DNA of 64,000 nucleotides from contig NZ_HE997181.1 in the NCBI RefSeq assembly GCF_000312425.1, positions 1,393,486 to 1,457,485 on the forward strand. Reading direction: 5' to 3'. Numbering within the stretch: position 1 is the stretch's first letter; every line of letters begins with the position of its first letter. The DNA comes from Reyranella massiliensis 521 (lineage in GTDB: Bacteria > Pseudomonadota > Alphaproteobacteria > Reyranellales > Reyranellaceae). The translations under genes and the position numbers were made by a program. Below are positions 1 to 64,000 of this stretch, piece after piece. Below the pieces are notes generated by a model. The model saw nothing but the letters and a program-made list of their open reading frames with translations. It was not told where the DNA came from and searched no databases.

Positions 1-81
1 TTGCACACCTGTTGCAAGGCGGCCTGGGATTGGCCATATCCGGTCCTCCGATCCACTTATCAACTGACGGAATCCCCCCCC

Positions 82-648
82 ATGACGCCCGCCGAGGCCA
101 CTGCACCGATCCGTGATCCCAGAAGCCTGCGTCCGATCCCGCGTCTGATCTTTGCGTCGCGATGGCTGCAGCTTCCGCTCTATCTGGGCCTGATCGTTGC
201 GCAATGCGTCTACGTCTTTCTGTTCCTCAGGGAACTGGTTCACCTGGTGCTGCACAGCCCCAGCGTCACCGAGCAGCAGGCCATGCTGATCGTGCTGGGT
301 CTCATCGACGTGGTGATGATCTCCAATCTCCTGATCATGGTGATCGTCGGCGGCTACGAGACCTTCGTGTCGCGGATGCAGCTCAATCGCCATCCCGACC
401 AGCCGGAGTGGCTGAGCCATGTCAACGCCAGCGTGCTCAAGATCAAGCTCGCCATGGCAATCATCGGCATTTCCTCGATCCATCTGCTGCGGACGTTCAT
501 CGAGGCCGGCTCGCTCGGCAAGCCCGACTCGGCTTACACCGAGGCAGGCATCATGTGGCAGACCATCATTCACGGCCTGTTCATCCTTTCCGCCGTCGGC
601 ATCGCCTTCGTCGACAGGTTGAGCCAGTCGCCCAACGGCAAGCACTGA
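82..648 (+). CDS. YqhA/UPF0114 family inner-membrane protein
   Basis: A 188-residue protein of the UPF0114 (YqhA, TIGR00645) family. About four hydrophobic segments are visible, around residues 27-50, 68-92, 120-140 and 165-182. The stretch RLIFASRWLQLPLYLGL and the central NLLIMVIVGGYETFVS are typical of the family. The biochemical role is unknown. The ATG at 82 is preferred because family members begin shortly before the RLIFASRWL segment, and the frame upstream of it looks non-coding. It stands alone, convergent with the binding-protein gene that follows on the other strand. Family membership is firm; function is not. Confidence 0.85.
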   Translation: MTPAEATAPIRDPRSLRPIPRLIFASRWLQLPLYLGLIVAQCVYVFLFLRELVHLVLHSPSVTEQQAMLIVLGLIDVVMISNLLIMVIVGGYETFVSRMQLNRHPDQPEWLSHVNASVLKIKLAMAIIGISSIHLLRTFIEAGSLGKPDSAYTEAGIMWQTIIHGLFILSAVGIAFVDRLSQSPNGKH

Positions 649-658
649 GGCTGGAGCG

Positions 659-1790
659 CTATCTGATCGTGTAGCGCTCGACGACCTTGGGTACGCGGCT
701 CGTGCCGTCGAAGCAGACGATCTCGGCTTCGTGGGCCATGTTGCCCTTGCCGTCCGACTTGTAGGTCGTGACCAGCCCTTTGTAGCTGTCACGATCGAGA
801 GCGCCACGGACGGCGCTCGGCGTGACGGTCTGCTTCGCCTTCTTGAGGTCGGCGACAATCGTGGCCAGCATCCCGACGGCGTCGTATTGGGCGGCCGCGA
901 ACGCGTCGGGCTCGGTCTTGAAGGCAGCGCGGTAGGCGTCGGTGAACGCCTTCATCGGGCCGCTGGTCGCCGAAATCGGCGAGGCTGCAGTTTCGGCGCA
1001 TACACCCTTCAGTTCGGCGGGTTCGAGCAGCGCGGCCGTCGCGGGTTGGTGCATGGCCGAGCCCGCGACGACCGGCAGGTCGGGGAAGAGCTGTCGCGCC
1101 TGGCGGACAGCCAGCACCGTCGAGGCGGCATGCAGGTGCAGCACGATCACGTCGGCATTGGCGCCCTTGGCGCGAGTGAGAGCCGCTGTCAGGTCGTTGG
1201 CGGACGGCGCAACGCTCTGCTCGAGCACCGGCGCGGCTTTGAGGTCGGCGAGCGTCTTTGCGAGCTGCTCGCGGCCCGACTGGCCGTAGGCGGTGCTCTG
1301 GTAGATCACGGCGGGCCGCTTGGCGCCGAGCTTCTCGACCACGTAGCGGGCGTGCGCCACCTTCACTGTCGAATCGCTAGGGAAGAAGCGGAAGAAGTAG
1401 GGGTTGCCCATCTCCGACAGCCGCGCCGTTCCGGAAACGGTGAGCAGGGGCACACCGACAGCCTGTGCGAGCGGCATCAACGCCAGCATTTGCGTGCCGA
1501 GGATCGGGCCCACCACGGCGAGTGGCGGGGGCGCCGACCGCCCGTTCCCAGGCCGTTACGGCAGCCTCGGGGGTCGCCTGCGTGTCGAGCACGCGCGTCT
1601 CGATCTTCACGTCGCGGAGCTGGCGCTCAGCCAGAATCGCACCGTTGCGCTGGCTCGTACCTTCCAGCGCAACGAAGCCCGTGAGCGGAACGAGCACGGG
1701 AAGCGAGACATCGGCCTTTTGCGCCGCAGCCGGAGCCGCGAGCGCAAAAGACATCAATGCCGCGGCTACTGCGCGGCGCCGCCGGCCCAT
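659..1790 (-). pseudogene. Frameshifted periplasmic ABC substrate-binding protein (LivK/type 1 fold)
   Basis: Two overlapping frames together encode one protein of about 377 residues. The N-terminal part (1790 down to about 1532) has a signal peptide ending AAPAAAQ, followed by a receptor-type start (LPVLVPLTGFVALEGTSQRNG). The C-terminal part continues in another frame from AVVGPILGTQ to the stop at 659, with periplasmic-binding-protein type 1 motifs (QAVGVPLLTVSG, AVIYQSTAYGQSG, AAQYDAVGMLA). The frames meet at a run of five G on the plus strand (1527-1531). One extra base there would give a continuous reading through GAPPPLAVVGPILG. It follows the gamma-glutamyltransferase gene with a 25-base overlap, so the two probably share a transcript. 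It is either a real pseudogene or a homopolymer sequencing error. Confidence 0.75.
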
Positions 1791-3322
1791 GGCGACATGA
1801 TCTCGTTCATGCCGGTCAGTTCGCCGGTTTTGGGATCGCGCACGATGCAGGACGGGTTGGCGAAGCCCAACGGCGAGACCGGATTGTCGACCTCGACCAT
1901 CGGCAGCTTGGCGGCAATCGCCTTCTTCACCGCATCCGGCAGATCGCGATTAACCCGGATCGGACCGACGCCGGACACGTCGATGCGCGGCTGGTGGAAG
2001 GCTGCTTCGACGTCCATGCCGCGGTCGACCATCATCAGCGAAAGCTGCGTCACCGCCGGCACGATGCGCCGGCCGCCCGAGGCGCCGATGCAGAACCACG
2101 GCTTGCCATCCTTCTCGACGACCATCGGGCAGATGTTGCAAAGCGGCTTCTTGCCCGGGGCAATCGAGTTTGGCCGGTTGGGCTCGGGGTCGAACCACAG
2201 CATGCCGTTGTTCATGGTGATGCCGGTCTTGGGCAGCATCACGCAGGAGCCGAACAGTGACATTAGCGTTTGCGTCAGCGCCACCATGTTGCCTTCGGAA
2301 TCGGCGGCGCAGAAATGCGTGGTGCAAGTGTTGGTCGGCTTGTCGCCCAAGGTCTTCAGGCGCTCGTCGTAAGCCTTGTGCATGCCTTCGGCGATGGCGG
2401 CGAAGAACGCAGCATCGGGCGCACCCTTGCCCTTGGTCCCGGCACCTGCGAGTTCGATGGTCCGGCGCAGGGTGGGGCCTGCTGTCAGGCCGCCCGCGAC
2501 GTTGATCGTCACGCCATTGTGCTCGAACGACAGCGGCTCGACGATCTTGGCCTCGAAGGACTTGAGATCGTCTAAGGAGATGGTGGAACCGCCGGCCTGC
2601 AGGTCGGCCACGATATCGCGGGCCAAGCTGCCTTCGTAGAATTCGCGCGGGCCGCCCTCGGCCAGTCGCCGCATCGTCTCGCCGAGATTGCCGAGCTTGA
2701 TGAAGCGTTGCGTGCCGGCCCAGTCGTGGGCGGGAACGCGGCCGTCGTCGCAGAGATAGTTTTCGCGCGACGCCGGGAACTTGGCGAGGTGCTTGGCGCC
2801 GTTGGCGATCATCACCTGCATGTACCAGTCGAGCTCCATGCCGCGCTGGGCAAGCTCGACGCCGGGCTGCAGCACGTCTTTCCACTTGAGCGAACCGAAG
2901 CGCTCCAGCGCCTTGGCAAGACCGGCGACCATGCCGGGAACGGCGATCGAATGGTAGCCGACCTCGTTGCGCTGATCCTCGATGTCGGGCCAGGCGAAAG
3001 GGTTGGCGGGGCCGGGGCCCACGATCTTGTAGACCGACGGATCGAGCTTCTTGGCCGAGACTGGGCCGTAATCGACTGTCCAGGCGCGGCCTTCCTTGGC
3101 GCTCCAGATCGTCATGAAGCCGACGCCGCCGATGCCGCTCATCCAGGGCTCCAGCGCGCCGATGGCCATGCCGGTGGCGACCGCCGCGTCGATGGCGTTG
3201 CCACCCTTGCGCAGGATCTCGGCGCCGACCTCCGCTGCCTTCACATTCTGCGCAACGACCACGCCCTTGCCGCGAACCGCGTGCTTGGTGAATTTCAACT
3301 GCCGTGTCAGCGATTCGCTCAT
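1766..3322 (-). CDS. Gamma-glutamyltransferase family protein (Ntn hydrolase)
   Basis: A 518-residue member of the gamma-glutamyltranspeptidase family, which cleaves or transfers gamma-glutamyl groups and self-processes at a threonine. The processing site is the TTH motif near residue 335 (CTTHFCAAD), giving a large N-terminal and a small C-terminal subunit. The conserved N-terminal GGNAIDAAVA and the C-terminal ASGGRRIVPAV loop are present. No signal peptide is apparent, unlike periplasmic GGTs such as E. coli Ggt. Substrate is therefore open; related acylases and cytoplasmic oxamate-type amidohydrolases share this fold. The ATG at 3322 follows a good AGGAG ribosome site; a TTG two codons upstream is less likely. 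It overlaps the broken binding-protein gene downstream. Confidence 0.85.
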   Translation of the reverse strand: MSESLTRQLKFTKHAVRGKGVVVAQNVKAAEVGAEILRKGGNAIDAAVATGMAIGALEPWMSGIGGVGFMTIWSAKEGRAWTVDYGPVSAKKLDPSVYKIVGPGPANPFAWPDIEDQRNEVGYHSIAVPGMVAGLAKALERFGSLKWKDVLQPGVELAQRGMELDWYMQVMIANGAKHLAKFPASRENYLCDDGRVPAHDWAGTQRFIKLGNLGETMRRLAEGGPREFYEGSLARDIVADLQAGGSTISLDDLKSFEAKIVEPLSFEHNGVTINVAGGLTAGPTLRRTIELAGAGTKGKGAPDAAFFAAIAEGMHKAYDERLKTLGDKPTNTCTTHFCAADSEGNMVALTQTLMSLFGSCVMLPKTGITMNNGMLWFDPEPNRPNSIAPGKKPLCNICPMVVEKDGKPWFCIGASGGRRIVPAVTQLSLMMVDRGMDVEAAFHQPRIDVSGVGPIRVNRDLPDAVKKAIAAKLPMVEVDNPVSPLGFANPSCIVRDPKTGELTGMNEIMSPWAGGAAQ

Positions 3323-3413
3323 CAACAACGCTCCTGGATTGGTGGCGGGACTTTAGCGGGACCGCTTTTGGCCACAAAGCCTGTTAGACTGCAGGGCGGA
3401 CCGGCGAGAAAGA

Positions 3414-3965
3414 GTGCAGGTGGCGGACCTCAACCAGATCGACCTGCAGGCGCTCGTGAGAGGCGACAAGCGTAGCTGGGACGCTTTTGTCGCCGCGGCA
3501 GCGCCGCTGATCAACGCCATGGTGCGCCGCGCTCTCGCGCCCTACGGACTGGGCGAGGAGGATGTCATGGACGCCGCCCAGGACGTCTTCGTTCGGCTCT
3601 GCGCCCAGGATTTCCGCCTCCTTAAGACCTACGATCCGGCGCGGGCCGGTTTATCCACATGGGTGGCCGTGGTTGCCCGGTCGGCGGCCATCGACCATGC
3701 GCGACGCCGGCGCCGTCCCACTCAGCCGATCGACGAAGTGCCGGAGTCCGCGCTGGGCGTCGAGGACCGGCATGTCGAAAAACTCAAGATTCCTCAAGGG
3801 CTTCTGACCGAACGTCAAACCCTCATCCTGAAGTATCTCTACGACGAGGAGCGCGAGGTTGCCGATATTGCGCAGCTCCTGAAGGTCGATCCGCAGACGG
3901 TGCGCAGCACCCAGCACCGCGCTTTGGTCCGGTTGCGCGCATATTTCCGCGAAGGGACCGGCTGA
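3414..3965 (+). CDS. ECF-family RNA polymerase sigma factor
   Basis: About 183 residues with the two-domain layout of extracytoplasmic-function sigma factors. Sigma2 (roughly residues 20-95) includes GEEDVMDAAQDVFVRL and STWVAVVARSAAIDHAR, matching regions 2.2 and 2.4. Sigma4 (about 125-178) has the helix-turn-helix EVADIAQLLKVDPQTVRSTQHRALVRLR. It should direct RNA polymerase to a small regulon. It heads a tight forward cluster with an anti-sigma-like protein 50 bases downstream, so the two probably form a regulatory pair. The start is GTG; the GTG at 3420 has the better-spaced purine-rich site (AGAAAGAG) and gives 181 residues. Confidence 0.88.
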   Translation: MQVADLNQIDLQALVRGDKRSWDAFVAAAAPLINAMVRRALAPYGLGEEDVMDAAQDVFVRLCAQDFRLLKTYDPARAGLSTWVAVVARSAAIDHARRRRRPTQPIDEVPESALGVEDRHVEKLKIPQGLLTERQTLILKYLYDEEREVADIAQLLKVDPQTVRSTQHRALVRLRAYFREGTG

Positions 3966-4015
3966 GTCGGGGATGAAACCGGACTTTCTAACGTATTGTG
4001 AGCCAGGAGAGTGCG

Positions 4016-4543
4016 ATGAGCACGCAACGTAACGACTTACCCGCGAGCGACAAGGAGCTGTGGCACAGCCTCGATGCCAATGGCGCCGCCCAGCGGCCGG
4101 TCGACGACATGGAATTCGCGGCCTGGATCGAAGGCCGGCTGGACGAGGCCGAAATGGCACGCCTGGAGGCTTCGGTGGCGGCCGATCCCGATATGCGGCG
4201 CGCTGCCCTCGATATTGCCGACATCCTGGGCAAGCCCTTGCCCGACGCGCCGGAGCGTGTCGTCGTGCAGGCGCGTGCGCTTGTTGGTTTTGAAGCCGAG
4301 CGCAGGCTTGCCGGCAAGGGATTTGGAGACTGGCTGCTGAACTGGATGGCGCCTTCGACCCTGCGGCCTGCTGCCGTGACCATGGCGGCGATCGCCATTG
4401 CAGTCGGCGGCTTTACGATGGGCGGCGGGCTCGGCGCGTCGTTCGCGCAACAGCAAAGTGATGTGAACGGCATCCAAAAGGCCAGCTCAAGGTCGGAGGT
4501 CTCCACCGACATCAGCGAATTCTTCACGTCCGACGGGATCTGA
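4016..4543 (+). CDS. Putative anti-sigma factor, single-pass membrane protein
   Basis: A 175-residue protein with a soluble N-terminal half. Its DMEFAAWIEGRLDEAEMARLEASVAADP stretch resembles anti-sigma domains, but without the usual His-Cys-Cys zinc ligands. One membrane segment lies at about residues 123-145 (AAVTMAAIAIAVGGFTMGGG), followed by a short polar C-terminal tail. The ATG at 4016 follows CAGGAGA with five-base spacing and is preferred over an upstream GTG at 3998. Position directly behind the ECF sigma gene is the main reason for the call: a membrane anti-sigma that sequesters the sigma factor until an envelope signal arrives. This role is inferred. Confidence 0.65.
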   Translation: MSTQRNDLPASDKELWHSLDANGAAQRPVDDMEFAAWIEGRLDEAEMARLEASVAADPDMRRAALDIADILGKPLPDAPERVVVQARALVGFEAERRLAGKGFGDWLLNWMAPSTLRPAAVTMAAIAIAVGGFTMGGGLGASFAQQQSDVNGIQKASSRSEVSTDISEFFTSDGI

Positions 4544-4544
4544 C

Positions 4545-5084
4545 ATGAGCTCGCGTCTGCTTCAGCTCCTGCTGATCTTCTCGCTTCTATTGAACAGCTT
4601 CGTCATCGCGGGATTCGTATACAGGGGCTGGATCGCGCCGCCGACCGAAGTCGGGCTGGCCCCGCCGCCTCCGCCTCCGCCTCCGCCATCCGGGTCAGCA
4701 CCGCGGCCCGGCCCGCTCGAAGTCGTCACGCGCGAGCTCGACCTCGACCAAGGCCAGCGCGAAGTGTTTCGCAGCCTGATCGAGCAGCATGCCGCCAAGC
4801 GCCGCGAACGCCTGCAGGAGATCCACCGGGATCGCGAGCAGGTCGCCGCCGAAATGCGCCGTCCTCAGCCCGACCTGGCGAAGGTCGAGGGCCTGATCGA
4901 CCGTGTGAGCGAGCTGCGCGGCGAGCTGATCAAGGAAAACCTGCGCACCTTGGCGGCATTCGAGCCGAAGCTGCGGCCAGAGCAGCGCGAGCGCATGTAC
5001 GTGATCTTTGCCGATCGCTTCGCCGGCGTGTCGTCAACACCGCAGCGTCCGCGCGAGCAGGCGGCACCGCGTCCGCCCCAGTAG
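4545..5084 (+). CDS. Periplasmic metal-resistance/CpxP-like protein, membrane anchored
   Basis: A 179-residue protein with an N-terminal hydrophobic anchor or uncleaved signal (residues 5-25), a run of nine prolines near residue 41, and then a long charged helical region. The LDLDQGQREVFRSLIEQHAAKRRERLQEI start of that region and the later repeats of LxxEQR type resemble the Spy/CpxP and CnrX-like Metal_resist fold, which binds metals or misfolded proteins in the periplasm. Its start lies one base after the anti-sigma stop, so the genes are translationally coupled. A sensor or chaperone subunit of the sigma/anti-sigma pair, as in the CnrYXH systems, is a reasonable inference. Confidence 0.7.
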   Translation: MSSRLLQLLLIFSLLLNSFVIAGFVYRGWIAPPTEVGLAPPPPPPPPPSGSAPRPGPLEVVTRELDLDQGQREVFRSLIEQHAAKRRERLQEIHRDREQVAAEMRRPQPDLAKVEGLIDRVSELRGELIKENLRTLAAFEPKLRPEQRERMYVIFADRFAGVSSTPQRPREQAAPRPPQ

Positions 5085-5097
5085 CAGGAGGCATCGC

Positions 5098-6654
5098 ATG
5101 GCCTTCCCTCTCAGCCGTCGTGGGTTCGTGGGTGGCATTGCCGCGCTTTCCACCGGCCTGTGGTCGGCATCGCCAGCTCGCGCCGCCGCAACGATGGACT
5201 TCGACGAGGCAAGGCATCTTCTGTCGCGCACGTCATTCGGCGCCACGCCGGCCGAGATCCATGTCTTCGAGCAGTTGGACTACGCCGCTGCCGTCGACCG
5301 TCTGCTCGGCAATGTCCGGCGCACGGCCGGGACGCCGGGGCCGCAGTGGCTGAACCAAGGGCCGGCCGAAGTACGCCGGCAGCAGCAGGCGGCCGAAGCG
5401 CAGCGCAAGGAAGGCGTCGACGGCAGGAAGCTCGAGATCGTGCGGCCGATCCAGGAGCAGGGCCGCGAACTCAAGAACTGGTGGATCGAGGAGATGCTTG
5501 CGACCGACCAGCCGCTGGTCGAACGCATGGTGCTGTTCTGGCACAACCATTTCACCTCCTCGATGCTGAAGGTGCGCTACGCGCCCGCGCTGTTTAGGCA
5601 GAACGCCCTGTTCCGCCGCGAGGCGCTGGGCAACTACGCGACCCTCCTGAAGGAGGTGGCGCGCGACCCGGCGATGCTGATCTACCTCGACGGCATGCGC
5701 TCGGTGGCGCGTCAGCCGAACGAGAATTTTGCCCGCGAACTCCTGGAACTCTTCACCCTGGGCGAAGGCCATTACACCGAAGCCGACATCAAGGCCGCGG
5801 CACGCGCCTTCACCGGCTGGTCGGTCAATCGCGAAACCGGACAGTTCATCGAGCGCCAGGGGCAGCACGACGACGGCGAGAAGACCTTCCTCGGCAAGAC
5901 GGGCCGTTTCGGCGGCGAAGAAATCCTCGCGATCCTGCTCGCGCATCCACGGACGGCCGAGACCATTGTCCAGAAGATGTGGCTGGAGTTCGTGTCGCTG
6001 AAGCCCGACCCGGCCGAGGTCAAGCAGCTGGCAGCCGATTTCCGCCGCGGCGGCTACGAGATCAAGCCGCTGGTGCGCGCAATGCTATTGTCGCCGGCGT
6101 TCCGCGATCCCGCAAACCGTGGCGCGCTGATCAAATCGCCAGTCGACCTGATCGTGGGCAGCGTCCACATGCTCGGCCTGCCGGTACCGGAGAAGACCGG
6201 CCTGGTACGCATGCTGCAGGGGCTGGGGCAGGTGCCGTTCGACCCGCCCAACGTGAAGGGCTGGCTGGGCGGCGAAAGCTGGATCACCACTTACACCTTG
6301 CTGCTCCGCCAGCAGTTCCTGCGGCGCATGATCGAGGCCACCACGGTGGCGTCGATGGAGGGCGGCATGATGATGGCGCCGCGGCCCAATCGCCGCGCCG
6401 ATCGCAAGCAGCAGATTGCGGGCGAAGACGGCACCGTGCAGATGCAGATGGCGGAGCGCCGGCCAGTCGAGGGGCGCAGCCTGCGTAACGCCGGCGTCGA
6501 AGTGCGATTAGGGCCGACATTGACGGGTGTCGACAGCGCGACCCTCGTGCGCACGCTGCTGCCGCGCCAGCCTATCGATTCGGTCGATGCCTCGGGCACG
6601 CCGGGCGCCGCCGTTGCCGCGGCGATGCTCGATACGGCCTATCAGCTCAAGTGA
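5098..6654 (+). CDS. DUF1800 family protein with Tat signal
   Basis: A 518-residue DUF1800 protein of unknown biochemical role. The N terminus (SRRGFVGGIAALSTG) is a twin-arginine signal, with processing expected near ASPARAA. This implies export folded, possibly with a cofactor. Family landmarks are HLLSRTSFGATPAE, FWHNHFTSS, NENFARELLELFTLG, ARAFTGWS, VKGWLGGESWI and a C-terminal LP-rich region. The ATG at 5098 sits behind a perfect AGGAGG. The DUF1501 gene begins 10 bases after its stop, the classic pairing for these two families. The position behind an ECF sigma/anti-sigma module is less usual and suggests envelope-stress control of the pair. Confidence 0.88.
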   Translation: MAFPLSRRGFVGGIAALSTGLWSASPARAAATMDFDEARHLLSRTSFGATPAEIHVFEQLDYAAAVDRLLGNVRRTAGTPGPQWLNQGPAEVRRQQQAAEAQRKEGVDGRKLEIVRPIQEQGRELKNWWIEEMLATDQPLVERMVLFWHNHFTSSMLKVRYAPALFRQNALFRREALGNYATLLKEVARDPAMLIYLDGMRSVARQPNENFARELLELFTLGEGHYTEADIKAAARAFTGWSVNRETGQFIERQGQHDDGEKTFLGKTGRFGGEEILAILLAHPRTAETIVQKMWLEFVSLKPDPAEVKQLAADFRRGGYEIKPLVRAMLLSPAFRDPANRGALIKSPVDLIVGSVHMLGLPVPEKTGLVRMLQGLGQVPFDPPNVKGWLGGESWITTYTLLLRQQFLRRMIEATTVASMEGGMMMAPRPNRRADRKQQIAGEDGTVQMQMAERRPVEGRSLRNAGVEVRLGPTLTGVDSATLVRTLLPRQPIDSVDASGTPGAAVAAAMLDTAYQLK

Positions 6655-6664
6655 GGAGGGGACG

Positions 6665-7744
6665 ATGAGCCGGATCCTGCTCCTGGTCGAACTGAAGGGC
6701 GGCAACGACGGGCTGAACACCCTGGTGCCCTATGCCGATGCCAAGTATCGGGAATTGCGGCCGGCCATCGGCGTGCCACGGGAACGGGTGATCCAGCTCG
6801 ACGAAAAAGTCGGGCTCCACGAAAAGCTGCTGCCGCTGATGGAGTCATGGAAGGCGGGTGACCTCGCGATCGTGCAGGGCGTCGGCTATCCCTATCCCAA
6901 CCGCTCGCACTTCCGCTCGATCGAGATCTGGGACACCGCGTCGGCGTCGAGCCAGACGCTGAGCGAAGGCTGGATTGCACGGTCCTTCGAGGGCGTCAGC
7001 CTGCCCAAGGGCGCGGGCGTGGACTGCATCGTGGCCGACACCAATGCGCTGCCCTCGACCGGCCCCGAGCTGCGCACCATCGTGATGCAGGATGCCGAGA
7101 ACTTCCTGCGCCAGGCTCAGAACCTCAAGGACGCGCAGGACATGGGCGATGGCGGCAATCCGGCTCTGCGTCACCTGCTGGCCGTGCGACACGAGATCAA
7201 TGCCGCGGCGGCGGGCCTGCGCGACAAGCTGCGCGCGGCGGCGGCACCGGCCGAAGCCTACGGGCAGGAGTTCCTGCTCGGCCGCCAGCTCGATGTTGCG
7301 ACCAGGGTGATCACCTCGAAGGTGCCGGTCGTGGCGATCAAGGTGGCGCTGGGCGGCTTCGATACGCACGCCAACCAGACGCCGACGCAGGAGCGCCTGC
7401 TGGCCTATCTGGCGTCGAGCCTAGCCACTTTGCGGCACAATCTGATTGCCGCCGGTCGCTGGGACGACGTCGTCGTGATGACCTATTCGGAGTTCGGCCG
7501 GCGCGCCAGGCAGAACGCCAGCGCCGGCACCGACCATGGTACTGCCGCACCGCAGTTCGTCATGGGCGGCGCCGTGAAAGGGGGGCTGCACGGCGCCTAT
7601 CCGTCGCTGCATGACCTGCAGGATGGCGACCTCAAGCACGCGGTCGATTTCCGCAGCGTCTTCGCCACCGTGGCGCAGGGATGCTGGGGCCTGCAGCGCG
7701 ACTACGGACTGCGCCAGCCCCAGAAGCTCGGCTTTCTCGCCTGA
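6665..7744 (+). CDS. DUF1501 family protein (no visible signal peptide)
   Basis: A 359-residue DUF1501 protein, distantly related to the alkaline-phosphatase/sulfatase fold. The conserved start LVELKGGNDGLNTLVPY, the PYPNRSHFRSIEIWDT block, the ALGGFDTHANQ segment and the YSEFGRRARQNAS...TDHGTA block are all present. These blocks carry the metal-site-like Asp and His residues. Members usually carry a Tat signal, but this one begins only nine residues before the conserved core, and the upstream in-frame sequence is out-of-frame DUF1800 coding. It may be exported by hitch-hiking with its Tat-bearing DUF1800 partner, or act in the cytoplasm. The ATG at 6665 follows GAGGAGGGG. Confidence 0.87.
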   Translation: MSRILLLVELKGGNDGLNTLVPYADAKYRELRPAIGVPRERVIQLDEKVGLHEKLLPLMESWKAGDLAIVQGVGYPYPNRSHFRSIEIWDTASASSQTLSEGWIARSFEGVSLPKGAGVDCIVADTNALPSTGPELRTIVMQDAENFLRQAQNLKDAQDMGDGGNPALRHLLAVRHEINAAAAGLRDKLRAAAAPAEAYGQEFLLGRQLDVATRVITSKVPVVAIKVALGGFDTHANQTPTQERLLAYLASSLATLRHNLIAAGRWDDVVVMTYSEFGRRARQNASAGTDHGTAAPQFVMGGAVKGGLHGAYPSLHDLQDGDLKHAVDFRSVFATVAQGCWGLQRDYGLRQPQKLGFLA

Positions 7745-7746
7745 CC

Positions 7747-9195
7747 TCAGGCGGCCGCGCCGGCGCGGCGGCCCAGGATTTCGTCGCGCACCGCGCCGCG
7801 TTCGGATTCGATGCGGATGTACCAGATCAGCAAGGCGGCGATGATTTTGATCGCGACCGGCAGCATGATGTAGACCACGATCAGCGCCGTGCTGCTGTAC
7901 TGGCCCATGCCGGGGTTGAAACCCAGCATGGCCGCCACGGGCAGCGATCCTGCCGCGCCGATGGCGGTAGCCAGCTTGGTCGACAGCGCCCACAGGCCGA
8001 AATAGGCGCCGGTGTCGCCGCGCGTGTCCTTGCCCTCGTCGGAGTTGATGATGTCGGCCAGGACCGACGGAGGCAGGCCATAGTCGGCGCCGATGCCGAG
8101 GCCGGTGATGATGGCGATGGGCACGAACCAGACGAAATCGCCGGCGCCGAGGAAGACGGCGAGCAGCATTGCGGCCGCGGTCATCACCATTGCGATGAAC
8201 CAGGCGGCGGTCTTGCTGAGCCGGCGCGACAGCATCAGCCACAAGGGCACGCTGAGGGCGGCGGAGCCGAAATAGACCAGCAGGATGATGCCGGCCTGCA
8301 GCTTGTCGCCCTTCAAGACATGCTCGACGTAGAACAACATCACCGAAACGGCGACGCCGAGCGCCGAGCCGTTGACGATGAATACGAGCAGCAGACGGCG
8401 GAACAGCTTGTTCTTCATCGGTGCGAAGAACGGCACGAGGGTCTTGAGCGTGAAGCTCTTGTCCATGTTCTGCGTCGGCCGGGCGAGCCAAGGCATCAGC
8501 CCGACCAGCCAGTTCCGGAAATAGCGGACATGGGTCTCCGGCTCCTCGCGGACGACGGGCGGATGCACCGACGGCGGCGACCAGATCAGCGTCGGCAGGG
8601 CGAAGAGGATGGCGATGGGGATGAAGATCAGCCCCATATAGACGTAGCCTGCGTGGTCGCCGAGTTTCGCCGTGAAGTAGGTCGGCAGCACCACGGCCAG
8701 GGTCATGCCCAACAGTCCGAACACCTCGCGGCCGACGGTGACGCGCGTCCGCTCATTATAGTCGTCGGTGAGTTCCGCGCCGTGGGCGTGGTAGCTGATC
8801 GAAACGCCGGCATAGCCGAGATGGACGACGAACAGCGCGACGAACAGCCAGGTCGCGAGCAGCCCCGGCTGCGATAACAGCGACTGCGGCGGATGGAACA
8901 GCATGTAGAAGCCGCCGATCAGCAGCGGCAGCATCAGCGCCACGAAGGTCAGCCGCCCGCGCGGACCGCGATGGGTGAACTTGTCGCTGATCAGGCCGAT
9001 GACGGGATCCTGGATTGCGTCGATCACGCGTGTGGCGATGAAGATCAGGCCCATGATCCCCAGGGGCACCTTGAGGACCTCGCCATAGAAATGGCTGACG
9101 TTCAGCACCACCGGCAGGGCCGCCATGTTCAGGGGGAGCTGATTGGTGGAGTAGGCGACCAGGCGGTCGAAACTCAATCTCACGGACGTCGTCAT
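7747..9195 (-). CDS. MFS transporter, GPH (glycoside-pentoside-hexuronide):cation symporter type
   Basis: A 482-residue, 12-segment membrane carrier resembling MelB/GPH symporters, which import sugars or glycosides with Na+ or H+. The family motif AIQDPVIGLISDKFTHRGPRGR lies after the second segment. A second conserved region is ITGLGIGADYGLPPSVLADIINSDEG in the C-terminal half. The start at 9195 (MTTSVRLSFD) is chosen because the family begins just before the first helix; no strong ribosome site is visible. It is convergent with DUF1501, two bases apart, and follows the cyclopropane synthase gene on the same strand. The substrate cannot be read from sequence. Confidence 0.83.
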   Translation of the reverse strand: MTTSVRLSFDRLVAYSTNQLPLNMAALPVVLNVSHFYGEVLKVPLGIMGLIFIATRVIDAIQDPVIGLISDKFTHRGPRGRLTFVALMLPLLIGGFYMLFHPPQSLLSQPGLLATWLFVALFVVHLGYAGVSISYHAHGAELTDDYNERTRVTVGREVFGLLGMTLAVVLPTYFTAKLGDHAGYVYMGLIFIPIAILFALPTLIWSPPSVHPPVVREEPETHVRYFRNWLVGLMPWLARPTQNMDKSFTLKTLVPFFAPMKNKLFRRLLLVFIVNGSALGVAVSVMLFYVEHVLKGDKLQAGIILLVYFGSAALSVPLWLMLSRRLSKTAAWFIAMVMTAAAMLLAVFLGAGDFVWFVPIAIITGLGIGADYGLPPSVLADIINSDEGKDTRGDTGAYFGLWALSTKLATAIGAAGSLPVAAMLGFNPGMGQYSSTALIVVYIMLPVAIKIIAALLIWYIRIESERGAVRDEILGRRAGAAA

Positions 9196-9284
9196 CGTGG
9201 CGATGCCGGACTTGGGCGCATGCACGCGGGTTTTGCCTTCCTGTTCGGCACACCTTCGAGCGGCGGGCCCTTTGTTGCCGACAG

Positions 9285-10457
9285 TTATATATGCCTGAAA
9301 TGCGCCTGCAAAACGTCTGTGCGCCGGGTCGAGAAGCCTGCGGCACAGTAGGCCAGGTAATACCGCCACATCCGGCGGAACCGCTCGTCGAAGCCCATCC
9401 GACCGACCTGGTCGGCCGCCCGGTCGAACCGTCCCAGCCAGGTTTCCAGGGTCCGCGCATAGTCCAAGCCGAAACTATACATTTCGGCGACCTTCAGCCC
9501 TGCCTGTCGGCATTGCTCGCGCAGGCTGGCCGGCGAAAGCAGCATGCCGCCGGGAAAGACGTAGGTCTGGATGAAGTCGGGCTGGCGGCGGTAGCGCTCG
9601 AAGAAGTCGTCGGCGATGACGATCGCCTGCACGATCGCCGAGCCACCGGGGGCGACATGCCGCTTCAAGGCCGCGAAATAGTCGGGCCAGTAATGCTCGC
9701 CCACGGCCTCGATCATCTCGATCGAGACGATGTGGTCGTAGCGTCCCTGGATATCGCGGTAGTCGCAGAACTGCAGGTCGACCTGGTCGGCGAGCCCGGC
9801 GCGCTCCAGGCGGGCGCGTCCATAGTCGAGCTGCTCCTTGGAAATCGTCACGCCGGTGACCCTCATGCCGCGGCGAGCTGCGACCTCGGCGAAGCCACCC
9901 CAGCCGCAGCCGATCTCGAGGATGCTGTCGCCCTGGCGGGCGCCCAGCCGGTCGAGGATGCGCTCGTACTTGGCGATCTGCGCCGCTTCCAGCGGCTTGC
10001 CTTCCTCGCCCTCGTAGAGGGCGGAGGAGTAGGTCATCGAGGGGTCGAGCCAGAGGCTGTAGAACTCGTTGCCGAGGTCGTAGTGGGCGTGGATGTTCTT
10101 CTTCGATCCCTCGCGCGTGTTGGCATTCCGGCGGTGCAGCAGCCTGCGCATCAGGGTGTGCAGTGCGCCGGTGCGGCTTACCTTGCTAAGCGCCTTTTCG
10201 TTGGCGGCGAGCAGGCGAATCAGGGCCGGCAGGTCGGGCGAATCGCAGAAGCCTTCCATGTAGGCTTCGGCAAAGCCCATATCGCCGTCGATCAGCACCA
10301 GGCGGAAGAATCGCCAGTCCTTCACGTCGACTTCGGCATGGGGGGCAGCCTCAGGGCCGCCGAAGACATGCACACGACCATTAGGGAGCCTCATGGTGAG
10401 GCGGCCAAGGGACAGTCGATCCAGAGCTTTCAGGACGAAGCGGGCAGCGAGCGGCAT
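9285..10457 (-). CDS. cfa: Cyclopropane-fatty-acyl-phospholipid synthase
   Basis: A 390-residue CFA synthase that adds a methylene group from S-adenosylmethionine across the cis double bond of membrane phospholipid acyl chains. The Rossmann SAM site is ILEIGCGWGGFAE (about residues 180-192). The family signature YDLGNEFYSLWLDPSMTYSSALY precedes it, and IEMIEAVGEHYWPDYF and QTYVFPGGMLLSP follow. Length matches the E. coli enzyme (382). The protein is cytosolic and membrane associated. It is followed by the GPH carrier gene 89 bases downstream. Stress or stationary-phase control is usual for cfa but nothing in this sequence shows it. Confidence 0.92.
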   Translation of the reverse strand: MPLAARFVLKALDRLSLGRLTMRLPNGRVHVFGGPEAAPHAEVDVKDWRFFRLVLIDGDMGFAEAYMEGFCDSPDLPALIRLLAANEKALSKVSRTGALHTLMRRLLHRRNANTREGSKKNIHAHYDLGNEFYSLWLDPSMTYSSALYEGEEGKPLEAAQIAKYERILDRLGARQGDSILEIGCGWGGFAEVAARRGMRVTGVTISKEQLDYGRARLERAGLADQVDLQFCDYRDIQGRYDHIVSIEMIEAVGEHYWPDYFAALKRHVAPGGSAIVQAIVIADDFFERYRRQPDFIQTYVFPGGMLLSPASLREQCRQAGLKVAEMYSFGLDYARTLETWLGRFDRAADQVGRMGFDERFRRMWRYYLAYCAAGFSTRRTDVLQAHFRHI

Positions 10458-10584
10458 AGCGGTAAAAATCTCGCCCGCTTCGGTTTCGGATGCAAGACCC
10501 GGCGGCCTCAGACCTCCTCGGGATACGGTGAGTTTTGCTTGTGCAATCGATTGCGCGAGGGCCGGCTGGCCCGTCCCAGGCTAG

Positions 10585-11376
10585 TCAGGAACGGGGGCAG
10601 GTCGCGGCCGGCCGCATTTCCAGGGACTGCAGGTCGGCGGTGACGGTCAGCAGCCCGGTCTCGACGGTGAGCCGGTCCAGCACGCCGTTCTCGAGGACCT
10701 GGGCCGAGACGGCGAACAGCGGCTTCTGTGCCTGCTGCCGGCCGCGCGTGAACGTCATGTAGACGGGCCAGGATTTGACCTTGGGGAGGGCGACGGGCTT
10801 GTCGGCAGGGCGCGATCCGCGCAGCCGGCCATCCTCCAGCTCCGTCACGTCGATCAGGAAGACGTCGCTCATCACTTCGGTGTCGAACATGAGGGCGGGG
10901 AAGGCGGCAGCCTTGGCCTTCAGTCGCTCGATCAGGTGGTCGATGGCGGCGACCGGCATCAAGGTCGGCGGCGGCAGGGTGAACTGGGCGGGAGGCCCTT
11001 CGGGGTAGGCGATCTCGGCACGGATTTCCTTCTCGGATTTCTGGACGCGCCCCTTGGTCTCGCGCGCACTGCCGTTCTGGACCTGCACGGTCCGGTAACG
11101 CAGCGCATTGCCCGTGCGCAGCTCCTGGGCATCGAGTTTGGAGGAAAGGTTCATCTTCCAGGAGGCGGTGAGTGCGATCTCCGTCAGGATGTCGCGCTTG
11201 AGGTGCCAGCCGGCGCAATCCTGCGTCAGGTCCTGTACGGCCGTGCCGATGCGGGGCGCATTGGCTGCCGCGCCCAGCCGAAGCGCATATTCGGCGCGAT
11301 GCGGCTGCATCTGAGCGAAGGCGCCCGATGGTGCGACGGCCAGGGCCGCGAGGGCAAAACACACAAGTCGACGCAT
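10585..11376 (-). CDS. eipB: EipB-like periplasmic envelope-integrity protein (DUF1849)
   Basis: A 263-residue protein with a signal peptide (MRRLVCFALAALAVAPSGAFAQ). The DUF1849 body includes HRAEYALRL, TQDCAGWHLKRDI, the LPPPTLMP loop and a terminal Cys (AATCPRS). EipB of Brucella is a periplasmic beta-spiral protein needed for envelope integrity, with a disulfide between Cys residues in equivalent positions; both cysteines are present here. The family is essentially confined to Alphaproteobacteria. The ATG at 11376 is at the signal peptide and follows an AAGGTGG site. It is divergently placed against the L,D-transpeptidase gene, another cell-wall gene, with only about 45 bases between starts. 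Confidence 0.85.
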   Translation of the reverse strand: MRRLVCFALAALAVAPSGAFAQMQPHRAEYALRLGAAANAPRIGTAVQDLTQDCAGWHLKRDILTEIALTASWKMNLSSKLDAQELRTGNALRYRTVQVQNGSARETKGRVQKSEKEIRAEIAYPEGPPAQFTLPPPTLMPVAAIDHLIERLKAKAAAFPALMFDTEVMSDVFLIDVTELEDGRLRGSRPADKPVALPKVKSWPVYMTFTRGRQQAQKPLFAVSAQVLENGVLDRLTVETGLLTVTADLQSLEMRPAATCPRS

Positions 11377-11422
11377 GAGACCACCTTGCGCACGGGGCTG
11401 GGACAGGTCAATCGTGCGCGCC

Positions 11423-11929
11423 ATGAATTGGCGGGAGATCGTGGCGGGATTCTGGCGCGGATTCGCGCCGCCGGCAGTGGCGCCTGTGATGGTGCCGGAG
11501 GCGGAGCAGGCCGATCTCGTGGAAGTGTACAAGAGCGCGCGTCGCATGCTGCTGAAGCGCCAGGGCAGGGTCTTGAAGGAATATCGCATTGCTTTGGGAT
11601 TCGCGCCGGAACAGCACAAGGAACGGGAAGGCGACGGCCGCACGCCCGAAGGCAGTTACACGATCGATGCCCGCAATCCCCGCAGCTCCTTTCATCTGTC
11701 GCTGCGCGTCTCCTATCCCGACGACCGCGACAAGGCGCATGCCGCGGCGTTCGACGTACCGCCCGGCGGTGACATCTACATCCACGGCCTGCCCAATGGC
11801 TGGCGCAAGCTCCGGACACCTCACCCGGTGTGCGACTGGACGACCGGATGTGTGGCCGTCACCGATCCGGAGATCCGCGAGATCTGGTCCCTGGTGCCGA
11901 CCGGGGCGCGGGTCGTGATCTATCCATGA
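11423..11929 (+). CDS. L,D-transpeptidase (YkuD family)
   Basis: A 168-residue catalytic YkuD domain that forms or edits 3-3 peptidoglycan cross-links or attaches proteins to the wall. The active-site blocks are clear: DGRTPEGSYTI, IYIHGLPNGW with the conserved His, and the nucleophile motif DWTTGCVAVTDPEI. There is no cleavable signal peptide, only a short amphipathic N terminus, so export or localisation is uncertain. ATG 11423 is used; in-frame starts at 11375 and 11414 are possible. The pdeM start overlaps its stop (ATGA), so the two are co-translated. Confidence 0.85.
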   Translation: MNWREIVAGFWRGFAPPAVAPVMVPEAEQADLVEVYKSARRMLLKRQGRVLKEYRIALGFAPEQHKEREGDGRTPEGSYTIDARNPRSSFHLSLRVSYPDDRDKAHAAAFDVPPGGDIYIHGLPNGWRKLRTPHPVCDWTTGCVAVTDPEIREIWSLVPTGARVVIYP

Positions 11930-12645
11930 GGTTGGCCATGACGTCGGCCATGAATGGTCTTGAGTTCACTTGCGCGGGCGAGACGCTGCAGGCGCTGCCG
12001 ATGGGGGCCCTCTACTGGCCCACGGAACGGCTGCTGGCGGTTGCCGATCTGCACCTGGAGAAGGGTTCCTCCTATGCCGTCAATGCCCGCAAGCTTCTGC
12101 CACGACACGACACGCGCCAGACCCTGGATGCGCTCACCGCCCTGATCGACACGATGCGACCGCGGACCGTGGTTTGCCTCGGCGATTCCTTCCACGACCG
12201 CGACGCCGTTGCCCGCCTGCCCGAAGAGGAGCGGGCCGGGATCGAGCGGCTTGCCGCCCGGGCGCGCTTCGTATGGATCGCCGGCAACCACGATCCCGCG
12301 CCGCCGCCCGCCGGCTGGGGCGATGTCGCGGAAGAGATCGATCGCGGCCCCCTGGTATTTCGCCACGAGGCGCAGTTCGGTCCGGCCGACGGTGAGGTCT
12401 CCGGCCACTTTCATCCCGTGGCAGCGCTTACGGTGCGTGGCCGCGGCCTGCGGCGGCGCTGCTTCCTGACCGACGGCAGGCGCCTGATCCTGCCGGCCTT
12501 CGGCGCCTATGCCGGCGGCCTCAATGCTCTCGATCCGGCAATTGCCCAGCTCTTCCCGGACGACTACGACGCCCTGGTCGTCGGCCGCGACACCGTGCGC
12601 CGCCTGTCGTGGCGGCGCCTGCGGCCGGACGCGACGCTGGGCTAG
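11926..12645 (+). CDS. pdeM: Ligase-associated DNA damage response endonuclease PdeM
   Basis: A 239-residue metallophosphoesterase of the PdeM type. Metal-binding motifs are in order: ADLHLEKGSSY, CLGDSFHD, AGNHDP and GHFHP, followed by a conserved LPAFGAYAGGLN tail. PdeM usually belongs to a DNA-repair island with a Lhr-like helicase, an exonuclease and an ATP-dependent ligase; none of these is in view here. The ATG at 11926 overlaps the preceding stop; an ATG at 11938 is the alternative. The TAG stop (12643-12645) lies inside the 6-bp target duplication of the adjacent IS element, so the insertion left the protein intact. Confidence 0.88.
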   Translation: MRLAMTSAMNGLEFTCAGETLQALPMGALYWPTERLLAVADLHLEKGSSYAVNARKLLPRHDTRQTLDALTALIDTMRPRTVVCLGDSFHDRDAVARLPEEERAGIERLAARARFVWIAGNHDPAPPPAGWGDVAEEIDRGPLVFRHEAQFGPADGEVSGHFHPVAALTVRGRGLRRRCFLTDGRRLILPAFGAYAGGLNALDPAIAQLFPDDYDALVVGRDTVRRLSWRRLRPDATLG

Positions 12646-12646
12646 C
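12641..12646. repeat. Left target-site duplication of the IS481-family element (GCTAGC)
   Basis: GCTAGC here is repeated exactly at 13686-13691 on the other side of the element. It fits the NCTAGN target preference known for IS481. It also contains the pdeM stop codon. Confidence 0.85.
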
Positions 12647-13685
12647 TGTGAGCTTTCAATAGGTTGTCCATCCGGCTCTGACCGAGGAAGCTGAGGTTGT
12701 CGAGACTTCAGTGATCCGTTGGAGAAGAGCCGAATGGACATCCACAAGAATGCCCGGCTGACGCCGCTCGGTCGAGAGCGGATGGTCAGCCAGATCTGTC
12801 GTGGGCAAACGCCGAAGGCCGTCAGTGAAGCCGTAGGCGTTTGTCCTCGCACAGTGCGTAAATGGGTTCGCCGCTACCAAGCGGAAGGGGTGGCGGGCCT
12901 GCGGGATCGCAGTTCGCGGCCGCACCGGCTGCGGCGGCCGACGCCGCAAGCCTCGATCAACCGCATCGAGGCTCTGCGCCGCCAGCGCTGGACGGGTAAG
13001 GCGATTGCCACTGAGATCGGTGTGTCGGCGGCCACCGTCAGCCGGGTGCTGAAGCGCTTGGGCCTCAACAGGATGAGCGCTTTGGAGCCTGCCGAGCCTG
13101 TGCGGCGCTACCAGCGTGACCGGCCAGGCGAGCTCATCCACCTCGACATTAAGAAGCTCGGCCGAATCGGCTCGATCGGCCATCGCATCACCGGACGCTA
13201 TAGGGGCGCCGTCAATCGGCACCGTGGCATTGGCTGGGAGTTCGTGCACGTCTGCATCGACGATGCCTCGCGCATCGCCTTCACTGAGATCAAGCCGGAC
13301 CAGCGCAAACACAGCGCCGTCGCCTTCCTCAAGGCGGCCATCGCCTACTACAAACGGCTCGGCATCAAGGTGGAGCGGGTCATGACCGACAACGGCTCGT
13401 GCTACCGCTCCAACGCCTTCCGCAAAACCTGTCAGCGGCTGGGTCTCCGCCAGATCTTCACCAAGCCCTACACGCCCAAGACAAACGGCAAGGCCGAACG
13501 CTTCATCCAAACTTCTCTACGAGAATGGGCGTACGCTCGTGCCTACGACTCCTCGCGGCAGCGCGCCAAGGAGTTGCCCGTCTTCATCCAACGATACAAC
13601 TGGCATAGACCTCACGCCGGCATCGGCGGCCACCCGCCCATCAGCAAACTCGGTCTAACCTGGAATAACCTGTTGAGACTCCACA
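12647..13685 (+). mobile_element. IS481-family insertion sequence, about 1039 bp, apparently intact
   Basis: The element begins TGTGAGCTTTCAATAGGTTG. Its right end, read inward on the minus strand, is TGTGGAGTCTCAACAGGTTA; 15 of the outer 21 positions match, forming imperfect terminal inverted repeats. The left end closely resembles that of Bordetella IS481 as remembered. One transposase frame fills it. The flanking 6-bp duplications (GCTAGC) are identical and the ORF is open, so insertion looks recent. It landed between the abutting stop codons of pdeM and the convergent hydratase gene. Confidence 0.88.
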
Positions 13686-13690
13686 GCTAG
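12734..13690 (+). CDS. IS481-family transposase (DDE integrase)
   Basis: A 318-residue transposase. The N-terminal winged or HTH part (residues 5-110) has the IS481 hallmark start DIHKNARLTPLGRERMV, TPKAVSEAVGVCPRTVRKW and VSAATVSRVLKRLGL. The retroviral-type catalytic core carries the DDE triad in HLDIKKLG, VMTDNGSCYRS and TNGKAERFIQTSLREWAY. It ends with NWHRPHAGIGG. The ATG at 12734 gives the family N terminus. The last serine codon is completed by, and the TAG stop lies entirely within, the duplicated target sequence. The element therefore relies on its CTAG target for termination. Confidence 0.93.
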   Translation: MDIHKNARLTPLGRERMVSQICRGQTPKAVSEAVGVCPRTVRKWVRRYQAEGVAGLRDRSSRPHRLRRPTPQASINRIEALRRQRWTGKAIATEIGVSAATVSRVLKRLGLNRMSALEPAEPVRRYQRDRPGELIHLDIKKLGRIGSIGHRITGRYRGAVNRHRGIGWEFVHVCIDDASRIAFTEIKPDQRKHSAVAFLKAAIAYYKRLGIKVERVMTDNGSCYRSNAFRKTCQRLGLRQIFTKPYTPKTNGKAERFIQTSLREWAYARAYDSSRQRAKELPVFIQRYNWHRPHAGIGGHPPISKLGLTWNNLLRLHS

Positions 13691-13691
13691 C
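13686..13691. repeat. Right target-site duplication of the IS481-family element (GCTAGC)
   Basis: Second exact copy of GCTAGC. It supplies the transposase stop codon and the first base of the reverse-strand stop of the hydratase gene (CTA at 13691-13693). Confidence 0.85.
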
Positions 13692-14491
13692 TACTTCGGC
13701 AGCTCGTACTTCAGTGTGACCTCACCCAGGCCCTCGATGCGGCCTGTCGCGGTGCTGCCCGGTGGCGCGAACTGGCAAGCAACCATGCTGCCGGTCGAAA
13801 CGATCATGCCCTTCTTCAGCTGCTTGCCGTGCTCGCCGAGCTTGTTGGCGAGCCAGGCCAGCGAATTGTAGCAATGGCCCAGGACATCGCCGGAATGGCC
13901 GGTCCGCACGACCTTGCCGTCGAAGGAGATCGAGCCGTCGAGGTTCGCAAGGTCGAGCTTGCGCCAGTTCTTGTTCGGCTTGGCGAGCAGCGAGCCGCCG
14001 TTCCAGCCTGCGTCCATGATCAGGGCATTGACGGTGAGGCGGCTGTAGTCGGCGCCACGATCCTCGATCAGCTCGAAGCCGGCGCGTGCATCGCCCACAT
14101 ATGGCGCGATCGAGTCCTTGTCGTAGCCTTTGCCTCTAGGCTTCGGCACATCGGCATTCACAGTGAGGATGATCTCGAGCTCGACGCCGAGGCGGGTCCA
14201 ACGATCGGCGCGGACGGCAGCCTTGTGCTCGAAGACTCGCTTCTTGCGGATCGGTCCGTAGGCAGGGCCGCGCAGGCCGGTCTGTTCCCAGATCTGCGGC
14301 GAGGTCAGCGCGATCTTGTAGCCGACACAGGGGCCTTGCTTCAGGACCTGCTTCTTCAGGAACGCGTCTTGGATCTTGTAGGCGGTGCGCTCGTCTGCAG
14401 GCATGAGATGTTCGGGCCACCAGCCGACGACGGCACGCGCCTTGTCGACTTGGTTCAGCCAGTTCGCGACCCTGGCGATGCTGAGCGACAT
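13691..14491 (-). CDS. 2-keto-4-pentenoate hydratase-like protein (FAH superfamily)
   Basis: A 266-residue member of the hydratase/decarboxylase branch of the fumarylacetoacetate hydrolase superfamily (MhpD/HpaH type), which adds water to 2-oxo-pentenoate-like products of aromatic ring cleavage. Supporting blocks are AYKIQDAF near the start, GYKIALTSPQIWEQ, the metal-site GVELEIILTVNAD, IEDRG and the C-terminal IVSTGSMVACQFAPPGS. The in-frame extension upstream of 14491 overlaps mobA and is non-coding. The ATG at 14491 follows AAGGGGGGG. No other ring-cleavage gene is nearby, so the real substrate is unknown. The mobA gene starts divergently 46 bases away. Confidence 0.82.
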   Translation of the reverse strand: MSLSIARVANWLNQVDKARAVVGWWPEHLMPADERTAYKIQDAFLKKQVLKQGPCVGYKIALTSPQIWEQTGLRGPAYGPIRKKRVFEHKAAVRADRWTRLGVELEIILTVNADVPKPRGKGYDKDSIAPYVGDARAGFELIEDRGADYSRLTVNALIMDAGWNGGSLLAKPNKNWRKLDLANLDGSISFDGKVVRTGHSGDVLGHCYNSLAWLANKLGEHGKQLKKGMIVSTGSMVACQFAPPGSTATGRIEGLGEVTLKYELPK

Positions 14492-14537
14492 GCGTTCCCC
14501 CCCTTGCTTGATTTCAAGCGGCCCGCATAGTGCCACC

Positions 14538-15236
14538 ATGATGGCAGAAGCGGCGAAACATTTTGGCCCGGTCCGCGCCGGAGCCGTGGTCGGTGTTGTC
14601 CTGGCAGGCGGCGAGGGGCGACGGATGGGGCCGGGCCCCTTGAAGCCGCTGCGGCCGCTGGCCGGCCGGCCGATGGTGGCGCATGTGGTCGAACGGCTCC
14701 GCCCGCAGGTCATGGATCTGGTCGTCGTGGCGAACGACCCGTCGCCTGCCTTTCGCAAGCTCAAGGTCCCCGTGATTGCCGATCCGCCCGACATCCAGGA
14801 CGCGGCGCAGCGCGAGGGACGGCGGCTGGGACCGTTGGCCGGTATCCTGGCCGGAATGGAATGGTCGCTGCGGGAGCATCCACACGCCGGCTGGATCCTG
14901 ACGGCGCCGGCCGACGTGCCCTTCCTGCCGCTCGACCTGACCGTGCGGCTTTGCGGGCTCATGCATGTCCCGGAGCCCGACGTGCTGATGGTCCGGCATG
15001 GCAAGCGGCGCGAGCACACACTCGCCGTCTGGTCGGTCAAGCTCGCGGGCGATCTCAGGCGGGCGATACTGGAAGAGGGCGTGCGCCGGGTCGACGAGTT
15101 CGCGCGGCGCTACGTCTTCGAGGAACTGGTCTGGCCGGGCGGCGGGGCCGCACACTTTCTGAACGTGAATACGCCGGCGGAACTCAAGGTCGCGGCAGGT
15201 CGGCTGACTGGAGCTCGATCACGTTCCCGTCGATGA
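14538..15236 (+). CDS. mobA: Molybdenum cofactor guanylyltransferase-like protein (MobA)
   Basis: A 232-residue nucleotidyltransferase of the MobA/NTP_transf_3 group. MobA links GMP to molybdopterin to make the MGD form used by DMSO-reductase-class enzymes. The nucleotide site is VVLAGGEGRRMG with a following Lys-containing KPLRPLAGRPM; LGPLAGILAGM, TAPADVPFLPLDL and [11 protein letters not shown] are family blocks. The glycine loop reads GEGRRMGPGP, slightly off the usual GGxSxRMG, so related MobA-like transferases are possible. Two adjacent ATGs (14538, 14541) are equivalent starts. Its 3' end overlaps the DUF3553 gene on the other strand by about 50 bases. Confidence 0.8.
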   Translation: MMAEAAKHFGPVRAGAVVGVVLAGGEGRRMGPGPLKPLRPLAGRPMVAHVVERLRPQVMDLVVVANDPSPAFRKLKVPVIADPPDIQDAAQREGRRLGPLAGILAGMEWSLREHPHAGWILTAPADVPFLPLDLTVRLCGLMHVPEPDVLMVRHGKRREHTLAVWSVKLAGDLRRAILEEGVRRVDEFARRYVFEELVWPGGGAAHFLNVNTPAELKVAAGRLTGARSRSRR

Positions 15237-15456
15237 CGACCTTGCCGGCATTCTCGAAGTTCACAGTGATGCGATGTCCGGCAATCGACTGGATCTGGCC
15301 AAGGCCCCAATCCGGTCGGTCGGCGTGGCGCACGAAGTCTCCGGGCGAAAGTAAGGCATTGCCGGGCTTGTCGAACAAGTTTGCGTGACTCCAGGCTGTG
15401 GCTACGATAGCCCGCGTGTGAGGGCTGGTGAGCTCAAGCTGGCCTATATAATCCAT
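15184..15456 (-). CDS. DUF3553 family small protein
   Basis: A small protein whose C-terminal 55 residues match DUF3553: [43 protein letters not shown]. The same SH3/CarD-like fold module occurs in RNA-polymerase or helicase-associated regions, but the stand-alone protein is unstudied. Family members are about 60 residues, so the first 30 residues here may not be translated and a TTG start around 15380 is possible. The ATG at 15456 lies within the apparent -10 box of the divergent bufferin operon. Confidence 0.7.
15447..15452 (+). promoter_or_regulatory. Candidate -10 box (TATAAT) of the bufferin operon
   Basis: A perfect TATAAT lies 28 bases before the bufA start codon, with a GGGAGAA ribosome site in between. 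No clear -35 hexamer is seen 17 bases upstream, so an activator may be needed. No SigF-type promoter, as described for Caulobacter bufferin operons, was recognised. Confidence 0.4.
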
Positions 15457-15479
15457 GCCGCCATGTCAGGGAGAAATTC

Positions 15480-15725
15480 ATGAACACGACCCGCATTGCC
15501 ATTGCCACGGCTCTCGCTGCCGCCCTTGCACTGCCGGCCACCGTCCAGGCGCAGGGCAACATGGAGAAGTGCTACGGCGTAGCCAAGGCCGGCAAGAACG
15601 ACTGCCAGACGGCGAAGTCGTCCTGCGCCGGCACGTCGAAGACGGACCATCAGAGCGACGCCTGGATCTCTGTTCCCAAAGGCACCTGTGACAAGATCGT
15701 CGGCGGCAAGCTGACTGCTGGCTGA
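15480..15725 (+). CDS. bufA1: Bufferin precursor peptide BufA1 (DUF2282)
   Basis: An 81-residue DUF2282 peptide. Residues 1-24 are a Sec signal ending VQA. The mature part has four cysteines (31, 42, 49, 70) in the pattern [21 protein letters not shown] and [12 protein letters not shown]2282 peptides are bufferins: RiPP metallophores whose central cysteines are turned into thiooxazole rings by a MNIO enzyme, then exported to the periplasm to buffer copper. The order A-B-C with the next gene two bases away strongly supports the call. Copper as the metal is by analogy with the Caulobacter system. Confidence 0.88.
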
Positions 15726-15727
15726 GC

Positions 15728-16567
15728 ATGCACGCCGTCGCCGGCATTGGCCTGCGCTCGCCGCATCTTGCGGAGGTGGCGCATGACCGGCCGGCGACAG
15801 GTTTTCTCGAGGTCCATGCCGAGAACTATCTCACCGGATCGCCGGCCCTGCAGAACATCGAGCGGTTGCGGGCCGACTATGAGTTTTCCCTCCACGCGGT
15901 GGGCCTGTCGCTCGGCTCCGTCGAGGGAATAGACAACGCTCATCTCGAACGCGTCGCAGCTCTCGCGGAGCGCCTCGCGCCGGCTTTGATCTCCGATCAT
16001 CTGGCCTGGAGCGTGAGCGGCGGACGTTATTTCAACGACCTTCTTCCGCTGCCCTACACCGAGGAAGCGCTCGACGTCGTCGTGGGCAATGTCCAGCGGC
16101 TTCAGGATCGGTTGAAGCGTCAGGTCCTGGTCGAGAATCCATCCTGTTATCTGGGTTTCGCGCATTCGACGTTCTCGGAACCGGCGTTCCTGGGCGAGCT
16201 CGTGCGGCGCAGCGGCTGCGGCCTGCTGCTGGACGTGAACAACATCGTAGTGACGGCGCACAATCTCAGGCTCGATCCCGCAGCCTGGCTCGCCGACCTG
16301 CCGGCGTCGGCTATCGGCGAATACCATCTTGCCGGCCACGCGGTGAACGATGCCGACGGCGAGCCGATCCTGATCGACGATCATGGCAGCCGGGTGAGCG
16401 CGGAAGTGTGGTCGTTGTTCGACTCGGTCCTCGAGCACTATGGGCCTCGTCCGACGCTGATCGAATGGGACACCGACCTCCCGGCGCTCGGGATCCTTCT
16501 CGAAGAAGCGGCACGCGCTGGCCGTGCCTTGGAGGTCAGGACAGGGGCGGATGCTCGGGCTGCGTGA
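15728..16567 (+). CDS. bufB1: MNIO peptide-modifying enzyme BufB (DUF692)
   Basis: A 279-residue DUF692 protein, a TIM-barrel multinuclear non-heme iron oxidase that modifies precursor-peptide cysteines. Candidate iron ligands are in the expected blocks: FLEVHAENYL, FSLHAVGLSLGS, ISDHLAWS, LVENPS, LLLDVNNIVVTAHN, EYHLAGHAV, IDDHGSRV and LIEWDTDLP. These His, Glu, Asp and Asn residues are typical of the family. It starts two bases after the bufA stop and overlaps bufC by 17 bases, so the three genes are co-translated. Its substrate is almost certainly the adjacent BufA1 peptide. Confidence 0.9.
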   Translation: MHAVAGIGLRSPHLAEVAHDRPATGFLEVHAENYLTGSPALQNIERLRADYEFSLHAVGLSLGSVEGIDNAHLERVAALAERLAPALISDHLAWSVSGGRYFNDLLPLPYTEEALDVVVGNVQRLQDRLKRQVLVENPSCYLGFAHSTFSEPAFLGELVRRSGCGLLLDVNNIVVTAHNLRLDPAAWLADLPASAIGEYHLAGHAVNDADGEPILIDDHGSRVSAEVWSLFDSVLEHYGPRPTLIEWDTDLPALGILLEEAARAGRALEVRTGADARAA

Positions 16568-17348
16568 TCTGCAGGCAGCCTTCGCCGGTATGGTGAAAGG
16601 CGAGGACCAGCGGCGGCTGGAGGCGGCTGTGGTGGGAGATTCCATCCCTGCCGCCGCTCGGCTTCGCGTCTACCGCCATCACGTGGAGCGAAGCCTGGCC
16701 GCTGCATTAGCGACTACATTCTCGACCGTGCAGGCGATCGTCGGTGAGGATTTCTTTCGGGCGATGGCCGGGCGCTATGTCGACGGCGATCTGCCGCGCC
16801 AGCCGGTGCTGGCCGAATACGGCGCCGGCTTTCCGCGGTTCATCGCGGGTTACGAACCTGCAGAGTCCCTGCCTTATCTTGCCGATGTAGCCCGCCTCGA
16901 TTGGGCGCTGAACCTCGCCTTCCACAGTTTGGCGGCGAACTATCTGACGGCCACTGACCTCTCCTCGCTGTCGGCGGAGCGCGTGGCGGAGCTGCCCCTG
17001 GCGCTGGCGCCTGGGGCCGCCGTCCTCCGTTCGAGCTATCCCATCGATCGGATTTGGCGGGTCTCTCAACCAGGGGCGGCAGACGAGACCGTCGATCTTG
17101 GGGCCGGAGGCGTAAGCCTGCTGGTTCTGCGGCAAGAGGACGATGCAGCCTTTATCCAAGTCAGTGAAGCCGAAGAGGCATTTCTGTCGGCTGTAGGACG
17201 GGGCGAAACCCTGGAGAGGGCGGCCGAGGTTGGCTTTCGAACCGATGATGCTTTCGACCTGCCCACGACGTTCACGCGTCTGCTCGCTTTGAATGCAATT
17301 GCTGCAACGCAACATCGCTTGGGCGATGGAGTCGAAAAAGCCCTGTAA
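16551..17348 (+). CDS. bufC1: MNIO partner protein BufC (DUF2063)
   Basis: A 265-residue protein with an N-terminal DUF2063 helical domain (LRDLQAAFAGMV, RLRVYRHHVERSLAAALATTFSTVQAIVGEDFFRAMAGRYV, LPYLADVARLDWALNLAF) and a C-terminal region of about 90 residues that resembles a winged or RRE-like recognition module. In bufferin and methanobactin-type pathways this protein partners the MNIO and presents the precursor peptide. ATG 16551, inside the end of bufB, matches the family start. The operon ends here; the DoxX-like membrane protein that often follows is absent. Confidence 0.85.
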   Translation: MLGLRDLQAAFAGMVKGEDQRRLEAAVVGDSIPAAARLRVYRHHVERSLAAALATTFSTVQAIVGEDFFRAMAGRYVDGDLPRQPVLAEYGAGFPRFIAGYEPAESLPYLADVARLDWALNLAFHSLAANYLTATDLSSLSAERVAELPLALAPGAAVLRSSYPIDRIWRVSQPGAADETVDLGAGGVSLLVLRQEDDAAFIQVSEAEEAFLSAVGRGETLERAAEVGFRTDDAFDLPTTFTRLLALNAIAATQHRLGDGVEKAL

Positions 17349-17420
17349 AAATAGGGGCTGATCAGGTGGCAACTTATGCTGCACTGCATGGCTAGAATCA
17401 GTCAACGACACTGAACCTTC

Positions 17421-17448
17421 TTGCGGTGCAAAGGACCGTCCCTATACT
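17421..17448 (+). promoter_or_regulatory. Sigma-70-type promoter of dksA
   Basis: TTGCGG (17421-17426), a 16-base spacer and TATACT (17443-17448) form a good housekeeping promoter. Start is expected near 17455, leaving a leader of about 60 bases before the dksA ATG. The leader contains a stem, GGTCCGCC / GGTGGACC around 17463-17487, without a U-run. Confidence 0.5.
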
Positions 17449-17515
17449 CCGCGCGCCTCAAGGGTCCGCCGTCCCCTCGGTGGACCAGTAGTCGCTGCGA
17501 GTGGAGTTGCCGACA

Positions 17516-17935
17516 ATGTCGATCACGTTGCCGCAGAATTATCGGCCGACTGAGCGTGAGCCTTTTATGAACCCGATGCAGCAGGAATACTTCCGCCAGA
17601 AGCTGCTGAAGTGGAAGGGCGAGCTGATCGAGGAGTCTAACCAGACGTTGCAGAACATGCAGGAGGAGAGCCTGGCTCAGCCCGATCTCGCCGATCGCGC
17701 GACTGCCGAAACCGATCGCTCTCTTGAACTGCGGACCCGCGACCGCTTCCGTAAGCTGATCTCCAAGATCGACCAGGCGATGAAGTCGATCGAGGAGGGG
17801 ACCTACGGCTACTGCGAAGAGACCGGCGAGCCGATCTCCCTGAAGCGTCTCGAAGCCCGTCCTATCGCTACGCTCTCGGTCGAGGCGCAGGAGCGCCACG
17901 AACGCATGGAGCGGACGCGCCGCGACGAAGGCTGA
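17516..17935 (+). CDS. dksA: RNA polymerase-binding transcription factor DksA
   Basis: A 139-residue DksA/TraR protein that enters the RNA-polymerase secondary channel and works with ppGpp in the stringent response. The coiled coil (residues 20-85) carries the tip region DLADRATAETDRSLELRTRDR with the acidic residues needed for activity. The globular C-terminal region YGYCEETGEPISLKRLEARP has one Cys where classical DksA has four, so zinc is probably not bound. This degenerate site is common in alphaproteobacterial DksA. The ATG at 17516 is preferred to a GTG at 17501. The D-aminoacylase gene is convergent 24 bases downstream. Confidence 0.9.
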   Translation: MSITLPQNYRPTEREPFMNPMQQEYFRQKLLKWKGELIEESNQTLQNMQEESLAQPDLADRATAETDRSLELRTRDRFRKLISKIDQAMKSIEEGTYGYCEETGEPISLKRLEARPIATLSVEAQERHERMERTRRDEG

Positions 17936-17949
17936 TCTTTTGAAAGAGT

Positions 17950-17971
17950 GCGAAGGCCTTCAGGCCTTCGC
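17950..17971. terminator. Perfect hairpin between convergent dksA and D-aminoacylase genes
   Basis: GCGAAGGCC, loop TTCA, GGCCTTCGC: a perfect 9-bp stem lying 14 bases after the dksA stop and spanning the last codons of the opposite gene. It is followed by CTCCTT on the plus strand and ACTCTTTC on the minus strand. It could act in both directions, but lacks a clean U-tract. Confidence 0.45.
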
Positions 17972-19420
17972 CTCCTTCTGGAGATCCTGGCGCAGCAGCG
18001 CGCGGCCGGCGCGGCCGCTGCCGACCCTGCCGTCGCGCCAGACGACCTCCCCGTTACACAGCACCGTGTCGATGCCCTTGGCCGGCGAGATAGGCTTCTC
18101 GAAGGTTGCCGTGTCGATCACGGTCGCCGGATCGAAGATGCAGATGTCGGCATAGAAGCCGGGCTTCACCTCGCCGCGCTTGGTGAGATGGAAGCGCTGC
18201 GCCGAGTAGGACGTCATGCGGCGCACAGCATCTTCCAGCGGGAAGAGCTTCAGCTCGCGCGAGTAGTGGCCCAGCACCCGCGGGAAGGTGCCCCAGAGCC
18301 GCGGATGCGGGTGGGTGTCGAAGGGGATGCCGTCGGAGCCGATCATGGCACCGGGGTGAGCCATCGCGCTCTGCACATCCTTCTCGTCCATCATGAAGTA
18401 GATCGCCCCGGCGGGCTGAAGCCGGTCGGCTGCGTCGTAGATCGAGCAGCCCATTTCCTGGGCGATCTCTTTGAGATCGCGACCGCTCACGTTCTTCACC
18501 GTGTCGGACCAGGTGATCAGCACCTTGTCGGCACGGTCCAGCATTTCCTTGCGTAGAATGGTCGAGCCCGCGACGTAGGGATAGACGTCGAAGGAAATCT
18601 GCTGCTGCTTCATCGCCTCAGTGAACTTGGGCAGCGTCTCCTTCATGCGGCCGAAGTTCGTGCGGCCCGAGCACTTGTGATGCGAGACGATGACCTCGGC
18701 GCCGGCACGGCGGCCGATCTCGAAGGTCTCGTCCATCGACTTCAGGATATCGTCGCCCTCGTCGCGCATGTGCGCGGTGTAGACGCCGCCCCACTTGCCG
18801 AGCGGCTTGGCGATCTCGGCCACCTCGTCGGTGGAGGCCGCCATTGCCGGCGGATAGAACAGGCCGCTCGACATGCCGATGGCGCCCTGTTCGAGGCTCT
18901 GGTCGAGCAGGTCGCGCATGACGCCGATCTCGGAGGCCGTCGCCTGGCGGGCGAGATTGTCGCCCATGGCGTTCATGCGCAGGGTGGAGTGGCCGATCAG
19001 GAAGGCGCCGTTGATGGCGGGCTTGGCCGCCTGGACCTTGCCGGCGAACTCCCCGAAGCTCTTGGCGACATTCTCCGGCTTCTTGACGATCAGAGTCAGG
19101 AAGTGGCCGATATCGTCGCGCGTGAACGGTGCGGCCGAAGCGCCGCAGTTGCCGCACACGACGGTGGTCACGCCCTGGCTCGCCTTCATCGCCATGGTGG
19201 GATTGTCGATCAGCGCCGTATCGTCGTGCGTGTGCACGTCGATGAAGCCCGGCGCCACGACCTTGCCTTTGGCGTCTATCTCGTTGTCGCCCTTGAGTGA
19301 GCCGGGGGCTTCGACCGCGGCAATGCGATCGCCCTTCAGGGCGACGTCGGCGGCGAAGAGCTTCTTGCCTGTCCCGTCGGCCACCTGGCCGTTGCGGATG
19401 ACGACATCATAAGCAGCCAT
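17960..19420 (-). CDS. N-acyl-D-amino-acid deacylase (D-aminoacylase)
   Basis: A 486-residue amidohydrolase-superfamily enzyme that releases D-amino acids from N-acyl-D-amino acids. Metal and active-site features are GFIDVHTHDD (HxH), the bridging Cys in TTVVCGNCGAS, YTAHMRDEGDD, VSHHKCSG and MIGSDGIPFDTHPHPR (catalytic Asp). Length matches Alcaligenes D-aminoacylase (about 484). The ATG at 19420 gives the canonical AYDVVIRNGQVADGTG start; the upstream in-frame extension overlaps the M81 gene and is spurious. The M81 gene ends 10 bases upstream, so the two form an operon, probably for D-peptide or modified-peptide breakdown. Confidence 0.9.
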   Translation of the reverse strand: MAAYDVVIRNGQVADGTGKKLFAADVALKGDRIAAVEAPGSLKGDNEIDAKGKVVAPGFIDVHTHDDTALIDNPTMAMKASQGVTTVVCGNCGASAAPFTRDDIGHFLTLIVKKPENVAKSFGEFAGKVQAAKPAINGAFLIGHSTLRMNAMGDNLARQATASEIGVMRDLLDQSLEQGAIGMSSGLFYPPAMAASTDEVAEIAKPLGKWGGVYTAHMRDEGDDILKSMDETFEIGRRAGAEVIVSHHKCSGRTNFGRMKETLPKFTEAMKQQQISFDVYPYVAGSTILRKEMLDRADKVLITWSDTVKNVSGRDLKEIAQEMGCSIYDAADRLQPAGAIYFMMDEKDVQSAMAHPGAMIGSDGIPFDTHPHPRLWGTFPRVLGHYSRELKLFPLEDAVRRMTSYSAQRFHLTKRGEVKPGFYADICIFDPATVIDTATFEKPISPAKGIDTVLCNGEVVWRDGRVGSGRAGRALLRQDLQKEAKA

Positions 19421-19430
19421 GTCGAAACTC

Positions 19431-20942
19431 CTACGCTTCGTTGCGGCCGAGCCGCATGTCGAGGTCGAACGGATAGAGCGGCCGCTTGACCCGTGTGTAC
19501 TTGAACAGCTTGAGGTCGGACGCCGTGCAGCCGTCACCGTCGCACATGACGATATGCTTGGCGATCGGCTCGAAGCCTGCACGGAAATGCTGGCGCGACT
19601 TAATCAGCACGTATTTCTTGCGTCGCGGATCGATGCCGCAGTGGGTAAATACGCCGAGGTCGTAGGGCTCCGCACGCTTCTCGGAGACCACGATCTGCAT
19701 CTTGCCGGTGTCGAGCACGGCCGTGCGGCCCATGCGCACCGTGGTGCCGGTCGCCATCGGGCCCGTGACCACGAACTGGCCATCGGTGATCGCCTTCACC
19801 TTGCCGGTGACCTTGAGCGGCTTGCCCTTCAGGCCCATGGCCGGCATGTCGATCTTGCCGCCGAGCTCCAGCGTCACCTCGGCGCCGACGCCGGCCTTGA
19901 TCATCTGCTCGACACAGGCGGGGTCGCAGATCGGGCCGGCGCATGCATCTTCGAGGTCCTGCTTCATGGCTTCCTCGATGACGCTCATCACGTCCTGCGT
20001 GCCGCCCGAGGCGGTGTTGTCGCCGTGGTCGGCCATAACGACGGGGCCGCCGTCATAAGACTTGGCGCGGGCCACCTGGACGGAGAGCGGCTCGGGATGG
20101 AACAGGAAGCCTTCGCGCTTCTCCCAGGCGGTATCGAGGATCTTGTTCAGCAGGATCTCGCCTTCGGCGGTGCGCTTGTCGCAGACGATCACCGAGGAGA
20201 GGGCGAGATGGGGGATGTCGGCCTGCGGGAAGCCGCCGAACACCGAGGCGTTCAACACCTGGCCGGTGTCCTCGGCCTGGTTGGCCATGCCCATCAAGGT
20301 CTTCATCGGCTCGCGCGACGGCGTATGGACCAGCGAGCTGCTCATGATCGGCCGGTTGCCCCAGACCATCTTCGGCTCGACTTCGCCCGCCAGCATCCGG
20401 ATCAGGGTCCGGCCGGCGCGCTGCGCCGTGTCGCCCATGTCGATGTGTGGATAGGTGCGATAGCCGGTGATGATGCTGGCGCCGTTGATCATGGCGTCGG
20501 TCATCTGCGTATGGAAATCGAGCGCGACGGCGATCGGCACGTCGGGGGCGATCTTGCGGATGCGGTTCAGCAGCTCGCCTTCGCCGTCGTCGTAATGTTC
20601 GGCGACCATGGCGCCGTGCAGGGCGAGCAGGACCGCATCGCAGCCCTTCTTCACCTCGTCGACGATTGCCGTCGTCATCTGCTCGTAGGCAGCCTTGGTG
20701 ACCAGACCCGAGGGATTGGCCGACGCCGCCATGGGAACGGTGAATTCGGCGCCCGCCCTGCGGGCGACGTCGATGAAGCCGCCCAGGGAGGTGTTGGTGC
20801 CCTCGGCTTCCTTGATGGCCATCGGGCCGCTCAGGGACCCGGCGCGGGCGAAGGACTCTATGGGTGTGGGTAGGGGAGAGAAGGTGTTCGTTTCATGCAT
20901 CATCATTGCAACGACAAATTTCTTAGCCAACTCGTCCTCCAT
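19431..20942 (-). CDS. M81 family metallopeptidase (MlrC-like)
   Basis: A 503-residue M81 family protein. MlrC, the named member, is a zinc peptidase that finishes microcystin breakdown in sphingomonads; most members are of unknown substrate. Recognisable parts are VAMMMHETNTFSP (likely zinc ligand region), NPSGLVTKAAYE, ALHGAMVAEHYDDGEGELL, VALDFHTQMTD and YPHIDMGDTAQRA in the N-terminal half. VVMADHGDNTASGGTQD opens the C-terminal half. There is no signal peptide. It lies just upstream of the D-aminoacylase gene. A strong T-rich intergenic region with the candidate sRNA precedes it. Confidence 0.88.
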   Translation of the reverse strand: MEDELAKKFVVAMMMHETNTFSPLPTPIESFARAGSLSGPMAIKEAEGTNTSLGGFIDVARRAGAEFTVPMAASANPSGLVTKAAYEQMTTAIVDEVKKGCDAVLLALHGAMVAEHYDDGEGELLNRIRKIAPDVPIAVALDFHTQMTDAMINGASIITGYRTYPHIDMGDTAQRAGRTLIRMLAGEVEPKMVWGNRPIMSSSLVHTPSREPMKTLMGMANQAEDTGQVLNASVFGGFPQADIPHLALSSVIVCDKRTAEGEILLNKILDTAWEKREGFLFHPEPLSVQVARAKSYDGGPVVMADHGDNTASGGTQDVMSVIEEAMKQDLEDACAGPICDPACVEQMIKAGVGAEVTLELGGKIDMPAMGLKGKPLKVTGKVKAITDGQFVVTGPMATGTTVRMGRTAVLDTGKMQIVVSEKRAEPYDLGVFTHCGIDPRRKKYVLIKSRQHFRAGFEPIAKHIVMCDGDGCTASDLKLFKYTRVKRPLYPFDLDMRLGRNEA

Positions 20943-21114
20943 CCAGGCTTCAAGCCTTTGAATACCCTACAAAAATGCACAGGCCCGATTCTGCAAAAGC
21001 AATGCACCCAGTGCAAAGCTGTATCCCATGATTATTGTGCGTTGCAAAAAAGACACACCCAAATACGCACATCAACAGACGTTAAACATGTGAATTCAGG
21101 GCTCTTTTTTGTTC

Positions 21115-21143
21115 TTGAAATCCCTTCGCAGGTGCACCATTCT
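21115..21143 (+). promoter_or_regulatory. Candidate promoter of the small RNA
   Basis: TTGAAA (21115-21120), a 17-base spacer and CATTCT (21138-21143) precede the structured transcript, placing its start in the G run at 21146-21150. The surrounding 20943-21120 sequence is AT-rich and shows no plausible gene. Confidence 0.45.
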
Positions 21144-21148
21144 TAGGG

Positions 21149-21249
21149 GGCAGCAAACGCCGCCTCGGCGGCCTCTTTGTTTGCTGTATGCCCGTCTTGG
21201 GCGTTTCCTCCCTAAACTCGGGCCGTGCTTGTCACGGCCCCTTTTTTTT
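21149..21249 (+). ncRNA. Candidate trans-acting small RNA, alpha-r8/MmgR (suhB)-like
   Basis: About 100 bases of highly structured sequence in the only gene-free stretch over 300 bases (20943-21262). In order: a long 5' hairpin (CAGCAAAC 21151-21158 pairing with GTTTGCTG 21179-21186, enclosing GCCGC-CTCG-GCGGC); a small GCCC/GGGC stem; an unpaired TTTCCTCCCT at 21204-21213; and a perfect Rho-independent terminator with a T-run. The pyrimidine-rich loop, complementary to Shine-Dalgarno sequences, directly before the terminator matches my recollection of the alpha-r8/MmgR sRNAs of Alphaproteobacteria. Those are Hfq-linked riboregulators; in Sinorhizobium MmgR limits polyhydroxybutyrate. Covariance search was not possible. 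Confidence 0.65.
21220..21249 (+). terminator. Rho-independent terminator of the small RNA
   Basis: GGGCCGTG, loop CTTGT, CACGGCCC, then C and at least seven T (21242-21248). No protein gene ends upstream on this strand, which is why a non-coding transcript is inferred. Confidence 0.85.
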
Positions 21250-21262
21250 GCCCAGTGCCTGA

Positions 21263-22162
21263 TTACTCGGCGGCGAGCCGGTGAGGCAGCAATATCTCGA
21301 CGGACTGACTGCCCATCTCTTGCAAAAACCCGGTGATCAGCTTGGTGAACACGCCGATCGTGGGCAGTCGTTCGTGGCGTGCTTCATCCATATAGAGCGC
21401 GCGATTGATCTCGATCTGCAGTGCGTGGCGCGACAGTGAAGGGCGGCCGTAGCACTGGGTCGTGAAGCCGCCGGCATAGGGCTGGTTGCGCAGAACACGC
21501 AGGCCGCGCGCGCGAAACCACGACTCGGCGCACGCAACGAGATCCGGCGCACAAGACTCGCCGTGATTGTCGCCCAGCACGATGTCGACGCGGCTGTCGC
21601 GGTCCCGTGTACCGAAATTGGAGGCCGAGGAGGGCATGGAGTGGGCATCGACCAGCAACGCGCCGCCGAAGGTGCTGTAGGTCCGTTCAAGCAGTATCGA
21701 AAGCGCCGTGTGATAGGGGCGCCAGCAGGTTTCGAGCCGCTCCTCGATCGTCTCCGACGGCACGCGCCCGCGATAGATCGCTTCGCCGCTGGCGGCCACG
21801 CGCGGGATCATGCCGAGACCTGCAGCCACGCGCGTCGTGCGATGGTTGAGCGCCCGCGGCAACGGGCCGTCGAACATGCCGGGGTCGAGCTCATAGGGCT
21901 CACGATTGGCATCGACGTAGGAGCGAGGGAAACGCGCCGCCAGGAACGGCATCCCGAGGGCAGGGGCTGCTCCGAACAAGTCGTCGACGAAGGCATCCTC
22001 GGCCCGGCGCAAGGCGGCGAGCGGCACGGCGGCCTGATCGAGGAAGGCGGGGGGGTAGAACGATCCGCTGTGCGGCGACGCCACCACGACCGGGACCGCC
22101 TGCTGTGCCGGAAGGCGGCAATCCAGGGCCTCGTGATCGGGCAGAGCCGGGAGATTGTTCAT
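21263..22162 (-). CDS. N-formylglutamate amidohydrolase family protein
   Basis: A 299-residue FGase-family zinc hydrolase; HutG2 of this family removes formate from N-formyl-L-glutamate at the end of one histidine-degradation route. Motifs include VVASPHSGSFYPP, FPRSYVDANREPYELDP, YHTALSILLERTYS, LLVDAHSMPSSAS, DIVLGDNHGESC, PYAGGFTTQCYG and ALQIEINRALYMDE. These supply the His, Glu and Asp ligands. No other hut gene is near, so use on another N-formyl or N-acyl substrate is possible. It is transcribed toward the small-RNA locus and starts about 125 bases from tRNA-Val. Confidence 0.88.
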   Translation of the reverse strand: MNNLPALPDHEALDCRLPAQQAVPVVVASPHSGSFYPPAFLDQAAVPLAALRRAEDAFVDDLFGAAPALGMPFLAARFPRSYVDANREPYELDPGMFDGPLPRALNHRTTRVAAGLGMIPRVAASGEAIYRGRVPSETIEERLETCWRPYHTALSILLERTYSTFGGALLVDAHSMPSSASNFGTRDRDSRVDIVLGDNHGESCAPDLVACAESWFRARGLRVLRNQPYAGGFTTQCYGRPSLSRHALQIEINRALYMDEARHERLPTIGVFTKLITGFLQEMGSQSVEILLPHRLAAE

Positions 22163-22208
22163 CCCCTGCTAATAACCCGCGCGACGAAGCGCGTCACGCC
22201 TCACGCTC

Positions 22209-22237
22209 TTGCCAACCGTCGATCCGCGATGTAGACG
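22209..22237 (+). promoter_or_regulatory. Possible promoter of tRNA-Val
   Basis: TTGCCA (22209-22214), a 17-base spacer and TAGACG (22232-22237) lie about 50 bases before the tRNA. The -10 is imperfect. Confidence 0.3.
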
Positions 22238-22288
22238 ACCGGGCTTCCGCGTTGCCGGTGCTCAGGCACCCCAGCAACCTCAGGCGAT

Positions 22289-22363
22289 GGGCGCGTAGCT
22301 CAGCGGTAGAGCACTGTCTTGACATGGCAGTGGCCACAGGTTCGATCCCTGTCGCGCCCACCA
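22289..22363 (+). tRNA. tRNA-Val (anticodon GAC)
   Basis: A complete cloverleaf. Acceptor GGGCGCG pairs with CGCGCCC. The D arm is GCTC/GAGC with loop AGCGGTA. The anticodon stem CTGTC/GGCAG has loop TTGACAT giving GAC. The T arm is ACAGG-TTCGATC-CCTGT, with an encoded CCA end. It reads valine codons GUC/GUU. Its 3' half from the anticodon loop onward is the left attachment repeat of the prophage, and the gene stays functional after integration. Confidence 0.96.
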
Positions 22364-22368
22364 TCGCC
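22318..22368. repeat. attL: 51-bp prophage attachment repeat in tRNA-Val
   Basis: The 51 bases from the tRNA-Val anticodon loop to five bases past CCA are identical at 33616-33666. The integrase remnant ends at the edge of this repeat, as usual for tRNA-integrated phages. Confidence 0.92.
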
Positions 22369-23314
22369 TAACCCTTACGGGGCAGCATTTTACGCTTCTT
22401 GGTCGGTTTGCGCACGACCTTCTTGGGCGGCTGTTTTTGCGCGTGATTTGCGCGTACCCGCCCATGTGCCAGCGTCTCCGCGCCGGCCTTCAGGTCGCTC
22501 ATCATGTGCTTGCCGTAGACTTTCTGCAGCGTTCGCATGCTGGTTGCCATCATCCCCGACACGATCCATGCAGAGACTATAGGCAGCGCGAGTGATGCTG
22601 CGGTGTGCTTCAGGACATGCGGCGTGACGTGCGGCAACTTCTTCTCGCCGGCCTTCGTCAGCATTTTGTTTGCCGCCTCGACCGTATTGCGGAACGCGCG
22701 CTTGACGCCCTTGATCGGTCGGGTGGTGCGTCGCTCGCCGTCGCTATTGCGAGCGTTGTGATACTGGATGACGTTGTCGCCGGTCTGTCGCTTACGCAGC
22801 CGCCGTAGGCTCGCCACGAGACGAGTTGGAATGCCGGTTGCCGCGCGACGCTTGCGCGAGTGATTGACCCCGGGCAGTCGGAAATCGACGGTGCCCGCTT
22901 TGAGGTCGACCCTATCCCAGGTGAGCTGCAGAATCGCGCCACGCCGCGCGCCGGTATAGACGGCAAAGCGGATGAACAGGGCGATGTGATCGTACCCTAG
23001 AGCGCGCGCCCCACGGAGCAGGGCGGCGATCTGTGGGCGGGTGAGGGCATGGGGGCGCGGGTCTGGCTCCTCAAGCGCGGGCACAAATGGAGCGGTCGCA
23101 AGTTCTCCGTTGCGCACGGCGCGCTTCAGGGCTGCCCGCAGACGTACCAGGTGCTGATTGATCGTGCCGGGGGATTTCCCTTCGGCAACGCATTGGGCAA
23201 CGTATCGCGCGTGGCTGCGGGCATTCACGAGAGACACCGTGCCGGACCCGTAAAATTCCTTCAGGTGCTTGATGGCTATGTTTGCCCGTTCGGCGCTCGG
23301 CAAGTGCTTGGCAT
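22368..23314 (-). pseudogene. int: Phage tyrosine recombinase (integrase), N-terminally truncated
   Basis: About 315 residues of a tyrosine recombinase. The core-binding domain begins abruptly at LPSAERANIAIKHLKEFYG. The catalytic domain contains the first Arg in YTGARRGAILQLTWD, the beta-hairpin Lys region HSRKRRA, HVTPHVLKHTAASLAL (Lys where many have the second Arg, as in several alphaproteobacterial phage integrases) and the nucleophile Tyr in TLQKVYGKHM. A lysine-rich tail follows. There is no good start in this frame: upstream codons overlap the next gene out of frame, and only a TTG at 23305 or a GTG at 23495 exists. A deletion probably joined it to the gene upstream, so it may be inactive. 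Confidence 0.75.
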
Positions 23315-23803
23315 GACCCGGAAGGTCCAGAACGTGTTGGCAGAGGCTGTAACCTTGCCGGCCGAGGAAACGACACGCGCCACTTCCTTGGCCGGCGCCG
23401 GGGTTTCCGGGGCTTCGTCGATCTGGAGTGCCTTGTTGGCTTCGGCTTCCTCGCGTTCGCGGCGGCGCTGCTCCTCCAGCTTGGCCCGCTGCCACGCATT
23501 AATGGCGGCCACGGCTGTGTCAGCGGCGTCCTGGACGGGCTTGGCGAGCTTCTGGAAAAACCCGTCGACCGTCTTGGCGTCCTTGTTGATCTGCTCCTTT
23601 TCGCCCTTGCGAGCCTTCTCGATCATCGAGAGGACGCCCTTCAGGGACTTGGCACGCTCGCTATAGTCGGCCAGATCATCGTCCACCATGATGGGCGACA
23701 GGGCTTCCAGGGCGAGCACGTCGGCCGCTTGCTGGGCCAGCGAGGCGTGATCGATATCCAGCCGTTCGGCCAGGGGCGGCTGGTTGTGACCGATGTTGCT
23801 CAT
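23276..23803 (-). CDS. Phage protein of unknown function, probably C-terminally truncated
   Basis: A 175-residue protein beginning SNIGHNQPPLAERLD, a start seen in many temperate phages of Alphaproteobacteria next to recombination genes. A long charged coiled coil (residues 90-135, RRREREEAEANK) is followed by GKVTASANTFWTFRV. In homologues that segment is followed by a further 40-50 residues. Here the frame changes character to MPSTCRAPNGQT and stops inside the integrase frame, as expected of a deletion joint. It overlaps the ERF gene by four bases (ATGA). Function is unknown. Confidence 0.65.
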   Translation of the reverse strand: MSNIGHNQPPLAERLDIDHASLAQQAADVLALEALSPIMVDDDLADYSERAKSLKGVLSMIEKARKGEKEQINKDAKTVDGFFQKLAKPVQDAADTAVAAINAWQRAKLEEQRRREREEAEANKALQIDEAPETPAPAKEVARVVSSAGKVTASANTFWTFRVMPSTCRAPNGQT

Positions 23804-24705
23804 GCTGCCACCTGCTGGGCGTTGCTGCGGACTTCATCGAAAGCGGCCTGAAGGCGCTCGTATTCCTCCGGCGCGGCTTCCTCCAGCCAGCCGAGAGGCG
23901 AGAACTTCGCGCCGGCCGGAACCACCTGCTGCTCCTTCCACCACTTGTCGAGGGAGCCGACATGCTGGCCGGGCAGGCGGATTGTCTGGATGGCGTTGTC
24001 GGTCCAGGTCTTGGCCTTCTCGGCAGCCGACTTCTTGCCGGGCGCGGCAGGCTTACCGGGCAGCGCACCCTTCTCGCGCGTCTCGTCGAGAGTGCCGTCG
24101 TTGCGCGCCTCGTCGACCCAGTTCGATCCGGTGTTGCGGCGCGGGCCGTTCTGGGCCTCGATATCGCGGCGAGCATCCTTGATGGAATCGGTGGCGGCCG
24201 TCATCATCGAGCCGCGACGTGCGGGCCGGAAATCGGTGCCAGCGTTCGCGGAGCCCACGCCGGGCTTATGGGGCTCGTCGCCACCATTGCGACCTGCCGC
24301 GCCGTTGCCGTCGTCATCTTCCTCGGGGGCAACGCCAGCCACAGCCATCAGGGCATAGCGCCGGCCGTAGGTGATGGCAGAGCCGACGCCGTGAGCATTC
24401 ATCTGCGTGCACGGCATCCAGAGCACATCGCTCATGTACTCCCCGCTAGTGTGGAGCAGGGTCGTCTCGATCTCCACGCCGTTGTTGACGGTGCGCGGAA
24501 ACTGCACGATGGACAGGCCATTGTCGGTCAGGGGCTTGCGCACGGCCTCCCACACCGACGACAGGTCGGCATACTTGGTCTTGAAGTGCGGATTGTTAGA
24601 GTCCTTCTTCGCGCCCTCGATGACCGACTGCGCCTTGCAGAGGGCCGCCGCCAGCTTGGCAATCTCCTGGGAGGGACCACAAAAGGCATTCGAGAACGAA
24701 GGCAA
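23800..24705 (-). CDS. ERF-superfamily single-strand DNA annealing protein
   Basis: A 301-residue phage recombination mediator of the ERF superfamily, which anneals complementary single strands during recombination or genome circularisation. The ERF domain spans about residues 13-130: EIAKLAAALCKAQSVIEGAKKDSNNPHFKTKYADLSSVWEAV, then GEYMSDVLWMPC and AHGVGSAITYGRRYALMAVAGVAPEEDDDGN. The rest is a linker and a C-terminal helical tail (WWKEQQ, EEYERLQAAFDEV). The first dozen residues (MPSFSNAFCGPS) are unlike the family and come from the junction with the late genes at about 24.7 kb, so the native start may have been lost. Confidence 0.85.
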   Translation of the reverse strand: MPSFSNAFCGPSQEIAKLAAALCKAQSVIEGAKKDSNNPHFKTKYADLSSVWEAVRKPLTDNGLSIVQFPRTVNNGVEIETTLLHTSGEYMSDVLWMPCTQMNAHGVGSAITYGRRYALMAVAGVAPEEDDDGNGAAGRNGGDEPHKPGVGSANAGTDFRPARRGSMMTAATDSIKDARRDIEAQNGPRRNTGSNWVDEARNDGTLDETREKGALPGKPAAPGKKSAAEKAKTWTDNAIQTIRLPGQHVGSLDKWWKEQQVVPAGAKFSPLGWLEEAAPEEYERLQAAFDEVRSNAQQVAA

Positions 24706-24706
24706 G

Positions 24707-25264
24707 ATGCGTGACGACTACGGCCGTGAACCGGCGGTCAAGGCGTATCGCACCGTCGTGCCCATGCTGGAGTCGGCCAAGGACGCGGCGACGCGCCCGA
24801 CGCGCGCGGCCGACCTCAACCTTGTGTACGCCTTCGCCAAGATGATGGACCCCGAGTCGGTAGTCCGCGAGAGCGAGACGGCGGGCGTGGTGGCGACGGC
24901 GAGCGTGGCCGACCGTCTGGCCGGGTATATCGGCCAGCTCAACGGACAGGCGATGCTCTCTCCCGAGACACGTCAGAAGCTCTTGAGCGAACTGGAATCG
25001 CGCTTCGGCGCCTTGAAGGCATCCAACGACGAAATCACGCGTGCCTATACGGAGACTGCCAAGTCCTACGGCCTGAACCCCGACCGCATTCTGTTCAACG
25101 TGCGCAGTGGCGGGAGTCCGCAGGCCCCGGTCGCCGGACCCGCCCCAGCGCCCAAATCCACCCCCGGCCAAATGCCCAAGATCACGGGCAATGACGACTA
25201 CGCCAAGCTGCCGAGCGGCACGACTTTCATTGCCCCGGACGGCACCACGAGGGTCAAGCCATGA
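24707..25264 (+). CDS. C-terminal fragment of a phage virion/DNA-ejection-type protein
   Basis: A 185-residue frame starting at an ATG within EGKMRDDYGREPAVKAYRTVVPML and continuing DLNLVYAFAKMMDPESVVRE to a proline-rich linker. This block is, from memory, the C-terminal domain of long phage internal or ejection proteins, where it follows hundreds of upstream residues. The missing N-terminal part, immediately next to the ERF gene, indicates a deletion. Translation could begin at 24707 behind GAAGG. It overlaps the next gene by four bases (ATGA), the order expected of an ejection-protein cassette. Confidence 0.55.
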   Translation: MRDDYGREPAVKAYRTVVPMLESAKDAATRPTRAADLNLVYAFAKMMDPESVVRESETAGVVATASVADRLAGYIGQLNGQAMLSPETRQKLLSELESRFGALKASNDEITRAYTETAKSYGLNPDRILFNVRSGGSPQAPVAGPAPAPKSTPGQMPKITGNDDYAKLPSGTTFIAPDGTTRVKP

Positions 25265-27252
25265 GCTGGCAGGACGCTCCCATCGTGCAGGGCGGCACCT
25301 CGTGGCAGGACGCGCCCCAGGCGTCGTTCCTGGACCGCGCGGGCCGATATGCGAAGGGCGTGCTGCGCGAGGCCGGCCAAGGCTTGACCTTGGGGTTTGG
25401 CGACGAAATCGGCGCGGCCATCGACGCAACGCTGCCGGCGCGCGAGCTGATCTCACAGGTACGCCCCATCTCCCAAGCGGAAAACTGGCAGGCCCGGTAC
25501 GACGAAAACCTCGCGCGCGAGCGTGGTGAACGCAGGCAGTTTGCCGAGCAGAACCCCACGACGGCAACCGCGGCGAATGTCGGTGGCGCGGTCGCGGGGG
25601 CGACGCTTCTGCCGGCCTCTATGTTCGCTGGCGCCACGCTTCCCATGAATATCGCGAAGGGCGCGGCCACCGGCGCTGCCCTTGGTGGGGCTCAGGGATT
25701 TGGCGAAGGCGAGGGCGGGCTTGGCAATCGCCTCAGGGGCGGTGGCACCGGCGCACTGATCGGTGGCGCCATCGGCGCGGCCGCTCCCGTGGTTAGCAGC
25801 GCCATCGGCTACGGCTACGAGAAAGCTGCCCCCAAGGTCCTCAACTTCATCGCCAACAAGGCCGATGACTACGCGCCGAAGGTGGTTCCCGGCTCTCTCT
25901 CGGCGGCCGCTCCCGAAGGCGGGATGGTCACGCAGGACAGCCTCGCGGCCACGATTGCCGACAGCTCGCGCGGCGCGGCCAATCGCATCGAGGGCGACGC
26001 GGCGGTCAAGCGCCTCGCAACGGAGATGGCGCGTTCCGGCGGTTCGACGCAGGCACGCCAGAAGCTCGCGGAACTGGGCGAGGGGGCCTTCCTCGCGGAT
26101 ACCAGCAAGGGCGCCGGCCGTCTGGCCAATCTCGGTGCGATCCTGCCGGGCGAAGCGGGGGAGAAGTACACGGCCGCCTTCGGGCAGCGTAATGCGCAGA
26201 CCGGACAGCGCTTCCTCAACACTCTGGGCGACGAAGCCAAGCGGCCCTCGATGTTCGACGCCCAGCAGTTCCTCGACAAGTACCGCAGCGCCAAGGGATC
26301 GCAGATTTACGATCCCGTGCTGCGCAATGGACAGTTCAACATCTCGCCCGAGATGGACGACCTACTGAAGGTCCCGGCCATCCGCGAAACCATGGACCAG
26401 ATCATCGCGGACGCCAGCAAGTATGGCGTGGACCTTGGTGCCGCGGAAGCTGCGCATCTCGTGAAGCAGACGCTCAACAAGAATGTCGAGGCGGCCTTCC
26501 AGAGCGGCAAGGCGATAAACAAGGACATGGTGCGCAAGGCGGGCGATGCCTGGGAGAAGGCCCTGTGGAGTGCCAACCCGGCCATCCGCGAGGCCGACAC
26601 GGCCTATGCGCAGATCGCCTCTCTGCCGGACTGGCTGGAGCGCGGCGCCAACTTCATGAAGGCCGGACAAGGTGAAGCTGCCGTAAGTGTCTCGCCCGCG
26701 GCGCTGGCGGCCGACTTGCCTGGTGCCACCGGGCCGCAGATGCAGTCCTTCCGCACCGGCTCGACCAACGTCATGCGCGACGCGGCCACGAGCGGGCCCG
26801 AGTCCACACGCCGGCTGGCGAAGGCCATAGCCGACAACGAGATCATGCAGCAGAAGCTTGCGGAGATTTACGGCCCGCAGGTTGCCGACGATCTGATGCG
26901 CCGATCCGCAGCGGAGCGCACCTTTGCCAAGACGCAGGGGACGGTACTGGGCGGGTCGCAGACCGCCGAGCGCACGGCGGCCATTGCCGACGATGCCGCG
27001 CTCACGATCCCGACCGGCAGCAGCTCGCCCGTCTCGCTCCTTCAAGCCTTCTTTGATCGTTACGCCAAGATGCGGCAGCCCAACGAGGCCGTGCGCTCCC
27101 GGCTGGCCGATCTCCTCGCCAATCCCGACGCGGCGGCGAACGCGGAAACGCTTCGTCTCGTTGACGAAATCCTACGCCAGCAGACCGGCGCCCGTCCCTT
27201 CGCGGCGGGTGTAGCGGGCGCGGCTGGCGGCAACTTCTCGGCACCGAGGTAG
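25261..27252 (+). CDS. Large phage internal virion/ejection-like protein
   Basis: A 663-residue protein. It starts with two copies of SWQDAP (residues 2-7 and 14-19), a motif common in phage ejection proteins. A glycine/alanine-rich membrane-active stretch (about 105-185: GGAVAGATLL, GAATGAALGGAQGFGEGEGG, GALIGGAIGAAAP) follows, and then a long mostly helical region. The glycine-zipper segment suggests insertion in the host membrane during DNA delivery. No catalytic motif was recognised. The gene is intact, with plus-strand neighbours overlapping or within a few bases. Function is inferred from position and composition. Confidence 0.6.
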   Translation: MSWQDAPIVQGGTSWQDAPQASFLDRAGRYAKGVLREAGQGLTLGFGDEIGAAIDATLPARELISQVRPISQAENWQARYDENLARERGERRQFAEQNPTTATAANVGGAVAGATLLPASMFAGATLPMNIAKGAATGAALGGAQGFGEGEGGLGNRLRGGGTGALIGGAIGAAAPVVSSAIGYGYEKAAPKVLNFIANKADDYAPKVVPGSLSAAAPEGGMVTQDSLAATIADSSRGAANRIEGDAAVKRLATEMARSGGSTQARQKLAELGEGAFLADTSKGAGRLANLGAILPGEAGEKYTAAFGQRNAQTGQRFLNTLGDEAKRPSMFDAQQFLDKYRSAKGSQIYDPVLRNGQFNISPEMDDLLKVPAIRETMDQIIADASKYGVDLGAAEAAHLVKQTLNKNVEAAFQSGKAINKDMVRKAGDAWEKALWSANPAIREADTAYAQIASLPDWLERGANFMKAGQGEAAVSVSPAALAADLPGATGPQMQSFRTGSTNVMRDAATSGPESTRRLAKAIADNEIMQQKLAEIYGPQVADDLMRRSAAERTFAKTQGTVLGGSQTAERTAAIADDAALTIPTGSSSPVSLLQAFFDRYAKMRQPNEAVRSRLADLLANPDAAANAETLRLVDEILRQQTGARPFAAGVAGAAGGNFSAPR

Positions 27253-27254
27253 AG

Positions 27255-28523
27255 ATGCCCCGCAACGGATCTGGCCAGTACCTCCTTCCGCAACCGGCCT
27301 TCGTGCCGGGGACGACGATTGCCTCGTCTCCGATGAACTCCGACCTGTCGGATATGGGCGCCGCGATCTCTCAGTCGATCTCGAAGGACGGGCAGACGAC
27401 CTACACCGGCAACCAGCCGATGGGAGGCAACAAGCTCACCGGGCTCGGTGACGGCACCGCGTCGACCGATTCGGTGAACCTGGGGCAGGTGGCGGATGGC
27501 GTTCTGACCTATGGCGGCGTTGCCACGGGAAGCGCGAATGCGATCGTGATCGCTCCCGCCCCTGGCATCACGACCTACGAAGTCGGACAGATGTTCAGCT
27601 TCAAGGCCGCGGCCAATAACACGGGCGCAGTGACAGTGAATGTGAACGGCGTCGGCGCTGGCGCGGTGACGTGGCCCGATGGGTCGGCGCTCGTGGCCGA
27701 CGATATCGTTTCTGGCGGGATGTACGAGATCGAGGTGGCGGCAGCCACTCCGGTCTTTCACATGCAGACCGGCGCCAATGTGGCGGCCACGCAGGCCGCA
27801 GGCAACAGCACCCGCAAGATCGCCACGACGGCCTTCGTGCAGGGGGTGGCGGCAAAGGTCTACGTACAAACCTTCACGAGCAGCGGCACCTACACCCCAC
27901 ACGCCGGCATGGTGAACTGCATCATCGAGTGCGTCGGCGGCGGTGGTGGCGGTGGCGGCGTCAATGGCGCGGCGTCTAACTCTGCGGCGTCGGGCGGTGG
28001 GGGCGGCGGCGGGTACGCATCCAAGCTAGCCACTGCTGCTGATATTGGAGAATCGAAGGCGGTCACGGTGGGCGCGGGGGGCGCGGGGGGATCTGCGGGT
28101 GCCAACAACGGCTCTGCCGGTGGCGACACGTCGGTTGGCTCTTTGTGCATCGCCAAGGGCGGCTCGGGTGGCGTCGCGGCGAGCCCGGTCGGGAACGTCT
28201 TCAATGGCGCTGGCGGTGCTGGTGGCGTGGCCGGGACTGGCGACATGGCGCGCGCGGGACAGCCGGGGCTTCCGGGCATTGGCGGCCAGAACGCTATCAC
28301 TGCATGGCCCTCAGGCGGCGCGGGCGGCTCGACGCCGGTCGGCGGCGGCGCGGCGGGCGTTTCTCTTTCCGGCGCTGCATCCACGACCGTCGCGGGCTCG
28401 CACGCGCCAGCCAATACGGGCGGCGGTGGCTCGGGCGCGCTGGCTTTCAACACGTCATCGACGGCAGCGGGCGGCAACGGCTCGGCCGGCTTCGTTCGCA
28501 TCACCGAATTCTGCAACCAGTGA
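27255..28523 (+). CDS. Phage tail-fibre-like protein, glycine-rich
   Basis: A 422-residue protein. The N-terminal part (MPRNGSGQYLLP, MNSDLSDMGAAISQSISKDGQT, NKLTGLGDGTASTDSVNLGQV) is the usual virion-attachment region of tail fibres. The middle has a beta-rich repeat (GAVTVNVNGVGAG). The last 190 residues are an extremely glycine-rich domain starting VQTFTSSGTYTP and ending SAGFVRITEF, matching the glycine-rich fibre-tip domains that form polyglycine-II-like bundles and bind receptors. It starts two bases after the ejection protein stop. Likely part of the adhesion apparatus. Confidence 0.75.
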   Translation: MPRNGSGQYLLPQPAFVPGTTIASSPMNSDLSDMGAAISQSISKDGQTTYTGNQPMGGNKLTGLGDGTASTDSVNLGQVADGVLTYGGVATGSANAIVIAPAPGITTYEVGQMFSFKAAANNTGAVTVNVNGVGAGAVTWPDGSALVADDIVSGGMYEIEVAAATPVFHMQTGANVAATQAAGNSTRKIATTAFVQGVAAKVYVQTFTSSGTYTPHAGMVNCIIECVGGGGGGGGVNGAASNSAASGGGGGGGYASKLATAADIGESKAVTVGAGGAGGSAGANNGSAGGDTSVGSLCIAKGGSGGVAASPVGNVFNGAGGAGGVAGTGDMARAGQPGLPGIGGQNAITAWPSGGAGGSTPVGGGAAGVSLSGAASTTVAGSHAPANTGGGGSGALAFNTSSTAAGGNGSAGFVRITEFCNQ

Positions 28524-28530
28524 GGCAGGC

Positions 28531-28842
28531 ATGTATCCCGATCTGAAGAAGACCTCTTGGACGCCTCAGACGGTCGCCGCAAATCAGGCCGCGACTGCGC
28601 TCGGGAGCGCTGGAGCAAAGGGCGATTACCTCGCGCGGCTTATCTGCACGGTCGCGACGCCCGCTACAGCTCAGGTTCAGATCAAGGACGGCAGCGGCTC
28701 GGCCTACACGATCCTGCCGAACAGCCCGGGTGGAGGAATCGGAACCTACACTATCGAGATCGGCGCCTGCTCTCAGATCGGCGCTTGGCAGGTTGTCACC
28801 GGGGCCGGTGTCACCGTCCTTGCCGTCGGGATGTTCACCTGA
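28531..28842 (+). CDS. Small phage structural protein, unknown
   Basis: A 103-residue, probably beta-rich protein starting MYPDLKKTSWTPQTVAANQAATA, with VQIKDGSGSAYTILPNSPGGGIG in the middle. It lies between fibre genes, seven bases after one and overlapping the next by one base (TGATG). A fibre cap, chaperone or decoration protein is possible; no family was recognised. Confidence 0.6.
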   Translation: MYPDLKKTSWTPQTVAANQAATALGSAGAKGDYLARLICTVATPATAQVQIKDGSGSAYTILPNSPGGGIGTYTIEIGACSQIGAWQVVTGAGVTVLAVGMFT

Positions 28843-30731
28843 TGGCTGATATTCCCTACACGTTCTCTGATCGAGCCGGACGGGTCCCTGGATCTTACCT
28901 GGATGCAGACCTTGAGTTTGTGCGTGACGTCAGTAATGCCACGGGGACTCTACGGACCCCAAACGGCGGCACTGGCAACACGTCGCTGACCAACAACGGC
29001 GTGATGATCGGACAGGGCACAAATGCCGTTGCCGTGACCGCCCCGCTCGCGGACGGCGAGGTGCTGGCCGGCAACACAGGCGCCGCGCCCACGGGCCAGA
29101 CCATCGAGACTATCCTGCAGGCCAAGCCCAGCGTCTCCTTCGAGACGATTGCGCTACTCAAAGGCTACCAAGGCCCCGCCACCGGCGTCCTTGTCACGGA
29201 AGAGGGGCGAGGTGGCGAATTCGCGTGGCGATCCGGCGACCAGTCCGCGAACGTCACCGCTGATCCGCGAGGGGGCGTATGGGTTGCGCCCGATAGCGGT
29301 CCGACTGGCGCTACCGGCGCGTGGCAGCGCCTGTTCGACGGTCCTGTTCACATTAAATGGCTTTGCGAGGGCGTAGGCGACGAGACGGAGGGCATTAACG
29401 CATTCCTGGCGCTCGCCCCGGTCTACAAGGACCTGTACATCGACGCCGGGGCGTACAACTTCACCATGGCCCTGACGCCGGTGCTGGGGACCGGGCTTCG
29501 CATCGCGGGGCCGGGGCTGCTCCAATATACCGGGAGCAGCCAGACTCCGGGCGACCTCGTTACGTTCGGCGACGGCACCAACGTCTACGAGGACCTGAAC
29601 CTGTACGACTTCACTGTCGGCAGTACGACGGTGCTTACGTCAGGCGCGGCCATCCGCATCAAGAAGTACGTCAACATCGAGGTCAATCTCCTCATCAACG
29701 GCATTCCTGGCGGCAACGGCAACCTGTGGGATGGCGTCTGGTTCGACAAGTCATCGACGTGGAATCTGAACTCCTCGCTGATCTATACGCGTAACAGGCA
29801 GGTAATTTGGAACGAGGGCTCGGGAGGCCATCTCAACAGCGCGTGGGTTGCGGGAAGCAGGTCGCCCGCAAACGGCGTCGCCAGCATCCACTGCGGCGGC
29901 GGCTGCGGCGGGCTTCATACCGAGATGGTGCGTCAACAGAACAGCACCATTGGCTTGCTGATCGACACGACCATCAGCGGGACGGGCAACACGCAAATTT
30001 TCATCGCATCGGATAGTGAGTTCGATCTCAATCTGACCGCCGGCATGAAAGTCGACGATACGTCCGTCAACACGCTTTCGAAGGTCATCTATGCGGAGGG
30101 TTGGTTTGCGGGCACGACCGGCGGGGACAATCTGCTGATCACGAATTGGACCGGCGGCGACGTTCGTTCCAGCCTAGGCGTCTTCAAGAACGCCAGCGGC
30201 AGCGGAATCGTCTGCAACGACAACTCCGTCACGATGGTTCTCGGCAAGTCCGTCGAACTGGCCGACAACGGCGCCTATGGCGTGACCGGCTCGGCGGAAT
30301 TGACAATCGAATGCAGCGCAGTTCCGATCAACAACGTCAGCGCGCCGTTCGGCTCGAACATCACATCAAGGAACACGCGCTACGGCACCGATGTGATCCG
30401 GATGAGCCCGACATCGGGTTGGATTACGGACGCCAGCGACAACGTTGTCACGATTGCCAACGGCGCCAATGCGGCTATCGCGGCAGGCGCTGGCCTTATC
30501 GTGATTTCCAATCCGAACGATGGAGATGTGGGCATGTATCTCTGCGGCGGCGGTGCGTCGCCGCTGGTAGCAGCCTCTACGGGTTCAACATGGGTCGCGT
30601 CCACCACCACGCCGGGGGCAGGGAAAGCTTCAATCGCCTTCGACGGCGCAAGCGCTTACCGGATTTACAATAATGCGGGCGGATCGAGAGACTTCGCCGT
30701 GGCTCTGACGCGCGTCAGGTCCGGCATCTAG
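28842..30731 (+). CDS. Phage tailspike-like protein
   Basis: A 629-residue protein with a short attachment domain (ADIPYTFSDRAGRVPGSYLDADLEF, TPNGGTGNTSLTNNG) and then a Pectate-lyase-3/tailspike-type start (FETIALLKGY, VHIKWLCEGVGDETEGINAFLALAP). A long asparagine, glycine and threonine-rich stretch typical of right-handed beta-helices follows. Such spikes bind and often cut surface polysaccharide. Catalytic residues were not identified. The 3' end overlaps the methyltransferase gene on the other strand by 17 bases. Confidence 0.7.
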   Translation: MADIPYTFSDRAGRVPGSYLDADLEFVRDVSNATGTLRTPNGGTGNTSLTNNGVMIGQGTNAVAVTAPLADGEVLAGNTGAAPTGQTIETILQAKPSVSFETIALLKGYQGPATGVLVTEEGRGGEFAWRSGDQSANVTADPRGGVWVAPDSGPTGATGAWQRLFDGPVHIKWLCEGVGDETEGINAFLALAPVYKDLYIDAGAYNFTMALTPVLGTGLRIAGPGLLQYTGSSQTPGDLVTFGDGTNVYEDLNLYDFTVGSTTVLTSGAAIRIKKYVNIEVNLLINGIPGGNGNLWDGVWFDKSSTWNLNSSLIYTRNRQVIWNEGSGGHLNSAWVAGSRSPANGVASIHCGGGCGGLHTEMVRQQNSTIGLLIDTTISGTGNTQIFIASDSEFDLNLTAGMKVDDTSVNTLSKVIYAEGWFAGTTGGDNLLITNWTGGDVRSSLGVFKNASGSGIVCNDNSVTMVLGKSVELADNGAYGVTGSAELTIECSAVPINNVSAPFGSNITSRNTRYGTDVIRMSPTSGWITDASDNVVTIANGANAAIAAGAGLIVISNPNDGDVGMYLCGGGASPLVAASTGSTWVASTTTPGAGKASIAFDGASAYRIYNNAGGSRDFAVALTRVRSGI

Positions 30732-31464
30732 CCGCCCAGATGATTGCCTCGAAGCCATGAAGCGCCCAGGTCCCCGGTTTGATCCAACCGCTCTCGACGG
30801 ACTCGTGTTCGTTGTACAGCCCGAGCAGCATGTCTGCGAGGGGGCGGTATTCCGGCGCGGACACGATGAACTCGAACCCCCGCATGGTCGCCACGATTTC
30901 GTGGAAGGACGGCGGCCGTCCTTGATGGGTTCCGTCGTCGAAGTAGTTGAGGCCGCCTCGCCGCGACGGCAGGGAAGCGCTGAGTTCGGACGGAAAGAGC
31001 ATGTAGATTTCGCCGCCGGGCTTCACTGCACCGAGCATGGCGGCGAGCGTCGCGCCCCGGTCGTTGCAGTGCTCCAGATTGTGGGTGGAGATGACCCCTT
31101 CGAATTGCCCCAGCGTCGCGATCTTGCCGGCGAACTCCTCCGGGCTGACAAGAACATACTCGTTGGCGGCCATTGGCCGATCCTGGTTGTAGTCTCCGAC
31201 ATCGAGACCGACGTAGTAGCAGTCCGGGCGAATGTCTTTTACCCGAAAGGGCGCGTTGTTCCCGCAACCCACGTCGAGGATGCGAGCGCCGCTTGGCAGG
31301 CCGCGAAGAAAGGACACCTGGGATGTGAACATCCCATTGTCTTCCCGCCTGTCGTAGATGCTCCAGTCGCCGCCGGCCTTGGCTGCCGCCGCCGCCCGCG
31401 CGCGACCGATCGTGGAGAGAGTTTCGAATTTGGCCTGAATGGCGGCGCGAACAGTATCGAGCAT
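30715..31464 (-). CDS. Class I SAM-dependent methyltransferase carried by the prophage
   Basis: A 249-residue methyltransferase (Methyltransf_11/23 type). SAM motifs are ARILDVGCGNNAPFR (motif I, about residues 60-74), YVGLDVGDY (motif II), GQFEGVISTHNLEHCNDRG (motif IV) and KPGGEIYMLFP (motif VI). The target could be a glycan, lipid or small molecule; motifs for DNA methylation are absent. It is alone on the minus strand between spike and lysis genes, which marks it as cargo. Modification of the surface structure recognised by the spike is one possibility. Confidence 0.78.
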   Translation of the reverse strand: MLDTVRAAIQAKFETLSTIGRARAAAAAKAGGDWSIYDRREDNGMFTSQVSFLRGLPSGARILDVGCGNNAPFRVKDIRPDCYYVGLDVGDYNQDRPMAANEYVLVSPEEFAGKIATLGQFEGVISTHNLEHCNDRGATLAAMLGAVKPGGEIYMLFPSELSASLPSRRGGLNYFDDGTHQGRPPSFHEIVATMRGFEFIVSAPEYRPLADMLLGLYNEHESVESGWIKPGTWALHGFEAIIWAARCRT

Positions 31465-31508
31465 GCGAGAGAGCCTATCCGAACGGGGGTAGGTCGGGAA
31501 GGCGCCTC

Positions 31509-31838
31509 ATGACTGAGCAGGCATCCAAAGACAGCCGGGGCATGCAGGCCTACCGCTGGTGGATGAGTGTCGGCCTCGCGGCGACCACGACGCTGGCGGG
31601 ATTGATCCTGTCTACCGTGCAGAAGACGGCGGACGACGTGACGGCCCTCAAGGTGGGCTTCTCGACACTCAGCGCCAACCAACTCCACCAAAGCACGCGC
31701 ATAGACGCCATCGAGCGCCGGAACGACCAGCAAGACGAGAAGATCGGGGACCTGCAGCGGCAGGTCTGGCGGATGACGCCGGGTGTGCCGCCCAGCGCGG
31801 CCGAAGAGCAGCAGCGCCAACAGTGGCAGCGGAGATAG
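31509..31838 (+). CDS. Phage membrane protein with coiled coil, possible holin-class protein
   Basis: A 109-residue protein with one membrane segment (about residues 19-38, MSVGLAATTTLAGLILSTV). A coiled coil follows (IDAIERRNDQQDEKIGDLQRQV), with a charged C terminus. It immediately precedes the endolysin gene (three-base gap), the usual holin position. Single-pass proteins with a periplasmic coil also occur as phage accessory membrane proteins, so the holin call is tentative. Confidence 0.5.
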   Translation: MTEQASKDSRGMQAYRWWMSVGLAATTTLAGLILSTVQKTADDVTALKVGFSTLSANQLHQSTRIDAIERRNDQQDEKIGDLQRQVWRMTPGVPPSAAEEQQRQQWQRR

Positions 31839-31841
31839 AAG

Positions 31842-32639
31842 ATGGAGAACGTAGTCTACCGCATCATGAGCGTCCCGCAGAACAGCGGCGACAAGGCCCG
31901 CGCGGAGTGGGTGGCCAAGCTGATGCCGGGCGCGGAGCCCACTGCCCGCAAGCTCGGCATCTCGCCCGAGGCGATCATTGCGCAAGCCGCCCTTGAAACC
32001 GGCTGGGGCAAGGCCGCCATCGGCAACAACATCTTCGGCATCAAGGCATCGGGCAACTGGACCGGCAAGACCCAGACCGTCCTTACCTGGGAGCATGTCG
32101 ACGGCCAGAACGTCCAGATCCACGACACCTTCCGCGACTACCCGAGCATTGCCGACAGCTTTGCCGATCACTTTTCCTTTCTGGAGAAGAACAGCCGCTA
32201 CAAGGCGGCGGGCGTCTTCGACGGGAAGGGCGACGAAGCCTACTTCCTGGCCCTGCAGCGCGCGGGCTACGCGACCGACCCGGCCTATGCCGCCAAGCTG
32301 GGCTCGATCCTGCGCACCGTGAAGGGCTACACGGCGAAGATGCAGCGCGTCGTGGTGGAAGCCCCCAAGGGCTACGAGGTGAAGCCGGACGGCAACATCG
32401 TGAACCCGGACCCCAAGCGCGGGAGCATCGTGAAAGACGCCGACAAGGGCAGCGCCGCGCAGACCATCACGGTTGCGGCCGGCGCCGCGGCCCCAGTGGT
32501 GACGGCCTTCGCCGGGCTCGACTGGAAGGTGGCGGCGGTGCTGGGCGCGATGGTGCTGGTGGGCGGCGTTATCGCGCTGTTCTACTTCCGCTCGATCCGC
32601 CGGGCCCGCCTCGATATGGCCAAGCAGGGCATCGTCTGA
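31842..32639 (+). CDS. Phage endolysin, FlgJ-type glucosaminidase (GH73), with C-terminal membrane segment
   Basis: A 265-residue protein. The N-terminal 155 residues are a glucosaminidase domain, as in the muramidase part of FlgJ: PTARKLGISPEAIIAQAALETGWGKA with the catalytic Glu, then NNIFGIKASGNW, FRDYPSIADSFADHFSFL and YATDPAYAAKLGSIL. It cleaves the glycan strand of peptidoglycan. The C-terminal region has one or two hydrophobic segments (about 203-245, ITVAAGAAAPVVTAFAG and VAAVLGAMVLVGGVIALFYF). These should tether it to the inner membrane. The spanin gene starts at the stop (TGATG). Confidence 0.82.
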   Translation: MENVVYRIMSVPQNSGDKARAEWVAKLMPGAEPTARKLGISPEAIIAQAALETGWGKAAIGNNIFGIKASGNWTGKTQTVLTWEHVDGQNVQIHDTFRDYPSIADSFADHFSFLEKNSRYKAAGVFDGKGDEAYFLALQRAGYATDPAYAAKLGSILRTVKGYTAKMQRVVVEAPKGYEVKPDGNIVNPDPKRGSIVKDADKGSAAQTITVAAGAAAPVVTAFAGLDWKVAAVLGAMVLVGGVIALFYFRSIRRARLDMAKQGIV

Positions 32640-32869
32640 TGGCGTGGCTATCTGAGCAGTGGGGAAAGCTGCTCGCCGGCCTCGCCATCGTCGGCGGCAT
32701 TCTGCTGGCAATCGGCAAACTCAAGCAGGCAGGCCGTGACGCAGAGCGCGCGGACCAGGCCAAACGCAACGACGAACTCAGGAGGCAGGCCGATGCGACC
32801 CGTGCTGATTGGGATGCTGCCAATAGCGGCGATATTGCTGACGGCGTGCGGAAGTGGACCCGCGACTAG
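32639..32869 (+). CDS. Inner-membrane spanin-like protein (Rz type)
   Basis: A 76-residue protein with an N-terminal membrane anchor (about residues 9-26, KLLAGLAIVGGILLAIGK) and a charged helical periplasmic part rich in Arg, Asp and Ala. Size, topology and the overlapping lipoprotein frame fit an i-spanin that links inner and outer membranes in the last step of lysis. It starts at the endolysin stop. Sequence similarity alone would not identify it; the architecture does. Confidence 0.62.
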   Translation: MAWLSEQWGKLLAGLAIVGGILLAIGKLKQAGRDAERADQAKRNDELRRQADATRADWDAANSGDIADGVRKWTRD

Positions 32870-33008
32870 CCCGCAATCCTACTGCACGGCGGCGCGGCCG
32901 ATCTACCTCAGCAAGGCGGACAAGCTGACGGACGAGACGGCTAGGGCAATTGTGGCTCACAACGAAGTCGGCCGCGTTTTGTGTCAGTGGAAGCCGCCGG
33001 GGAAGTAG
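32793..33008 (+). CDS. Outer-membrane spanin-like lipoprotein (Rz1 type), overlapping Rz
   Basis: A 71-residue frame starting inside the Rz-like gene in a different register. It has a lipoprotein signal (MRPVLIGMLPIAAILLTAC, lipobox LTAC) and a short periplasmic body. GGAGG at 32781 precedes its ATG. The embedded Rz/Rz1 arrangement is characteristic of two-component spanins. Confidence 0.7.
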   Translation: MRPVLIGMLPIAAILLTACGSGPATSPQSYCTAARPIYLSKADKLTDETARAIVAHNEVGRVLCQWKPPGK

Positions 33009-33060
33009 GAACGTAAATCCCAACCTGCGTGCGAAGCAGAATCATATACGTGCTATCGCC

Positions 33061-33570
33061 TCATTCATTCACTTCCGGGGTTTTGCCGGAAAGGACCTCT
33101 TCGGCAAGTCCTCTCGGGTCGTTGTGCCCGGCCGCGATCTTCTTGATGGCATCCAGGGCATCCTCTCGCAGCTTTCGATTGGCGGCGCGGGCTTCCCATT
33201 CGGCGGCATTCCGCTTCGACTCGGCTTCCCATTTTGCTTGCCGGTCTGTCTCCCGTTTGACGACGTTCGGAGGGTAGTGAGTGGCGCACCATAGGTGACC
33301 TTCGCACGAAAGCTTGCCCTTCCGCGAGCACTGGCCTGGAATCGAATGGCCATTTCCCAGAGGCGAATAGACCGTGGCCGGGCAGAACCCCTCTGTCGGC
33401 CCAACGTAGCCTTTGGCCCATACATCATATCGCGTGTGCAGGCCGTACCGAGCGCCCTCATACTCGACATAGTTCTTGGGCCGCTCTGTGAGCACCTGTG
33501 CCGCTGGGTTCGTACGCGCAATTTGCGCGTCCTTCACGATATGTTCCGGGTGTTTTGTCGAGTCATCCAC
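33061..33570 (-). CDS. Prophage protein of unknown function with Cys/His cluster
   Basis: A 169-residue protein not recognised as a known family. Its centre (residues about 62-98) has the spacing FCPAT, GQCSRKGKLSCEGHLWCATHYPP: four cysteines and two histidines that could bind zinc. The C-terminal third is charged and helical (KRETDRQAKWEAESKRNAAEWEARAANRK). It is at the right end of the prophage on the minus strand, separate from the lysis genes, the place where lysogenic-conversion cargo often sits. No function is assigned. Confidence 0.5.
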   Translation of the reverse strand: MDDSTKHPEHIVKDAQIARTNPAAQVLTERPKNYVEYEGARYGLHTRYDVWAKGYVGPTEGFCPATVYSPLGNGHSIPGQCSRKGKLSCEGHLWCATHYPPNVVKRETDRQAKWEAESKRNAAEWEARAANRKLREDALDAIKKIAAGHNDPRGLAEEVLSGKTPEVNE

Positions 33571-33615
33571 AGCAGTACCTCGTTATTTATCAAATACTTA
33601 GCAGATGGGCCGGGC

Positions 33616-33666
33616 CTTGACATGGCAGTGGCCACAGGTTCGATCCCTGTCGCGCCCACCATCGCC
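33616..33666. repeat. attR: second copy of the 51-bp attachment repeat
   Basis: Identical to 22318-22368. It carries only the 3' half of tRNA-Val, so no functional tRNA is encoded here. Host sequence resumes after 33666. Confidence 0.92.
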
Positions 33667-33726
33667 CCCGGCTCCCAAGTGAGGAGCCGCCACGAGCACA
33701 GGCTCGTTGTTGCTGCGAATTGTTTC

Positions 33727-34773
33727 CTACCAGGACGGCTTGGGCGAGAAGCTCCTGGCCGCCTGCGAAACGCGTTCATCAAGGGGCGTTGCGGCGTCGA
33801 ACTTGTATGTGGTGCCGACGGCGGACTGGCTGACCCGGTCGCCGTAGGCGTTCGCCAGGGCATGCAGCGCGCGCCATCCGGTGCAGTGCCCGGTGATGAA
33901 GTCGCGGACATCGAACGGCTTGAGGGCCTCGACGGTCTCGGGAATCAAATGCTCCATGACGCCGCCGAGATGCAGTCCGCCCATGACGGCGTGGATCGGC
34001 GTATCGGGAAACAGGCGCCGCGTCTCGGTGCAGACGTTGACGATGCCGGCGTGCGAGCAGGCGCTGAACACGATCAGGCCGAGATCGCGCACGTTTACGA
34101 TGAGCATGCGCTCGTCCATCAGGAAGGGATCGGGCCGCCATTCCTCCTCGTTGTCGCTGCGGCAGAGGTGGTCCTCGCGGCCTTTCTCGAAGGCGCTGAC
34201 CCTGGGAATTTCGCCGCTGTAGTAGAAGTGGCCATCGAGGAGGAGACGCGCCTTGCCGTCGTTCACGACACGCGCGCCGCGCGCCTCCATTTGTGCGGGC
34301 GTAGGAACGCGTGCGGCAGGAAAGATCGTGCCGTCCTTCAGCAGGACGCCACGCTCGTTGAACATGCCGGGATTGACGTGGACCGAGACGCTGTTGCGGC
34401 CGCGGCGGGCGACGATGGCATCGAGGGCGGCGGGCAGGGCGCCCATATGGTCCCAGTGGCCGTGCGTCACCGCGATATCCTCGACCTCACCCAGGTCGAT
34501 CGCCAGATTGCGGCAATTCCGGATGAAGGCCGCCCCCTCCGTGCCGGTGTCGAAGAGAATCACATGCTCCCTGTCGCCGAGGCGGGACCGGAGCCGCAGC
34601 CCATAGCCCAGGTTGGCGACCAGCAATGTCTCGCCGGATATCTCCTTAGCGCCCGCCAGCAAGATGCTTGCCATTTCCGACACGGCGAAAGCCGGCTTGC
34701 TCGCATACGTGTCGCTCACATTGTCGGTGATGACATCCACCGTCAGCGAATCGAGGGCAACGAGCGAGGGCAT
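33727..34773 (-). CDS. MBL-fold metallo-hydrolase
   Basis: A 348-residue metallo-beta-lactamase-fold protein close to the group annotated as 7,8-dihydropterin-6-methyl-4-(beta-D-ribofuranosyl)-aminobenzene-5'-phosphate synthase-like. Metal ligands are in VTHGHWDHMGALP (HxHxDH, near residue 118), ACSHAGIVN and the late GHCTGWRAL; VILFDTGTEG precedes them. ATG 34773 follows AAGGAAAG. It sits between the prophage attR and the decayed tRNA-Val fragment, together with a TauE-type gene. No substrate can be named. Confidence 0.8.
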   Translation of the reverse strand: MPSLVALDSLTVDVITDNVSDTYASKPAFAVSEMASILLAGAKEISGETLLVANLGYGLRLRSRLGDREHVILFDTGTEGAAFIRNCRNLAIDLGEVEDIAVTHGHWDHMGALPAALDAIVARRGRNSVSVHVNPGMFNERGVLLKDGTIFPAARVPTPAQMEARGARVVNDGKARLLLDGHFYYSGEIPRVSAFEKGREDHLCRSDNEEEWRPDPFLMDERMLIVNVRDLGLIVFSACSHAGIVNVCTETRRLFPDTPIHAVMGGLHLGGVMEHLIPETVEALKPFDVRDFITGHCTGWRALHALANAYGDRVSQSAVGTTYKFDAATPLDERVSQAARSFSPKPSW

Positions 34774-34813
34774 GTGTCTTTCCTTGGTTGGAAGTGGGGG
34801 AATCCTAACGTCG

Positions 34814-35593
34814 TCAATAGTGCTTGATGAAGAATCCGATCGAGATCGCGACGCCGAGTACCACCACGACGGCCCGCAGCACTCGCGGATTGACCTTCGA
34901 CGCGAACAGGCCGCCCATCTCGCCGCCTGCGAAAGCGCCGATCCCGAGGGCAATCGCTGCGGGCCATTCGACCAGCCCGGATCCGTAGAAGAGCAGGGCG
35001 GCGGCGAAGTTCGAGACCAGGCTGACCGTCTGCTTGACCGCGTTGATGCGCGTCAGCGTTTCGGACATTACCAAGCCCATTAGCGCCAGCACCACGATCC
35101 CCAGCCCCGCACCGAAGAACCCGCCGTAGAACGCGCCGACCAACACCACGCATACCAGCGCGAGATCGCTGCCGGTCCCTTCCGACGCAGCCTCACGGTG
35201 CGAGAGCCGGGCGACGGCTTGTTTGATGCGGTCCTCGAACGCCAGCAACAGCGTCGCGAGCAGGACCAGCCAGGGAACGAGCTTTTCGAATGTTCCTGCA
35301 TCCGTTCGCAGGAGAATCCAGCCGCCCAGGAGACCGCCCACAGCCGCTGCGGGAACCGAAATCAGGACCTTGCGACTCTGACTGATCAGGGCCCCGCGCT
35401 GGGCGAAGGCACCGCTGAGATACCCCGGGATCAGGGCCATCGTGTTCGTTACGTTGGCCTGCAATGCCGGCACGCCGAGCGCTGTAAGGGCGGGAAAGGT
35501 GATCAGGGTGCCGCCGCCGGCGAGTGAATTGACAGCGCCGCCGACCAGTCCCGCCAAGGCAGCCAAGGCGAGATGCACCCATGTCCATTCCAT
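34814..35593 (-). CDS. TauE/SafE family sulfite/organosulfonate exporter-like permease
   Basis: A 259-residue membrane protein with about eight hydrophobic segments and the internal duplication of the TauE/SafE family. The first repeat has GLVGGAVNSLAGGGTLITFPAL, the second GAFYGGFFGAGLGIVVLALM. Members export sulfite, sulfoacetate or related anions, but most are uncharacterised. It lies upstream of the MBL-fold gene with a 40-base gap, so they may be co-expressed. No sulfur-metabolism gene is nearby. Confidence 0.83.
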   Translation of the reverse strand: MEWTWVHLALAALAGLVGGAVNSLAGGGTLITFPALTALGVPALQANVTNTMALIPGYLSGAFAQRGALISQSRKVLISVPAAAVGGLLGGWILLRTDAGTFEKLVPWLVLLATLLLAFEDRIKQAVARLSHREAASEGTGSDLALVCVVLVGAFYGGFFGAGLGIVVLALMGLVMSETLTRINAVKQTVSLVSNFAAALLFYGSGLVEWPAAIALGIGAFAGGEMGGLFASKVNPRVLRAVVVVLGVAISIGFFIKHY

Positions 35594-35690
35594 TCCGTCC
35601 CCCTGAACCGTTTACCGGCCTCGATGGTGTCTGTGCGGAATAATCGCAGTGATGCATTCCTCGGCATCACCTTCTGGGGTATCGCCGATA

Positions 35691-35742
35691 GTCTTGACAT
35701 GTCGGGGGGCGCGGGTTCAATCCCTGTCGCGCCCATCATCGC
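35691..35742. repeat. Decayed third copy of the tRNA-Val 3' end (old att site)
   Basis: The anticodon-loop sequence GTCTTGACATG is followed by a diverged segment, and then TTCAATCCCTGTCGCGCCCATCATCGC. This matches the T-loop to CCA-flank of tRNA-Val at 26 of 28 positions. The acceptor and D-arm half is missing and the CCA is mutated (TCA), so it is not a tRNA gene. It marks the right end of a 2-kb segment that starts at attR. Confidence 0.7.
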
Positions 35743-35805
35743 GCAACCACCGGCCCTTGATCGGAAACGAGCGCTATCGGACCGTAGAGGATCACTGGAG
35801 TCCCG

Positions 35806-37854
35806 ATGTCCGATTTCTATTCGCTCTATTCCCACGAATTCGTTCGAGTGGCCTGCTGCGTGCCGCGCACCAGGGTCGCCGATACGGCCTATAATCTTGC
35901 CGAGACGCTGAAACTTGCGGCCAAGGGCGACAAGGCCCGCGCGGCCGTGATGGTGTTTCCGGAACTCGGTCTCTCGTCCTACTCGATCGAGGATCTGCTG
36001 CTGCAGGACGCGCTGCTCGACCAGGTCGAGGCGTCGATTGCCGAAGTGGTGGCTGCGAGCCGCAAGCTCTTTCCGGTGTTGATCGTGGGGGCGCCGCTGC
36101 GGGTGTCCAGCCGGCTCTACAATTGCGCCGTCGTCATTCACCGTGGCGAGATCCTGGGCGTCGTTCCCAAGATCTACCTGCCGAACTATCGCGAGTTCTA
36201 CGAGAAGCGCCACTTCGTCTCCGGCGCCAATGTCATCGCCCACGAACTCGAGCTGGCGGGGCATACCGTGCCGTTCGGCACCGATCTCCTGTTCCAGGCG
36301 AGCGGCGTCGATCTCACCTTCCATGTCGAGATCTGCGAGGACGTGTGGGTGCCGATTCCACCATCGAGCCACGCAGCCCTCGCCGGCGCGGAGCTGCTGG
36401 TGAACCTGTCGGCCAGCAACATCACCATCGGCAAGGCGGAGGCGCGGCGGCTGCTGTGCGGCAGCCAGTCGATGCGCGCGGTCGCCGCCTATGCCTATTC
36501 GGCCGCGGGGCCGGGCGAGTCGACGACCGATCTTGCCTGGGACGGCCATGCCGCGGTCTACGAGCTGGGCGATCAGCTTGTCGAGTCGACGCGCTTCGAG
36601 AAGGATTCGACGCTCGTGCAGGCCGACATCGACCTTGGCCGCATCCGCCAGGAGCGCCTGCGCTATGGCGGTTTCGCCGATTGCGCCCAGCAGGAGCGCG
36701 AGCGGGTTAGCCGCTTCCGGCGCGTTCCTTTCACTCTGGAGCCGCCGAAGAACCGCGTCGCCCTGGAACGCGCCGTCGAGCGCTTCCCCTATGTGCCGTC
36801 CGATCCCGCCAAGCTGCGCGACAATTGCTACGAAGCCTACAACATCCAGGTCCAGGGTCTGGCGCAGCGCCTGCAGTCGAGCCGCACGGAGAACGCGATC
36901 ATCGGCGTATCGGGTGGTCTCGACTCGACGCACGCGCTGATCGTGACCTGCCGTGCCATGGACATGCTGGGGCTCAGCCGCAAGAACGTCTTCGCCTACA
37001 CCATGCCGGGTTTCGGCACCTCGGATAAGACGTACAAGAATGCCTGGCGGCTGATGAAGGCGCTGGGCGTCACGGCCGACGAGATCGACATCAAGCCGGC
37101 GGCAACGCAGATGCTGGCCGACATCGGCCATCCTTTCGGTAAGGGCAAGAAGGTCTACGACGTCACCTTCGAGAATGTGCAGGCGGGCTTGAGGACAGAT
37201 TATCTGTTCCGGCTGGCCAACCGGCATCGCGGCCTCGTGGTCGGCACGGGCGACCTGTCCGAGCTGGGCCTCGGCTGGTGCACCTATGGCGTTGGCGATC
37301 ACATGTCGCACTACAATCCTAACGGCTCGGTTTCCAAGACGCTGATTCAGCACCTGATCCGCTTCGTTGCCGCCTCCGGCGACGTCGACAAGGAAACCGC
37401 CGCGATCCTGCACGATATCCTGAACACCGAGATATCGCCGGAATTGATTCCGGCCGGTGCCGGCGGCGTCATCCAGTCGACCGAGCAGTCGGTCGGCCCC
37501 TATGCGCTGCAGGATTTCAATCTCTACTACCTGACACGGCTTGGTTATCGGCCCTCGAAGATCGCCTTCCTCGCGTGGAATGCCTGGCACGATGCCGAGA
37601 AGGGCGCATGGCCGGCGAACCTCGACGGCGACGCGCGCCGTGCCTACACGCTGGCGGAGATCCGGCATTGGCTGGCGCTGTTCCTGCGGCGGTTCTTCAC
37701 CAACCAGTTCAAGCGCTCGGCGGTGCCCAACGGGCCGAAGATTTCGTCCGGCGGTTCGCTGTCGCCGCGCGGCGACTGGCGCGCGCCCTCCGATGGCAGC
37801 CCCGATGTCTGGCTGGCCGAGCTGAAAGCCATTCCGGAGGCGAAGGGCAAGTAG
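35806..37854 (+). CDS. nadE: Glutamine-dependent NAD(+) synthase
   Basis: A 682-residue two-domain enzyme making NAD from nicotinate adenine dinucleotide, ATP and glutamine. The N-terminal nitrilase-type glutaminase (residues 12-290) has the Glu-Lys-Cys triad in [25 protein letters not shown] and [10 protein letters not shown]. The C-terminal synthetase has the P-loop [13 protein letters not shown] and [19 protein letters not shown]. Length matches the M. tuberculosis type (679). The ATG follows TCACTGGAGTCCCG, giving a modest GGAG site. It appears as a single transcription unit after the att-like fragment. Confidence 0.95.
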
Positions 37855-37937
37855 GCGCCTGCTTCTCTTGCGTGCCACTCTTGCTTGGTGGGGCCAAAAT
37901 GCTACCAAGGCCCGGAGCACCGCGTAGGGAGGATTCG

Positions 37938-38345
37938 ATGCCACTCGAGATCAAGAGGACCGTGCAGCAGATGGTCGACGAGGCGAACAGCCAGATCGAG
38001 ACCATGTCGCTTGCCGACGCCATGAAGGCGCATGGCCAGTCGGGCGTCACCTTCATCGACATCCGCGATCCGCGCGAACTGTGGCGCGACGGGACGATCC
38101 CCGGCGCCATCAACGTGACGCGCGGCATGCTGGAAATGTGGATCGATCCCAAGAGCCCTTACGCCAAGGACTATTTCCAGACCGGCAACAAGTTCGTCTT
38201 CTTCTGTGCCGGTGCCTGGCGTTCGGCGCTGGCGACCAAGACGGCGCAGGACATGGGCCTGACGCCGGTGGCGCATTTCGAGGGCGGCTTCGGCGCCTGG
38301 AAGAAGGCCGGCGGCCCGGTCGAGACAGTCGAACAGAAGAAGTAA
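37938..38345 (+). CDS. Rhodanese-like domain protein
   Basis: A 135-residue single rhodanese domain: VTFIDIRDPRELWRDGTIPGAINVTRGMLEMW, then KFVFFCAGAWRSALATKTAQDMG with the active-site Cys, and FEGGFGAWKKAGGP. These proteins carry persulfide sulfur. The loop CAGAWRS is one residue off the common CxxGxRS. The start at 37938 follows GGGAGGA. The CoA-ligase gene begins 26 bases later on the same strand, so the two may be co-transcribed. Confidence 0.87.
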   Translation: MPLEIKRTVQQMVDEANSQIETMSLADAMKAHGQSGVTFIDIRDPRELWRDGTIPGAINVTRGMLEMWIDPKSPYAKDYFQTGNKFVFFCAGAWRSALATKTAQDMGLTPVAHFEGGFGAWKKAGGPVETVEQKK

Positions 38346-38371
38346 GCCCCAAAGGCAGGAGAGGGACGGAG

Positions 38372-39988
38372 ATGAGCCCCGACCAGCATGCGCTGCCGGA
38401 TCCGATCGTGCCGCAGCCTGCGGTCGAGGACATTCCGACCTTCGTTTCCATCCCGCATCTGATCGCGGGCCATGCCGCCGCCCATCCGGACAAGGCGGCG
38501 GTCAAGTGCGACGGCGTGGTGCGAAGCTGGGCGGACTTCGACAAGCGCCTGAACAAGATCGCGCGGCGGCTTTCCGAGATGGGCCTGGGACGCGGCGACA
38601 AGGTGGCCGTGCTGGCCGCCAACTCCATCGAATATCTCGAGACGTTCATGGGCGCCTTGCGCGCCGGCGTCTGCGTGGTGCCGCTCTCGACCATGGCGGC
38701 CGCCGACGCGCTCGAAAAGATGCTCGACGACTGCGACGCCAAGGTCCTGTTCTTGTCGGATCAGTATCGCCCGCTGGTCGAGCCCTACGAGGATCGCCTG
38801 GCCAAGCTCGTGCCGGGCGGCCGCATCGCTTACGACTTCACGAGGACCGGCTGGCAGGGCTTCGAGGCCTGGCTGTCGCCCGCGAGCGATGCGCCCTTTG
38901 CCGTCGAGCTTCAGCCGCTGGACGATTTCAACATCATCTACAGCTCCGGCACCACCGGACTGCCCAAAGGCATCCTCCATTCGCACGCGCTGCGCAGCCA
39001 GCTCCCGGTCCGTTTCACGGCCTTCGACTATGGTCCCGAGACGATCTCGCTGGTCTCGACGCCGCTCTATTCCAACACGACCCTGGTTTCGCTGCTGGCC
39101 ACGGTCGGCATCGGCGGCACGACGATCCTGATGCGCAGGTCGGACGTGGTGAAGTTCCTCGAACTCGCCCAGGCCGAAAAGGTGACGCATGCCATGCTGG
39201 TGCCGGTGCAATACCAGCGCATCCTGGCCCATCCCGATTTCGACAAGTACGACCTCAGTGCCTTCAGGACCAAGATGTCGACCAGCGCGCCCTTGCGTGC
39301 GCAGGTGAAGGCCGATGCGCTGAAACGCTGGCCGGGCCGGCTGATCGAGATCTATGGCCTGACCGAAGGTGGCGGGAGCTGCATGCTCGAAGCCAACCTC
39401 CACCCCGACAAGCTCCATACCGTCGGCAAGCCGGGCTTCGGCGTCGAGCTGAAGATCCTCGACGAGCAGGGCAACGAGCTGCCGCAGGGCGAGGTCGGCG
39501 AGATCGTCGGCCGTGCCGAGATGATGATGAAGGGCTACTACAAGCAGGACGCCAAGACCCGCGAGCTCTTCTGGTACGACAAGGACGGGCGGCTGTTCTT
39601 CAAGTCCGGCGACATGGGCAGGATCGACGAGGACGGCTTTGTCGTGCTGCTGGATCGCAAGAAGGACATGATCATTTCCGGCGGCTTCAACGTCTATGCC
39701 GCCGATATCGAAGTGCTGCTGTTGAAACACCCCGACATCGTCGATGCTGCGGTGATCGGTGTACCGAGCGAGCAGTGGGGCGAATCGGCGATGGCGCTCT
39801 GCGTCCGTCGTGACGGCGCTTCGATATCGGAAGACGCCGTGCGCGAATGGGCGAATGGCCAGCTCAGCAAGACGCAACGGCTGGTCGCTGTGGAGTTCCG
39901 GGACTCGCTTCCGCGCAGCACCATCGGCAAGATCATGAAACGCGAATTGCGGGCGCCTTACTGGGAAGGCCGCGCCGCCAAGATCTGA
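38372..39988 (+). CDS. Acyl-CoA synthetase/AMP-dependent ligase
   Basis: A 538-residue ANL-superfamily enzyme that activates a carboxylic acid as an acyl-AMP and then an acyl-CoA. Motifs: YSSGTTGLPKGILHSH (phosphate loop), YGLTEGGGS (A5), SGDMGRIDEDGF (A7), LLDRKKDMIISGGFNVYA (A8) and RSTIGKIMKREL with the catalytic Lys (A10). The chain length or aromatic specificity cannot be read. The start at 38372 follows GAGGGACGGAG. The DUF3237 gene starts eight bases after its stop. Confidence 0.9.
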   Translation: MSPDQHALPDPIVPQPAVEDIPTFVSIPHLIAGHAAAHPDKAAVKCDGVVRSWADFDKRLNKIARRLSEMGLGRGDKVAVLAANSIEYLETFMGALRAGVCVVPLSTMAAADALEKMLDDCDAKVLFLSDQYRPLVEPYEDRLAKLVPGGRIAYDFTRTGWQGFEAWLSPASDAPFAVELQPLDDFNIIYSSGTTGLPKGILHSHALRSQLPVRFTAFDYGPETISLVSTPLYSNTTLVSLLATVGIGGTTILMRRSDVVKFLELAQAEKVTHAMLVPVQYQRILAHPDFDKYDLSAFRTKMSTSAPLRAQVKADALKRWPGRLIEIYGLTEGGGSCMLEANLHPDKLHTVGKPGFGVELKILDEQGNELPQGEVGEIVGRAEMMMKGYYKQDAKTRELFWYDKDGRLFFKSGDMGRIDEDGFVVLLDRKKDMIISGGFNVYAADIEVLLLKHPDIVDAAVIGVPSEQWGESAMALCVRRDGASISEDAVREWANGQLSKTQRLVAVEFRDSLPRSTIGKIMKRELRAPYWEGRAAKI

Positions 39989-39996
39989 GGGTTGTT

Positions 39997-40467
39997 ATGT
40001 CTGGACCGACGCTTCGTTCCACCCATCTCTTCACGCTAACCCTGCAAGTCGATCCGAATGTGACGGATGTCGGCGAGACGCCCTATGGCCGTCGGCGCAT
40101 CGCCACCGTGACCGGCGGCACCTTCGAGGGCGAGGAGCTGAAGGGCACGGTATTGCCGGCTCCCGCCGGCGACTGGTTGCTGCAGCGCCGGGACGGCATT
40201 CTGCAGCTCGACGTGCGGCTCACGCTCAAGACCGACGATGGCCATCTCGTCTACATGAGCTACCGCGGCATGCGCCACGGCCCCGCCTGGGTGATCGAGC
40301 AGCTCAACAAGGGCGAGAAGGTCGATCCCGGCCAGTACTACTTCCGCACGACGCCTTGGTTCGAGACCTCGTCGGAGAAGTACCGCTTCCTCAACCGCAT
40401 CGTCTGCGTCGCGACGGGTCGCCGCGAGCCGGCCGGCCCCGTCTACGACGTCTTCCAGATCCTCTAG
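39997..40467 (+). CDS. DUF3237 family protein
   Basis: A 156-residue beta-barrel-like DUF3237 protein: HLFTLTLQVDPNVTDVGETPYGRRRIATVTGGTFEG, VLPAPAGDWLLQR, MSYRGMRHGP and YYFRTTPWFETSSEKYRFLNRIVCVATG. The family has no proven activity but is often next to acyl-CoA or aromatic degradation genes, as here. It is the last gene of the forward rhodanese, CoA-ligase, DUF3237 group and is convergent with the SulP gene 46 bases away. Confidence 0.85.
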   Translation: MSGPTLRSTHLFTLTLQVDPNVTDVGETPYGRRRIATVTGGTFEGEELKGTVLPAPAGDWLLQRRDGILQLDVRLTLKTDDGHLVYMSYRGMRHGPAWVIEQLNKGEKVDPGQYYFRTTPWFETSSEKYRFLNRIVCVATGRREPAGPVYDVFQIL

Positions 40468-40513
40468 CTTTCCCCACGGTACCACGCTCGATCTGCCTAC
40501 CTGGGCGCTGAAA

Positions 40514-42184
40514 TCAGCGGCCAGTCGCCGCCAGGCGCTGGACGGCTTCTTCGACGGAATGAAAGACATGGTCGGCGCCGAGGGCATCGATCAGCCCGCT
40601 GCGCTGGGCGGCGGCCGTAGCGCGGCTGGCTTCGAGGCGGGCCAGTGCCACATCTATTCCGTTGCTCCGCAGGCGTGCGATCTTGTCGATGAACGACTCG
40701 GCGCCCGTGTAGTCGATCAAGGTGACGCCGCTGGCTTCGACCACCACGAGCCGCACGTCCTTGGTTTCCGCCAACGCCTTGTCGAGCTGACCCTGGATGT
40801 ACTCGGCATTGATGAAGGTGATCGGCGCCGCGGGTGCAAAAACCAGCACGCCGGGGATGCTCTCGCTGGGAACGCGGCTATTCGGCGGCCACCAGATCGT
40901 CGTGCCCTTCAGCCGTTCCAGGCGGGCAGAGAGCGGCCGCGCCAGCAGATACGTACTATGCAACAGCGAGAGCATGATCGCGAAGCCGACGCCGAGCTGG
41001 ATGGGCAGCAGAACGATCAGAAGAACCGAAGCGACGACCAGAACGATTTCACCGGCGCTCCTGCGGGCGATCCTGATCATGTCGCCCAGGCGGAAGATGC
41101 GGAGCGCGATGTAGACCAGCACGGCGTCGAGCGCCGCGCGCGGCACGTAGGCGGCCGCCGCGCCGGCCGTCGCGGCCAGCAAGGCGATGACCGCGACGGC
41201 AAGCAATTGTGCCGCTTGCGAGCGACCGCCGGCTTCGACCACGACGGCGGTGCTCGGCGGGCTGGCATTGACGGCAAACGCCCCCGTGACGCCCGCGATC
41301 AGGCTGCCGGCGCCGACGCCGACAAAATCCCGGCTGACATCGTCGGCGACGCCTTTTGTCGACGGAAAGGACCGCGCGACCGCGGCAGTCTGCATCATGC
41401 AGACGAGGGCGACAGTGCCCGCCAGCGGCAGAAGGCCTATCAGGTCGCCCAGGCCGACAAGGGGCAGCGAGATCGTCGGCACTATCGCCGACAACGCTCC
41501 CAACGTCTCAACGCCGCGTTCGGCCAATCCGAAATGCCACGTCGCCAGGCCGGCCACGACCAGGCCGAGCAGGGCGCCGGGAATTCGAGGGCCAAGCCAA
41601 TGGGCGCCGATTGTGATCGCCAGGACCGCGATCCCGATCGTCGTGGCATAGAAATTGGCCACCGGGACCCGCTGAAGGACGTCGACGAGGCGTAACAGCA
41701 GATGCGCCTCGGGATTGGGAGCCGGAACACCGAGGATCGCGGGTAACTGCCCGACGACAATGTGAATGGCGATACCCGCCAGGAAGCCGGTGGTCACGGG
41801 CACGGAAAGCAGGTTGGCCAGCCAGCCAGCCTTCAGACTTCCCGCAATGACCAGGATCGCGCCGACCAGCAAGGCAAGAGTCGCCGCGAGTTGGAGGTGA
41901 CGTGCAGGATCGCTGACCGCCATGGCGGCGATCACGCCGGCGAAGATCGGCGCGATAGTCGAGTCGGCGCCCGCCGAGATGAAGCGATTGCCGCCAAAGG
42001 CAGCAAAGGCGATCGAACCTGCGGCGAACGCGATCAGACCGGCCTCCGCAGGCATTCCGGCAAGGCGGGCTGTCGCCAACTGACCCGGCAGTGCGATCGC
42101 CACAAGCATCAACCCCGCCGTGGCGTCACTCAGCAGCCACGACCGCCGATAACCCCGCAGCGACGCGAAGGGCCTGACGCTCAT
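40514..42184 (-). CDS. SulP family anion permease with STAS domain
   Basis: A 556-residue SLC26/SulP transporter. About 12-14 hydrophobic segments cover residues 20-400, with the N-terminal signature GLMLVAIALPGQLATARLAGMPAEAGL. A C-terminal STAS domain (about 430-550) includes VFAPAAPITFINAEYIQGQLD and VEASGVTLIDYTGAESF. Substrates in the family include sulfate, bicarbonate, C4-dicarboxylates and fatty acids; this one is unknown. It is on the same strand as, and five bases downstream of, the alpha/beta hydrolase gene. Confidence 0.88.
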   Translation of the reverse strand: MSVRPFASLRGYRRSWLLSDATAGLMLVAIALPGQLATARLAGMPAEAGLIAFAAGSIAFAAFGGNRFISAGADSTIAPIFAGVIAAMAVSDPARHLQLAATLALLVGAILVIAGSLKAGWLANLLSVPVTTGFLAGIAIHIVVGQLPAILGVPAPNPEAHLLLRLVDVLQRVPVANFYATTIGIAVLAITIGAHWLGPRIPGALLGLVVAGLATWHFGLAERGVETLGALSAIVPTISLPLVGLGDLIGLLPLAGTVALVCMMQTAAVARSFPSTKGVADDVSRDFVGVGAGSLIAGVTGAFAVNASPPSTAVVVEAGGRSQAAQLLAVAVIALLAATAGAAAAYVPRAALDAVLVYIALRIFRLGDMIRIARRSAGEIVLVVASVLLIVLLPIQLGVGFAIMLSLLHSTYLLARPLSARLERLKGTTIWWPPNSRVPSESIPGVLVFAPAAPITFINAEYIQGQLDKALAETKDVRLVVVEASGVTLIDYTGAESFIDKIARLRSNGIDVALARLEASRATAAAQRSGLIDALGADHVFHSVEEAVQRLAATGR

Positions 42185-42189
42185 GGGGG

Positions 42190-43053
42190 CTAGCAGTGGT
42201 CTTGGGTGGCGATCTTGTCCAGCACTGGCAGAATGTACTCGCGGAACTTCACGGGGTTCTCGCTCATCGGGAAATGGCCGAGTTCCTTCATGATCTGGAC
42301 GTCGACACCCTCGATGTGCGACGCGGTGCGCAGCGTATCCTCGGCCGTACAGGAGAAGTCGTACTCGCCGGTCAACAGGTAGAGCGGGCAGAGCTTGGTG
42401 TCGATGGCCTTCACCTTTTCACGCAGGTCGCCGTCGACCCGATAGAAATAGAGATCGCCTTTGAAGATGCCGGGGCCGCCCTGCATGTACATCCAGAGGG
42501 TTTCGTGTCGACTGACCGGCGGGCTCTGCGGGGCGATCAGCCCGGAAATCAGCGCCGCACATACCTCGCCGCCATGGACGTCCGGCCGGTGCAGCCAAGC
42601 CGTGTCGTACCAGGGCTGCTGGAAGTCGGCGGCCTCCAGGGCGATCAGGGCGCGGAACTCCGCTGCGTGCGCAATCGCGAGGTTGAGGACGATGCGGCCA
42701 CCGATGGAGCAGCCCATGACGACCGGCCTGTCGAGGTCCAAGGCTTGGCAGAAGGCGCGAATGGCCGCCGTGTAGGAGGCCGTCGTCAGTCGATACTCGA
42801 TCTTCTCCCAACCATCGGGCGGTGTCGACTTGCCATGCCAGGGCATGTCGAAGGCCAGAACCCGAAAGCGCTTCGTCACTTCCGGGTCGGCGAGCAGATG
42901 ACGGAACTGCCGATTGTCGGCGCCGGCAGTATGCAGGCAGACGAGAGGAATGCCGTCAGCCGGGCCTGCTTCCTCGAAGTAGAGACGATGGCGAACGCCG
43001 TCGATCTCGATGCGCAGGTAGCGGCCGATCATCGGATCCAGCGCCGGTGCCAT
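42190..43053 (-). CDS. Alpha/beta-fold hydrolase
   Basis: A 287-residue alpha/beta hydrolase. The oxyanion-hole region is VCLHTAGADNRQFRHLL, the nucleophile elbow GCSIGGRIVLN (Ser about residue 118), the acid is in TGEYDFSC, and the catalytic His in ELGHFPMSENP. There is no signal peptide. It lies in a minus-strand run with the SCP2-like protein upstream (two-base gap) and SulP downstream (five bases). Esterase, C-C hydrolase or lactonase activity are all possible. Confidence 0.85.
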   Translation of the reverse strand: MAPALDPMIGRYLRIEIDGVRHRLYFEEAGPADGIPLVCLHTAGADNRQFRHLLADPEVTKRFRVLAFDMPWHGKSTPPDGWEKIEYRLTTASYTAAIRAFCQALDLDRPVVMGCSIGGRIVLNLAIAHAAEFRALIALEAADFQQPWYDTAWLHRPDVHGGEVCAALISGLIAPQSPPVSRHETLWMYMQGGPGIFKGDLYFYRVDGDLREKVKAIDTKLCPLYLLTGEYDFSCTAEDTLRTASHIEGVDVQIMKELGHFPMSENPVKFREYILPVLDKIATQDHC

Positions 43054-43055
43054 GA

Positions 43056-43439
43056 TCAGGTCGCCTCCGGCAGCCGGCGTGGCAGCGCCAGCAGGTCTTT
43101 AAAGAACTGCAGGTTCTGCAGCAAAGGTCGGAGATCACCCTCGAACGAGGCGGCGCCGCGCTTGGTGAGCGCAAAGAGATCATGCCAGCCGGGCGCGGGA
43201 ATCGTCTCCCAATGTCTCTGCCAGGCTTCCTCGGTACCGCGCACGGTGAACGCGGTGGACCGCATCAGTCGCGGTCCGCGGTCGAGCGCCGCGAGGGCGC
43301 CGTCGCTCAGAGAGAGGTGAAAAGGCTCGCTGCCGATATCGACCCGGCACTCGACGGTGACCCATCGGCCGCGGCGACGGAGATCGTCGTCGGCGGAGAG
43401 AAGGTCGAGAAGACGGGCGAAGCGATCAGCAGGCGTCAT
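43056..43439 (-). CDS. Small protein resembling SCP2 sterol-carrier domain
   Basis: A 127-residue protein: RGRWVTVECRVDIGSEPFHLSLSDGALAALD and AFTVRGTEEAWQRHWETIPAPGWHDLFALTKRGAASFEGDL. The order beta-rich domain, then a GDL-like loop and a terminal helix (LLQNLQFFKDLLALPRR) resembles SCP2-type lipid-binding folds, but similarity is weak. The ATG at 43439 overlaps the preceding stop by four bases and gives a compact protein. Tight coupling with the hydrolase suggests a shared substrate. Confidence 0.55.
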   Translation of the reverse strand: MTPADRFARLLDLLSADDDLRRRGRWVTVECRVDIGSEPFHLSLSDGALAALDRGPRLMRSTAFTVRGTEEAWQRHWETIPAPGWHDLFALTKRGAASFEGDLRPLLQNLQFFKDLLALPRRLPEAT

Positions 43440-44080
43440 CCCTGCAGAATGTACTCGATCGTCGATCCGTCGGAAGCCTTGAAAGAGGTCTTTACCCATC
43501 GGCCCTGATCGTCGAACCACTGGTCCATGACGACGTCGCCAGTGTAGCTGTAGCGTGTCGCAGGGATCGTTCCGGACGCAGTCTTGATGAGTTCCCGGGC
43601 ACCTGGGGTGATTTTGACGCGAGCCTCGGTCCCCTTCTGCGTATTGAGCAGGACTGTCTGGCGCACCTGGTCGATGTTCCAGTGCGAAGAGGGCAGCGTC
43701 TGCTGCGGCAAGACAGTGCGCCCCCCATTGTGGGTGACTGCGATGTCATTCGCCTCGCGGGTCGCCTTTACATTGTGCTTCGTGCCGTTGTCGTCGGTCT
43801 GACTGACCAGCGAGACAAGTGAAGCGCCGGACCAGACTTCCTGAGCTCGGTGCGTATAGCGATAGGCCGTGAAGCCGACGAACTTCACGGCAAGGTCTAT
43901 GGAGGTCGTAACCTTGAGCTGGCCGCCTTCGCGCTCGAAGGTGACGGTGTGACGCCCGATCGGTTCGCCGTTGCGATAGGCGATGAAGGAAAGGGAGGGG
44001 CCGTAAGGCAGCGGGCCCGATGCCGCGGCCCCCGAAACACCTGTCAAAGTCAGCAGAAGAGCGATCAAGAATCGCCGCAT
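43436..44080 (-). CDS. DUF6134 family periplasmic protein
   Basis: A 214-residue protein with a signal peptide (MRRFLIALLLTLTGVSGAAAS). The DUF6134-like beta-rich body includes LSFIAYRNGEPIGRHTVTFEREGGQLKV, FVGFTAYRYTHRAQEVW, SSHWNIDQVRQTVLLNTQKG and ATRYSYTGDVVMDQWFDDQGRWVKT. This pattern resembles lipid or outer-membrane-associated DUF3108-type folds. Function is unknown. It is the first gene of a four-gene minus-strand run (DUF6134, SCP2-like, hydrolase, SulP). Confidence 0.75.
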   Translation of the reverse strand: MRRFLIALLLTLTGVSGAAASGPLPYGPSLSFIAYRNGEPIGRHTVTFEREGGQLKVTTSIDLAVKFVGFTAYRYTHRAQEVWSGASLVSLVSQTDDNGTKHNVKATREANDIAVTHNGGRTVLPQQTLPSSHWNIDQVRQTVLLNTQKGTEARVKITPGARELIKTASGTIPATRYSYTGDVVMDQWFDDQGRWVKTSFKASDGSTIEYILQG

Positions 44081-44148
44081 GGCCGAACTCCTTTCGGGGG
44101 TATACGCCCCGAAAGGCTGGCCGGATCACTGTCGTTGTACGGCGATCC

Positions 44149-45333
44149 TCAGACCACGCGATCCGCCCTGAGCTTCGCTATGGCGTCGGCGGTGTAACCC
44201 AGCTCCTGCAGGATCTGGTCCGTATGCTCGCCGAGCTTGGGCGCGCGGCGGCGGATGCTGAGCGGCGTGCGCGAGAGCTTGACCGGCTCCTGCAGCACGG
44301 GCACCGGCTTGGCAGCACCCGGATACTCCATTTGATGGAAGAAGCCCGCTTCGCGTACGTGGCGGTCGTCCAGCGCCTGTTGCGGCGTATAGACGGCACC
44401 GGCCGGAATACGGTTCGCTTCGAGCAGTTCCAGAGCCTCCGCGACGGTGCGCGTATCGCACCATTTCTGCATGATGTCGGACAGCGCCTCGCCATTGTCG
44501 CCGCGCGCCAGATCGTCCTTGAACCGAGGGTCGGATGCCAGGTCCTCGTTGCCCATCAGGCGGCACCAGCGCACGAACAGCGGCTGGCCGATCGTCATGG
44601 CGTAGATCCAGCCGTCCTTGCACTTGAAGGTATCGGAGGGGCCGGCGGTGAAGCCGCGGTTGAGCGTGGCGATCCGGTTTAGGTCGAGCATCGCCTGCTC
44701 GATCAGATGCCCGTTGGCGATGTTGATGGCGGTGCGCAGCAGCGCCGTTTCGACCTTCTGGCCCTTGCCGCTCTTGGCGCGGTCCATGAGCGCCGCCAGC
44801 ACGCCGACCGTCGAGAGCAGGGCGGAGCTGAAATCGACATAGGGCGTGTTCGCGCGGGTCGGTACTTTGCCGTCGCCCGACAGGTACATGGCGCCCGACA
44901 TGGCTTGGCCGATCGTGTCGAAGCCGACACGCGTGGCGTAAGGACCTTCCGAACCGAAGGTCGAGTTGGTGGCGAGGATGATCTTCGGGTTTATCGCCGA
45001 GATGGTCTCGTAGTCGATGCCCATCTTCTTGAGATCTTCGTACGGCAGGTTGGCGATCACGACGTCCGACGCCTCGACCAGCTTCTTCACGATCTCGCGG
45101 CCGGCAGGCTTTACGGGATTGAGCGTCAGGCCGAGCTTGTTGCGGCCCATCTGGAGGAACATGGCGCCTTCGCCGCCTTCGACGACCGGAGTCACCCAGC
45201 GATCCTCGCTGCCCTCCAGTTTCTCGATGCGGATTACTTCGGCCCCGAGGTCGGCCAGCATCGTGCCGCAGAACGGACCCGCGATGTAGCGGCCGAAATC
45301 GAGTACGCGAATGCCTTCCAGAACCCCAGCCAT
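44149..45333 (-). CDS. CaiB/BaiF class III CoA-transferase
   Basis: A 394-residue family III CoA-transferase that moves CoA between carboxylic acids. Landmarks: VLDFGRYIAGPFCGTMLADLGAEVIRIEK (start), NLPYEDLKKMGIDYETI, the catalytic-Asp region TPYVDFSSALLSTVG (about residue 170) and GWIYAMTIGQP. The ATG at 45333 gives the family start. It is the last gene of the TAXI-TRAP cluster, 25 bases after the permease, so it probably activates the acid imported by that system. The acid itself is unknown. Confidence 0.9.
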   Translation of the reverse strand: MAGVLEGIRVLDFGRYIAGPFCGTMLADLGAEVIRIEKLEGSEDRWVTPVVEGGEGAMFLQMGRNKLGLTLNPVKPAGREIVKKLVEASDVVIANLPYEDLKKMGIDYETISAINPKIILATNSTFGSEGPYATRVGFDTIGQAMSGAMYLSGDGKVPTRANTPYVDFSSALLSTVGVLAALMDRAKSGKGQKVETALLRTAINIANGHLIEQAMLDLNRIATLNRGFTAGPSDTFKCKDGWIYAMTIGQPLFVRWCRLMGNEDLASDPRFKDDLARGDNGEALSDIMQKWCDTRTVAEALELLEANRIPAGAVYTPQQALDDRHVREAGFFHQMEYPGAAKPVPVLQEPVKLSRTPLSIRRRAPKLGEHTDQILQELGYTADAIAKLRADRVV

Positions 45334-45358
45334 GATGTGTCTCTGCCTCCGCGCTTGG

Positions 45359-47608
45359 TCACCCTGCGGCCGCATCTCCTGTCGGCCGGTTGCGACGGAC
45401 CATTAGCAGAGCCACCAGTACCGTGGGAACGAGCAAGGCGGCTGCGAGCAGCTCCATCTGTGCATTGCTGAACGGCATGATTCCGCCACCGGGCGCGGCC
45501 AGCACCAGCCCGCCCACCACCAGCAACACACGCAGCGGCCATTCCAGCACGCCCGCGCGGCGCAAATCTCCAATGCCGGCCTGATAGCCCTGGATGCCGC
45601 CGCAGATGAAGACGATTCCGGCCAGCGACGTGACGACGAGATAGGCCGCCTCGAGGTACGGAATGCCGCCACCGTCGCCGGGCTGCAGCACGAGGGCTGG
45701 ATTGGCGACGAAGAAGAACGGAATGAAGTAGATGATGCTGCCGACCCACATCGATTCCCATCCCGTCTTCATGGCGGGAGCGCCGGCGATGCCGGCGGCG
45801 GCGAAGGAGGCGATGGCGACCGGCGGCGTGATCGACGAGAGCATGCCCCAGTAGAAGATGAACATGTGCACCGCCATCTTGTTGAGGCCGAGCTTTTCGA
45901 GCGCCGGCCCGACCAGGATGGCGAGGAAGATGTAGCAGGCCGTCGTGGTGAGCCCGAGACCGAGGATCAGGCTGGTGATGGCGCACATGACGAGCAGCAG
46001 CAACACGTTGCTGCCCGCGATCGTCAGCAGGTCGTTGGCCAGCGAGGCAATGACGCCGGTCAGCGAGAAGGCACCGATCAGCAGGCCGCAGCCCGCCAGG
46101 ATGCCGACCAGTTCGACGAAGGTGCGGCCGTTGGCTTCGAGGAAGCCGATATACTTCCTGAGGCCCCAGCGCTTCTCGCCCCACAGCTCGTTCAGGACGA
46201 CCAGGAGCATCATGCCGCCCAGCGCCGGCAGCAGGATGGCGTTGGTCCAGGCATCGAAGGCGCCGGCGTCCGAGGCTTCCAGCGCCTTGCCGTAGTTCTC
46301 GCCGCGCACCGTCATGATGGCGGCCACGAGAACGGCGATCACGATGTTGAGCGTGTTGACCATCTTCCACTTGCCGGGCTGCGCCCATTGATTGAGCACC
46401 AGCAGCAGTGCCGTGGCGTAGAAGGGGGCATGGCTCTCGCGCTTGAAGTAGAGCAGCATGACGATCAGCAGCACGATGACGAAGGCGTAGTACCAACCAT
46501 CCTTGAAGGTTGCCCAGACGCTCGGCAGCTCGCGCCTTTCCAGGCCCTTGAGGCCGTGCCGCGCGGCATAGGAATCGACCTGCATGAACAGGCCGACATA
46601 GTAGAGGAGGGCCGGGATGATCGCGGCGAGAGCGACTTCGGCGTAGGTCGTCCCCATGAACTGGGCCATGACGAAGGCGGTCGCGCCCATCACCGGCGGC
46701 GCCAGCACGGCACCCGTCGAGGCGCAGGCTTCGATGGCGCCGGAGTAGGAGGGGCTGAAGCCGGTCTTCTTCATGGTGGGAATGGTCATCGTGCCGGCGG
46801 TCAGCACGTTGCTGACGATGCTCCCCGACATCATGCCGAGCAGGCCCGAGGCGAAGATGCAGACCTTGGCTGCGCCGCCGCGGAAGGTGCCGCAGAGCGC
46901 GAAGGAGAGGTTGATGAAGAACTTCCCGGCGCCGGTCATCATCAAGGCCGTGCCGAATACCAGGAAGCCGATCACCACATCGGCGAAAGCCTGGATGGGG
47001 ATGCCGAGAAGACTCTCGGTCGAAAGCACATGGTAGGCGATCGTCTGGTCCAGGGTCGACTGGTTGCCCTTGAGCGGTCCCAGCCAGCCGGCACCCGCGA
47101 ACAGCGGGTAGATGGTGAAGGGAAAGACGCAGAGCAGCAGGCTCCAGCCGCCAGTCCGGCGCAGCGCCTCCATCAGCACGATCCACATGAAGAGGCCGGC
47201 CCACAGGATCGGCTGCGGAGGATCGCCGAATTCCCAGCCTAGTTCGGCCGCCTTGCGGATGTTCAGCATAAGATAGATCGACGCTGCCGCCGTGCCCAGG
47301 AACAGCACGACATCGTACCAGGCGATGCGGTTGATCGATGCTTTGGAGCTGCCGGGAAAGATCACGAAGGTGAAGGGCAGCATGCAGAAGATCAGAAGGT
47401 AGAAGTACTCCGTATTGAGCGGCGTGAAGCCCACGAAGAAGCGCAGCGCGAACTGCTGATTGATGCACAGGAAGATCGTGACCGCGGTCAGCGCGATCAA
47501 GGCCCATCGCCAGACACCGGCCAGGGGGCGGACCCGCATCGTTTCGGCTTCGGCCGGGCCCGTTTGATGCGGGTCGTCGAAGACTACCCGCGTCGCCTGA
47601 TCGGTCAT
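45359..47608 (-). CDS. TRAP transporter fused permease (DctQM, TAXI type)
   Basis: A 749-residue fused small-plus-large TRAP membrane subunit that imports organic acids driven by an ion gradient. The first 4-5 segments are the DctQ-like part. The DctM-like part follows, with GMMSGSIVSNVLTAGTMTIPTMKKTGFSPSYSGAIEACASTGAVLAPPVMGATAF near residues 260-320 and GLTTTACYIFLAILVGPALEKLGLNKMAVHMF later. TAXI-type systems use such fused permeases. The ATG at 47608 is 11 bases after the upstream binding-protein gene's stop. Confidence 0.92.
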   Translation of the reverse strand: MTDQATRVVFDDPHQTGPAEAETMRVRPLAGVWRWALIALTAVTIFLCINQQFALRFFVGFTPLNTEYFYLLIFCMLPFTFVIFPGSSKASINRIAWYDVVLFLGTAAASIYLMLNIRKAAELGWEFGDPPQPILWAGLFMWIVLMEALRRTGGWSLLLCVFPFTIYPLFAGAGWLGPLKGNQSTLDQTIAYHVLSTESLLGIPIQAFADVVIGFLVFGTALMMTGAGKFFINLSFALCGTFRGGAAKVCIFASGLLGMMSGSIVSNVLTAGTMTIPTMKKTGFSPSYSGAIEACASTGAVLAPPVMGATAFVMAQFMGTTYAEVALAAIIPALLYYVGLFMQVDSYAARHGLKGLERRELPSVWATFKDGWYYAFVIVLLIVMLLYFKRESHAPFYATALLLVLNQWAQPGKWKMVNTLNIVIAVLVAAIMTVRGENYGKALEASDAGAFDAWTNAILLPALGGMMLLVVLNELWGEKRWGLRKYIGFLEANGRTFVELVGILAGCGLLIGAFSLTGVIASLANDLLTIAGSNVLLLLVMCAITSLILGLGLTTTACYIFLAILVGPALEKLGLNKMAVHMFIFYWGMLSSITPPVAIASFAAAGIAGAPAMKTGWESMWVGSIIYFIPFFFVANPALVLQPGDGGGIPYLEAAYLVVTSLAGIVFICGGIQGYQAGIGDLRRAGVLEWPLRVLLVVGGLVLAAPGGGIMPFSNAQMELLAAALLVPTVLVALLMVRRNRPTGDAAAG

Positions 47609-47619
47609 GCGATGTATTC

Positions 47620-48780
47620 CTATTCGTCGAAGCCTACGGGTTGGCCGGCCTTGGTGAGTGCCGTCCGCCGCGCCTCCATCCAGCCTTTGCGGAAGGCATC
47701 CTTGTCGTCGGGCGGGTTGGTCTTGAGATAGGCGGCCCAGGCTTCGGCGAGGACCTTCTGACGAGCGATCAGCGTGTCGTTGTTCTTCTGGCCTTCTTCG
47801 GTCCAGACGCCGGCTTCCTTCAGGGCGCGGACGGCGCCCGGATGGTACGGGACGATCCACTTCTGGTTCTGGCGCTTGGCTTCGAGGCCGTCGACGCCGA
47901 CCACGGCATCCTTGTAGGAGTCGTAGTTCGCGATCATCGCCTTGGTCAGGGCGTGCACCAGCTCCGCCGGCTGCGAGGCATAGGCCATGAAGATCGGATA
48001 GGGATAGACCGCGACTTCGATGGTCTCGCCCTTGGCATAGCCGGCGCCGCAGGTCGATTTATGCGGGTAGAAGTACGGGGCGAGCTTCTGCACGCGCTCC
48101 CATCCCGCCGTGTCGGAGGGGGGCATCGGCGGCCACATGATCCCGCGCGGCGAATTCTCGGCTTCCTTGGCCTGACCGGAAATGGTCGACGCGAAGATGA
48201 TGTCGACCTCGTTATTGACCAGCCCCTTCATCATGGCGCCGTAGCTCGAATAGTCGACGACCTTGACGTCGGCCTTCGTGAGACCGCCGAAGGCGATCAG
48301 GCCGAGCAGGCTCTGGTTGATGGCGGGCGAGCCGACCACCCAGCCCATCCGCCTGCCTTTGAGATCCTTGACCTGGCTGACGCCGAGATCCTTGGCGATC
48401 CCCAAGGCCTGGCCGCTGCAGGTCGTCGCCGACAGCAGGAGCTGCAAGCTCTGAGGCCCCCATTCCTTGGTGGCGAATTCGAGCACGCCCTCCTGCGCAT
48501 AGTAGATGCCGACGCCCATGGCCGAGGCCTGCGCCCGGCCGGCCCGCAACGGACCCAGTCGAGCCACGTCGTTACCGGCCGGCAATACGCGCAGGTCGGT
48601 ACCGTACTTGTTCTTCAGCATCTGGCCGACGGCCACTGCCTGATTGAAGGCGTTGGAGCCCGTCTCGTAGGCCGTCACCGTAAGTGTTCCGGGGAGCTTG
48701 ACGTCCTGCGCTGCCGCACTGCCGATACACGCCATCGCTATTGCCGCAGCTACGGCAACACTACGCAACCCATACGCCAT
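47620..48780 (-). CDS. TAXI family TRAP substrate-binding protein
   Basis: A 386-residue periplasmic receptor with a signal peptide ending CIGSAAAQ. TAXI-family blocks: TVTAYETGSNAFNQAVAVGQML, AGRAQASAMGVGIYYAQEG, LKGRRMGWVVGSPAINQ, NNEVDIIFASTISGQAKEAENSPRGIMW and a C-terminal region ending KAGQPVGFDE. It delivers substrate to the fused permease encoded next. A second receptor of the same family is immediately upstream; their cores share much of the pattern (for example STISGQ, ENSPRG/DSSPRG), showing tandem duplication and divergence. Confidence 0.9.
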   Translation of the reverse strand: MAYGLRSVAVAAAIAMACIGSAAAQDVKLPGTLTVTAYETGSNAFNQAVAVGQMLKNKYGTDLRVLPAGNDVARLGPLRAGRAQASAMGVGIYYAQEGVLEFATKEWGPQSLQLLLSATTCSGQALGIAKDLGVSQVKDLKGRRMGWVVGSPAINQSLLGLIAFGGLTKADVKVVDYSSYGAMMKGLVNNEVDIIFASTISGQAKEAENSPRGIMWPPMPPSDTAGWERVQKLAPYFYPHKSTCGAGYAKGETIEVAVYPYPIFMAYASQPAELVHALTKAMIANYDSYKDAVVGVDGLEAKRQNQKWIVPYHPGAVRALKEAGVWTEEGQKNNDTLIARQKVLAEAWAAYLKTNPPDDKDAFRKGWMEARRTALTKAGQPVGFDE

Positions 48781-48802
48781 CGCTCTTGCTCCCCGACTGC
48801 TG

Positions 48803-49963
48803 CTACTGATCGAAAATCACATCCATCCCGGCTTTCTGAAGCGCGGCGGCGCGCGCCTTCATCCAGCCTTCGAGAAAGGCCTTGTCGTCGGACGGAGCGT
48901 TGGCTGAATAGGCCTTCCACGCGTCCATCATGACCTGCTGGCGCTTCACCAGGCTGTCGTTGTGCTTCTGGGCGGCATCGGTCCAGACGCCCTTCTCCTT
49001 GAAGGCGCGGATGGTGCCGTCGTGATAGGGCACGACCCAGGCGAGGTTCTGCAGCGACAGCGCCATGCCATCGGCGCCGGGCGCGCCCGTCTTGTAGTCG
49101 TCGAAGGTGTCGATCATCGCCTTGGTGATGGCGTAGATCGTGTCCGCCGGCCGGTCGGCGTAGGTCATGAAGATCGGATAGGCGTAGCTCGCCATCGTGA
49201 CCGGCGTCTGCGGCGATGGACCGCCGACCCCGCATGTCGCCTTGTGAGCGACGAAGTAGGGCGCCTTCTTGTGGACGCGCGCCCAACCTGCCTTGTCGTC
49301 GGCCGGCATGGCCGGAAAGATCACGCCGCGCGGCGAGGAATCGGCTTCCTTCGATTGGCCGGAGATCGTCGACGAGAGGGCGATATCGGCTTCGTTGTTG
49401 ATGAAGCCTTTCCACATCGCGTTGTTCGACGAAAACTGGACGAGCGTGACGTCCTTCTCGGTGAGGTTGCCGAAGGCGAGCAGGGCGATTGCCCCTTGCG
49501 TCAATGCCGGCGAACCGACCACGACGCCGAGCCGCTTGCCCTTGAGATCCTTGATTTCCTTTGCGCCGGTGTCCTTGGCGACGGCGAGGCTGAGGCCGTT
49601 GCACGCCGTGGCGGCCATCAGCAGGCGGCTAGCCTGTGGACCCCAGCTTTTGGTACCGAACTCGAAGACGCCTTCCTGCGCAAAGTAGGTGCCGATTCCC
49701 ATCTGCGAGATGATGGCGCGATTGGCTTTGACCGGCGCAAGGCGGCCGGTGTCGTTACCCGAAGGCAGCACGCGGACGTCGGTGCCGAGTTTCTGTTTGA
49801 ACTGCTGGCCAATGGCGACAGCGATGTTGAAGCCCGAGGAGCCGGTATCGTAGGCGGTCCAGGACATTTCCTTGGGTAATGCCTGGCCGAAGGCGGGGCT
49901 GAGTGCCGGACTGGAGATGAGCAGCGCCAATGCGGCGCCCGTGATGACGGTGCGTCGGTTCAT
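48803..49963 (-). CDS. TAXI family TRAP substrate-binding protein (paralogue)
   Basis: A 386-residue receptor, same length as its neighbour and clearly paralogous (SWTAYDTGSSGFNIAVAIGQQF, ISQMGIGTYFAQEGVFEF, LSSTISGQSKEADSSPRGVIFPAMP). The signal peptide begins MNRRTVITGAALALL; NRRTVITG resembles a weak Tat motif, though Sec export is equally likely. ATG 49963 follows AGGGAGG. It is 22 bases upstream of the other receptor. The pair probably give one permease two substrate ranges. Confidence 0.9.
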   Translation of the reverse strand: MNRRTVITGAALALLISSPALSPAFGQALPKEMSWTAYDTGSSGFNIAVAIGQQFKQKLGTDVRVLPSGNDTGRLAPVKANRAIISQMGIGTYFAQEGVFEFGTKSWGPQASRLLMAATACNGLSLAVAKDTGAKEIKDLKGKRLGVVVGSPALTQGAIALLAFGNLTEKDVTLVQFSSNNAMWKGFINNEADIALSSTISGQSKEADSSPRGVIFPAMPADDKAGWARVHKKAPYFVAHKATCGVGGPSPQTPVTMASYAYPIFMTYADRPADTIYAITKAMIDTFDDYKTGAPGADGMALSLQNLAWVVPYHDGTIRAFKEKGVWTDAAQKHNDSLVKRQQVMMDAWKAYSANAPSDDKAFLEGWMKARAAALQKAGMDVIFDQ

Positions 49964-50038
49964 GAATTTTCCTCCCTGCGTCGCGCCTTGTTTCCGGCGT
50001 CGATCGCCCGAGCATGTTGCCAACTCGGAGGGAGGTGT

Positions 50039-50395
50039 TCAATCGAAGAAGGTGTTGGGCTTCAGGAAGACCGCAAGCATGAGACAGCCTTCGTCCGTCC
50101 AGGCATCATGACGGCTGCCGGCCCGACGCCAGACATAGTTGCCGGCGCGGCAGACACCGGCATGATCGGCGAAAGAGCCTTCGAGGACGAAAGTCTGCTC
50201 GATGGCGACATGCTCATGTTTCGGCAGGCGAGTGCCGGGCGCCCAGCGCATCAGCACCGTCGACAGACCGGTCTCCTTGTTCTCCATGAGGACTTTGGAG
50301 TCGATCCCGGGAAAGCGCGTCGGCTGCCAGGGCACATCTGCGACGTCGACATAGGTCGAGTCGGGGACGGTCGCGCCGTCCGCGCGGGTGGTCAC
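50039..50395 (-). CDS. Cupin-domain protein (ChrR-like)
   Basis: A 118-residue single cupin barrel. The metal-binding motif is LPKHEHVAIEQTFVLEGSFAD; the second motif region is GNYVWRRAGSRHDAW. Such small cupins act as isomerases, dioxygenases or sensors. Its start overlaps the stop of the upstream lyase gene by four bases, so they are translated together, and the TAXI receptor gene follows 75 bases later. A role on an imported organic acid is a guess from context. Confidence 0.82.
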   Translation of the reverse strand: MTTRADGATVPDSTYVDVADVPWQPTRFPGIDSKVLMENKETGLSTVLMRWAPGTRLPKHEHVAIEQTFVLEGSFADHAGVCRAGNYVWRRAGSRHDAWTDEGCLMLAVFLKPNTFFD

Positions 50396-51360
50396 GCGGC
50401 AGCCCGCTGTCGGCCGCGCGCCTTGGCGGCTTTAAGCGTACCGCCACGCATGACGTGACCGGGCAGGGGACGGCCGACGACGTCTTCTGCGATCTTGGCG
50501 ACCTCGATCAGCTTCTCGACGTCGAGGCCAGTGTCGATACCCATCTCTTCGCACATGAAGGCGAAGTCCTCGGTGCAGATATTGCCGACAGCGCCATCGG
50601 TTGCAGCAAACGGGCAGCCGCCCAGTCCGGCGATCGAGGCGTCGAACTTGGTGACGCCGAGGCGGAGGCCAGCATAGGCCGCCGCCATGCCGGTGCCGCG
50701 CGTGTCGTGGAGATGGAGGGCGATTTCGAGTTCCGGCCACTTGCTGCGGATGGCGCCGATCAGACGCTCGACGGATTGCGGCGTTGCCCAACCCATGGCG
50801 TCGGTGAGCTTGATGCCCTTGAGCGTGAAGCCCGCCAGCTCGGCTTCATCGAGCGCGAGCTGGACACGCCGCAGGATCAGGTCGGTCGAAAGTTCGCCCT
50901 CATAGTTGCAGCCGAAGGCGCCGAGGATGATGCCCCACTCGACGGGCATGCCGCGGTCCTTGAAGGTCTTGAGCGACATGCGCTGCTCGACCATCGCGTC
51001 CGGTACGGACTTGCCGATGTTCTTCAGCGAGAAGGTGTCGGAGGCCGTAACCCTGACGCCACCGTCAACATGCAGCGGCCCACGCAGGGCTCGCTCCAGG
51101 CCCTGCTGGTTCAGCCACAGAGCGGCATACTGCACGCCGGGCTTCTGCCGGATCGCCGTCGCCACTTCTTCGGCGTCGGCCATGGTCGGTACACGCTTGG
51201 GATTGACGTAGGAGACGCAGGCGATGCGTTTGAGGCCTGCGTCCGCCAGCGCCTCGATAAGGCGGACCTTGTCGGCGACCGGGATCGCCTTCTTCTCCGA
51301 TTGAAAGCCCTCGCGAGGGCCTTCCTCGTCGATCGACACTCGCTTGGGCAAATCGGACAT
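50392..51360 (-). CDS. Hydroxymethylglutaryl-CoA lyase family protein
   Basis: A 322-residue TIM-barrel lyase of the HMG-CoA lyase/DRE-TIM group. The start VSIDEEGPREGFQSE matches the metal-site DxxxRDG..Q motif in altered form (EEGPREGFQ). Later blocks: ACVSYVNPKRVPTMADAEEV, LHLHDTRGTGMAAAYAGL and the signature GLGGCPFAATDGAVGNICTED with the catalytic Cys. It would cleave a 3-hydroxyacyl-CoA to acetyl-CoA and a keto acid. The position within transport and CoA-transferase genes suggests degradation of an imported branched or dicarboxylic acid. Confidence 0.88.
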   Translation of the reverse strand: MSDLPKRVSIDEEGPREGFQSEKKAIPVADKVRLIEALADAGLKRIACVSYVNPKRVPTMADAEEVATAIRQKPGVQYAALWLNQQGLERALRGPLHVDGGVRVTASDTFSLKNIGKSVPDAMVEQRMSLKTFKDRGMPVEWGIILGAFGCNYEGELSTDLILRRVQLALDEAELAGFTLKGIKLTDAMGWATPQSVERLIGAIRSKWPELEIALHLHDTRGTGMAAAYAGLRLGVTKFDASIAGLGGCPFAATDGAVGNICTEDFAFMCEEMGIDTGLDVEKLIEVAKIAEDVVGRPLPGHVMRGGTLKAAKARGRQRAAA

Positions 51361-51387
51361 CTGCTACTCCCTTGAGGGAAGAGGGGG

Positions 51388-52893
51388 TCAGCCCTCTTCC
51401 TGGAAGGCCTCCTCGCGCGCCTTCTTGAAGCTGGGCAAGGCCATCAGCACCAGCAGCAGGGCCGTGGTAATGAGCAGGCCGAGGCTGATCGGACGTTCGA
51501 GGAAGACCATCGGATCGCCACGCGACAGCAGCATGGCACGACGGAAGTATTCCTCCATCTGCGGTCCCAGCACCAGTCCCAGCAGGAACGGCGCGCCCTC
51601 GCAGCCCAATCGCACGAAGATGTAGCCCAGCACGCCGAAGACGGCGACCTGCATCACGTGGAAGGTGCTGTTCTGCAGGCTGTACGCGCCGATGCAGCAG
51701 AAGAGCAGGATCGCCGGAGCCAGGAAGCGGTACGGCACCGTCAGCAGTTTCACCCAAATGCCGATCATCGGCAGGTTGATGATGACCAGCATGGCGTTGC
51801 CGATCCACATCGAGGCAATCATGCCCCAGAAGAGATCCGGCTTCTTGGTCATGACCTCGGGACCCGGCTGGATACCCTGGATGATCATGGCGCCGACCAT
51901 CAGGGCCATCACGGCGTTGGACGGGATGCCCAGGGTCAGCATCGGGATGAACGACGTCTGAGCCGCGGCGTTGTTGGCCGATTCGGGAGCCGCCACGCCT
52001 TCCACCGCACCCTTGCCGAACTGGCTGGGGTTCTTCGAGATCTTCTTCTCCAGCGTATAGGAGGAGAACGCACCCAGCGTCGGACCGCCGCCCGGCAGCA
52101 CGCCCAGCGCCGCACCGAGGAACGTGCCACGCAAGGCCGCCGGAATGGCGCGGCGGATTTCCTCCGCCGTCGGCCACAGCGAATTCACCTTGATAGTGCC
52201 GCCGGTGCGCGTCAGGTGTCGCTCGAGGTTAACGACGATTTCGGCGATGCCGAAGATGCCCATCGCGATCGGCGCGAAGTCGATGCCGTCGCTGAGTTCG
52301 GGCATGTCCAGGGTGAAGCGCTGGGCGCCGGTGTTGACGTCGGTGCCGACCAGGCCAAACAGCAGGCCGAGGAAGATCATGGCGATGGCCTTGATCACCG
52401 AGCCGCTGGCCAGGATGACCGCGGCGACGAGGCCGAGTGCCATCAGCGAGCAGTAATCCGCAGGACCGAACTTCTGCGCCATCCGCGTGAGCGGTTCGGC
52501 GAACATCACGATGATGGCCGTGCCGACGGTGCCGGCGAAGAAGGAGCCCACGGCCGAGATCGACAAGGCGGCACCGGCACGCCCGTTGCGCGCCATCTGA
52601 TAGCCGTCGAGACACGTCACCACCGATGCCGATTCGCCTGGCAGGTTGACCAGGATCGAGGTCGTCGAGCCGCCGTATGAGGCGCCGTAGTAGATGCCGG
52701 CCAGCATGATCAGCGAGGCCGTCGGCGGCAGGTGGAACGTGATCGGCAGCAGCATGGCGATGGTCGCCACAGGGCCGATGCCCGGCAGAACGCCGATCAG
52801 CGTGCCGAGGAGGCAGCCCAGCAGCGCATAGATCAGGTTCTGGAAAGTGAAAGCGACGCTAAAGCCCAGCGCGAGGTTTTCAAAAAGCTCCAT
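51388..52893 (-). CDS. tctA: Tripartite tricarboxylate transporter large permease (TctA)
   Basis: A 501-residue TctA permease with about 12 segments. Signature blocks: ALLGCLLGTLIGVLPGIGPVATIAMLLPITF, YYGASYGGSTTSILVNLPGE and LGVLPGGGPTLGAFSSYTLEKK. It imports tri- or dicarboxylates with the TctB subunit and a periplasmic TctC receptor. The start at 52893 (MELFENLALGF) is one base after the tctB stop. No tctC is present in the window; the receptor may be elsewhere in the genome. Confidence 0.92.
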   Translation of the reverse strand: MELFENLALGFSVAFTFQNLIYALLGCLLGTLIGVLPGIGPVATIAMLLPITFHLPPTASLIMLAGIYYGASYGGSTTSILVNLPGESASVVTCLDGYQMARNGRAGAALSISAVGSFFAGTVGTAIIVMFAEPLTRMAQKFGPADYCSLMALGLVAAVILASGSVIKAIAMIFLGLLFGLVGTDVNTGAQRFTLDMPELSDGIDFAPIAMGIFGIAEIVVNLERHLTRTGGTIKVNSLWPTAEEIRRAIPAALRGTFLGAALGVLPGGGPTLGAFSSYTLEKKISKNPSQFGKGAVEGVAAPESANNAAAQTSFIPMLTLGIPSNAVMALMVGAMIIQGIQPGPEVMTKKPDLFWGMIASMWIGNAMLVIINLPMIGIWVKLLTVPYRFLAPAILLFCCIGAYSLQNSTFHVMQVAVFGVLGYIFVRLGCEGAPFLLGLVLGPQMEEYFRRAMLLSRGDPMVFLERPISLGLLITTALLLVLMALPSFKKAREEAFQEEG

Positions 52894-52894
52894 G

Positions 52895-53374
52895 TCACCA
52901 CACCCCACGCAGGATGGAGATATTCATCCCGAGTCCCACTTTGAAGACGAGGGTGCACAACACGGAGAGAGCCACCATATTGCCGATCACCTCGACGAGC
53001 TTGAATTCCTCATTGGCCAGCGAGGCGATCAATATCAGCACGATCAAGGCCGGGATCAGCCCGGCCCGCTCGAAAAGCAGCGCGAAGCAGACGATGCCGA
53101 TGGTCACCAGAGTGATGGGCTTCCATTTCGGTCTCTCGACAGGGTCGCTGCCCGAAACTACAGCAACGATGCAAATCAGAATCCCCAGCCCGACAAGGAC
53201 GAGGGAGAGCATTCGTGGGACATAGCCAGGGCCCATACGGACAGGCGTGCCCAAGGCGAGCTTTTGGCCGAAATACAGGGCTAACAAGCCGAAACCAACG
53301 AACATCAGCCCGGACAAGAAGTCCTTGCTCAGGAATCGATTCAACGACGCCTCCCAGATACGCGCAGTCTTCAT
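52895..53374 (-). CDS. tctB: Tripartite tricarboxylate transporter small permease (TctB)
   Basis: A 159-residue TctB-type protein with four hydrophobic segments: FLSGLMFVGFGLLALYFG, MLSLVLVGLGILICIVAVV, ITLVTIGIVCFALLFERAGLIPALIVLILIASL and VIGNMVALSVLCTLVFKVGL. LGTPVRMGPGYVPRML after the first segment is diagnostic. ATG 53374 is used. It leads the minus-strand cluster that runs through tctA, lyase, cupin, TAXI and TRAP genes to the CoA-transferase. Confidence 0.88.
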   Translation of the reverse strand: MKTARIWEASLNRFLSKDFLSGLMFVGFGLLALYFGQKLALGTPVRMGPGYVPRMLSLVLVGLGILICIVAVVSGSDPVERPKWKPITLVTIGIVCFALLFERAGLIPALIVLILIASLANEEFKLVEVIGNMVALSVLCTLVFKVGLGMNISILRGVW

Positions 53375-53441
53375 TGTGATGTTGGGCCCGGAACCCACGG
53401 GGCCATTGCACCAACACTAAACACAATTTCGCCGCTTTGCC

Positions 53442-53472
53442 CAAGTGCCAAGTTCAGTTCAAGTGCCAAGTT
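53442..53472. repeat. Short direct repeat upstream of tctB
   Basis: CAAGTGCCAAGTT at 53442-53454 recurs at 53460-53472, an 18-base period, between tctB and the TauE-type gene. It could be an operator for the tct cluster (repeats on one face about two helical turns apart) or chance duplication. Confidence 0.5.
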
Positions 53473-53474
53473 AG

Positions 53475-54290
53475 TTAGCGAAACATCATCCGTGCTGCGA
53501 TGACGGCCAGGCAAAGAGCAAACAAGCGCCGTAGAACCGAGACTGGCGCGCGTGCCGACCATCTAGCCGCCGCAGGCGCGACAAAGAGCGCGGGGAGTGA
53601 TAGGGCCGCAACGCAAAACAACGCGACATCGCCCAGCGCATCGACTGGCCGGCCGTCGGTTTGGTGATCGACAATGAGAAAAACGATCGTCGCCGGCAGG
53701 GAAATCACAAGATTGAAGAAGGCGCCTGCGCCGATCGCGCGCTTCAGTGGAAATGAGAAAAGAGTGAGCACAGGTGTGCTCAATGTTCCACCACCCACGC
53801 CAACCGCGGCAGCGAGGCTACCGACCGCGATCGGCGCGGCTTGAGAAGCGATTCCTCCTGGCGACGCTCGTGCGATGACGAGCCTGTCACCAATGGCCAG
53901 CTTGAGAACAAGCCCGGCCGCGACCACGGCAAAAACCGTCGTCAGCAATCTGGCTGGAGCGAATGCTGAAAGAATCAGACCGAGTGCAATTCCGATTGTC
54001 AGCGCCGGCAACCAGTTGCGCACCAGCAACCAGTCGACAGTGCCTGCGCGCCAGTGAGCGGCGGTCGCGGTGAAGGACGTCACCAGAATCGTGGCCTGTG
54101 CGGTGCCGACGGCGAGCGAAATCGACCGCGTCCCGTCGATGCCGATGGCCTCGAATACTTCCAGCAGGACCGGAACGGCGATCACGCCGCCACCGACGCC
54201 CAGCAAGCCGGCCAGGACGCCGATCATCAGGCCGGTCGCCAGCAATGCCAGCCATATGCCTGGGGGATAAGCCGAAATCAGCTCAGCCAC
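53475..54290 (-). CDS. TauE/SafE family permease (second copy)
   Basis: A 271-residue permease of the TauE/SafE family with the doubled signature: GLMIGVLAGLLGVGGGVIAVPVLLEVF in the first half and IAVGSLAAAVGVGGGTLSTPVLTLFSFPLKRAIG in the second. It is only distantly similar to the copy at 34.8-35.6 kb. A long in-frame extension to 55493 overlaps the phosphotransferase gene antisense and is not credible. GTG at 54290, preceded by GGAGA, is chosen as the start. It lies upstream of tctB on the same strand, 100 bases away. Confidence 0.8.
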   Translation of the reverse strand: MAELISAYPPGIWLALLATGLMIGVLAGLLGVGGGVIAVPVLLEVFEAIGIDGTRSISLAVGTAQATILVTSFTATAAHWRAGTVDWLLVRNWLPALTIGIALGLILSAFAPARLLTTVFAVVAAGLVLKLAIGDRLVIARASPGGIASQAAPIAVGSLAAAVGVGGGTLSTPVLTLFSFPLKRAIGAGAFFNLVISLPATIVFLIVDHQTDGRPVDALGDVALFCVAALSLPALFVAPAAARWSARAPVSVLRRLFALCLAVIAARMMFR

Positions 54291-54410
54291 GTCGGGTCTC
54301 CGTTGGTCGATATTGCATGCACCCCTTCGGACGAGCAAACTCCCGGCCAATATGAATGACTGTTCAGGGGCTGCAGGGTGGCAAGAAAAGGCGCGGAATA
54401 TATCGGTACG

Positions 54411-55457
54411 ATGGAAGTGCAGGAGAAGCATCGCTTCGACGAGCAGTCGCTCGGGCGCTTCATGTCTGCAAACGTCGAAGGCTTCGTGCCCCCGGTCCGC
54501 GTCGAACAGTTCAAGGGCGGGCAGTCCAATCCGACCTATCGGCTGACCGACGGCGGTGGACGCCATTATGTCCTGCGCCGCAAGCCGCCCGGCAAGCTGC
54601 TGCCGTCGGCGCATGCCGTCGACCGTGAGTTCCGCGTCATCTCGGCGCTCAACCGGACCAATGTGCCGACACCGCGTGCCTATGCGCTCTGCGAGGATGA
54701 CAGTGTCGTCGGCACGGCCTTCTACATCATGGAGTATTGCGACGGCCGCGTGCTGTGGGATCCGCTGCTGCCGGACGTTCCCAAGGAGGGGCGGCAGGCA
54801 ATCTATCAGGCCAAGTTCGAAACGCTGGCTCGCCTGCATGCCGTCGACCATGTGGCGGTGGGCCTGGGCGATTTCGGCCGGCCGGGAAGCTACGTCGCCC
54901 GCCAGATCTCGCGCTGGGGCAAGCAGTACAAAGCCTCCGAAACCGAGCAGATCGAAGCCATGGATCGTCTGCTCGACTGGTTGCCGGCAAACCTGCCATC
55001 GAACGACGAGACCGTGCTGGTTCATGGCGATTACCGGCTCGACAACATGGTCTTCCATGCCAGCGAGCCGCGGGTGCTGGGCATCATCGACTGGGAGATC
55101 TCGACCCTCGGCGATCCGCTGGCCGAGCTGGCCTATCTCTGCATGCTGTGGCGAACGCCCAGGGACTGGGGAGGCCTGCAGGGCCACGATCTCGCGGCCC
55201 AGGGGCTGCCGACCGAAGCGGAAATGGTGGCCTATTACTGCAGCCTCTCCAAGCGGCCGATCCCGGAGACCAAACTCTGGGACTTCTACATCGCCTACAA
55301 TCTCTTTCGCGTCTCCTGCATCCGCCAGGGCGTCTACGCCCGCTCGCTGGATGGCACGGCGTCCAACGTCCGGGCGGCCGAATCGGGCAAGATGGTGCGC
55401 CCCCCGGCCGAACTGGCGTGGAGCATCGTCGAGCAGATCGCCGGGGGTGCCCGATGA
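54411..55457 (+). CDS. Phosphotransferase family protein (ACAD10/11 N-domain-like)
   Basis: A 348-residue protein with an aminoglycoside-phosphotransferase/kinase fold, of the group related to the kinase domain of ACAD10/ACAD11, which phosphorylates 4-hydroxyacyl-CoAs. Motifs: FKGGQSNPTYRLTDGGGRHYVLRRKPPGKLLPSAHAVDREF (nucleotide and Lys), VHGDYRLDNMVFH (catalytic HGDxxxxN) and GIIDWEISTLGDPLAELAYLC (metal Asp). The start is either ATG 54411 or GTG 54378, which has a better ribosome site. The TetR gene overlaps its stop by four bases, so it is probably under that regulator. Confidence 0.87.
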   Translation: MEVQEKHRFDEQSLGRFMSANVEGFVPPVRVEQFKGGQSNPTYRLTDGGGRHYVLRRKPPGKLLPSAHAVDREFRVISALNRTNVPTPRAYALCEDDSVVGTAFYIMEYCDGRVLWDPLLPDVPKEGRQAIYQAKFETLARLHAVDHVAVGLGDFGRPGSYVARQISRWGKQYKASETEQIEAMDRLLDWLPANLPSNDETVLVHGDYRLDNMVFHASEPRVLGIIDWEISTLGDPLAELAYLCMLWRTPRDWGGLQGHDLAAQGLPTEAEMVAYYCSLSKRPIPETKLWDFYIAYNLFRVSCIRQGVYARSLDGTASNVRAAESGKMVRPPAELAWSIVEQIAGGAR

Positions 55458-56119
55458 CCAGGCGCAAGCCAGGGCGGGAGGAGGTCGAGGCATCTCCTGT
55501 CGTGGAGCGGGAATCGCGCGCGCCTGTCGAGGCGATCCGCGCGGCTGCCTTCGCTCAGTTCGCCGAGCGCGGTTATCCGGTGGTGACGGTTCGCGATATC
55601 ATGAAGGCCTGCGGTCTCACGCAGGGCGCGCTCTACAACCACTTCAAGTCGAAAGACGAGCTGCTGCACGACATCATCACGTCGACGCAGAGCGAGCTGG
55701 AGCGGCAATGCAAGCAGGCCGTCGCCGGGGCGGGCGACGATCCCCGCGCCAAGCTCGCAGCCTTCGTACGCATCTATGTGATGCGGCATTGTCGCCTCAG
55801 GGTCGAGGCGCTGGTCGCCAACCGCGAGATCGGCTGGCTGGACGGTGAACGCGTTGCCGATATCCGCCGCAGCCGCCGCGCCATTCGCGACATCCTGGTC
55901 TCGATCTTCGTCGACGGCGTGAAGCGCGGCGTCTTCGAGCCGCCACAGGTCGACGGCAGGAACGATCTCAAGACGATTGCCATGGCGCTCCTCGACCAAT
56001 GCACCCACGTCTCCATGTGGTATGGTCCCGGCGGCGATCTGACCGAGGAGCAGATGGCCAACCTCTACGCCGACATGGCCTTGCGCATGGTCGGCGCGCA
56101 ACCATTCCCGCCGACGTAA
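55454..56119 (+). CDS. TetR/AcrR family transcriptional regulator
   Basis: A 221-residue repressor-type protein. The N-terminal HTH (about residues 24-70) is AIRAAAFAQFAERGYPVVTVRDIMKACGLTQGALYNHFKSKDELL, followed by an all-helical ligand-binding domain. The extended N terminus (RRKPGREEVEASPVVERE) is basic. Translational coupling (ATGA) to the phosphotransferase gene suggests local control, perhaps in response to an acyl-CoA. Confidence 0.9.
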   Translation: MTRRKPGREEVEASPVVERESRAPVEAIRAAAFAQFAERGYPVVTVRDIMKACGLTQGALYNHFKSKDELLHDIITSTQSELERQCKQAVAGAGDDPRAKLAAFVRIYVMRHCRLRVEALVANREIGWLDGERVADIRRSRRAIRDILVSIFVDGVKRGVFEPPQVDGRNDLKTIAMALLDQCTHVSMWYGPGGDLTEEQMANLYADMALRMVGAQPFPPT

Positions 56120-56152
56120 GTTCGCTTGAGTCTGATCATAGGAGTATCGGGC

Positions 56153-56917
56153 ATGAGGCTGCGCATCGCGGCTTTGATTGCGATCGTTGGAACCATGGTT
56201 GCCTGCACGCCCGAGGCGACCGGCACGCCGCCGTCGACCCAAAGCAATTCGGCTCCTGCCCAGCCGCTCTCGATCCCGGCGCCAGGCTGGCGTGCCGTCC
56301 TGATCGCCGGCGAGAACAACAGCCCGGCTTTCGACAACGGCATCGATGCGCTGCGCGACAAGCTGGCGGCACGTGGCGTGCGCGACATGCATGTCCTTAC
56401 TTCCGATCCCGACCGCAATCCGTCGGCAAAGGTGGCGAGCACGGCGAACATTTCGTCGGCGCTGCGCAGCGGCAGCGGACAAGCCTGTCTGGTGTTTGTC
56501 ACCAGCCATGGCCTCGAAAGCGGCGTCGCGCTCAAGGCCGCCAACGGCTTGCTGGAGCCCAGCGCGCTGAACAATGCGCTCGATGCCGGTTGTAGTGCAC
56601 GACCGACGGTCGTCATCGTCTCGGCTTGCCACAGCGGCATCTTCTTGACCCGGGCAATGCGTCAGCCCAATCGCATCGTGCTGACGGCGGCGGCCTCCGA
56701 CCGCGTGAGCTTCGGCTGCGGCGCGGACGATCAGTTCACCTACTACGACCAATGCCTGCTGCAGCAGTTCGATGGTGTCTCGACCTGGGCAGGGCTTGCC
56801 CAGGCGACGCAATCCTGTGTTGCAGGCTTGGAGAAGCAAATGGGGATCGATCGACCCTCGAAGCCGCAGAATTTCATCGGCCCGTCGGTCTCGGGTCTGA
56901 GACTCCCCGGCCGCTAG
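56153..56917 (+). CDS. Lipoprotein with C13 (legumain/caspase-like) peptidase domain
   Basis: A 254-residue lipoprotein (MRLRIAALIAIVGTMVAC, lipobox MVAC). A domain of the caspase-haemoglobinase fold has the His in VFVTSHGLESG and the Cys in TVVIVSACHSGIF, matching the SHG...ACxSG dyad of peptidase family C13. FGCGADDQFTYYDQCLLQQF follows. ATG 56153 has AGGAG upstream. It would be a membrane-attached periplasmic cysteine protease; substrate unknown. It stands on its own, convergent with ridA (stops overlapping by four bases). Confidence 0.8.
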   Translation: MRLRIAALIAIVGTMVACTPEATGTPPSTQSNSAPAQPLSIPAPGWRAVLIAGENNSPAFDNGIDALRDKLAARGVRDMHVLTSDPDRNPSAKVASTANISSALRSGSGQACLVFVTSHGLESGVALKAANGLLEPSALNNALDAGCSARPTVVIVSACHSGIFLTRAMRQPNRIVLTAAASDRVSFGCGADDQFTYYDQCLLQQFDGVSTWAGLAQATQSCVAGLEKQMGIDRPSKPQNFIGPSVSGLRLPGR

Positions 56918-57303
56918 CCGCCGATCACGGCGGTGAAGTCGCAGGTCACCTGGTGCGGGCTGTCGCCGGAGAGTTGCAACGTGTGACGCGCCGGCCGCGA
57001 CGCCTCGTCGGGGAACATCTTCACCCATTCGTCGTTCAGCGCGGCGCGGCCGGTCGAAGGCTGCTTCATCCAGAAGTTGATCTTGATGATGTCGTCGGGG
57101 GTGCCGCCTGCAGCTTCGACGCAGAGCTTGATGTGCTTGAAGATGTTGACGACCTGGCTGGCGAGATCCGACGGCACGTTGCGCGTTCCGGGCTCGGTGC
57201 CGTTCATGATGCTCGACATCACGATGTTGCCGATGCGGCTGGCGTTGGGGATCGGGTTCTGGTGGGTATAGCCCGGGTAGTTGACGCTTTTGCGCTTGGC
57301 CAT
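56914..57303 (-). CDS. RidA/YjgF family protein
   Basis: A 129-residue RidA-family protein; RidA deaminates reactive enamines and imines. It starts KRKSVNYPGYTHQNPIPNASRIGNIVMSS and has QVVNIFKHIKLCVEAAGGTPDDIIKINFWM. The C-terminal part is RPARHTLQLSGDSPHQVTCDFTAVIG. The Arg expected in the usual VGR/IPR..E active site is shifted (RPARHT), so it may belong to an Rid subfamily with different chemistry. It lies 40 bases downstream of the acyl-CoA synthetase gene on the same strand. Confidence 0.83.
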   Translation of the reverse strand: MAKRKSVNYPGYTHQNPIPNASRIGNIVMSSIMNGTEPGTRNVPSDLASQVVNIFKHIKLCVEAAGGTPDDIIKINFWMKQPSTGRAALNDEWVKMFPDEASRPARHTLQLSGDSPHQVTCDFTAVIGG

Positions 57304-57343
57304 CGTTCTCTCCCTCGATTTGTCGTTCCGAACGGGTGCCGCT

Positions 57344-58945
57344 TCAGCCCTTCAAACGTTCCAGGGCCATGTCCCGCAGCCTGTTGCGCTGGATCTTGAA
57401 GCCGTTGGGCGACGGCGTCTTGGGGAAATCGTCGATCGCGAAGACGCGTAGCGGGACCTTGTAGCCGGCGAGGCCGTGCCTGCAGTGTGCGATTGCGGCG
57501 GCCTCGTCGAGGCTCGTGCCGGGCGCCAGGATCACGAAGGAAACGGCGCGCACGCCGTCGGGACGGGCGACGGCGATGGTCTGGCAGCCCGTGATGCCGG
57601 GCAGCTTCTGCAGATGGGTTTCGATCTCGAGCGGATTCACCAGGAAGCCCGAGAGCCGCAGCACGTCGCCCATGCGGCTGAGGAACGTGAAGCCGCCGCG
57701 GCCATCGAGCTCGGCGAGGTCGCCCGTGCGGACATAGCCGTCGGCCGTGACGGTCTCGGCGGTGGCTTTTTCGTTGCCGTAGTAGCCGGCCATCAACGAC
57801 GGGCCGGCGCATTCCAGCGCGCCGGGCTGACCGACGCCGAGCAGCTCGCCACTCTCGGGGTCGCGCACGCGGATGTGCGCCAGCGGCGAGGTCGGCACGC
57901 CGCCGCCTTTCTTGCGGTCGGCCACCGCCGAATCGGGGGGCTGGAGGGCGTAGAGGGCCTGCACTTCACTCATGCCATAGAGGCCACTGAGCCGAAGGCC
58001 GCGTCGCTCAGCCCTTTCGGGCAGATCGTTGAGGGCCGCATTGAAGGCAGCGTAACCGGCCCACTTGATCGACGGAAAGGGTAAGTCGCCCGGCACGACA
58101 TCGAGCAGGCGGGCGTACATATCGTCGCTGCCGAACATGGTGGTCGGTCGGTGTCGTTCGATGAGACGCGCGATCTCGGCAATCTCGTAGGACTCGACCA
58201 GCACGCAGGGCTTGCCGGCGGCCAGGGTCGCCATCGTCTGATTGAAGCCGAAGACGCCGCAGAGCGGCAGGATGGAGAGCGAGATCGTCTCGGGTGCTGC
58301 CAAGCCGAAGACGCGCGCGACTTGCTGGGCGTGGCCGGTTATGGCGCCCTGGCGGTGCAGGACGAACTTGGGCGCGCTCGTCGTGCCCGACGTGGTGAAG
58401 ATGTTGCAGGGTGCGCTGGGCCGTGCGTGATTCGCCGCAAGCCGCGGACGTGTCAGCAGCCGCTCGAAGGGTACGCGCCGCAGACGTTCGATCGCGGGCG
58501 GTATCGACGCGGGTTCGTCGCCGACTGTCACGAGGGCGCGGAGCCTGTCGAGGGCGTGGGGATCGATGTCGGCGAGGATCGCGAGAAAGTCGATGCTGCG
58601 GAAGCCCGGCGCGCAGGCCAGTACCTTGGCTCCCGAGCGCTCGACGATGTCCGCCACTTCGACCGCGCGATAGCGTGTGTTGACGGCAACGGCGATGGCG
58701 CCCAGCCGCGCGCAAGCGAACAAGAGAAGGGGGTAGGCGGGTGTATTGGGCAGCCAGAGCGCGACCCGGTCGCCCGGACCGACGCCCAGGTCGGCCAGGC
58801 CCTGAGCGGCCCGCGCGGCGCTGTCGACCAGCTCCGCGAAGCTCAGCACCCGATCGCCATGAATAAGAGCCGGTGCCTGGGGCGTTTCGTCGGCGATGCC
58901 GGCAATCAGCGTCCACAGGTCGGCAGCAGGATGGGTAAGTGGCAT
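57344..58945 (-). CDS. AMP-binding acyl-CoA synthetase
   Basis: A 533-residue ANL-superfamily ligase. The phosphate loop is TSGTTSAPKFVLHRQG, a variant in which the usual TGxPKG reads TSAPKF. Later blocks are LYGMSEVQAL (A5 region), YVRTGDLAELDGRGGFTFLSRMGDVLRLSGFLVNPLEIE (A7-A8) and TPSPNGFKIQRNRLR near the A10 Lys. It should activate a carboxylic acid, possibly aromatic or branched. The gene ends 40 bases before ridA. It is divergent from the ABC importer. Confidence 0.87.
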   Translation of the reverse strand: MPLTHPAADLWTLIAGIADETPQAPALIHGDRVLSFAELVDSAARAAQGLADLGVGPGDRVALWLPNTPAYPLLLFACARLGAIAVAVNTRYRAVEVADIVERSGAKVLACAPGFRSIDFLAILADIDPHALDRLRALVTVGDEPASIPPAIERLRRVPFERLLTRPRLAANHARPSAPCNIFTTSGTTSAPKFVLHRQGAITGHAQQVARVFGLAAPETISLSILPLCGVFGFNQTMATLAAGKPCVLVESYEIAEIARLIERHRPTTMFGSDDMYARLLDVVPGDLPFPSIKWAGYAAFNAALNDLPERAERRGLRLSGLYGMSEVQALYALQPPDSAVADRKKGGGVPTSPLAHIRVRDPESGELLGVGQPGALECAGPSLMAGYYGNEKATAETVTADGYVRTGDLAELDGRGGFTFLSRMGDVLRLSGFLVNPLEIETHLQKLPGITGCQTIAVARPDGVRAVSFVILAPGTSLDEAAAIAHCRHGLAGYKVPLRVFAIDDFPKTPSPNGFKIQRNRLRDMALERLKG

Positions 58946-59122
58946 GCGGCGCGGAGACTAGCGGAAGAGAGTTTCATCTCAAGCGTCATGAACTTGACCC
59001 AGGTGTCGCCGACATCGCTGTCAAATCAGGCTAGGCGAGATCGCACGGCGTTCGCGGCCGACATCGCGGCCAGTTAGGTGACGGACACGTCAGCCTATGC
59101 ACGCGACGACTGAATCGAAAGA

Positions 59123-59151
59123 TTGAACCTCCAGACAGCCACCGTTACGCT
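59123..59151 (+). promoter_or_regulatory. Possible promoter of the ABC importer operon
   Basis: TTGAAC (59123-59128), 17 bases and TACGCT (59146-59151) lie 31 bases before the binding-protein ATG, with a CGGAGGA ribosome site between. The rest of the 237-base gap (58946-59182) shows nothing clear. Confidence 0.35.
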
Positions 59152-59182
59152 CCGTGCAACAAGAATGCATCCGGAGGAAATC

Positions 59183-60277
59183 ATGAAGACGGTTGCTGCT
59201 GTTGCCGCGGTGCTTTGCGCCGTCGCCTGGGCCGGATGGTCGCCCGCCAACGCTCAAGCCCAGAACAAACCCAAGGTTTGCGACAAGCCGCAACAGATGG
59301 AAGGCTTCAAGACCTGCGCCGACATCGCCAAGGCGGAAGCCGAAGGTGCCTTCACCCTTTATTCAACCGATCCGGAGCAGGGCCAAGTCAAGCTGCTGGC
59401 CGCCTTCAACAAGGTGTTTCCCAAGATCAAGACGAGCTACGTCCGCCTGCAGGCCGGCGCGCTCTACGCCAAGGTGCTTTCGGAGCGTCAGGCCAAGTCC
59501 TATCTCGTCGATGTCATCCAGATCTCCGACATGGGCATGATCCTGGACTTCCAGCGCAAGGGCGGCTTCCGCCAGTACGTCTCGCCCGAGATGCAGTTCT
59601 TCCCCAAGGAGGCCAAGAGCCAGCCGGAAGGGTTCTGGACCTGGGGCTCGGTCATCATGGCGGGCATCGCCTACAATCCCAACCAGGTGTCGGCGGCGGA
59701 GGCGCCCAAGAAGTGGGAAGACCTGCTCGACCCGAAGTGGAAGGACTCGATCAACGTCAAGGTGTCGAACTCGGGCCTGCAGCACGGCGTCTGGTACATG
59801 CTGTTGCCGATCCTGGGCGGCGAGTATTTCAAGAAGTTCGGCGAACAGAAGCCGCGCGCCTTCGATTCCTACGTCCAGCAGTACGGCCGGCTGGTCGACG
59901 GGCAGGACAAGATCATCATGGGCGCGCAGTACTCGGGCTACATCGAGTTCAAGGCTAAAGGCGCACCGCTCGCCTTCGTCTTCCCGGAAACCGGCGTGCC
60001 GGCCGTGCCCGAGACCTACGGTATCGTCGACCAGGCGCCGCATCCCAACGCTGCCGAACTGTTCATGGACTGGTTCCTGTCGCCGGTCGGCCAGAAGGCC
60101 CTGGCGGAAGCGCTGCTGCTCCACTCGCCGCGGGCGGACGTGCCGCCGCCGGGTGGCAGCGATACCGTGCCGCTGAGCAAGATGAAGCTGCTCTCGCCGG
60201 CCGACTGGGAGGCCTTCGAGAAGGACCGTCCGACTTTCGCCAAGGAGTGGAACCGCATCGTCGGCACTGGGCGCTAA
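59183..60277 (+). CDS. ABC transporter substrate-binding protein (Fe3+/FutA-like, family 1/6)
   Basis: A 364-residue periplasmic receptor with a signal peptide ending WSPANAQAQ. The body has the extracellular binding protein 1/6 pattern: GAFTLYSTDPEQGQVKLLAAFNKVFPKIK, LQAGALYAKVLSERQAKSYLVDVIQISDMG, WGSVIMAGIAYNPNQV and AELFMDWFLSPVGQKALAEALLLHSPRADVPPP. Paired iron-binding tyrosines are not obvious, so polyamine, phosphonate or another substrate is possible. ATG 59183 follows CGGAGGA. It heads a three-gene ABC operon. Confidence 0.88.
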   Translation: MKTVAAVAAVLCAVAWAGWSPANAQAQNKPKVCDKPQQMEGFKTCADIAKAEAEGAFTLYSTDPEQGQVKLLAAFNKVFPKIKTSYVRLQAGALYAKVLSERQAKSYLVDVIQISDMGMILDFQRKGGFRQYVSPEMQFFPKEAKSQPEGFWTWGSVIMAGIAYNPNQVSAAEAPKKWEDLLDPKWKDSINVKVSNSGLQHGVWYMLLPILGGEYFKKFGEQKPRAFDSYVQQYGRLVDGQDKIIMGAQYSGYIEFKAKGAPLAFVFPETGVPAVPETYGIVDQAPHPNAAELFMDWFLSPVGQKALAEALLLHSPRADVPPPGGSDTVPLSKMKLLSPADWEAFEKDRPTFAKEWNRIVGTGR

Positions 60278-60290
60278 GGGGCGCTAGGCA

Positions 60291-61997
60291 TTGGCTGACG
60301 GACCGATGGGCGTTCTGCGCCCTCGTATCAACGGGCAGGCCCTGACGACGCTGGCGGTCCTCGCGATCGTCGGCTTCCTGGTCCTGCTGCCGATGGTATT
60401 CCTGGTCGAGGAGTCGCTGAACGTCGGCGACCCCATGGCGTTCCCGCCGGTCGAATTCGGCCTCGCCAACTACATCGCGATTCTCGAGGAGGACTTCAAG
60501 ACCGTGTGGAACACGGTCGTCATCGCCGTGATGGCCACGGTGATGGCCATCCTGATCGGCTTCACGCTCGCCTGGATCCTGACCCGCACCAACGTGCCCG
60601 GGCGCGAGAAGCTCGAGCGGCTGATGGAGCTGCCGTACTATATGACGCCGCTGGTCGGCGCGCTCGCCTGGGCGGTGATCGCCGGCCCCAAGAGCGGCTT
60701 CCTCAACCAGATCTGGAAGGCGCTTGGCGGCACCGGGGATATCGCGGACATCTACACCCACTTCGGCATCGCCTGGGTGATGGCGCTGTTCGAGGGCACG
60801 GTGGCCTTCGTCATGATCTCGGCGTCGATGAAGTCGATGGATCCCGCGCTCGAGGAATCGGCGCGCGTCATGGGGGCCTCGAAGCTCCGCACGATGCTGA
60901 CCGTCACGCTGCCGCTGGTCATGCCCGGCGTGCTGGGGGCCATGCTGTTCGTCTTCGCCGAGATGCTGGGTTCGTTTGCTGCCGCCCTGGTGCTGGGCAT
61001 TCCCGGTCGCATCTATGTCATCACCACGGCGATCTGGGATTCGACGCTCGCCTATCCGCCGGACTATGGCCGTGCCTCGGCGATGGGCCTTTCGCTGTTT
61101 GTCGTCATGTTCGGCATGCTGACCTTCTACCGCCGCGTCATCGGCCGCGGCAGCTTCGCCACCATCACCGGCAAGGCGTTCCGGCCCCGGCCGATGGATA
61201 TGGGGCGGTTCGCCTGGGTGCTGTTCAGCGTCTGTGCGCTTTATGTGGCGCTGGCGGTGGTCTTTCCGATCGCGGCGCTCCTGATGACCTCGCTGCAGCG
61301 CTTCGCCACTGTGCTCCTCGACCAAGCGCAATGGACGCTTGCCAACTACGAGGTGGCGCTGTCGCTGGGTCCGGTACGCACGGCGCTGTTCAACAGCATC
61401 ATGCTGGGCCTGGGCGTCGCCACGGTGGGCGTGGCGATCATGGCGTTGCTGGTCTGGATCATCTACCGATCCAATCTGCGCGGTCGCGGGGCGATCGAGT
61501 ATCTCGTCATGTTCCCGCAGGCGGTGCCGCGCCTTGTGTTCGGCCTGGCTCTGTTGTGGGCGTGGCTCAACATCCCGGTCGGCCTCTACGGCACTCTGTG
61601 GCTGCTGGCGCTGGCCTATTTCACGGTGATGCTGCCGCTCGGTGTGCGCACGCTGGCCGGCGTGGTGCTGCAGATCGACAAGAGTCTGGAGGAGTGCGCG
61701 CGGGTCTGCGGCGCCTCGTGGGGCTACCAGATGCGCACCGTCACCTTGCCGTTGCTCAAGCCCGGCATCCTGGCCGCGTGGCTGCTGATCTTCATGGCCT
61801 GCGTGCGCGAACTCGGTGCCTCGGCTTTCCTGATGGGCCCCAACGCCAAGGTGATCGCGCCGTCGATCGTCAACGCCTTCGCCACCAGCGGCACGGAACT
61901 TACCGCAGCGATGGCGTTGATCCAGACTTTCACGGTGATCGTGGCGTTGATCATTCTGTTCCGCGTGGCGCGCGGCATGACCAAGGAGCTGCAGTGA
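60291..61997 (+). CDS. ABC transporter permease, fused duplicated type (FbpB-like)
   Basis: A 568-residue permease made of two homologous six-segment halves, as in FbpB/ThiP. The EAA loops are EESARVMGASKLRTMLTVTLPLVMPG (about residues 190-215) and EECARVCGASWGYQMRTVTLPLLKPG (about 470-495), the contact sites for the ATPase. TTG 60291 has AAGGGG nine bases upstream; ATG 60306 is an alternative. It begins 13 bases after the receptor stop and overlaps the ATPase gene by four bases. Confidence 0.9.
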   Translation: MADGPMGVLRPRINGQALTTLAVLAIVGFLVLLPMVFLVEESLNVGDPMAFPPVEFGLANYIAILEEDFKTVWNTVVIAVMATVMAILIGFTLAWILTRTNVPGREKLERLMELPYYMTPLVGALAWAVIAGPKSGFLNQIWKALGGTGDIADIYTHFGIAWVMALFEGTVAFVMISASMKSMDPALEESARVMGASKLRTMLTVTLPLVMPGVLGAMLFVFAEMLGSFAAALVLGIPGRIYVITTAIWDSTLAYPPDYGRASAMGLSLFVVMFGMLTFYRRVIGRGSFATITGKAFRPRPMDMGRFAWVLFSVCALYVALAVVFPIAALLMTSLQRFATVLLDQAQWTLANYEVALSLGPVRTALFNSIMLGLGVATVGVAIMALLVWIIYRSNLRGRGAIEYLVMFPQAVPRLVFGLALLWAWLNIPVGLYGTLWLLALAYFTVMLPLGVRTLAGVVLQIDKSLEECARVCGASWGYQMRTVTLPLLKPGILAAWLLIFMACVRELGASAFLMGPNAKVIAPSIVNAFATSGTELTAAMALIQTFTVIVALIILFRVARGMTKELQ

Positions 61998-63058
61998 GCG
62001 TGACGCGTATCGAAGTCAAGGATCTGGTCGTGCGCTACGGCGATCAGGTGGCGGTGAATGGCGTGAGCTTCACGGTCGGTCGCGGCGAACACCTGACGCT
62101 GCTTGGCCCGTCAGGCTGCGGCAAGACCACGACCCTGCGCGCCGTCGCCGGCTTGGAATCCCCCTCGGGTGGCAGGATCAGCATCGACGGCCAGACGATG
62201 TACGACTCCTCGCAGCGCAAGAATGTCCATACCGAGCAGCGCGGCGTCTCCATGGTGTTCCAGTCCTATGCCGTGTGGCCACACATGACGGTGTTCGACA
62301 ACGTCGCTTACGGCCTGCGGGTCCGAAAGCTCGGCGCCGAGGAGATCAAGGCCAATGTCGAGCGCGCCCTCGACCTGGTGCAGATGCGCCATCTTGCCGA
62401 CCGCGGCGCCTCGAAGCTGTCGGGCGGCCAGCAGCAACGGGTGGCGCTGGCCCGCGCCATCGCCTTTTCGCCGACCGTCGTGCTGTTCGACGAGCCGCTC
62501 TCCAACCTCGACGCCAAGCTTCGCGCGGAGATGCGGGTCGAGTTGCGGCAACTGCAACGACGGCTCGGCATCACGTCGGTCTACGTCACCCACGACCAGG
62601 AGGAGGCGCTCGCGATCTCCGACCGCGTGATCGTGATGAATGTGGGCGTGATCGAGCAGATCGGCACACCGGAGGAGATCTACAACAAGCCGCGCAGTCG
62701 CTTCGTCGCCGACTTCGTGGGCTCGGCCAACCTGATCAAGGGCAAATCGGTGGGCGAGGGGCTGTTTGCCGTCGAAGGCGGCCCGACGCTGAAGGTCATG
62801 GCGCCGCATGAGCCGCACGGCAAGGAGAACGAAGTCGCCGTCCGCACCGCCTATATCGATCTCGAACCGCGGTCCGGCGACAACCATGTGCCGGGCAAGG
62901 TGCGGCAGCGTCTGTTCCATGGCGATTTCGTGCAGTACGTCATCGACAGTGCCGTGGGTGCGCTGATCGTGCGCCGGCCGCCCGTGAATCTTCTATCCGA
63001 AGGCGCCGACGTAACGCTGTCTTTCTCGCCGGAGCACTGCGTTCTGCTTGAGGCCTAG
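61994..63058 (+). CDS. ABC transporter ATP-binding protein (Fe3+/spermidine type)
   Basis: A 354-residue ATPase. Walker A GPSGCGKTT, Q-loop VFQSYAVWPHMTV, signature LSGGQQQRVALARA, Walker B VVLFDEPLSNLDAKLR and H-loop VTHDQEEAL are all intact, with a C-terminal TOBE-type domain (about residues 245-350). The start is GTG at 61994 within GTGA, overlapping the permease stop. It ends at a TAG that shares the palindrome CTAG with the stop of the convergent dioxygenase gene. Confidence 0.93.
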   Translation: MSVTRIEVKDLVVRYGDQVAVNGVSFTVGRGEHLTLLGPSGCGKTTTLRAVAGLESPSGGRISIDGQTMYDSSQRKNVHTEQRGVSMVFQSYAVWPHMTVFDNVAYGLRVRKLGAEEIKANVERALDLVQMRHLADRGASKLSGGQQQRVALARAIAFSPTVVLFDEPLSNLDAKLRAEMRVELRQLQRRLGITSVYVTHDQEEALAISDRVIVMNVGVIEQIGTPEEIYNKPRSRFVADFVGSANLIKGKSVGEGLFAVEGGPTLKVMAPHEPHGKENEVAVRTAYIDLEPRSGDNHVPGKVRQRLFHGDFVQYVIDSAVGALIVRRPPVNLLSEGADVTLSFSPEHCVLLEA

Positions 63059-63894
63059 AACGGCTCGGTACCGGCGACAATGACCCGGTGCATCAGGCGC
63101 CGTTCGCTTTCGGGGTAGTCGGCGTTGGCCTTGTGCATGGTGCAGCGATTGTCCCAGATCACGATGTCGCCCCGACGCCAGACATGGCGGTACTGGTATT
63201 TCGGCTGCGTGGCGTGGGCGATCAGCTCGTCGAGCAGACGGTCGCTCTCGGCGCGGTCGAGCCCGACAACCTGTTCCATGCGGTTGGGATTGAGATAGAG
63301 GGACTTGCGCCGCGTTTCGGGATGCGTGCGTACCAGAGGATGCGTCGCCTCCGGCATGGCGGCCATTTCCTCGTCGGGTCGTGTCGAGATGCGGCTGAGC
63401 TTCCGGCTCGAACTGTATTTGTGGATCACCTTCAGCGGATCGATGCGCGCCCGGGTTTCGGCTGGAAGGTCGCTGTAGGCGGCGTACATGTTGGTGAACT
63501 GCGTGTCGCCGCCGCGAGACGGTACCATCACGCCGTAGAGCATGGTGAGCGAGCAGGGCTCTCGCATGAAGCTGTCGTCGGTGTGCCAGTTGGCGCCGTT
63601 CACGATCTTCTTGCCGTCGCCCAGCACGTCGCGATCTTCACTCGAGATGATGTTGACCTCGGCGCATTCGGGCGTGCTGGCGAGTTGTTTGCGCAGCATC
63701 GGCATTCCGAACCGCGACATGGCATCGAGGAAAGCACGCGGTTCGAGGTGCTGGCCGCGGATGCAGAGCACAAGATTGTCGTGCAGCACGTCGATCAGTG
63801 CTTGCTGCGTCGCGGCATCCGGCAGGCGATTGAGATCCACACCGCTCACCGCCGCCGCCATATGGCCACCGAGCTTTTCGGTTTGGAAATTCAT
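63055..63894 (-). CDS. TauD/TfdA family Fe(II)/2-oxoglutarate dioxygenase
   Basis: A 279-residue non-heme iron dioxygenase. Iron ligands are in NWHTDDSFM (HxD) and a C-terminal His in DNRCTMHKAN; the 2-oxoglutarate Arg is in RRLMHRVIVAG. The start FQTEKLGGHMAAAVSGVDLNRLP is typical. Family members open taurine, 2,4-D or other small sulfonated or aryloxy acids. ATG 63894 is chosen at the family start. The neighbouring importer is convergent, so a shared substrate is possible but unproven. Confidence 0.9.
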   Translation of the reverse strand: MNFQTEKLGGHMAAAVSGVDLNRLPDAATQQALIDVLHDNLVLCIRGQHLEPRAFLDAMSRFGMPMLRKQLASTPECAEVNIISSEDRDVLGDGKKIVNGANWHTDDSFMREPCSLTMLYGVMVPSRGGDTQFTNMYAAYSDLPAETRARIDPLKVIHKYSSSRKLSRISTRPDEEMAAMPEATHPLVRTHPETRRKSLYLNPNRMEQVVGLDRAESDRLLDELIAHATQPKYQYRHVWRRGDIVIWDNRCTMHKANADYPESERRLMHRVIVAGTEPF

Positions 63895-63958
63895 GGCGTT
63901 GCTCCCATACGCCGGGGTAGCGTGCGCGCCGATCCCAGCAAGGACAAGAGGGAACCCC

Positions 63959-64000
63959 ATGAAGATCGCCTATTCCGCTGCAAGTCCGTATGTCCGCAAG
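63959..64000 (+). CDS. Probable glutathione S-transferase, 5' end only
   Basis: Only the first 14 codons are in the window (MKIAYSAASPYVRK), but this is the typical beginning of a GST thioredoxin-fold domain, in which the SPYVRK segment forms the glutathione site. It is divergent from the dioxygenase, 64 bases away. The window edge cuts it off. Confidence 0.55.
   Translation, partial: MKIAYSAASPYVRK

Follow-up and report, generated by a model that had tools for sequence, protein, structure and literature searches.

A bufferin-type operon lacking doxX is a genus-wide trait of one chromosomal locus in Reyranella

Bufferins of the Buf1 type carry thiooxazoles and bind copper, with BufB and BufC listed as their maturation proteins (PMC12452194; PMC13097082). 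In the described route BufB and BufC convert the central cysteines to thiooxazoles, the peptide is exported through Sec and copper is held in the periplasm (PMC12452194, PMC13097082). The sigF-nrsF-bufABCD operon of Caulobacter crescentus (CC3252-CC3257) and the gig operons of Cupriavidus and Legionella share precursor, maturase and partner families with the operon described here, but they carry DoxX, in Caulobacter together with linked sigF/nrsF, whereas the present operon has neither. The C. crescentus operon CC2907-CC2906-CC2905 (CCNA_03001-02999), which is under sigF (PMC3511200) and copper-induced (PMC8224329), likewise consists of precursor, MNIO and DUF2063 genes without DoxX or an adjoining sigma factor (PMC3511200, PMC8224329). 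The three-gene architecture lacking DoxX is therefore already known; what is new here is its fixation throughout the genus, by doxX loss at a single locus, along with an apparent independence from sigF.

The operon lies in a 64-kb stretch of DNA from Reyranella massiliensis 521 (the window), where the following features are relevant:

15394 to 15412, forward strand: 19-bp imperfect dyad GGCTGTGGCTACGATAGCC, its centre some 77 bp before the bufA start codon; candidate binding site for a regulator, or a hairpin
15447 to 15452, forward strand: TATAAT, a -10-like box roughly 30 bp before the ATG of bufA
15480 to 15725, forward strand: bufA1, 81-residue precursor; PF10048 (DUF2282) at 90.7 bits, cut-off 22.4
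15728 to 16567, forward strand: bufB, MNIO maturase (DUF692); PF05114 at 320 bits
16551 to 17348, forward strand: bufC, partner protein with DUF2063 plus an RRE-like domain; PF09836 at 73 bits, cut-off 27.2

A sequence-only reading had identified the three products as a four-cysteine DUF2282 protein, a DUF692 MNIO and a DUF2063 protein, encoded by genes that overlap or lie within two bases of each other, and these profile matches bear it out, with two bases between bufA and bufB and an overlap between bufB and bufC. The cysteines of BufA1, at positions 31, 42, 49 and 70, recur in every orthologue listed, and the precursor has, as judged by eye, a Sec-type signal peptide. BufB also exceeds the cut-off of the NCBIfam MNIO_BufB model NF050167 (350 bits against 310) and can be aligned with the MNIO structures 3BWW, TglH and MbnB; its candidate metal-site residues (H56, H91, E136, N137, D169, H200, D217, H219, E246 and D248) are invariant among 14 homologues, and its nearest named relatives are Reyranella records. 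The coordinates of bufC are counted from an ATG, with a GTG at 16524 as a possible alternative start. Its product scores 42.7 bits on the NCBIfam HvfC model, under the cut-off of 142, and a search of PDB sequences with BufA and BufC found no relatives. The top PDB matches of the AlphaFold2 model of BufC (pLDDT 88) are to chain A in two TglHI structures, 8HCI (E 4e-6) and 8HI7 (E 4e-5), in which the MNIO enzyme TglH is joined by its partner TglI; weak matches to RRE-type peptide-binding proteins follow. Judged by their sequences, bufA1, bufB and bufC are intact members of named families. A DUF2282 precursor with four cysteines, a BufB-type MNIO with an intact candidate metal site and an adjacent DUF2063/RRE partner are thus all present, while two Buf1 features are lacking here: a doxX gene within the operon, which is frequent but optional (CC2907-CC2906-CC2905 also does without it), and sigF/NrsF linkage, seen in a subset of operons. 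The family matches fit the earlier assignment as a Buf1 bufferin operon without its DoxX partner.

Absence of the fourth gene, also claimed from the letters, holds at both scales at which it was searched: no DoxX or NrsF homologue is encoded within the 64-kb window, and neither doxX nor sigF/nrsF adjoins bufABC. The whole genome (5.79 Mb in one contig, 97% complete by estimate, with a small chance that a DoxX or NrsF was missed) contains one DUF2282, one MNIO, one DUF2063 and one DoxX protein over the cut-offs. A genome search for an unlinked DoxX had been proposed, and this single hit, at C1:4352642, about 2.9 Mb from the operon and in an unrelated context, is its outcome. We think it improbable that this DoxX still serves BufA in trans. 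The gene is present, and in many relatives bufA-doxX pairs do lie away from bufABC, but on a profile of bufferin-linked DoxX, where linked proteins mostly score 107-179 bits, the C1:4352642 protein reaches only 45-57 bits; its gene is surrounded by transporter-type genes and has nothing bufferin-like beside it; and the whole genome of one congener that possesses the operon (G063, 96% complete) gave no match to DoxX. The profile was built from linked DoxX because the NCBIfam HvfX model fails to part these from other DoxX (39-50 versus 42 bits, all below the cut-off of 80). A search for a doxX relic in the interval between bufC and dksA gave no convincing match.

The family sample comprised 75 genomes, of which 58 have the A-B-C cluster, and 40 loci were fetched for inspection. 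In these the operon stands by mobA and dksA, a few contigs stopping before dksA, and the Reyranella loci have the common order hydratase, mobA, bufABC, dksA, D-aminoacylase. All 34 same-genus loci inspected lack doxX; dksA lies directly 3' of bufC, with no space for an extra gene, in 32 of them, the remaining two contigs breaking off at that point. The DoxX-less operon is a genus-wide trait at a fixed locus and not the oddity of one strain, and ten well-covered same-genus genomes, that of the window included, combine the compact operon with no DoxX linked to a bufferin-type gene. At the same chromosomal position doxX is kept between bufC and dksA, unlike in the window, in G002, G003 and G004 (sister genus) and in G073, and is again absent in G071 and G074; BufB proteins from the dksA locus, those of the doxX-bearing operons and of the window among them, form a single clade (support 0.998). 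Since relatives keep doxX after bufC at this very spot, its absence points to loss from an ancestral four-gene operon, and on the simplest reading of these loci the ancestor was ABCD, with one loss of doxX at the genus base and renewed loss on the branch or branches leading to G071 and G074. The sequence-only suggestion of a minimal version is better put as a loss of doxX, particular to this lineage, from an operon that was ancestrally ABCD.

Loss of one gene could also mark the onset of decay, with doxX gone first and the remainder under relaxed selection. Along with the missing doxX, the divergence of bufC, which is 48-60% identical to that of many congeners, and the failure to detect a DUF2282 gene in some genus genomes would fit such a remnant, but the three genes stay together at one spot in dozens of genomes, and all four BufA cysteines and the candidate metal site of BufB are invariant. 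Intact retention since a loss at the genus base argues against decay, which we regard as very improbable. Lineage-specific loss of doxX, where relatives keep it at the same spot, makes Reyranella a natural experiment on the need for DoxX, in which the telling genomes are G000, without another bufferin system, and G063, without any DoxX, and it points to strain pairs in which the contribution of DoxX to metal tolerance can be measured.

An even sample of Alphaproteobacteria yielded 52 A-B-C operons, of which 50 carry doxX, both exceptions coming from one genus, in agreement with the earlier remark that DoxX is common in such operons. Adjoining sigF/NrsF is found in 11 of the 50 ABCD operons sampled, so its absence here is ordinary. 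The further remark that no sigma factor or copper gene is linked applies to the immediate neighbourhood only, for a cluster with an ECF sigma factor and a PF13801 protein lies about 11.5 kb upstream of bufA:

3414 to 3965: ECF sigma factor
3998 to 4543: anti-sigma-like protein
4545 to 5084: heavy-metal-resistance domain protein (PF13801)
5008 to 6654: DUF1800 protein

This cluster is possibly a metal- or stress-sensing unit. An IS481-family transposase gene (12719-13690, a near full-length match to NF033577) shares the strand of mobA and lies some 0.9 kb upstream of that gene.

The sigF motif, GTAACC-N16-CGAA (PMC3511200), searched with up to two substitutions, occurs upstream of nine of the 11 sigF-linked bufA genes; it is absent upstream of the window bufA, and among the dksA-locus operons only one has it, with two substitutions. 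In CC2907-CC2906-CC2905, which chromosomal sigF controls, a sigF promoter was mapped by 5' RACE; the window genome differs in having neither an NrsF gene (whole genome, 97% complete by estimate) nor the motif at bufA. The TATAAT box has counterparts in most genus orthologues, where a TAT(A/G) box begins near -33 to -36, and no Rfam element was found in 15100-17700. From its upstream sequence the operon is probably under non-SigF control. That it might be differently regulated had been proposed earlier, and the lack of nrsF in the genome, the lack of the sigF motif and a different conserved upstream element support this in part; the missing linked sigma factor, being ordinary, does not.

Across the 75 genomes the dyad pattern GGCTATSGNNACGATAGCC, with at most one mismatch, has 27 distinct places, and 18 of these are upstream of bufA; the reversed-pattern control has two. 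The dyad is present in 16 same-genus and two sister-genus genomes, where it stands about 65-120 bp upstream of bufA. It is found in only about one third of the same-genus orthologues and is missing or degenerate in most, so that a regulator is speculative and the dyad a lead only. A DUF3553 gene (15184-15456), undetected in several congeners, is divergent from bufA; as its longest frame begins 24 bp from the bufA ATG and covers both the dyad and the -10 box, its start is likely further downstream. The dyad is kept in genomes without a detected DUF3553 gene, which indicates that it goes with bufA. As a regulon-wide operator the dyad was rejected: the places away from bufA that were opened proved to be coding sequence or to lie beside unrelated genes, and no regulon was found.

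We infer modification, copper binding, export and regulation in Reyranella by analogy with the described bufferins. Transcription would probably start at a promoter of sigma70 type, and in some species a dyad-binding factor may modulate it. BufC, as the RRE-type partner, would bring BufB to the cytoplasmic precursor, where BufB would oxidise the central cysteines 42 and 49 to 5-thiooxazoles; Sec would then export the modified BufA, a disulphide may join the outer cysteines 31 and 70, and the mature peptide would chelate excess periplasmic copper. Since doxX, which in most such operons encodes an accessory membrane protein, was lost from the operon in the genus ancestor, the comparison of loci suggests that DoxX is probably not needed to make the peptide in Reyranella, and the product is probably a periplasmic copper buffer made by BufB and BufC without it. 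We hold with good confidence the reading as a whole, a Buf1 operon of the Reyranella lineage whose exported thiooxazole peptide, made by BufB and BufC, would chelate periplasmic copper, with doxX ancestrally lost and control other than by sigF. One competing account, which we rate as possible though clearly the less probable, supposes constitutive production of the peptide, or production aimed at a different metal or an oxidant (gold, silver, cadmium or hypochlorite), in place of a copper response. The TATAAT box and the lack of nrsF and of a sigF promoter motif would suit it, and related operons also respond to Au, Ag, Cr and Cd (PMC8224329, PMC3511200); against it, both Cu(I) and Cu(II) are bound by Buf1 of Caulobacter (PMC12452194), and the Caulobacter operon without DoxX belongs to the core set of genes induced by copper (PMC8224329). 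A wider metal specificity is suggested by fusions to MerC and by the induction of gig operons with gold (PMC12452194), and a metal other than copper could be the target of BufA.

Other Reyranellaceae have a second, separate operon of the CC3252-CC3257/gig type, which the window genome lacks. About one third of Reyranellaceae genomes contain two-gene bufA-doxX units with no MNIO in the same transcription unit (L164, L168-L174, L176-L184, L186-L188). The DoxX proteins of these units fall into one clade, the cores of their BufA precursors almost match that of dksA-locus BufA, and the genomes that hold them have MNIO and DUF2063 genes elsewhere; from these sequences the precursors of the two-gene units are likely matured in trans. 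A bolder proposal, which we put forward only tentatively, is that the Reyranella bufferin system is independent of both DoxX and SigF, that a regulator reads the GGCTATsGnnaCGATAGCC dyad upstream of bufA, and that BufB and BufC from the dksA locus mature the near-identical bufA-doxX precursors in trans. MNIO-DUF2063 pairs without an adjoining DUF2282 gene occur at about 50 places in the family; in the two that were read (L165 and L166) the MNIOs are about 40% identical to the window BufB, and such pairs probably serve another type of precursor.

Follow-up and report, generated by a model that had tools for sequence, protein, structure and literature searches.

The locus and the anatomy of the RNA

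The window, i.e., the whole stretch of 64,000 nucleotides of Reyranella massiliensis 521 DNA that was analysed, contains an intergenic gap at 20943–21262 between a gene encoding an M81/MlrC-family metallopeptidase and a gene encoding an N-formylglutamate amidohydrolase-family protein (FGase), both confirmed by Pfam (Table 1). The FGase protein scores under the NCBIfam equivalog cut-off for N-formylglutamate deformylase, and its assignment, taken from Pfam, is at the family level. The gap has a G+C content of 50% (44% upstream of the RNA) compared to 64.6% for the window, and no supported ORF was found at 20943–21262. Beyond the FGase gene a tRNA gene (22289–22360, plus strand) is directly followed by a phage-type integrase gene (22368–23495, minus strand); together they probably form the left boundary of an integrated element that extends further downstream.

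Table 1. Genes and sequence features of the αr8 locus (window coordinates).
Feature	Position	Strand	Evidence and remarks
M81/MlrC-family metallopeptidase gene	19431–20942	minus	PF07364, E 8.9e-89; PF07171, E 4.4e-59; divergent neighbour
−35-like hexamer TTGAAA	21115–21120	+	kept as CTTGNA/T in Reyranella copies
Operator-like element TTCGCAGGTGCACCATT	21125–21141	+	conserved; between −35 and −10
−10-like hexamer CATTCT	21138–21143	+	17-nt spacer after −35; kept as CATTNT in Reyranella copies
Predicted αr8-family sRNA transcript, ~100 nt	21150–21249	+	promoter spacing, start of the 5′ hairpin, T-run of the terminator
5′ hairpin	21151–21186	+	outer stem 21151–21158/21179–21186; inner stem 21159–21163/21168–21172
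Second hairpin AUGCCC-GUCUU-GGGCGU	21188–21204	+	in the Rfam core
Single-stranded 10-mer UUUCCUCCCU (window: TTTCCTCCCT), putative anti-Shine-Dalgarno seed	21204–21213	+	centroid and consensus folds
Intrinsic terminator	21220–21249	+	8-bp stem 21220–21240; T8 21242–21249
N-formylglutamate amidohydrolase-family gene (FGase)	21263–22162	minus	PF05013, E 3.8e-71; convergent neighbour

The 5′ end of the RNA presumably lies near 21150, give or take a few nucleotides. The 104-nt RNA at 21146–21249 folds with −50.7 kcal/mol (z −5.07), and none of 200 shuffled sequences was as stable. With exception of its first U the 10-mer UUUCCUCCCU is unpaired in the centroid fold as well as in the consensus fold, and it is invariant in all 25 aligned sequences. 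Four terminator-like sites were found in the stretch versus 0.5 expected, the long one being the αr8 terminator; it serves the plus strand, since the T-run is absent on the minus side. A second TTTCCTCCCT is located in the window at 49968–49977 (plus strand) with no Rfam match around it and is probably a chance occurrence.

The alignment of 25 copies allowed the structure to be examined comparatively. All 674 of 674 cells at paired positions contain standard pairs, including 100% of the cells of the 5′ hairpin, where compensatory changes occur at four of the 13 pairs. Six pairs changed on both sides: in the 5′ hairpin three belong to the inner and one to the outer stem, and the remaining two are terminator pairs. 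The inner-stem pairs CG/UA and AU/GC (13:12 each) alternate across many species. None of 500 shuffles matched the observed percentage paired, the two-sided changes or the covariation score, controls which are inflated by the relatedness of the sequences; the count of further pair types was lower in the real alignment than in the shuffles. Slid versions of the structure pair 31–49% of the cells. Neither the second hairpin nor the 10-mer varies, so covariation is uninformative on the former.

The first position of the Rfam model of the family (RF00519, see below) falls within the 5′ hairpin, in its 3′ arm. Among 33 αr8 loci from the whole class, the mean complementarity of this arm to its upstream sequence was 19.7 within a locus, compared to 14.3 when loci were mismatched (p ~1e-13), which identifies the 5′ hairpin as a general αr8 feature. 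A hairpin specific for the genus was accordingly rejected, comparable hairpins being present in other members of the class; the Reyranella hairpin is enlarged by the inner stem. Given the position of its start, the family model should be extended.

A preliminary description of this DNA, made from the sequence letters, had proposed a promoter-like pair, a 5′ hairpin, an exposed sequence and a perfect terminator in a gene-free, AT-rich gap next to M81 and formylglutamate hydrolase genes, and had expected an RNA of 75–105 nt ending near 21249. All these elements are present in Table 1, and the expected 3′ end and length fit the anatomy.

Family membership and genomic address

A covariance-model search with RF00519 (suhB/mmgR, “Makes More Granules Regulator RNA”), suggested in the preliminary description, returned a match at 21183–21255 on the plus strand over model positions 1–77 with 60.2 bits (E 6.6e-10 for the 64-kb window; gathering threshold 41 bits). 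It was the only sRNA match above threshold at the locus in the Rfam search. R1, a custom 99-position model built on the complete RNA, scored 125.6 bits at the locus; at E ≤ 1e-4 it matched 143 of the 385 genomes from the class. The αr8 RNA is present in 23 of 24 sampled congeners and also in a member of another family of the same order. Its core was detected in 56 stretches of named Reyranella and Enhydrobacter aerosaccus records and MAGs, including Reyranella soli NBRC 108950, R. aquatilis KCTC 52223, E. aerosaccus ATCC 27094 and many Reyranella MAGs. The one-contig genome of 5.79 Mb contains a second, weaker RF00519 copy (C1:3597262–3597353, minus strand; 41.5 bits; L096:3263–3354) about 20 nt before a gene of unknown family. 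An endolysin-like gene lies ~0.8–1.7 kb away, and the copy is therefore probably part of a prophage. No tandem RF00519 copy was found in the genome search.

In nearly all Reyranella records the M81 gene is located ~240 nt upstream of the core in divergent orientation and the FGase gene ~100 nt downstream in convergent orientation. Class-wide, 18 of 29 other αr8 loci have FGase as their convergent neighbour on the downstream side; M81 was found beside none of these 29, and the M81 synteny is confined to Reyranella. The αr8 RNAs occur in all Alphaproteobacteria except the Rickettsiales (PMC12559287), and most species, according to a passage of the same paper that cites its ref. 42, carry a single copy adjoining the N-formylglutamate amidohydrolase gene. 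The position beside FGase is thus the documented αr8 address and is shared by 18 of 29 loci, which makes the Reyranella locus canonical.

From the covariance model, the covariation and the conserved location it follows that the RNA is a member of the αr8/RF00519 family (MmgR/SisA-type), as had been proposed. The locus is the ancestral address of the family beside the FGase gene, and its αr8 member is genuine and ordinary. Two claims of the preliminary description have to be withdrawn: a location next to FGase would not extend the family, as this is, in the passage of PMC12559287 concerned and in agreement with the 18 of 29 loci, already the usual place of the single αr8 copy, and the RNA is not special to the Rhizobiales.

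Promoter region and predicted targets

The arrangement TTGNA-N17-CATTNT is conserved across the Reyranella copies; a scan with a generic sigma-70 consensus scored no promoters at the locus. A σ54 promoter was dropped as a candidate on account of the missing −25 G, the GG/GC spacing being judged by eye. Control by LsrB/VtlR (LysR) was rejected as well, because the consensus of these regulators (GCAT-N3-TG-N3-T, located upstream of −35 in PabcR1) does not fit the Reyranella element.

The pattern TTCGCNNNNGCACCATT, which describes the operator-like element, has one occurrence in the own genome; 30 of the 31 Reyranella genomes contain it, with nearly every copy at the αr8 sRNA. Extra matches in relatives had no sRNA downstream in the few cases inspected, and with a single genomic copy a regulon sharing the element was rejected. 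The element resembles a PhaR box, with the GC pairs four bases apart (GC-N4-GC) instead of three, whereas the phasin promoters of the same genome carry the standard three-base form. The genome also encodes PhaR (TIGR01848) and three phasins. In Sinorhizobium meliloti, mmgR is repressed by PhaR (AniA), whose box YGCRNYGCR occupies the corresponding promoter region (PMC12542648, Table 3). This box was found within 85 nt upstream of 25 of 29 class-wide αr8 RNAs (including L004, L005, L011 and L225–L249), often twice, versus 2.9 expected (maximum 7) from 200 dinucleotide shuffles; relatedness among the loci and a partial overlap of the box with the hairpin's 5′ arm mean that the excess overstates independence.

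Candidate targets were sought by the sequence pattern AGGGAGGAA-N3-10-ATG only. In the own genome AGGGAGGAA precedes the ATG by 3–10 nt in 18 genes, compared to one for the reversed pattern. Periplasmic solute-binding proteins account for 14 of the 18 (eight TctC, three SBP_bac_5, two Peripla_BP_6 and one NMT1-like), versus 5 of 16 for the control Shine-Dalgarno sequence AAGGAGGAA (Fisher p 0.014, a comparison of one motif in a small sample); a Shine-Dalgarno preference of solute-binding-protein genes could be the source of part of this signal. The other four genes encode an AMP-binding acyl-CoA ligase, a 3-hydroxyisobutyrate dehydrogenase, an acetoacetyl-CoA reductase (TIGR01829) and an FAA hydrolase; phasin genes are not among the AGGGAGGAA matches of the own genome. 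For six of the own candidates, counterparts with a seed match were found in other Reyranella (57–97% identity), and solute-binding proteins make up only 14 of 29 fetched matches in the other Reyranella genomes.

These data bear on the question whether the RNA chiefly regulates PHB, a storage polymer, as MmgR does in S. meliloti, with PhaR repressing it through the operator-like element, or whether its main targets are transporters. The genome encodes PhaR and phasins, the element sits where PhaR binds the mmgR promoter (PMC12542648), the frequency of YGCRNYGCR in αr8 promoters points in the same direction, and the acetoacetyl-CoA reductase is among the seed-matched genes. Against it stand the spacing of the GC pairs, which differs from that in the phasin promoters of the same genome, the restriction of the element to the αr8 promoter, and the lack of phasin genes among the seed matches. 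We consider a primary role in PHB metabolism possible, though on balance unlikely.

Relation to known sRNAs and proposed function

The Reyranella RNA shares with MmgR, the type member from S. meliloti, the match to the whole RF00519 model, UUUCCUCCCU after a short hairpin, a Rho-independent terminator, a stand-alone intergenic gene and a putative repressor-type element between −35 and −10. It is ~20–25 nt longer (~100 nt versus 77–78 nt), the extra length coming from the inner stem of the 5′ hairpin; its putative operator is GC-N4-GC instead of PhaR's GC-N3-GC, and its host does not belong to the rhizobia. SisA, the αr8 RNA of Caulobacter crescentus, has the same 10-mer, the FGase linkage and membrane transport as target class (predicted here for Reyranella), and Hfq is present in both cases. 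Caulobacter possesses four copies and the sponge CrfA, compared to one canonical and one prophage-like copy in Reyranella, and outer-membrane TonB receptors are prominent in Caulobacter, and periplasmic binding proteins among the Reyranella matches.

AbcR1/AbcR2 (alpha-r15) resemble the RNA in anti-Shine-Dalgarno control of transporters (predicted here), in three stem-loops and in length (114–120 nt compared to ~100 nt), and a CU-rich anti-Shine-Dalgarno sequence is common to both. That the locus encodes such a three-hairpin, Hfq-binding ABC-transporter regulator is nevertheless very unlikely: RF00519 is the best Rfam match and the only one for an sRNA over threshold, the neighbours are M81 and FGase and not an lsrB/vtlR-type LysR gene, the tandem arrangement common for alpha-r15 genes is absent, and there is one conserved CU-rich motif instead of two, the CCUCUUU of the 5′ hairpin varying between species. 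SorY (RF02651) gives a weak match of 21.3 bits ending at the terminator (gathering score 111), a similarity which rests mainly on the GC-rich terminator.

The end of the FGase gene is only 13 nt away from the RNA, which might suggest a terminator or leader, or the 3′-UTR of a neighbouring gene, rather than a free RNA. This reading is highly improbable, as the neighbouring genes are on the opposite strand, the T-run follows the stem on the plus strand only, conservation extends jointly over promoter, whole RNA and structure, and a sister family (L091) keeps the αr8 RNA without M81 and FGase as neighbours. A short protein has a negligible probability: ORFs of 75 aa (21109–21336, plus strand) and 83 aa (20895–21146, plus strand) can be listed mechanically, but single-base indels occur within the region across species and the changes preserve base pairs, not codons.

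Computation establishes the family membership, anatomy, conservation, covariation and synteny of the RNA as well as the presence of the hfq and PhaR genes in the genome. We regard it as highly probable (about 0.88) that the locus is an αr8 gene at the ancestral FGase position which encodes a trans-acting sRNA of ~100 nt acting on Shine-Dalgarno sequences. A sigma-70-type promoter, possibly controlled by a repressor between −35 and −10, would produce the RNA from near 21150 to the terminator at 21249. The 10-mer of the family pairs with Shine-Dalgarno regions with the help of Hfq (PMC12559287; PMC7143759), and Caulobacter SisA, which uses this 10-mer together with Hfq, has a target set enriched in membrane transporters (PMC12559287). 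In Reyranella the unpaired UUUCCUCCCU would, together with Hfq, most likely pair with purine-rich Shine-Dalgarno sequences AGGGAGGAAA, resulting in a block of translation and faster decay of the mRNA. Predicted target mRNAs are those for solute-binding proteins of tripartite-tricarboxylate and ABC importers and, in addition, some of carbon storage, e.g., acetoacetyl-CoA reductase. Judging from the seed matches, the RNA would repress importers as well as part of PHB synthesis and would thereby fit nutrient uptake and storage to the carbon state.

The αr8 core is also found on mobile elements, including many phages or proviruses of Alphaproteobacteria. A scan of viral contigs (including L100–L179) detected at least 120 stretches with the core, and 19 of 20 tested viral contigs, among the matches listed, passed the RF00519 threshold. 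Examples are L172:7403–7479, where the αr8-like RNA immediately precedes the gene of a minor tail protein, L107:5118–5184 on a contig with terminase and portal genes, and L158:3840–3916 on a contig with a terminase gene. The first of these contigs also carries a phage diversity-generating-retroelement RNA (RF03022; L172:3208–3340, plus strand; 69.7 bits). Among the matches listed, the viral copies keep the second hairpin and UUUCCUCCCU and differ in flanks, terminators and 5′ stems. Core-like sequences were moreover present in two Bradyrhizobium phages, in one phage recorded from Microcystis and in 54 plasmid records (Methylobacterium, Azospirillum, Bradyrhizobium, Sinorhizobium and others; H8–H22). 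A non-exhaustive literature search found no paper linking MmgR and prophages in this way.

To our knowledge, PhaR control of an αr8 promoter has so far been known from S. meliloti. As a tentative idea, which we hold to be rather doubtful at present, αr8 might be an ancestral carbon-state switch: its promoter control by PhaR would be old and class-wide and respaced in Reyranella, and the copies with the same seed that are widely carried by phages of Alphaproteobacteria would steer the translation of host transporters during infection.

As a standard member at a standard address, the Reyranella locus itself matters little. It does offer a clean comparative data set in the 25 aligned copies, and testable target lists for Reyranella, a genus for which no earlier sRNA work was found in the literature. 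If confirmed, PhaR-type operators in most αr8 promoters and the phage-borne αr8 RNAs would matter more than the locus.
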